Shown: one piece after another, positions 1 through 20,406 of the stretch | Numbering within the stretch: position 1 is the first letter of the stretch | How the letters are laid out: each line of letters begins with the position of its first letter | Source: Candidatus Omnitrophota bacterium | GTDB taxonomy: Bacteria; Omnitrophota; JACPQZ01 | Direction: 5' to 3' | Assembly (NCBI GenBank): GCA_016190205.1 | Contig: JACPQZ010000044.1 | Span: 1-20,406 of the forward strand | Length of the DNA: 20,406 bases | Position numbers and translations under genes: made by a program | The notes under the pieces: generated by a model | Databases searched by the model: none | What the model was told of the DNA's origin: nothing | The model's input: only the letters and a program-made list of their open reading frames with translations

Positions 1-84
1 GACGAAGAGGACGTCCTCTCCCTCGCGCTTGCGTTAAAGTTTATCGTCTCGCAGGAGGGGAACATGGCAGGCGTGGCGCAGTGA
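1..84 (+). CDS. 3' end of an unidentified gene (partial)
   Basis: Frame 1 is open from the window edge and encodes 27 residues ending LKFIVSQEGNMAGVAQ before TGA at 82-84. The next gene can start at GTG 81, giving a 4-nt GTGA overlap typical of co-translated genes, so this is probably the real end of an upstream operon member. Because the next product looks like a pilus or type II secretion accessory protein, the missing gene may belong to the same apparatus. The fragment carries no recognisable motif and I cannot name it. Confidence 0.5.
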   Translation, partial: DEEDVLSLALALKFIVSQEGNMAGVAQ

Positions 85-590
85 ACCTGGGGCCTAACAA
101 GGGGCCTATGATCAGGCTCGGCGCCGCCGTGCTTATCCTGATTTTCATTCTCCTGGGTAATATGAGTAGAACCCGCGGGAAAGCGGCGCCCCCGCGTCCG
201 CCCGAGACGCAGGCTGTGGAAGCGGAGCGGGCAGGGCTGACGAAGCCCATCCCTCCGCCCAGAGAGATCACTCCTGAAATCGAAGCCGTCCTGGCCCGCG
301 TGGGGAGGGTAGACCCCTTTCGCGTTCCGTCGGCGGACGAAGCCAGTCCTATTAAGGTAATCTCTCCCGGCGGGCTCGTGCTTGAGGGAATCATCTTAGA
401 CGGCGAGGAGCGCCTGGCGATTGTCAACAACCGGATCGTGGCCGAAGGCGAGATCGTGGCAGGCCGTAAGATTCTTAAGATAGAAGACGAAAAGATACGG
501 GTGGATGACAAGGGAAGCGAGATCATCATCCGGCTTGTGCCGCGGGAGGAAGAGCGGCGGGTTCCTCGGGTACGCCCGGAGCAAGATTAG
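81..590 (+). CDS. PilP/GspC-like membrane-anchored periplasmic protein
   Basis: The protein has 169 residues from GTG 81, or 160 from ATG 108, which has AAGGGG a few bases upstream. A single hydrophobic segment (MIRLGAAVLILIFILLG, about residues 10-26) is followed by a Pro/Arg-rich linker and a C-terminal beta-rich region (about 70-155) with the pattern VGRVDPFRVP...GLVLEGIILDGEERLAIVNNRIVAEGEIVAGRKILKI split over several strands. An 'RDPF' entry followed by 'L.GI..... A.I....V..G..V.....' is typical of the homology region of PilP and GspC, which connect inner-membrane and outer-membrane parts of type IV pilus and type II secretion machines. The family call is by pattern only. It lies 2 nt before the next gene, in an apparent operon. 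Confidence 0.5.
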   Translation: MNLGPNKGPMIRLGAAVLILIFILLGNMSRTRGKAAPPRPPETQAVEAERAGLTKPIPPPREITPEIEAVLARVGRVDPFRVPSADEASPIKVISPGGLVLEGIILDGEERLAIVNNRIVAEGEIVAGRKILKIEDEKIRVDDKGSEIIIRLVPREEERRVPRVRPEQD

Positions 591-592
591 CG

Positions 593-2290
593 GTGCGCCG
601 CAGTTGGGTGCTTCTACTTTTGGGTCTCTTGGGCGCCGCCGTGTATTCAAACGCCCTGTCAGGTGCCTTCCTCGGCGACGACTCCACCCTGATCGTTCAA
701 AACCCCCTCGTCAAGAACTGGCGGTTCATCCCGCAAATTTTCATATCTTCCTATGAAGGACAGGGCGTGTACTGGAGGCCGCTTGCCATTTTTTCGCACG
801 CGCTCGAGTACCCCGTGTGGGGCCTCAACCCTTTGGGTTACCACCTCACGAATAGTGTCCTCCATGTCGCGAACTCCTTTCTGATTTACCTTCTGGTCAG
901 CCGGCTCTTCGGGCGTCCATCCTGGGCATTCATCACAAGCCTCCTTTTTCTCGTTCATCCCATTCAAACAGAGGAAGTGACCTACATTTCCGGCCGCTGC
1001 GGACTCTTGGCCGCATTTTTCATGCTTGCCGGCCTGATCTTGTATGTTGAGTTCCGCAGGGGGCGGGGAAGGGAATATTATTTGGCATCCATCATATTTT
1101 TTTTGCTGGGCCTATTGTCGAAGGAGTCGGCGGTCGTGTTTCCTTTGGCAGTTGTTTTCCTTGATGCCGTTTGGTTGAAGGCGCGTGGCGCCGGGCTTCT
1201 GCGCCGGATCGCGCCTTTTATGGCGATCCTCGCGGCCTATTTTCTTTGGAGGGGTGTTTTGGGAGTCGCCACAGCGAATCTCTCTGCGGTTCTGCCGGGC
1301 CTTTTGCCGCGCCTCGTGACCATGGCCCAGGTGGTGTTTATGTGGTGGGGGCTTTTGGGAGTCCCCGCCGGGCTTGTTTTGGACCGCACCACACCTCTAG
1401 CCGCGCCGCTCCGTTTGCTGGACGTCTCTCTCTTTACCCTTTTCCTTTTGCTTGTCGGGGGCAGCATTTATTTCGGCCGCCGCTCGCGCCTCGTGCCCTT
1501 TGCCATGTGCTGGTTTTTTATATTTCTGGCCCCTGTACTACAAATCATCCCCGTCACCGTCCAGGGCGCGCTCTTTACGCCGGAACATTTTCTCTATCTC
1601 CCCTCCGCCGGATTTTTTCTCCTTCTGGGGTCACATTATCATATCGGGGCTCTCGTCCTTCTGGGGTCAGGTCTTGCATTATCATATCGGGGCTCTCGCG
1701 GGCGCAAGATCGCGTGCGGCGCACTCGTCTTCGCCCTCGTGGTTTCATACGCTGCCGTAACAGTAAGACGTAATGTTGACTGGAGGGATCCCCGTACCCT
1801 TTATTCCCTCACTGTGCGGCAGTCACCACAGAGCGCCCGGGCGCATGTCCACTTAGGTCTTGCGCAACAGGCGCGCGGTGATTCCGAGGGGGCAGCCCAG
1901 AGTTTTCAAGAGGCCCTTCGTCTCAAACCCGATTACGTCCTGGCCCACAATAACCTGGGGATTGCGCTCGTACACATGGGCAAAGATGAGGACGCGCTCG
2001 CGGCATTTGGGGAGGCCCTGCGCTGGAATGCAGGGGCCGCCGAACCTCACAATAACATTGGCTACCTGATGAGCAAAAGGGGCGAGTGGGAGCTTGCCCT
2101 CAAGTCCTATGAGAACGCCATCCACGCTGAGCCTTATGGCGTGTCCGCACACAATAATCTCGGGACTCTTTTTTTCAAACAGGGCGACGTGGTCAGGGCC
2201 GAGGCGGAGTGGGAGCGGGCCGTAACCCTTGATCCCGACTACCTTCCGGCCCGTGAGAATTTGGCCCGTTTGCGGAGCGGGGGAATGTGA
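593..2290 (+). CDS. TMTC/GT-C-like membrane glycosyltransferase with C-terminal TPRs
   Basis: The protein has 565 residues from GTG 593, 2 nt after the previous stop. The N-terminal two thirds are polytopic, with about ten hydrophobic segments. A conserved acidic pair in the first external loop (FLGDD, D29-D30) and motifs such as YWRPL, HLTNSVLHVANS, HPIQTEEVTYISGR and LLSKESAVVFPL match bacterial relatives of the TMTC O-mannosyltransferases, GT-C enzymes that use lipid-linked sugars. From about residue 410 there are four TPR units (AHVHLGLAQQARGD..., AHNNLGIALVHMGK..., PHNNIGYLMSKRGE..., AHNNLGTLFFKQGD...). An adjacent mannose-1-phosphate guanylyltransferase fits a mannosylation role, which is inference. 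Oddly, a tandemly duplicated mobile-element end (1620-1698) is translated in frame in the last membrane region as GSHYHIGALVLLGSG and so on. Confidence 0.75.
   Translation: MRRSWVLLLLGLLGAAVYSNALSGAFLGDDSTLIVQNPLVKNWRFIPQIFISSYEGQGVYWRPLAIFSHALEYPVWGLNPLGYHLTNSVLHVANSFLIYLLVSRLFGRPSWAFITSLLFLVHPIQTEEVTYISGRCGLLAAFFMLAGLILYVEFRRGRGREYYLASIIFFLLGLLSKESAVVFPLAVVFLDAVWLKARGAGLLRRIAPFMAILAAYFLWRGVLGVATANLSAVLPGLLPRLVTMAQVVFMWWGLLGVPAGLVLDRTTPLAAPLRLLDVSLFTLFLLLVGGSIYFGRRSRLVPFAMCWFFIFLAPVLQIIPVTVQGALFTPEHFLYLPSAGFFLLLGSHYHIGALVLLGSGLALSYRGSRGRKIACGALVFALVVSYAAVTVRRNVDWRDPRTLYSLTVRQSPQSARAHVHLGLAQQARGDSEGAAQSFQEALRLKPDYVLAHNNLGIALVHMGKDEDALAAFGEALRWNAGAAEPHNNIGYLMSKRGEWELALKSYENAIHAEPYGVSAHNNLGTLFFKQGDVVRAEAEWERAVTLDPDYLPARENLARLRSGGM
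1620..1698 (+). repeat. Tandemly duplicated solo left end of the RAYT element, inside a gene
   Basis: Two tandem units, 1620-1655 (36 nt) and 1656-1698 (43 nt), both begin TCCTTCTGGGGTCA and end CATTATCATATCGGGGCTCTCG (written here as two parts: CATTATCATAT, CGGGGCTCTCG). Unit 2 carries an extra GGTCTTG and so contains a full end sequence at 1663-1687, differing at one base from the left terminus of the RAYT element at 10148-10172. Unit 1 looks like the same unit with that 7-nt piece deleted. No matching right end follows, so this is a solo end. The open reading frame of the glycosyltransferase runs through it. Confidence 0.8.
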
Positions 2291-3195
2291 TGAGGCATTT
2301 TGCTCTTATTCTCGCGGGGGGAGCAGGTGAGCGTTTGAGTCCCTTATCCACGCCGGAAAGACCTAAGCAATTCCTCACGTTCTACGGAGGCGCATCGCTC
2401 ATTCAGCATACGTGGCGCCGGGTCCGGAAGCACTTTGATTCCAGCCAAATTTATGTCGCCACAAATAAGAGATACTCTGCCCTGGTGTTTGAACAGCTCC
2501 CAGAGCTTGAGCCGAATCTTGTGATCCTAGAGAGTCAGAAAAAGAATACGGCGCCGTGCATGGCCCTTGTGTCGTGGCTCGTGTTTCAAAGAGACCGCGA
2601 ATCCGTGCTCTCTGTATTTGCCTCGGATCACTATATCGGAAATGAGGTGCGATTCGCGCAAGCGGTCAGCGAAGGGCGGGAGGGCGCAGGGCGCACGGGC
2701 AAGCTCGTGGTGGGCGGAACAAGTCCCACGCGGCCCGCAACGGAATACGGGTACGTCCGACTCAAAACCGGCACCGCGGTACCTGGTACCGCGGTGCCGG
2801 GATCGATCGGGCTGTATGGGGTCGAGGCCTTCGTGGAAAAGCCGGATGAAAAAACGGCGGCCCGCTACGTTCGGGAGCGCCGTTATTTGTGGAATTGCGG
2901 GCCTTTTTTTTGGAAGACCCGTGTCATGCTGGGCGAGGTCCAAGAGCATCTACCCCGACTTTATAAACAGCTGGAGACTGTGATAGGACAAACGGGCTTA
3001 CCTTCACAACGTGCCCTAGACCAGTACTTTGATACGGCAGAAGAGAGCTCGATTGATCATGGTGTCTTTGAGAAGTCCCGCAACGTCATGGTGCTCACAT
3101 GTGACCTTGACTGGAGTGACCTGGGCTCTCTTGAAGTCCTGCGTACCATGGCCGCTGACGGCAAAGTTGATCTTAATAAATTTGCATACCCTTAG
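2290..3195 (+). CDS. manC: Mannose-1-phosphate guanylyltransferase (GDP-mannose pyrophosphorylase)
   Basis: This enzyme makes GDP-mannose from mannose-1-phosphate and GTP in the cytoplasm, feeding glycan synthesis. ATG 2290 overlaps the previous stop (TGATG); GTG 2287 is an alternative. The nucleotidyltransferase signature AGGAGERLSPLS...RPKQF (residues 9-28) is intact. Further family motifs are FASDHYI, ATEYGYVR, FVEKPD, WNCGPFFW and SIDHGVFEKS ending DLDWSDLGS. At 301 residues it is the catalytic domain only, somewhat shorter than usual, with no C-terminal isomerase domain. A palindrome-encoded insert TGTAVPGTAVPG sits in the loop between YGYVR and the VEAFVEKP strand, a surface position. 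Translational coupling to the glycosyltransferase suggests that the two act together. Confidence 0.85.
   Translation: MRHFALILAGGAGERLSPLSTPERPKQFLTFYGGASLIQHTWRRVRKHFDSSQIYVATNKRYSALVFEQLPELEPNLVILESQKKNTAPCMALVSWLVFQRDRESVLSVFASDHYIGNEVRFAQAVSEGREGAGRTGKLVVGGTSPTRPATEYGYVRLKTGTAVPGTAVPGSIGLYGVEAFVEKPDEKTAARYVRERRYLWNCGPFFWKTRVMLGEVQEHLPRLYKQLETVIGQTGLPSQRALDQYFDTAEESSIDHGVFEKSRNVMVLTCDLDWSDLGSLEVLRTMAADGKVDLNKFAYP
2768..2800 (+). repeat. Perfect 33-nt palindrome inserted in manC
   Basis: Two 16-nt arms (CCGGCACCGCGGTACC and its exact reverse complement) flank a single T at 2784. The sequence is also an imperfect direct repeat (ACCGCGGTACC, ACCGCGGTGCC) and is translated as TAVPGTAVPG. Fourteen bases, GTACCAGGTACCGC on the opposite strand, recur exactly at 9528-9541, so this is probably a copy of a dispersed REP-like hairpin and not native manC sequence. 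Confidence 0.8.
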
Positions 3196-3221
3196 CGGGT
3201 CCGTGTCTAGCGCGCCGTCTC

Positions 3222-3230
3222 TGTTATAAT
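3222..3230 (+). promoter_or_regulatory. Extended -10 promoter for the malic enzyme gene
   Basis: TGTTATAAT is a perfect TATAAT (3225-3230) with the TGn extension. No good -35 lies 17 nt upstream, as expected for extended -10 promoters. It sits in the gap after manC and about 57 nt before the malic enzyme start, which has GGAGG at 3274-3278 with 8 nt spacing. Confidence 0.6.
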
Positions 3231-3286
3231 ATCTTCATCGGGCACCGGAGTTAAAACGCGTAAGAGCTCGGCTGGAGGATTACTCA

Positions 3287-4726
3287 ATGCATGATCAGGC
3301 CCCTTATTCAAACTACAGGTTAACAGCACGTCTTGTGCTTGAAAACAAACCGGGGGTATTTGCCTCGGTGGTGTCGCTGCTTGCGGAGGAGAAGGCAAAC
3401 TTGGGCGCTGTAGACCTTGTGGAGGCCACCCGCGACAAGATGGTGCGCGACATCACGTTCGATGTGTCTAATGAGGAACACGGCAAAAAGGTGCTGGCCC
3501 GTTTGGGCGGGCTCGAGCGGATAAAACTCGTCTCGGCATCCGACCGCATCTTCCTGCTGCATTTGGGCGGGAAGATTCAGGTGCAGGGTAAGGTGCCGCT
3601 CAAGACGCGTAATCAGCTTTCGATGGCCTATACCCCAGGGGTGGCGCGGGTCTCTCAAGCAATCGCGGAAGAGCCTTCCAAGGCCTACGTCCTTACGGTC
3701 AAAAGCAATAGCGTGGCGGTCGTGAGCGACGGTTCCGCTATTTTGGGGATTGGCAACCTGGGCCCTCTGGCAGCTCTCCCTGTCATGGAAGGAAAGGCCA
3801 TGATCTTCAAGGAGTTTGCCGGGATAGACGCCTGGCCCATTTGTCTAGCCACTCAGGATGTGGAGGAGATTATTCGGACTGTGCAGGTGATTGCCCCTGT
3901 CTTTGGCGGCATCAATCTGGAAGACATCAGCGCACCCCGCTGTTTTGAGGTCGAAGAGCGCCTCAAGGAGCTTTTGGATATTCCTGTGATGCACGACGAT
4001 CAGCACGGGACCGCCGTGGTCACCCTGGCGGCCTTGACCAACGCGCTCAAGCTCGTCAAAAAAGATATTAGAAAAATCCGCGTGGTGGTGAGCGGGATTG
4101 GAGCGGCAGGAGTGGCCTGCAGCCGTATCCTGATCGCCGCGGGTGTTGAGAATCTGGTGGCTGCGAACCGCAAAGGGATTGTGCTTACGGCTCAAGGGGC
4201 GGGGCTTGCGGCGGCCCGCAGGGATTTCATGTCCTGTATCCACAGGGATAATCCCGTGATGAGCCTCAAGGAGGCGATCAAAGGGGCGGATGTTTTCATC
4301 GGGGTTTCTGCAGCAAATCTACTGACGGCGAGCGATCTGGAACAGATGAGCCAGGACCGGATCGTCTTTGCCATGGCCAATCCCGATCCCGAGGTGGAAC
4401 CTATCAAGGCCCTCAAGGTCTGCCGTGTCTTTGCGACGGGCCGCTCTGATTTTCCGAATCAGATCAATAATGCCCTGGCCTTTCCCGGCATCTTCCGCGG
4501 CGCCCTGAACGTCAGGGCGAGCAAAATCAACGAGGCCATGAAGGTGGCCGCGGCCCAGGCCATTGCCGATCTCATTGCGCCGGAGCAGTTGAGCGAAGAA
4601 TACGTTATTCCCAGCATCTTTGACAAGCGGGTCGTCGACGCGGTGTCTAAGGCCGTGGCGCGCGCCGCCGTCCAAACTGGCGTGGCCCGCAAAAGGTTGC
4701 CGGAAGGGGACGAGGCCGAGAGGTAA
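3287..4726 (+). CDS. ACT-domain malic enzyme (NAD(P)-dependent, decarboxylating)
   Basis: This enzyme oxidatively decarboxylates malate to pyruvate and CO2, linking the C4 acid pool to pyruvate. It has 479 residues from ATG 3287 with a good Shine-Dalgarno. Residues about 12-84 form an ACT regulatory domain (TARLVLENKPGVFASVVSLLAEEKANL). The malic enzyme N-terminal domain follows with AYTPGVARV, SDGSAILGIGNLG, EGKAMIFKEFAGI, CLATQD, INLEDISAP and the metal-binding HDDQHGTA. The NAD-binding domain carries SGIGAAGVAC near residues 268-277 and ends with FANPDPE-like and NNALAFPGIFRGAL motifs. The ACT fusion suggests allosteric control by a small ligand, identity unknown. Cofactor preference cannot be read from the sequence. 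All core motifs are intact. Confidence 0.92.
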   Translation: MHDQAPYSNYRLTARLVLENKPGVFASVVSLLAEEKANLGAVDLVEATRDKMVRDITFDVSNEEHGKKVLARLGGLERIKLVSASDRIFLLHLGGKIQVQGKVPLKTRNQLSMAYTPGVARVSQAIAEEPSKAYVLTVKSNSVAVVSDGSAILGIGNLGPLAALPVMEGKAMIFKEFAGIDAWPICLATQDVEEIIRTVQVIAPVFGGINLEDISAPRCFEVEERLKELLDIPVMHDDQHGTAVVTLAALTNALKLVKKDIRKIRVVVSGIGAAGVACSRILIAAGVENLVAANRKGIVLTAQGAGLAAARRDFMSCIHRDNPVMSLKEAIKGADVFIGVSAANLLTASDLEQMSQDRIVFAMANPDPEVEPIKALKVCRVFATGRSDFPNQINNALAFPGIFRGALNVRASKINEAMKVAAAQAIADLIAPEQLSEEYVIPSIFDKRVVDAVSKAVARAAVQTGVARKRLPEGDEAER

Positions 4727-4753
4727 AGGAGTGGGTCATAGTGATTACATCCC

Positions 4754-5299
4754 ATGAGTGAAGAACTGGATGTTCTGAAAACAGTCACCGGTCGCCTTCA
4801 GACGAGTAAGATTCCTTATATGATCACGGGCTCCATCGCGGCTAATTTTTACTCCGTGCCTCGTATGACAAGAGACATCGACGTCGTGGTTGAAATCATG
4901 AATGAAGATGTGAATCGCCTGGTATCGCTTTTCGAGAAAGATTTTTACATAGAGCGCGGAGCAGTCGAAGAAGCAATCGCTGTAAGAGGAATGTTTAACA
5001 TCATTCACAATGCTTATGTGCTCAAGGTTGATTTCATCGTCCGGAAGGACTCGGCCTTTCGGGAGCTCGAATTTGGAAGGCGCCGCAAAATCGAACTTGA
5101 GGGCGTGCCCATGTGGATCGTAAGTCCGGAAGATCTCATCCTCTCCAAACTCTTTTGGGCCAAGGAGAGCTCTTCAGAAATGCAGATTAAAGATGTAGAA
5201 AACCTACTGCGAATGGTCTCCGACCTTGACGTTTCTTACATTGAGCACTGGGTTTCTTCACTGGGACTTGAAGACATTTATCAGATGGCGAGGCAATGA
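4754..5299 (+). CDS. Nucleotidyltransferase-fold protein of a two-gene pair
   Basis: The protein has 181 residues. A minimal nucleotidyltransferase core is visible: GS at residues 26-27 (ITGSIAANF), the acidic pair D41 and D43 in RMTRDIDVVVEI, and a third acidic residue D93 in LKVDFIV. These are the metal-binding positions of the Pol-beta-type fold. WIVSPEDLILSKLFWAK is the shared C-terminal helix pattern of AbiEii/DUF6036-type proteins. The substrate is unknown; relatives include toxin-antitoxin nucleotidyltransferases and uncharacterised proteins. The stop overlaps the next start by ATGA, so the two are co-translated. The start is chosen on homology, since AAAGGAG at 4727 is too distant. 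Expression may come by read-through from the malic enzyme gene. Confidence 0.75.
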   Translation: MSEELDVLKTVTGRLQTSKIPYMITGSIAANFYSVPRMTRDIDVVVEIMNEDVNRLVSLFEKDFYIERGAVEEAIAVRGMFNIIHNAYVLKVDFIVRKDSAFRELEFGRRRKIELEGVPMWIVSPEDLILSKLFWAKESSSEMQIKDVENLLRMVSDLDVSYIEHWVSSLGLEDIYQMARQ

Positions 5300-5562
5300 C
5301 CGATACACCGCCTGCGATTGCAGCAAAGATGGAAGATATGCTCCGTCAGAAGACCCCCGTCGAGCGACTGTTGATGGGGTGTTCCATGTTTGACCTGTCC
5401 AAGAGACTGGTCAAACTTTCGATCTCGCGCATGAATCCCACAGTGGCCCCCGCGCGCCTTCAATGGGAAGTATTCTTGAGGTTTTACGGACATGAGTTTA
5501 GTCCCGCCAGCCGTAAAAAGATTCACCGGCATTTTACGCAGCAGGACGCTAAATGTTCGTAA
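5296..5562 (+). CDS. Small conserved partner protein of the nucleotidyltransferase
   Basis: An 88-residue protein whose ATG (5296) overlaps the upstream stop by 4 nt. The centre reads TPVERLLMGCSMFDLSKRLVKLSI, given here in two parts: the RLLMGCSMFD motif near residues 24-33, then a helix. The middle resembles a short helical family often seen directly behind such nucleotidyltransferases, as far as I recall. It lacks the R-x4-6-H motif expected of a HEPN toxin, so a classical MNT/HEPN pair is not supported. The C-terminal part (LQWEVFLRFYGHEFSP...KKIHRHF) is basic. No function can be assigned; a modulator or partner of the nucleotidyltransferase is an inference from coupling. Confidence 0.7.
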   Translation: MTDTPPAIAAKMEDMLRQKTPVERLLMGCSMFDLSKRLVKLSISRMNPTVAPARLQWEVFLRFYGHEFSPASRKKIHRHFTQQDAKCS

Positions 5563-5609
5563 GTGCGGGTGAGAGCCCAGTTGTTTACTTACTCATGCGG
5601 GAATGACGT

Positions 5610-6797
5610 ATGCAGCCAGCATCCTTGCCGCAATCCGAACCCGTTCCGTGTAGCCTGACCGAATTCCTGGGCTATTTTCTCTACCTGGGGGCCTGCGGTT
5701 TTGGAGGGCCGATTGCGCTGGCTGGCTATATGCAGCAAGATTTGGTCGAAAAGCGCCGATGGATTGCGAAACAAGACTACGTGGACGGTTTAGCTCTGGC
5801 GCAATTAGCGCCTGGTCCATTGGCCGCGCAGTTGGCGATGTATCTCGGTTATGTCCGAGCGGGAACCTTCGGAGCCACGGCGGTGTCGGTGGCCTTTATC
5901 CTGCCGTCGTTCCTCATGGTGCTAGCCATCTCTTGGCTCTATGTCCGGTATGGTGGCTTACCCTGGATGCAAGCTGTGTTCTACGGTGTTGGAGCGGCGG
6001 TCATCGGCATCATCATTCGCTCAGCCTACAAGCTCGTGAATCTGACACTCGGCAAGGACAAGGCGTTATGGGGTATCTGTCTCATTTCAGCCGCGGTTAC
6101 TGCAGCGACACAGACAGAAATCGCCTGGCTGTTTTTCCTGGCAGGGTTCATCTATCTGGCGCTCAACGTCCCTGTCAGCAAATGGTTGACCGCAACAGCG
6201 GCCTCATATGTGGGCTTCCACGGCTTCACTCGTTCGGCTGAGGCGGCTCTGGGAGAGATGGTGCCAGCAACCCATGCCAGGCTCTTAGCGTTTTTTGCGA
6301 AGGCAGGGGCGATGGTATTCGGCAGCGGTCTGGCTATCGTACCATTTCTCTACGGCGGAGTCGTCAAAGAATATCACTGGCTTGGGGAGCGACAATTTAT
6401 GGATGCCGTTGCAGTCGCGATGATCACACCGGGGCCGGTTGTCATTACTGTAGCCTTTATCGGCTATCTTGTCCGTGGGCCAATCGGTGCCTGTCTCGCG
6501 GCGCTTGGCGTTTTTCTTCCGGTGTATCTCTTTGTGGTTATCCCAAGCGGTTGGTTCAAACAACATGCCGCTGATAGAAGGCTCAATGCCTTCATCACCG
6601 GCGTGACGGCGGCGGCCACCGGAGCGATTATCGGGGCATGTGTTGTGCTGACTCAACGGGCCATTATTGATATTCCGACGGCATTGATTGCACTAGCCAC
6701 ACTCACAGCGCTCGTTAAAGTGAAAAAGGCGCCCGAGCCAGCTATCATCCTTGCCGCGGGAGTCCTTGGGCTGCTCTTATTTCCCGGAGTTGAGTAG
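5610..6797 (+). CDS. chrA: ChrA-family chromate transporter (two-domain)
   Basis: A 395-residue integral membrane protein with about ten to twelve hydrophobic segments and two homologous CHR halves. The N-half has FLYLGACGFGGPIALAGYMQ with WIAKQDYVDGLALAQLAPGP. The C-half repeats the pattern as FFAKAGAMVFGSGLAIVPFLY with ERQFMDAVAVAMITPGPVV. This is the signature of long-chain CHR proteins, which expel chromate from the cytoplasm, so the likely role is chromate efflux, though some homologues have other or unknown substrates. The conserved FGG/FGSG and PGP motifs are intact in both halves. It lies alone between the nucleotidyltransferase pair and a mobile-element end, with no chrB or chrR nearby, consistent with acquired accessory DNA. 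Confidence 0.9.
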   Translation: MQPASLPQSEPVPCSLTEFLGYFLYLGACGFGGPIALAGYMQQDLVEKRRWIAKQDYVDGLALAQLAPGPLAAQLAMYLGYVRAGTFGATAVSVAFILPSFLMVLAISWLYVRYGGLPWMQAVFYGVGAAVIGIIIRSAYKLVNLTLGKDKALWGICLISAAVTAATQTEIAWLFFLAGFIYLALNVPVSKWLTATAASYVGFHGFTRSAEAALGEMVPATHARLLAFFAKAGAMVFGSGLAIVPFLYGGVVKEYHWLGERQFMDAVAVAMITPGPVVITVAFIGYLVRGPIGACLAALGVFLPVYLFVVIPSGWFKQHAADRRLNAFITGVTAAATGAIIGACVVLTQRAIIDIPTALIALATLTALVKVKKAPEPAIILAAGVLGLLLFPGVE

Positions 6798-6840
6798 TCT
6801 ATCAAGTTGAGCGTGCCGGGCACCCAGAGGACAGGTCAAG

Positions 6841-6880
6841 TGGAAAAGGGGCATGATGTGATCATGCAAGACCAGACCCC
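6841..6880 (+). repeat. Solo right end of the RAYT element in front of the GIY-YIG gene
   Basis: Forty bases match 11033-11072, the right end of the complete RAYT element, at 36 positions. In this copy GCATGAT (6851-6857) and ATCATGC (6861-6867) form a perfect 7-bp hairpin with a 3-nt loop, whose 3' arm contains a candidate start codon (ATG 6864). A short palindrome GTGCCGGGCAC lies just upstream at 6813-6823. No transposase or opposite end is associated. Confidence 0.8.
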
Positions 6881-7154
6881 AATCGTGAAAATCGGGCGGT
6901 ATAAACCATTTTACGTGTACATGGTCAAATGCAAGGATGGGACGTATTATACGGGCTCGACGAACAACCTCGAGCGCCGTCTCGAATTGCATAATTCCGG
7001 GCATGGCGCGAAATACCTGCGAGGCCGGCGCCCCGTTAGACTGGTTTACAAGAAGCGGTACCGGTCACAGAGCCAGGCATTGAAAGCAGAGGTGCGTATT
7101 AAGACGTTTACTCACGTGCAGAAGATGGGATTAGCGACATGGGGAAGTTTTTAA
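6864..7154 (+). CDS. GIY-YIG nuclease-domain protein (YhbQ/UPF0213-like)
   Basis: From ATG 6864 the product has 96 residues, close to the size of single-domain GIY-YIG proteins. The frame also stays open upstream to TTG 6807. The motif pair appears as FYVYMVKCKDGTYYTGS, followed by NLERRLELHNSGHGAKYLRGRRPVRLVY with the catalytic Arg and the later Glu in ALKAEVRIK. Members of this group bind or cut DNA in repair contexts, but cellular roles are mostly undefined. The first residues MQDQTP derive from the mobile-element end, and the native start may have been lost or may be GTG 6885. The odd N-terminus precedes the domain and should not affect the active site. Confidence 0.82.
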   Translation: MQDQTPIVKIGRYKPFYVYMVKCKDGTYYTGSTNNLERRLELHNSGHGAKYLRGRRPVRLVYKKRYRSQSQALKAEVRIKTFTHVQKMGLATWGSF

Positions 7155-7160
7155 TTCTTC

Positions 7161-7189
7161 TTGAACACCTGCGCTTTTATACGTATAAT
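7161..7189 (+). promoter_or_regulatory. Sigma70-type promoter for the HtrA-like protease gene
   Basis: TTGAAC (7161-7166) and TATAAT (7184-7189) are separated by exactly 17 nt. The start of the next gene is about 60 nt downstream, with AAGGGAG at 7236-7242 and 6 nt spacing. This is one of the two best -35/-10 promoters in the window. Confidence 0.75.
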
Positions 7190-7248
7190 ACCGACCAGTT
7201 GGTATGTAATGGATCGCAGATGAAACTCTTCGCAAAAGGGAGTTCAAC

Positions 7249-8271
7249 ATGAAGGGCGTTCCTTATTTTGTTTCAAGCGGTCAAGAGCCGTTTCGCCCTG
7301 AACCCGCGGGCGCCCGCGACCGGACCCTTCGGGATGGGCAGTTGCTCGATGCGTATTCGGAGGCAGTGATTCATGCTACGGAGATGGTGTATCCTTCTGT
7401 GATAAAAATTGCTGCCCTGGTGAAGAGTCGCCGCGGGACTACCCGGCTCGGCGGGGGATCAGGATTCATTTTCACGCCCGACGGGTTCATCTTAACGAAT
7501 AGCCACGTGGTCCATGACGCGGCGGGTGTCGAAGTGAAACTTGGAGACGGGCGGACCTTCCTGGCCGATTTGATCGGGGACGATCCCGAAACCGATTTGG
7601 CCGTGCTCCGGATTAACGGCTCTGGGTTTCCCTATTCGTCTCTGGGCGATTCCAAAATTCTCAAGGTCGGCCAGCTTGTGATTGCGATCGGCAACCCGTA
7701 CGGCTTCCAATGCACGGTGACCGCGGGCGTGATCAGCGCACTCGGCCGTTCGATCCGGTCACAAAACGGCAGGTTGATAGACAATATTATTCAAACGGAC
7801 GCGGCCTTAAATCCCGGAAATTCCGGCGGGCCTTTAGTTTCATCGCTCGGGGAAGTGATCGGCGTAAATACCGCCATCATTCTGCCGGCACAGGGAATTT
7901 GTTTTGCGATTCCGAGCCAGACGGCCAAATATGTTGCCTCCCTTTTGATCAAAGAAGGCAGGATTCGAAGAGCGTTTATCGGCATCGGAGGGCAGAATGT
8001 CGAGCTTCCCCAGCAGCTGGTCCGCTCCCATGACCTGGCCGTTTCGAGCGGTATCCTGGTGATTACGGTTGAGCCCGGAAGTCCGGCCGAGCGCGCGGGC
8101 TTACGTGAAGGCGATATTCTCGTCGCCTACGATGAGCAGCCTGTCCCCGGCATCGATGAGCTCCACCAGCTCTTGACGGGAAGCCAAATCGGACTTGAGA
8201 CATCCGTCACCGTCATCCGCCACAGGGAAAAACATAACCTTGTGATCATTCCCCGGGAATCGCCACAATAA
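7249..8271 (+). CDS. HtrA/DegP-type trypsin-like serine protease with one PDZ domain, no signal peptide
   Basis: A 340-residue protein with a complete catalytic triad: H86 in LTNSHVV, D116 in ETDLAVLR and S192 in NPGNSGGPL. The protease domain spans about residues 45-235 and a single PDZ domain about 245-335 (GILVITVEPGSPAERAGLREGDILVAY). Family members cleave misfolded or unanchored proteins, usually in the periplasm. The N-terminus (MKGVPYFVSSGQEPFRPEP) has no hydrophobic segment, and no in-frame upstream extension restores one, so a cytoplasmic location is predicted. Promoter and Shine-Dalgarno are strong and independent. Cytoplasmic HtrA-like proteins are known in several lineages; substrates here are unknown. 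Confidence 0.9.
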   Translation: MKGVPYFVSSGQEPFRPEPAGARDRTLRDGQLLDAYSEAVIHATEMVYPSVIKIAALVKSRRGTTRLGGGSGFIFTPDGFILTNSHVVHDAAGVEVKLGDGRTFLADLIGDDPETDLAVLRINGSGFPYSSLGDSKILKVGQLVIAIGNPYGFQCTVTAGVISALGRSIRSQNGRLIDNIIQTDAALNPGNSGGPLVSSLGEVIGVNTAIILPAQGICFAIPSQTAKYVASLLIKEGRIRRAFIGIGGQNVELPQQLVRSHDLAVSSGILVITVEPGSPAERAGLREGDILVAYDEQPVPGIDELHQLLTGSQIGLETSVTVIRHREKHNLVIIPRESPQ

Positions 8272-8351
8272 CGAAGTCAAGCCGGGTCTTTCCCAAAGTC
8301 GTTTGCATTGTTTAGATGTGAACTCTGTTACAAATCTATAAGGAGTAGAAT

Positions 8352-8966
8352 ATGCGTCGAATCATTGAGGGTGTGGTATCAGGATTTCTCATACTGGGCG
8401 TGGGCCTGGCACAAGGGGAAGAGGTGAAGACGGCACAGGTTCCCGTGCCAACAATGGAAGAAGCCATGAGGGTTGCGATGGAAAAGGGGAGTCCGGGCGA
8501 GGCCCACAAAGCGCTCGAGCCGCTCGTCGGCAACTGGAGCTACACGGCGACCATGTGGATGGCGCCTGAGGCGGAACCCAAGACCATGTCAGGCACGGCG
8601 GCCCATAGTCTCATTTTCGGCGGCCGGTTCCTCAAACAGGAAACGCACGGCGCGATGGAGGGCTTTCCGCCCTTTGAGGGCTTGGGCTTCACGGGCTACG
8701 ATAATATGCGGAAAGAGTATCAAACTGTATGGATCGACAGCATGAACACCGCGCTCATCACCGCCACGGGTCAGTACGACGCGGCGGCGAAGAAGCTCAC
8801 CCAGTCAGGCGACTTTAGCTGCCCGGTAACGGGCGAGACGCACCACAAGTTCCGCGACACCTGGACGATCGTCGACGAAAACCAAGCGACCTACGAAAGC
8901 TATTCCTGGACTCCAGATGGTAAAGAGTACAAAGGGATGGAGATTCAGTACACGCGCACGCAATAA
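8352..8966 (+). CDS. Secreted DUF1579-family protein
   Basis: A 204-residue protein starting 6 nt after AAGGAG (8340-8345). The N-terminus has a signal peptide (MRRIIEGVVSGFLILGVGLA, cleavage near residues 20-22). The body matches DUF1579: LEPLVGNWSYTATMWMAPEAEP, GRFLKQETHG, PFEGLGFTGYDNMRKEYQTVWIDSM (split by family motif), and DTWTIVDENQATYESY. The family is a lipocalin-like beta-barrel predicted from sequence and has no established biochemical function. No clear promoter was found: TTGCAT at 8303 and a poor -10 near 8326 are weak. It is widespread in soil and aquatic bacteria and probably belongs to the accessory set here. Confidence 0.82.
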   Translation: MRRIIEGVVSGFLILGVGLAQGEEVKTAQVPVPTMEEAMRVAMEKGSPGEAHKALEPLVGNWSYTATMWMAPEAEPKTMSGTAAHSLIFGGRFLKQETHGAMEGFPPFEGLGFTGYDNMRKEYQTVWIDSMNTALITATGQYDAAAKKLTQSGDFSCPVTGETHHKFRDTWTIVDENQATYESYSWTPDGKEYKGMEIQYTRTQ

Positions 8967-8996
8967 GCCAACCTGGGGTGCTGCTCTTTGCCGGTA

Positions 8997-9005
8997 TGAT
9001 ATAAT
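8997..9005 (+). promoter_or_regulatory. Extended -10 promoter for the toxin-antitoxin operon
   Basis: TGATATAAT is a perfect TATAAT (9000-9005) with a TGn extension and no recognisable -35. It lies 34 nt before the antitoxin start, which has AGGAG at 9026-9030 with 8 nt spacing. The short leader fits autorepression by the antitoxin, which is inference. Confidence 0.6.
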
Positions 9006-9038
9006 TATTCCAGAATCAACAGCGTAGGAGTAAAAACC

Positions 9039-9236
9039 GTGACCATTCGGGATATTGAGAGGGCAGTAACCAAGTTGCCCCAACAAAAGCTGGTAGCTTT
9101 CCGAGCGTGGTTCTACAACTTTGATGCGAAGGCGTGGGATAAGCAGTTCAAAGAGGATAGCTCATCGGGCAAGCTCGACAAGCTTGCCGACCGGGCCATT
9201 GATGATTTCAATAATGGCCATTGCAAAGAATTATGA
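9039..9236 (+). CDS. Antitoxin of a type II toxin-antitoxin pair
   Basis: A 65-residue acidic protein starting at GTG 9039. The first half (TIRDIERAVTKLPQQKLVAFRAWF) and the second (AWDKQFKEDSSSGKLDKLADRAIDDF) follow a pattern I recognise from short antitoxins next to RelE-like toxins: a helical N-terminal part with 'LP...L..FR.WF' and a C-terminal toxin-wrapping tail containing 'W...F..D...GKLD.L...A'. No helix-turn-helix is obvious. The stop overlaps the toxin start by ATGA, the usual arrangement. It is expected to neutralise the toxin by binding and perhaps to repress the operon. Confidence 0.8.
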   Translation: MTIRDIERAVTKLPQQKLVAFRAWFYNFDAKAWDKQFKEDSSSGKLDKLADRAIDDFNNGHCKEL

Positions 9237-9487
9237 GGCATTTTGCCAGCACCTCTTTTTGGAAACAGTACGACAAGCTGCCTAAAAATCTTCAGAAGAT
9301 AGCCGATCAGAAGTTCGAGTTGCTGAAAAAGACGCCCCACCATCCCTCACTCCATCTCAAGAAAGTCGGGAGATATTGGTCTGCCAGAGTCAGCATAAAA
9401 CATCGGGCATTGGCTGTTGAGCACGAAGGCAACCTGGTGTGGTTTTGGATCGGAACGCATGCGGAATATGATGGGTTGTTGAAATAA
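9233..9487 (+). CDS. RelE/ParE-superfamily toxin
   Basis: An 84-residue protein from ATG 9233, which overlaps the antitoxin stop; TTG 9221 is a less likely start. The sequence contains FWKQYDKLPKNLQKIADQKFELL, written as one helical hairpin, then LHLKKVGRYWSARVSIKHRALAVE and FWIGTHAEYDGLL: the two-helix plus four-strand layout of RelE-type mRNA interferases. The beta-strand Arg/His residues (SARVSIKHRAL) and the final IGTHAEYD motif are kept, so the toxin looks intact. The expected activity is ribosome-dependent mRNA cleavage, but ParE-like gyrase poisoning cannot be excluded from sequence. Confidence 0.85.
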   Translation: MRHFASTSFWKQYDKLPKNLQKIADQKFELLKKTPHHPSLHLKKVGRYWSARVSIKHRALAVEHEGNLVWFWIGTHAEYDGLLK

Positions 9488-9491
9488 TTTC

Positions 9492-9541
9492 CAAATGTGC
9501 CAGGTTTCGCTTGAGCCCGGCACATTTGTACCAGGTACCGC
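9492..9541 (+). repeat. REP-like hairpin plus a fragment of the manC palindrome
   Basis: CAAATGTGCC (9492-9501) and GGCACATTTG (9519-9528) are perfect 10-bp arms around a 17-nt loop. Immediately after, GTACCAGGTACCGC (9528-9541) matches 14 bases of the palindrome inside manC on the opposite strand. There is no T-run, so an intrinsic terminator is unlikely. It lies in the gap after the toxin gene. Confidence 0.65.
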
Positions 9542-9571
9542 TCTACGGAACATATCTCGGGTGCGGATGCG

Positions 9572-9599
9572 TTGCATGTCATCTTGAAAAGGGTAAAAT
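9572..9599 (+). promoter_or_regulatory. Probable promoter for the SRPBCC gene
   Basis: TTGCAT (9572-9577) and TAAAAT (9594-9599) are 16 nt apart. GAGG at 9606-9609 gives a Shine-Dalgarno 6 nt before ATG 9616. This supports the internal ATG over the more upstream TTG 9511, whose extra residues would be translated from the REP-like hairpin. Confidence 0.45.
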
Positions 9600-9615
9600 A
9601 AAAAAGAGGTCGGCT

Positions 9616-10104
9616 ATGACAACCAAAACAGCAGAAACGAACGCGAAAAAGACGGCAGCCACAGGCACCGTCCGGTTTCACCGGGTGCTCAAGGCGCCGC
9701 CGGAGCGCATCTATAAGGCGGTGCTCGACCCGGCGGCGAATTGTAAGTGGCTTTCGCCGTACGGCTACACCTGCACGGTGCACCACATCGACGCCAAAGT
9801 CGGTGGCACCTTCAAGATGTCTTTCACGAACTTCTCCACCGGCACAACCCAGGCCTTCGGCGGCAAGTACCTCGAGCTGAAGCCCGGCGAGCGCATCGTC
9901 GCAACCGACGCGTTCGACGATCCCAATCTGCCCGGGGAAATTCGGACCACCTACACGTTCACCAAAGTCATGGTCGGCACGGAGGTGAATATCGTGCAGG
10001 AAGGGATCCCCGCGGCGATTCCTCCGGAAGCCTGCTATCTCGGCTGGCAAGAGTCGCTGGAGCAGCTTGCCAAGCTCGTCGAGCCCGAAATTCCCGATCA
10101 ATAA
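9616..10104 (+). CDS. SRPBCC-fold protein (AHSA1/START-like)
   Basis: The product is 162 residues from ATG 9616. The pattern is typical of the AHSA1 branch of the START/Bet v1-like fold: TVRFHRVLKAPPERIYKAVLDP (first strand and helix), KWLSPYGYTCTVHHIDAKVGGTFKMSF, GGKYLELKPGERIVATDAF, and the C-terminal helix CYLGWQESLEQLAKLVE. These proteins form a hydrophobic cavity and bind small lipophilic ligands or act as co-chaperone-like domains; no specific function can be inferred. The first 18 residues (Lys/Thr/Ala-rich) look like a disordered extension. It stands alone between repeats and is probably part of the accessory stretch. Confidence 0.85.
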   Translation: MTTKTAETNAKKTAATGTVRFHRVLKAPPERIYKAVLDPAANCKWLSPYGYTCTVHHIDAKVGGTFKMSFTNFSTGTTQAFGGKYLELKPGERIVATDAFDDPNLPGEIRTTYTFTKVMVGTEVNIVQEGIPAAIPPEACYLGWQESLEQLAKLVEPEIPDQ

Positions 10105-10147
10105 AAAATAAACCTACTTTTATTGAGTGTGAAAAAACATTTGAATG

Positions 10148-10172
10148 GGGGTCAGGTCTTGCATTATCACAT
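10148..10172 (+). repeat. Left inverted end of the RAYT element
   Basis: A 25-nt terminus, perfectly complementary to 11048-11072. It is preceded by one further G. A variant with one mismatch occurs at 1663-1687. The transposase start follows 21 nt downstream without a recognisable Shine-Dalgarno. Confidence 0.9.
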
Positions 10173-10193
10173 TCCCTCTGTTAGAATTCCCCC

Positions 10194-11048
10194 ATGTCGC
10201 GTCCCCTCCGAGTGGAATTCCCCGGTGCGGTTTATCACGTCACAAGCCGGGGAAACGCCCGCCAGCCGGTCTATCGTGACCCCGCCGACCGGCAGACGTT
10301 TCTCGATGTACTCACCCAGGTCGTAGACCGCCATCGCTGGTTGTGTCATGCCTATTGCCTGATGGGCAATCATTATCACCTGCTCATCGAGACCCTGGAT
10401 GCCAGCCTCGCGGCAGGCATGCGCCAACTCAACGGGGTCTACACCCAGCGTTTCAACCGCCGGCATGAGCGCGTGGGCCACCTGTTTCAGGGACGGTATA
10501 AAGCCATACTGGTCGAGAAGGAAGCCCATCTCCTGGAGCTCTGTCGTTACGTGGTGCTCAACCCGGTACGCGCCCATCTGGTCACTGACCCATTGAAATG
10601 GACCTGGTCAAGCTTCGGGGCCACGGTCGGGAAAGCGCCAAAGCCCCCGTGGCTTACGACCGATTGGGTCTTGGCCCAGTTTGAAGGGGAAAGGCGCGCC
10701 GCTCAACAGCTTTACCACTCGTTCGTTAGGGAGGGTCTCGGGGCGGCATCTCCCTGGGAGAGGCTGCGCGGGCAGATCTACCTGGGCTCCGAGGAGTTCC
10801 TAACGGAAGTTAAAAAGGAAGACCGTCTGGATGAGGTGCCTTTTGAGCAGCAGCAGCCCCTGCGTCCGCCCTTAAAAGAACTTTTTTCCGCCCAGGGTGA
10901 GCGCACGCAGATCGCACTGAAGGCTTACAGGGACCATCGTTATAAGATGCAGGAGATTGCCCGTCACTTTGGAGTGCATTACACCACGGTAAGCCGGTGG
11001 GTGAGGGCCGGGGAAGAGGCGGTGGAGGAAAGTGGAAAAAGGGCCTGA
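10194..11048 (+). CDS. REP-associated tyrosine transposase (Y1_Tnp, HUH) with C-terminal HTH
   Basis: A 284-residue protein. Motifs in order: YHVTSRGN (H15), the HUH metal site GNHYHLLIE (H60, H62), GHLFQGRYKA, and the catalytic tyrosine helix CRYVVLNPVRAHLV (Y119). These are the RAYT/TnpA_REP hallmarks of an enzyme that nicks and joins single-stranded DNA at REP hairpins. The C-terminal third adds a helix-turn-helix (YKMQEIARHFGVHYTTVSRWVR, in two parts, about residues 245-270), seen in longer RAYTs and likely to recognise the element ends. The gene looks intact and potentially active. Its stop TGA (11046-11048) touches the first base of the right inverted end, and its 3' end overlaps the possible upstream GTG 11032 of miaB. 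Confidence 0.92.
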   Translation: MSRPLRVEFPGAVYHVTSRGNARQPVYRDPADRQTFLDVLTQVVDRHRWLCHAYCLMGNHYHLLIETLDASLAAGMRQLNGVYTQRFNRRHERVGHLFQGRYKAILVEKEAHLLELCRYVVLNPVRAHLVTDPLKWTWSSFGATVGKAPKPPWLTTDWVLAQFEGERRAAQQLYHSFVREGLGAASPWERLRGQIYLGSEEFLTEVKKEDRLDEVPFEQQQPLRPPLKELFSAQGERTQIALKAYRDHRYKMQEIARHFGVHYTTVSRWVRAGEEAVEESGKRA

Positions 11049-11072
11049 TGTGATAATGCAAGACCTGACCCC
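11048..11072 (+). repeat. Right inverted end of the RAYT element, overlapping the miaB start
   Basis: The exact reverse complement of the left end. It contains ATG 11056, the best candidate start for miaB. The preceding 15 bases (TGGAAAAAGGGCCTG) are also shared with the solo copy at 6841, so the mobile unit probably extends a little further in. Confidence 0.9.
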
Positions 11073-12387
11073 GAAGGTTTATTTGCAGACTTATGGATGT
11101 CAGATGAACAAACTCGACAGCGAGGTCATGCTGGGCCTGTTGGCCAAAGAGGGGTATCGCTGCGTTGGGCGGCCGGAGGAGGCCGACGTTATTCTCTATA
11201 ATACTTGTTCAGTGAGGGAGCACGCGGAAGACAAGGTCTGGAGCGAGCTGGGTTTCTTGCGAGCCCTCAAAAAAGAGCATCCGGAAAAGATCCTCGGCAT
11301 CACGGGCTGCATGGCGCAGAACGTGAAGGAGTTGGTTTTTAAACGCGCCCCGCATGTGGATCTCGTGGTGGGAACGGGTGAGGAACATCGCATTGCCGAG
11401 CTGATCGAGGGCATCCGGCAGGGAGAGCGACAGACGCTCGCGGTCGAGATTGACCACGGGCGCGCTCCTGACCCCGCCGTGTTTCAGACCACGCAGAGGG
11501 GGAGTCAGGTCAAGGCCTGGGTCGAGATCATGGCCGGGTGCGACCAGATGTGCGCCTACTGCGTAGTTCCCTTCACGCGGGGGCGCGAGCGCAGCCGACC
11601 GGCGAGGGACATCCTGGACGAGGTGAAGGGGCTCGCCGACCGCGGGTTTAAAGAGGTCACCCTCCTCGGACAGAATGTCAATGCCTACGGGCAGGATTTG
11701 GGGGGTGAGGAAGATTTTGCCGAGCTGCTGCATCAGCTCAATCAGCGTTCGGCCATATCCAGGATCAGGTTCCTTACGTCGCATCCCAATAATGCAACGT
11801 CCCGGCTCGCCCAGGTCATGGCCGAGGCAGAGCGAGTGTGCGAGCACCTTCATCTCCCCGTTCAGACGGGATCAGACCGGATCTTAAAACTCATGAACCG
11901 GGGCTATACCGTGGATGACTACCGCAGTCTGGTGGATGAATTCCGGAGCGCGGTTCCGGGCATCAGCATTACGACGGACTTGATCGTGGGTTTTCCGACA
12001 GAAACCGAAGAAGAGTTTGCCATGACCCTTGATCTTGTGCGGGAGCTTGAATTTGACTCCGCCTTCCTTTTTAAATATTCTCCGCGCAAGGGCACGGCGG
12101 CTTACTGGATGAGAGATGATGTCGAAGAAGAAATCAAAAAGAGGCGGCACCAGGAGATCCTGGCGCTTGTCCAGGAAATTTCCTTGAGAAAACACCGCGC
12201 CCAGGAGGGCAGTGAGGTCGAGATTCTGGTCGAGCGCCATGCGCGCAAAGGTCCGCAGACCTGGGTGGGCCGCGCCCGCGATTTTCGCAAGGTGGTTTTT
12301 AGAGGTGAGGGTTCGTACCTGGGTCGGTTCGTGAATGTGCGCATTACCGAGGGGAGGGTAGACCATCTACTTGGTACCCCGCAGTAA
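11056..12387 (+). CDS. miaB: MiaB tRNA-2-methylthio-N6-isopentenyladenosine synthase
   Basis: This radical-SAM enzyme adds a methylthio group to i6A37 of tRNAs reading U-initial codons. From ATG 11056 it has 443 residues, full length. The N-terminal domain has three cluster cysteines, C15 (TYGCQMN), C51 (NTCSV) and C85 (TGCMAQ). The radical-SAM site CDQMCAYC gives C162, C166 and C169. The C-terminal TRAM domain (EVEILVERHARKGPQTWVGRARD region) is present. The first six residues MQDLTP are encoded by the mobile-element end and KVYLQTYGCQMN is where family proteins normally begin, so the native ATG appears replaced. GTG 11032 is an alternative start. No well-spaced Shine-Dalgarno precedes ATG 11056. 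miaA, which makes the substrate, lies two genes downstream. Confidence 0.93.
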   Translation: MQDLTPKVYLQTYGCQMNKLDSEVMLGLLAKEGYRCVGRPEEADVILYNTCSVREHAEDKVWSELGFLRALKKEHPEKILGITGCMAQNVKELVFKRAPHVDLVVGTGEEHRIAELIEGIRQGERQTLAVEIDHGRAPDPAVFQTTQRGSQVKAWVEIMAGCDQMCAYCVVPFTRGRERSRPARDILDEVKGLADRGFKEVTLLGQNVNAYGQDLGGEEDFAELLHQLNQRSAISRIRFLTSHPNNATSRLAQVMAEAERVCEHLHLPVQTGSDRILKLMNRGYTVDDYRSLVDEFRSAVPGISITTDLIVGFPTETEEEFAMTLDLVRELEFDSAFLFKYSPRKGTAAYWMRDDVEEEIKKRRHQEILALVQEISLRKHRAQEGSEVEILVERHARKGPQTWVGRARDFRKVVFRGEGSYLGRFVNVRITEGRVDHLLGTPQ

Positions 12388-13222
12388 AGTCGCTCTTGTT
12401 GGGTTTTTCCTCGCGCTCACCTGGCTTGCGCTGGGTGCTCCGGATAAGGCCTTTTCCTACAAAAGCTCCGTCGGCGGACGCGAGGAACGCGCGGAGCGAA
12501 AAGAGAAAGGAAGCAAGGGCGCCCGCGCCCTCTACGCGCGCGTGCATCAGGCGTATCTGGCCGGGGATTTTAAACGGGTTGTCGAAGAAGCCAATCTTTA
12601 TCTGGAGCGCGATGCGCGCGATCGCCGCGCGGATGAGGTGCTCCACCTGCGCGCCTTGGCGCGTCTTTCGAACGGCGAGACCCGTCTCGCGCGCGAGGAT
12701 CTACTGCACCTAAAGGATTTTTACCCCAAGAGCGGGCGCCGGGACCAGGTCTATCTGGATCTCGGGCAGTGTTATGCGCTGGAGGGAGAGAATGGCCAGG
12801 CCATCAATATTTGGAAGCAGGGTTTGCTCGAGCACCCTTCCACTCCCTACCGGGTTCTTTATCTGGACCGCCTCGCCCGCGCGCATGCAACCCGCGGAGA
12901 ATTTAGCGAGGCCCGCCGCTATTTTGAAGAGGTCACGCGGGTCAATCCGCAGAGCGCCGAGGCGCTTAAGGCGCGCAAGCTCCTTCAGGAGAACGAACTT
13001 TATTTTACCGTGCAGGTGGGATCTTTTTCGCAGGCAAACAACGCCAACAAGCTCATCGAGGAGCTCAGGGCGCTCGGTGTAGATCCCGAGCTGTCAACGG
13101 TCGCGCGCGGCTCCCGCACGCTCTACCGCGTCCGTGTAGGGCGCTTTGACGCACGGACCGACGCAGAGCGCCTCGCCTCCCGCCTCCGGCGCCAAGGATA
13201 TTTGACAAAAATATTTCCATAA
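12371..13222 (+). CDS. Exported TPR-SPOR domain protein
   Basis: A 283-residue protein from TTG 12371, overlapping miaB by 17 nt in another frame; GGGAGG at 12352-12357 is 13 nt upstream, rather long. A signal peptide or anchor is clear (VALVGFFLALTWLALGAPD, residues 7-25). Residues about 50-200 are TPR-like helical repeats (LYARVHQAYLAGDFKRVVEEANLYL, in pairs; YLDLGQCYALEGENGQAINIW; LARAHATRGEFSEARRYFEEV). The C-terminal SPOR domain, about 208-283, reads YFTVQVGSFSQANNANKLIEEL and LYRVRVGRFDARTDAERLASRL. SPOR domains bind denuded septal peptidoglycan, so a role in envelope or division-site maintenance is likely. Two adjacent stops (TAATAG) precede the heptamer arrays. Confidence 0.85.
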   Translation: MVPRSKVALVGFFLALTWLALGAPDKAFSYKSSVGGREERAERKEKGSKGARALYARVHQAYLAGDFKRVVEEANLYLERDARDRRADEVLHLRALARLSNGETRLAREDLLHLKDFYPKSGRRDQVYLDLGQCYALEGENGQAINIWKQGLLEHPSTPYRVLYLDRLARAHATRGEFSEARRYFEEVTRVNPQSAEALKARKLLQENELYFTVQVGSFSQANNANKLIEELRALGVDPELSTVARGSRTLYRVRVGRFDARTDAERLASRLRRQGYLTKIFP

Positions 13223-13231
13223 TAGCAAGAA

Positions 13232-13284
13232 ACCAGAAACCAGTAACCAGTTACCAGATAGATACCAGAAACCAGATACCAGGT
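13232..13284 (+). repeat. Heptamer array, left arm (ACCAGNN units)
   Basis: Seven units of consensus ACCAGNN (e.g. ACCAGAA, ACCAGTA, ACCAGTT) run in strict 7-nt phase, broken once by AGAT at 13260-13263. They follow directly after the SPOR gene. The reverse-complement consensus is that of the right arm at 13357-13415. Confidence 0.9.
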
Positions 13285-13288
13285 CCGT

Positions 13289-13344
13289 ACTTCGAACTTC
13301 GAACATCGACCTTCGAAGTCCGCAGTTCGAGGTTCGATGTCCGA
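13289..13344 (+). repeat. Heptamer array, centre (NNTTCGA units)
   Basis: Eight uninterrupted units in exact 7-nt phase: ACTTCGA twice, ACATCGA, CCTTCGA, AGTCCGC, AGTTCGA, GGTTCGA, TGTCCGA. Because TTCGA-type cores are near-palindromic, the array is partly self-complementary and could cap the hairpin formed by the flanking arms. Confidence 0.9.
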
Positions 13345-13356
13345 TCGTCTGTTTCG

Positions 13357-13415
13357 TCTGGTTTCTGGTATCTGGTATCTGGTCTCTTCTGGTTTCTGGA
13401 AACTGGTATCTGGTT
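13357..13415 (+). repeat. Heptamer array, right arm (WCTGGNN units)
   Basis: Eight units such as TCTGGTT, TCTGGTA and ACTGGTA, broken once by a 3-nt TCT at 13385-13387. They are the inverted counterpart of the ACCAGNN array, so the three arrays together could form a stem-loop of about 180 nt just upstream of miaA (ATG 13425). Confidence 0.9.
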
Positions 13416-13424
13416 ACTTAGGAC

Positions 13425-14354
13425 ATGCTTTCATCCGTCTATTTCTTAATCGGTCCCACTGCCGCCGGCAAAACCGAGGCCGCGCTCTTAATAGCGCCGC
13501 GCTTGAATGCGGAAATCATTTCCGCCGATTCCATGCAGGTCTACCGGGGGGCTGACATTGTTACGGCCAAGCCCACTTCCGAGGAAAGATCCCGCGTCCG
13601 GCATCACCTTGTGGATATTCTTGAACCCGACGAGGAATGGAATGTGGCTGAATTCCGCGAGAAGGCCCTTGCGGCCATCCGGGACATTCTTAAAAGAGGA
13701 AAGAGGCCGCTGGTTGTAGGAGGAAGCGGCCTGTACATCCGAACCCTCATTTACGGAATCTTCAAGGGTCCGGGTAAGGACGACCCGTTGCGCGGACGGC
13801 TCCAGTATTCGAGTGCGCGAAAGGGCGGCCAGGAGCTCTGGCAGGAGCTTGCCGCGGTGGATCTCAAGGCCGCTCAAGGAATTGCTGTCCAAGACAGACG
13901 GCGCCTCATCCGGGCCCTTGAGGTATATCATAAGACGAGCGTCCCGCTCACGGTTTTAAAGGCCCGGCGTACTGGATTGAGCAGTGCGTATTCCCTTCAC
14001 GTGACAGGGCTTATGCGTCCCCGCGGAGAGCTATACGAGAGGGCAGAAGCAAGGGTGGAGGAGATGTTCCGCGCGGGACTGGTGGAAGAAGTGCGACTCC
14101 TCGTCGAGCGCGGCGTGGGGCTCACCCTCTCGCAGTGCATCGGTCTAAAAGAGGTGCGCGGATTTCTAAACGGCGAGTGGACTCTCGACGAGGCGTGTGA
14201 GCGGATGAAGCTCGCCACGCGGCACCTCGTCAAAAAGCAGCTCACCTGGTTCCGCGGGGAGAGCGGTGTTCAGTGGGTGACGGACGACGGAGCTAAACGT
14301 TTGGGTTCCGGCAATGAAGCCGCCCGCGCCGTCCTCCAAGGTTGGGGATTTTAA
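13425..14354 (+). CDS. miaA: MiaA tRNA dimethylallyltransferase
   Basis: This enzyme transfers the dimethylallyl group to A37 of tRNAs reading U-initial codons, producing the substrate of MiaB. It has 309 residues, the usual length. The P-loop GPTAAGKT is at residues 10-17, followed by ISADSMQVYRGADIVTAKPTSEE (in parts), HHLVDILEP, VVGGSGLYIRTLIYG and the downstream catalytic/swinging-domain motifs RRRLIRALEVY and LTLSQCIGLKEV. All core elements are present. The ATG lies 9 nt after the last CTGG heptamer, and AGGA at 13420-13423 is too close to act as a normal Shine-Dalgarno, so initiation may depend on the structured repeat leader or be weak. hflX follows after 9 nt, the common miaA-hflX linkage. 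Confidence 0.95.
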   Translation: MLSSVYFLIGPTAAGKTEAALLIAPRLNAEIISADSMQVYRGADIVTAKPTSEERSRVRHHLVDILEPDEEWNVAEFREKALAAIRDILKRGKRPLVVGGSGLYIRTLIYGIFKGPGKDDPLRGRLQYSSARKGGQELWQELAAVDLKAAQGIAVQDRRRLIRALEVYHKTSVPLTVLKARRTGLSSAYSLHVTGLMRPRGELYERAEARVEEMFRAGLVEEVRLLVERGVGLTLSQCIGLKEVRGFLNGEWTLDEACERMKLATRHLVKKQLTWFRGESGVQWVTDDGAKRLGSGNEAARAVLQGWGF

Positions 14355-14363
14355 AATCAGTTT

Positions 14364-15488
14364 ATGGAAAAAGCACTCCTGGTATCGGTAGAGATTGGCA
14401 GGGACAGTGCCTGGAACATTCGCGAATCCATGAGTGAACTCGAAGAGCTCGTGCGCTCGGCGGGCCTTAAAGTTGTTCGGGAAATGGAGTGCCGCCGTCC
14501 CGAACCCACGCCGGCTCTTTACATCGGCAAGGGCAAGGCCCAGGAAATCGGGAGCGAGATGGAGCGCCTAAGAGCGGACGTCGCTATTTTCGGAAACGAT
14601 CTTTCACCGGCGCAGGTCATGAACCTCGAGGAGCTCATCGGCATGAAGGTCATTGACCGCACTCAGCTTATATTGGACATCTTCGCCCAGCGCGCGCGGT
14701 CCAGCGAGGGGAAGATTCAGGTGGAGCTGGCGCAGCTCGAGTATCTCCTGCCCCGGCTTACGGGCCGGGGGGTACTTCTCTCTCGACTGGGGGGCGGCAT
14801 CGGGACTCGCGGACCGGGGGAGCAGAAACTCGAGGTGGACCGGCGCAGGGTGCGGGACCGTATCGCCCGCCTAAAGCGGGATTTGGCCGGGGTGCGCAAA
14901 AGCCGCGCGGTGATGCGGAAGGCGCGCAACAGGAGCCAGATCCCGGTGGTGAGCCTTGTGGGCTACACGAACGCGGGTAAATCCACTCTTCTTAATCGCC
15001 TGACGGATGCGCGTGTCTTGGTCAGGGATCAGATGTTCGCGACCCTGGATCCTACCACTCGGCGCCTGGACCTTCCCGGCGGAAGGCACGCGCTCTTGAC
15101 CGATACCGTGGGGTTCTTGCATGAACTGCCGCATCATCTCGTTGAGGCCTTTAAGGCCACTCTTGAGGAGCTCAACGAGGCCCATCTTTTGGTGGAGGTG
15201 TTGGATATAAGCCATCCCTTGCACGTCAAGCAAGCGCGCGCGGTCCGTTCAGTGCTCAAAGAGCTCGGACTGGATCAGAAACCTCTCATCCTGGCCCTTA
15301 ACAAAATAGACTGCATTCCGGATAAAAACGTGCTGTGGGGTGCCCGATCCCGTTTTAACGATTATGACGCCGTGCAGCCCATTTCTGCCTTGAGCGGAGA
15401 CGGTTTGGAGGAGCTTGTGCGCCTCATCAATAGCAGGCTCCTAAATAAAAATGCGTTTCCTGCGCGCGTCTCTCCGCGTGTGGTATAA
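14364..15488 (+). CDS. hflX: HflX ribosome-associated GTPase
   Basis: HflX binds the 50S subunit and can split stalled 70S ribosomes under stress. The protein has 374 residues. The N-terminal HflX domain contains ALYIGKGKAQEI and NDLSPAQVMNLEE, then DRTQLILDIFAQRARSSEGK (in family order) and the glycine-rich GRGVLLSRLGGGIGTRGPGE. The G domain starts with VGYTNAGKST (residues 199-208) and continues with the switch region TLDPTTRRLDLP, G3 DTVGFLHELPHHL and G4 NKID. Only a short C-terminal region follows. It is separated by 9 nt from miaA and is probably in the same transcript. Confidence 0.95.
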   Translation: MEKALLVSVEIGRDSAWNIRESMSELEELVRSAGLKVVREMECRRPEPTPALYIGKGKAQEIGSEMERLRADVAIFGNDLSPAQVMNLEELIGMKVIDRTQLILDIFAQRARSSEGKIQVELAQLEYLLPRLTGRGVLLSRLGGGIGTRGPGEQKLEVDRRRVRDRIARLKRDLAGVRKSRAVMRKARNRSQIPVVSLVGYTNAGKSTLLNRLTDARVLVRDQMFATLDPTTRRLDLPGGRHALLTDTVGFLHELPHHLVEAFKATLEELNEAHLLVEVLDISHPLHVKQARAVRSVLKELGLDQKPLILALNKIDCIPDKNVLWGARSRFNDYDAVQPISALSGDGLEELVRLINSRLLNKNAFPARVSPRVV

Positions 15489-15530
15489 TTACTACACCCA
15501 TATGCTATGGGAGCTATATAGTGCTATACT
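15481..15530 (+). promoter_or_regulatory. Extended -10 promoter(s) upstream of the FtsH-like gene
   Basis: TGGTATAAT (15481-15489) carries a perfect TATAAT with TGn extension and overlaps the hflX stop. A second candidate, TGCTATACT, lies at 15522-15530. Neither has a good -35. Both are within 80 nt of the downstream ATG 15563. The first shares its form with the promoters at 3222 and 8997. Confidence 0.5.
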
Positions 15531-15562
15531 ACAATAAACTGTTTAACCATAGGTAACAAATA

Positions 15563-17221
15563 ATGATACGTCCGCGTTTGCTTAAGATGTACTTTATGAT
15601 GCACTGGGTTAAGCTGGCAGTAACTTTTGGACTCGTGGGGCTCATCTATCTTGCCGTCTTTGGGCTCATGCAGCTCGAATCATTTTACCGCAATCTCCAG
15701 CTTGTACAGATCCCCGTTTGGATCCTCATGGGGGTTGTAAACGCGGTAGTTTTTGTGTTTATGTACTCTATGATGTTGAGGGGGGGGCTCGCCCAGATCA
15801 ATACCAAAAAGGTCAAGGGCGGCCATATCCGCGTCAAATGGGATGAAGTCATTGGAATCGACGAGGCCAAGGCCGAGGCGTGGGAAATCGTTCAGCTCAT
15901 CAAGGACCGGACGCGTCTTAAGAAGATCGGGGGCAAGATTATTCGCGGCCTTTTGATGGCCGGCCCCCCGGGCTGCGGCAAGACGTACCTCGCCAAGGCA
16001 ATTGCTACGGAAGCCGGAATACCCTTTTTGCCGACCTCGGCCTCCGAGTTTAATGAAATTTTCATCGGGGTCGGCTCCAGCAAGGTGCGAAAGCTTTTCA
16101 AGCAAGGCCGCAGCCTGGCGCATGGATACGGGGCCTGCATCATCTTTATCGATGAGTTGGACGCGGTGGGGCGCAACCGGACCTTCAACATGTTTGGGAC
16201 GGGCGAGGCGAACACCACCCAGAACCAGCTCCTCGTGGAGATGGACGGGCTGACTTCCAAGGAAGCGGATGTGATTGTGATCGGCGCCACCAACGCCCCT
16301 GAAGAGACCCTGGATTCCGCCTTACTTCGGCCCGGCCGCTTCGACCGCAAGATCTACATCGATCGTCCCAATCAGGAGGGACGGGAACAGCTTTTCCGGC
16401 ATTACTTAAGCAAGGTGCAGTTTGACAAGTCGCTCGATATCAGCCGTCTCGCCCGCAAAACGGTCATGAAGAGCCCCGCGGAGATTGAAAATACCGTGAA
16501 GGAGTCTGCCCTGATCGCTACTCGAAACAACCGGGATATCATCGAGCTTAAAGATATCACCGAGGCCATGGAACGCATAGACCTCGGTCACAAGCGCAAA
16601 CGCACGATCAGCGACCGGGAGCGGACGATGACCGCCTATCATGAGGCGGGGCATCTCGTGGTGCTCTATCTTCTGCATCCTACGGATGATGTCTTCAAGG
16701 CATCCATTATCTCCCGCCGCGAATCCCTGGGAGTGGTCTATCATATGCCGCGCGAGGAGCTCCACGCCCCTGACAGGGAGCACTACCTGGCTAATATTAA
16801 AGTGGCCCTTGGGGGCTACATGGGCGAAAAGCTCAAGTTCGGAGTGACGACGGTGGGCGTGAGCGCAGATTTTCAGCAGGCCATGTCGCTGGCCCATGCC
16901 ATGGTATGGCGCTGGGGCATGGGAGTGAACGGTTATATCGGCGATTATAACGCCATACCCGATGTGCAGCTCTCGGAACGGGTCAAGGAGAAGCTCAACG
17001 AGGAAACCCAGCAGATTATTCATGGGTGTGTGAAAGAGGTCGAGTCGCTCCTCAATAAAGAGCGCAGTGTGTGGGAGGAGTGCGCCCAGCAGCTCTTAAA
17101 ACGCGATGAATTGGAATACGACGAGATTATTGACATCTTTAAAAAATATGGACACCCTGCGCCGGGCGAGGCGCGGCACGGGGCAGCTTCTAAGGAACAG
17201 CAGGAAGACCATTCTCCGTAA
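15563..17221 (+). CDS. Divergent FtsH-like AAA+ membrane zinc metalloprotease
   Basis: FtsH proteases pull membrane and cytosolic substrates into a zinc peptidase chamber. This 552-residue protein has two N-terminal membrane segments (about 15-35 and 50-70) joined by only some 15 residues, so the usual periplasmic domain is missing. The AAA+ module has Walker A GPPGCGKT (134-141), Walker B IIFIDELDAVG and the second region of homology with LLRPGRFDR. The peptidase has HEAGH (360-364) and the third zinc ligand D436 in TTVGVSADFQQAM, where FtsH usually has TTGA..D. The active sites look complete. The divergent sequence (SALIATRNNRDIIE, GATNAPEETLDSALL) suggests a subfamily separate from housekeeping FtsH; another FtsH may exist elsewhere in the genome. 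Upstream AGGTAAC is a poor Shine-Dalgarno. Confidence 0.88.
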   Translation: MIRPRLLKMYFMMHWVKLAVTFGLVGLIYLAVFGLMQLESFYRNLQLVQIPVWILMGVVNAVVFVFMYSMMLRGGLAQINTKKVKGGHIRVKWDEVIGIDEAKAEAWEIVQLIKDRTRLKKIGGKIIRGLLMAGPPGCGKTYLAKAIATEAGIPFLPTSASEFNEIFIGVGSSKVRKLFKQGRSLAHGYGACIIFIDELDAVGRNRTFNMFGTGEANTTQNQLLVEMDGLTSKEADVIVIGATNAPEETLDSALLRPGRFDRKIYIDRPNQEGREQLFRHYLSKVQFDKSLDISRLARKTVMKSPAEIENTVKESALIATRNNRDIIELKDITEAMERIDLGHKRKRTISDRERTMTAYHEAGHLVVLYLLHPTDDVFKASIISRRESLGVVYHMPREELHAPDREHYLANIKVALGGYMGEKLKFGVTTVGVSADFQQAMSLAHAMVWRWGMGVNGYIGDYNAIPDVQLSERVKEKLNEETQQIIHGCVKEVESLLNKERSVWEECAQQLLKRDELEYDEIIDIFKKYGHPAPGEARHGAASKEQQEDHSP

Positions 17222-18476
17222 CTTCTTCTTAAGTCTCGCACTTTCGTTACTCGCCGCGGGCTGTGCGCCGACTTACCCAGCTTCCCAACTCACTCACTCG
17301 ATCGAAAGCCTGTGCCTGAATGAATACCAGGTCAAGGTGCATTCGTGGCTCATGGGGGGCACGGTCGGGGTGGATGTCCCTGTTGAGAAGCTCTTTACAC
17401 CCGAATACCGCCTGGAGGAAGGGGCTGCGGAGCGGCTGGAAAACACGGTCGAGGGTTTAAGCCGCGTTATCTTAAGCACCGACGCGGAACCCGATTTTCT
17501 CTTTGTGCGGGCCCAGGAAAGAGAAGCCGACAGCGAAGGCGGCGAGCTCATCCTCGTGCGCTATATCCAGGATATGAAGAAGGCGTATGCCATGCAGATC
17601 GCCCGGAGCGAGTATCAGGAGCGCTCGGTTTTAAGGCGCAGGATCGATCCGGTGGTCGTGGGCACGCGCGCGGTGAACGGACTCATCTCCGAACTCGAAA
17701 AGGGGCGGTCGCTCACCGCCCTCAATACGTACCTCACGCGCAATATCGGTCAGTCCCTGTCGCCCCCCTTCTTCCTCAATCTTTTGGAACTCGAACTCAA
17801 AGAGACCGTTCAATACGAGGTCCTGGATTTAAAGGGGGTGCGGGTTTCGGGAGATATCGGACTCATCTGGGTCAAACTCGAAGAGCACTATACCCTGAAG
17901 CCGGGGGTCCGTGCGGAAGATCTCACGTTTCCGTCCGGGTTTGTGCACGAGTGGCTGTTTGAGGTGGTCGGCAATGTGTATCCCAAGGTCATCCAAAGCG
18001 CCGGGGCCGTTACCCTGGTTGGCGAGGGGGGGAACGTGGTTCGAGCGGCCTTTCCCTCCATCTATTCCAAGTGGCAGGATGTAGGCGCCTGGGACCAGCG
18101 CCCGTTCCGCGAGGAAATGGATCTCGATGCCTTTGTGTCGGAACAGGCAGGCCGGCGCATGCATAATCTATTCGAGCAGGACCCGGAACTTAAGAAGGAA
18201 TGGGACGTCAGCTTCGTGCGCTGTGCCTTCGTGAATGAGTACTGGAAGGAGACGTCGAAAGACGAGAGTGTATTTGAGATCGACGTGACAGGAAAACGCT
18301 TCGGCGAAGTACCCGCAGGGGGGGCCCAGGATGGCGCCCTGATGCAGACGGTCAAACTGGCCCAGTGGATCCTGGACGGCTACGATTATGACCTTGTGAC
18401 GTGGATTCGGGTTCACCTTGCGGACGAAAAACCGTACGTCATCTCCCGTTCGGAGATTGAGCACCTCATTCAGTAA
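17148..18476 (+). CDS. Hypothetical lipoprotein
   Basis: I do not recognise the family. A lipobox, LSLLAAGC with the cysteine codon at 17262-17264, follows a hydrophobic stretch (FFLSLALSLLAAG), so the mature protein should be a lipid-anchored envelope protein of about 404 residues. The start is uncertain: the frame opens at ATG 17106, ATG 17148 gives a long basic n-region, and an unusual ATT at 17211, preceded by AGGAAG, would give the most typical lipoprotein signal and overlap the upstream gene by only 11 nt. The mature part is alpha/beta-like, mostly soluble, with YEVLDLKGVRVSGDIGLIWVKL and FVHEWLFEVVGNVYP segments. Its overlap with the FtsH-like gene suggests co-expression and perhaps a shared envelope quality-control role, which is inference. 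Confidence 0.75.
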   Translation: MDTLRRARRGTGQLLRNSRKTILRNFFLSLALSLLAAGCAPTYPASQLTHSIESLCLNEYQVKVHSWLMGGTVGVDVPVEKLFTPEYRLEEGAAERLENTVEGLSRVILSTDAEPDFLFVRAQEREADSEGGELILVRYIQDMKKAYAMQIARSEYQERSVLRRRIDPVVVGTRAVNGLISELEKGRSLTALNTYLTRNIGQSLSPPFFLNLLELELKETVQYEVLDLKGVRVSGDIGLIWVKLEEHYTLKPGVRAEDLTFPSGFVHEWLFEVVGNVYPKVIQSAGAVTLVGEGGNVVRAAFPSIYSKWQDVGAWDQRPFREEMDLDAFVSEQAGRRMHNLFEQDPELKKEWDVSFVRCAFVNEYWKETSKDESVFEIDVTGKRFGEVPAGGAQDGALMQTVKLAQWILDGYDYDLVTWIRVHLADEKPYVISRSEIEHLIQ

Positions 18477-18481
18477 ATCCC

Positions 18482-18510
18482 TTGACACCCACCAGAAAAT
18501 AAGCTATCTT
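18482..18510 (+). promoter_or_regulatory. Sigma70-type promoter of the hrcA-grpE-dnaK operon
   Basis: TTGACA (18482-18487) and TATCTT (18505-18510) are 17 nt apart. The predicted start of transcription falls within the CIRCE operator that begins 4 nt after the -10, so HrcA binding would block initiation and the operator would also be transcribed into the leader. Confidence 0.85.
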
Positions 18511-18513
18511 ATT

Positions 18514-18540
18514 TTAGCACTCCAGAATTACGAGTGCTAA
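18514..18540 (+). promoter_or_regulatory. CIRCE operator (HrcA binding site)
   Basis: TTAGCACTC (18514-18522) and GAGTGCTAA (18532-18540) flank exactly nine bases, a perfect match to the CIRCE consensus. The repressor gene hrcA is directly downstream, giving an autoregulated heat-shock operon. Confidence 0.98.
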
Positions 18541-18555
18541 GATTGCCCAAACATT

Positions 18556-19599
18556 ATGCATCAACATAAGTTAAAAGAAAGAAGAGAGCAGATTTTGGAG
18601 TTCGTCGTTCGTTCTTATATCGAGACGGCGACGCCTGTGGGCTCGACCTCTGTAAGCTCCCGTTTTAATCAAAGGTTTTCTCCTGCCACTGTCCGCAATG
18701 ACATGGGCGAATTGGAAGAGCTGGGACTTTTACGCCAGCCGCATACCTCCGCGGGCCGCGTCCCCACCGACAAGGGCTACCGCTTTTACGTGGATCATCT
18801 GATTGGGGAGGAGGGAGTCCCGCCCCAGGTTCAGATCGATATCGCGCTTGAGATGGAAAGGGGGGTGGGCCAGTTGGAGGAGGTCTTATCTGTTATCCCG
18901 CGTCTTTTGTCGCTCATGACGGGGCAGACAGGTTTTATGCTCTTTCCCGGCTGGCAGGAGGACCATCTCAAACAGGTGCAGTGCACCAAGGTGGCTTCCC
19001 GCCGCGTGCTGGCAAGCTGGCTCATGGATTCAGGCGAGATCTACAGCCGCCTGCTGGATGTCGGGGAGGACCTGGACAACGATGTGATACAGCATGTGAC
19101 GGAGTTTTTGAACAACGAGGCGCATGACATGTCGCTCGCGGAGCTCGGCTCCTACCTGGAACGCCAGGTGGAAGAAGCAAACGTCATGCTTTTGAGATTG
19201 CGGGAGCTGGCGCGGTCGATTTGGGCGGGGTCCTGTCCCGGTTTTACCCCGGAACGCGTCATATTAGGCGGATACGGGGCACTCCTCGACCAACCGGAGT
19301 TTCAAGATGCGGCGAGGATGCGCGCGATCGTACGCGCCTTGGAGGACAAGAGAGAGCTCCTGCGCGTGCTCCGGGAGGATATCGGGCGTGACGGCGTTCG
19401 CGTTCACATTGGGGGCGAGGATTTTCAAGACCCCCTGTCGGAACTCAGTCTGGTCTCTGTGAGGTACTCCGTGCGCGGGCGTCCGGTGGGTGTGCTGGGA
19501 GTCCTGGGGCCGCGGCGAATGCTCTACCCCCGCGCGATCGGGGCCTGCCGGTATATGGGAAACCTGGTGGGAGGGGTTTTGACGGAGGCGCGCCGTTGA
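18556..19599 (+). CDS. hrcA: HrcA heat-inducible transcription repressor
   Basis: HrcA binds CIRCE and represses chaperone genes; GroEL assists its folding, so unfolded-protein load relieves repression. The protein has 347 residues, the usual size. The N-terminal winged helix (about 1-75) reads LKERREQILEFVVRSYIETATPVGS (in parts) and SPATVRNDMGELEELGLLRQPHTSAGRVPTDKGYRFYVD (in parts), where TVRNDM and HTSAGR(V/I)PT are family hallmarks. A GAF-like domain and dimerisation insert follow, ending with VLGPRRMLYPRAI. No Shine-Dalgarno precedes ATG 18556 (CCCAAACATT), so translation may be weak, or the CIRCE hairpin in the leader may matter. grpE starts at the hrcA stop. Confidence 0.97.
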   Translation: MHQHKLKERREQILEFVVRSYIETATPVGSTSVSSRFNQRFSPATVRNDMGELEELGLLRQPHTSAGRVPTDKGYRFYVDHLIGEEGVPPQVQIDIALEMERGVGQLEEVLSVIPRLLSLMTGQTGFMLFPGWQEDHLKQVQCTKVASRRVLASWLMDSGEIYSRLLDVGEDLDNDVIQHVTEFLNNEAHDMSLAELGSYLERQVEEANVMLLRLRELARSIWAGSCPGFTPERVILGGYGALLDQPEFQDAARMRAIVRALEDKRELLRVLREDIGRDGVRVHIGGEDFQDPLSELSLVSVRYSVRGRPVGVLGVLGPRRMLYPRAIGACRYMGNLVGGVLTEARR

Positions 19600-20354
19600 G
19601 GGCGGGGACAGGGAGAATGAAAGAAGAGAAAGGAAAGATGAAGGAGGAGGGAAGAGAGAAGAGAGACGAGGGACGAAGGACGAAGGACGTAAACAAGATC
19701 GAACTGGACAAGCTCGAGCATGAGCGCCTGCTCGCCAAGGAAAAAGAGGCTGGTGAGTACCTGGATCGTCTCAAGAGGCTCCAGGCCGAATATGAAAACG
19801 CGCGCAAGCGGCTCGCGCGTGAGAAGTCAGAGTTTTTGATGTATTCCAATGAGGAACTTTTGGGCCGCATTCTGCCCGTCGTGGATAGTTTTGACAGGGC
19901 CCTCGCGCAGTTCAGTTCCGCTGCGGATCGGGTATCGGGTCTGGGGTTCAGGGGATCGGAACTCGAAACCCAGGACCCAAAACCCGAGCCCCAGACGGGC
20001 AGTCATCACGGCGGTCCTGCCATTTTAGAAGGCGTGCGCCTCATTCGCAAACAGCTGGAGGACGTCCTCCTGCAAAGCGGCTTGAAGCCCGTGGACACAA
20101 TCGGCAAGCCGTTCGACGCCCGCCAGCATGAGTCGGTCGCCCAGGTCCCGAGTGATACCGTGCCGGAGCATATCATCCTTGAGGAGGTCCAGCGTGGCTG
20201 GTTTCTGTTCGACCGGCTCTTGAGGCCGGCGCTCGTTAAGGTGTCGGCGGGTAGAGGAGGAGCGGGCGCGGATCGGGAAGCGGGAAGCGGGAAGCGGGAA
20301 GCGACGAACGAAGGACGAAGCACGAAGAACGGAGAACGAAACTCGTCATCATAA
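19596..20354 (+). CDS. grpE: GrpE nucleotide exchange factor, with three repeat-derived insertions
   Basis: GrpE releases ADP from DnaK. I prefer TTG 19596, which overlaps the hrcA stop (TTGA) and has GGAGG at 19584-19588 with 7 nt spacing; ATG 19617 is the alternative. The product has 252 residues against roughly 190-200 in typical bacteria. The long dimerisation helices (HERLLAKEKEAGEYLDRLKRLQAEYENARKRL, in parts) and the conserved ILPVVDSFDRAL are present, then LEGVRLIRKQLEDVLLQSGLKPVDTIGKPFDARQHE (in parts) and the C-terminal beta-wing. Excess length comes from three 7-nt-period DNA arrays translated in frame: a Lys/Glu/Arg-rich N-terminus, an insert SGLGFRGSELETQDPKPEPQ after DRALAQF, and a Gly/Lys/Arg/Asn-rich tail. 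All fall at disordered or loop positions. Confidence 0.93.
   Translation: MRAGTGRMKEEKGKMKEEGREKRDEGRRTKDVNKIELDKLEHERLLAKEKEAGEYLDRLKRLQAEYENARKRLAREKSEFLMYSNEELLGRILPVVDSFDRALAQFSSAADRVSGLGFRGSELETQDPKPEPQTGSHHGGPAILEGVRLIRKQLEDVLLQSGLKPVDTIGKPFDARQHESVAQVPSDTVPEHIILEEVQRGWFLFDRLLRPALVKVSAGRGGAGADREAGSGKREATNEGRSTKNGERNSSS
19614..19690 (+). repeat. Heptamer array in the grpE N-terminal region
   Basis: Eleven uninterrupted purine-rich units of consensus NNNANGA, drifting from AAGAAGA-like to AGGACGA at the 3' end (GAGACGA, GGGACGA, AGGACGA). The 7-nt phase is exact across all 77 bases. It encodes MKEEKGKMKEEGREKRDEG and following residues. Confidence 0.85.
19923..19992 (+). repeat. Bipartite inverted heptamer array in the middle of grpE
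   Basis: Ten uninterrupted units. The first half is GGGNNNN on the + strand (GGGTATC, GGGTCTG, GGGTTCA, GGGGATC). The second half is its inverted form, NNNNCCC (GAAACCC, AGGACCC, AAAACCC, GAGCCCC), with GGAACTC at the switch. The halves can pair as a hairpin. Confidence 0.88.
20274..20343 (+). repeat. Heptamer array in the grpE 3' end
   Basis: Ten uninterrupted units: CGGGAAG four times, then CGACGAA, CGAAGGA, CGAAGCA, CGAAGAA, CGGAGAA and CGAAACT. It encodes the C-terminal tail (GSGKREATNEGRSTKNGERN) and ends 8 nt before the grpE stop. Confidence 0.88.
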
Positions 20355-20371
20355 CTGAAGGAGAGACTTAC

Positions 20372-20406
20372 ATGGGTAAGGTAATCGGAATCGATTTAGG
20401 AACCAC
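20372..20406 (+). CDS. dnaK: DnaK (Hsp70), 5' end only
   Basis: ATG 20372 follows AAGGAG (20358-20363) with 8 nt spacing. The 11 visible residues, MGKVIGIDLGT, are the N-terminal phosphate-1 segment of the Hsp70 ATPase domain. Position after grpE in a CIRCE-controlled operon confirms the identity. The rest lies beyond the window. Confidence 0.95.
   Translation, partial: MGKVIGIDLGT

Follow-up and report, generated by a model that had tools for sequence, protein, structure and literature searches.

Among the closest described counterparts of the arrays reported here is the intervening sequence (IVS) of the Coxiella burnetii 23S rRNA, which is short, has terminal inverted repeats and carries an S23/IVP gene (PMC4990558). 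Up to three GACAGAT heptads and one degenerate unit, varying among strains, precede that gene, the stem measures 28 bp (4 × 7), and the element, which is excised by RNase III, has been called selfish and of horizontal origin (PMC4990558). Heptanucleotide repeats have also been described as direct arrays, namely GGGAATC in Xanthomonas and Nostoc, for which no link to mobile elements was found (PMC4692102), and TAACTGA in Beggiatoaceae, for which no transfer mechanism was evident (PMC4679880). In REPIN-RAYT systems, a protein gene is bracketed by ends that are also found as many short palindromic copies (PMC3116915). The ACCAG element described below resembles the Coxiella IVS in its short length, its terminal inverted repeats, its PF05635-type gene and the heptads placed before that gene. 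Unlike the 23S rRNA IVS, the elements here lie between protein genes, dozens of them are gene-less, and several word families coexist in one genome; the ACCAG element is IVP-related and is not a classical rRNA IVS. With cyanobacterial STRRs and other heptanucleotide repeats it shares 7-nt words, an intergenic position and dispersal. As in REPIN-RAYT, the ends that enclose a protein gene, here that of IVP, recur in numerous short palindromic copies, but IVP is a four-helix bundle and not a Y1 transposase, and each end is an array of heptads whose word is specific to the gene.

The window analysed here, a whole stretch of 20,406 nucleotides from Candidatus Omnitrophota, holds one gene-less copy of this element, which we class as a derivative of IVP/IVS elements. 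It fills the gap between a gene for a SPOR/TPR protein and miaA, as follows:

12371 to 13222, + strand: upstream neighbour, TPR and SPOR domain protein, with its stop at 13222
13229 to 13283, + strand: A end of the element, made of AAGAA, four WWACCAG heptads, an 11-nt step (ACCAGATAGAT) and three heptads, a plan shared with 32 two-armed copies
13284 to 13356, + strand: core, a nested palindromic NNTTCGA array (8 in-phase units, 13287-13343) and a short linker
13357 to 13418, − strand: B end of the element, inverted WWACCAG heptads (7 plus 1 extra unit) with a 10-nt step and the outer flank TACTTA
13425 to 14354, + strand: downstream neighbour miaA (PF01715, E 6e-79), with its start at 13425

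When units and steps were recounted, the three period-7 arrays that an earlier note had seen before miaA (13229-13415) proved to be real: seven ACCAG units starting at 13232, eight in-phase units of TTCGA type, and eight CTGG units on the opposite strand (13358-13413). The outer two are inverted copies of each other around a different central heptamer, just as the note had described. Its central array of eight NNTTCGA stands as regards number and phase, but TTCGA is exact in only five units, the deviating three reading ACATCGA, AGTCCGC and TGTCCGA. The strict 7-nt phase that it had claimed over about 180 nt is interrupted by two breaks, the steps being 7,7,7,11,7,7 on the left (+4) and 7,7,7,10,7,7,7 on the right (+3); these breaks are of the size it gave, although their adding up to one unit is no rule across copies. 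Over 13229-13415, 122 of 180 positions match themselves at lag 7, compared with 32-48 at most other short lags, and the harmonics at lags 14 and 21 give 98 and 77 matching positions. None of 50 locally shuffled windows contained a period-7 array. Elsewhere in the window, two further heptad arrays (19631-19693 and 20263-20342; GGACGAA-type, and CGGGAAG ×4 followed by NNCGAAG) flank grpE and extend into the ends of its mechanically called frame.

Folded as RNA, the element is predicted to form a single hairpin at −99 kcal/mol, where shuffled sequences average −52 (z −11). With so stable a predicted structure in the gap before miaA, the arrays could be taken, as the earlier note had suggested, for a structured leader, or else for a terminator, of the miaA operon whose hairpin is under selection. 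This is extremely unlikely, as 29 miaA orthologues from the phylum all lack such an array upstream, near-identical copies occur at unrelated loci, and the element has no match in Rfam. The element may still have a secondary effect on miaA expression.

The genome-wide search that the note had proposed found 7-nt arrays in abundance elsewhere in this genome and in its relatives. The pattern ACCAGNNACCAGNNACCAG, which spans three ACCAG units, has 93+85 matches in the 1.65-Mb genome and its reversed version 3+6. From the targeted stretches that were read we estimate about 45 ACCAG elements, and 32 of them were captured with both arms. From the outside inwards, each arm begins with four WWACCAG heptads and, after a step of 10 or 11 nt, continues with three, a plan that is fixed across these roughly 45 copies. 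Among the copies with both arms fully scored, the step pair 11/10 is about twice as frequent as 10/10, and 11/11 does not occur. The two ends are unlike, with AA, TA, TT/AT between the ACCAG cores at one and AT, TT, AA/TA at the other; the positions outside the core, which had been called variable, thus follow a fixed order in most copies. The window element, including its TTCGA core, is 92-97% identical to four dispersed copies on other contigs (C33, C60, C67 and C15), and in a further window-type copy (L129, C67:11768-12070) roughly 130 bp of inserted GC-rich sequence interrupt the TTCGA core. Several ACCAG copies are lodged inside other heptad arrays (GTGATTC, CGGGAAG), and the most plausible origin of the nested appearance with several words is that different word families have inserted into each other in succession. 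Many contigs end in such arrays, which is usual for dispersed repeats. Taken together, the near-identical, short and dispersed copies, their terminal inverted repeats and the internal deletion of a coding element are those of a MITE. Target duplications around the ACCAG copies are not significant, with at least 7 bp in 2 of 26 (p 0.08), and symmetric terminal offsets tried for them gave no signal; age or variable ends may account for this in the genome studied here.

A second dispersed class, CGTGNNT, has 51+31 = 82 matches against 10 for its control (for example at C26:5916-6230 and C67:6359-6519); CGTGCWT is the word of the resident IVP on contig C21, and for CGTGRWT no resident IVP was found. 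In its exact form, the phase-broken ACCAG arm was found in seven stretches of GTDB genomes, sporadically, and once in viral contigs, in each case within unrelated simple heptad arrays. Read by eye, ACCAG/TTACTGG heptad arrays appear to lie within coding sequence at two loci of relatives (L051 in G144 and L049 in G035), in an ileS-like gene and near an N-terminus reading LLVTGYWLLVTGY.

Within the longest ACCAG element (C24:40217-40680) lies an intact gene for IVP, the 23S rRNA intervening sequence protein (PF05635/TIGR02436), and it is the only IVP gene of this genome with ACCAG arms. Like the window copy, this element sits between protein genes and not in 23S rRNA, and it has both the four-helix bundle gene and the stem-forming terminal inverted repeats of IVP/IVS elements. 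Its frame has a possible start, ATGAG, just beyond the outer heptads, from which it would run through the A arm. A sister copy on the same contig (C24:38972-39193), 94% identical over 223 aligned bases, retains both arms and the beginning of the gene and is missing the gene interior. If ACCAG arrays belong to an IVP family, another genome rich in them should own a related IVP in ACCAG arms. We ranked 145 genomes of the phylum by their ACCAG arrays, and G056, which has the most after the genome studied here, carries within such arms an IVP 61% identical to that of C24, the next best being 31% identical. The same genome also contains a short palindromic element (L045) that joins the upstream and downstream arms of its IVP element, including an odd GTACAG unit that belongs to the upstream arm. 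In G016, next in number of ACCAG arrays and with an assembly 85% complete, no IVP with exactly the ACCAG word was found. The link between word and IVP is present in two genomes, the one studied here and G056.

All five IVP genes of this genome adjoin heptads, each with a different word, although for the C16 gene they are clear downstream only. In these five and 29 other IVP loci we found period-7 arrays on both sides, while other tested periods gave 0-1 matches per arm; with miaA as the control, period-7 arrays numbered none upstream and two downstream. We then surveyed 107 IVP loci, 94 from 52 genomes of the phylum and 13 on plasmids, and applied one threshold to 214 flanking stretches of 200 bp and to 372 control stretches more than 400 bp away at the same loci. 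A period-7 array was present in 83.6% of the flanks and in 7.0% of the controls; at period 8 the flanks gave 12.6%, and at all other non-harmonic periods less than 4%. The median is about five heptads per arm, a count that varies with the extension rule used, and about 9 of the 107 loci, Pseudanabaena 7367 among them, have an array on neither side. Compared as inverted copies, arm words match at 0.75 within a locus and at 0.47 between loci, and the inverted match exceeds the direct one in 79 of 81 loci. The more identical two IVPs are, the more similar are their words (Mantel r 0.27, p≤0.0005), a correlation that co-inheritance of the gene with its arms alone could also explain. Since the words of different IVPs are as unlike within one genome (0.469) as between genomes (0.471), each word goes with its gene rather than with the genome around it.

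Plasmids of Cyanobacteria, Bacteroidota and Alphaproteobacteria also carry IVP genes with heptad arms: GGGAACA and GGGAAAA in Nostoc, GTGACAG in Anabaena, GGGTGTA in Calothrix, TCAGRAN in Trichormus, AAGGTTN in Riemerella, and GAGGACG-type heptads on both sides in Azospirillum. Heptad arms were likewise seen around the plasmid IVP genes of Geminocystis and Picosynechococcus, and in Gemmatirosa they look direct and not inverted. The comparison that the earlier note had drawn with the STRRs of cyanobacteria was a good lead. The ACCAG arrays are, as STRRs are, tandem heptanucleotides that are intergenic and multi-copy, and the GGGAACA, GTGACAG and GGGTGTA heptads around the Nostoc, Anabaena and Calothrix IVP genes are STRR-like, judged by the description of STRRs. 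A search for IVP in phages, with one query, gave no tblastn match. Two IVP elements (L241 and L244) lie within CRISPR operons: one is placed between cas10 and cmr3 in Picosynechococcus 7003 and is absent from PCC 7002, and the other, in Anabaena sp. 90, stands in the order cas6, IVP, cas4.

The bracketing of IVP genes bears on whether the ACCAG copies are REP/REPIN-like elements moved by Y1 (RAYT-like) transposases. Such a gene is present in the window (10194-11048, with a C-terminal HTH, within a unit at 10148-11072), there are three more PF01797 genes in the genome, four in all, and REPINs are likewise short, palindromic and dispersed. The window gene, the one we inspected, has instead its own unrelated 24-bp inverted ends (GGGGTCAGGTCTTGCATTATCACA) and no flanking ACCAG arms, so it is not enclosed by the ends of the dispersed copies as a RAYT gene is, and it is IVP genes that the heptad arms bracket. 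An origin of the ACCAG copies through Y1 transposases is accordingly highly improbable.

Evidence of mobility includes one plasmid site with a clean duplication, the only one of its kind, as other sites were too diverged. An IVP element occupies this site in Trichormus variabilis plasmid C and in a Scytonema plasmid, and the site is empty in plasmids of Nostoc linckia, Tolypothrix and others, with 97-98% identity around it. The insertion measures 428 bp, comprises arms and gene as one block and is accompanied by a 5-bp target duplication, GTAAT. In Brasilonema this site is occupied by a palindromic version without the gene, and in a Nostoc plasmid by a truncated version. Internal-deletion derivatives, and a filled and an empty site with a 5-bp duplication, are both observed.

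These observations have to be weighed against slippage, by which the arrays would be ordinary tandem repeats that IVP genes merely land beside or pick up. Slippage does act on them, as unit numbers change by exactly 7 or 14 nt between the window and C60 copies and between the Trichormus and Scytonema arrays. As the source of the arrays it is unlikely, given arms that are inverted on the two sides of nearly every locus scored, a break whose position is fixed in some 45 copies, whole elements that remain alike, cores included, at unlinked sites, and the arrival of arms and gene together in a single insertion. Another reading would make the heptads sites for a nucleoid or regulatory protein, with IVP in an architectural or regulatory role and not part of a mobile element. 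The ring shape of IVP homologues and the dispersal of sites with cognate words are in keeping with it, but the filled and empty sites with their duplication and the gene-less derivatives are the behaviour of an element, and each IVP of the same genome has a different word; we consider it very unlikely. Of the roles offered in the earlier note, a nucleoid-protein or recombination site came closest, in that the arrays form the termini of a mobile element; for templated synthesis, its other suggestion, we found no evidence. Its interpretation as a whole is partly supported.

We favor the reading that a gene-less, non-autonomous copy of an IVP mobile element lies in the window, with the arrays as its two ends, and, together with the following mechanism, give it a probability of roughly 0.7. 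Each IVP element family would have its own 7-nt word, here WWACCAG, repeated about five times per arm and inverted between the arms. An IVP ring would bind the heptad array of its own element, one heptad per subunit, by analogy with TRAP, whose ring reads spaced triplets. The solved IVP structures 2GSC and 2RLD have five chains per entry, and one heptad per ring subunit would be the simplest reading of five chains and about five heptads per arm. In the work cited in PMC10053308, 2GSC is given as five four-helix bundles. The net charge of the IVP core is only about +1, which we count against this explanation. The bound form is probably single-stranded or RNA, because the arms form a hairpin of RNase III type and the coding strand upstream of the gene is rich in AG and GG (in upstream arms, AG 330 against CT 63 and GG 191 against CC 35). 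This strand bias is easier to explain by recognition of RNA or a single strand than of duplex DNA, and a role of the upstream arm in translation start could also contribute to it.

An enzyme provided in trans would then insert copies of the IVP-bound RNA or DNA of the element at new sites, making a short target duplication, and internal deletion and the nesting of word families would give rise to short palindromic multi-word copies such as that of the window. Because IVP, a four-helix bundle, is not known to carry an enzymatic domain, the transposing enzyme is missing from this explanation. We considered a reverse transcriptase as the required partner and rejected it: no RVT_1 gene was found in this genome, and IVP occurs in 21 of 35 genomes with a reverse transcriptase and in 81 of 145 overall, that is, without association. 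IVP is homologous to Avd of diversity-generating retroelements (phrog_3206, E 3e-7; the match to NF033474 is below the cut-off), but in a genome lacking a reverse transcriptase the elements described here are not such retroelements.

Heptads before the S23 gene were already known in Coxiella, and a heptad rule that holds for IVP genes generally would be new. In the literature, with subscription journals mostly out of reach, we found no statement that inverted, gene-specific heptad arrays bracket IVP genes in general, nor that dispersed heptad arrays derive from IVP elements. More tentatively, IVP elements may form a widespread class that works by a word-and-ring code, in which the ring-shaped IVP of each element would read its own heptanucleotide, each arm holding about one copy for every subunit. 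This class may be the source of many heptanucleotide repeats, among them STRRs, TAACTGA and GGGAATC. Heptanucleotide arrays serve as strain markers and have been reported, unexplained, for decades; the tie to IVP gives them a likely source, and the functionless IVP/S23 family gains a candidate substrate, its own heptad array. If true, small mobile elements would include a large class in which the recognition word is specific to the gene and neither a nuclease nor a recombinase is encoded; the tie to IVP also makes it directly testable whether a seven-base word is read by a ring of five subunits.
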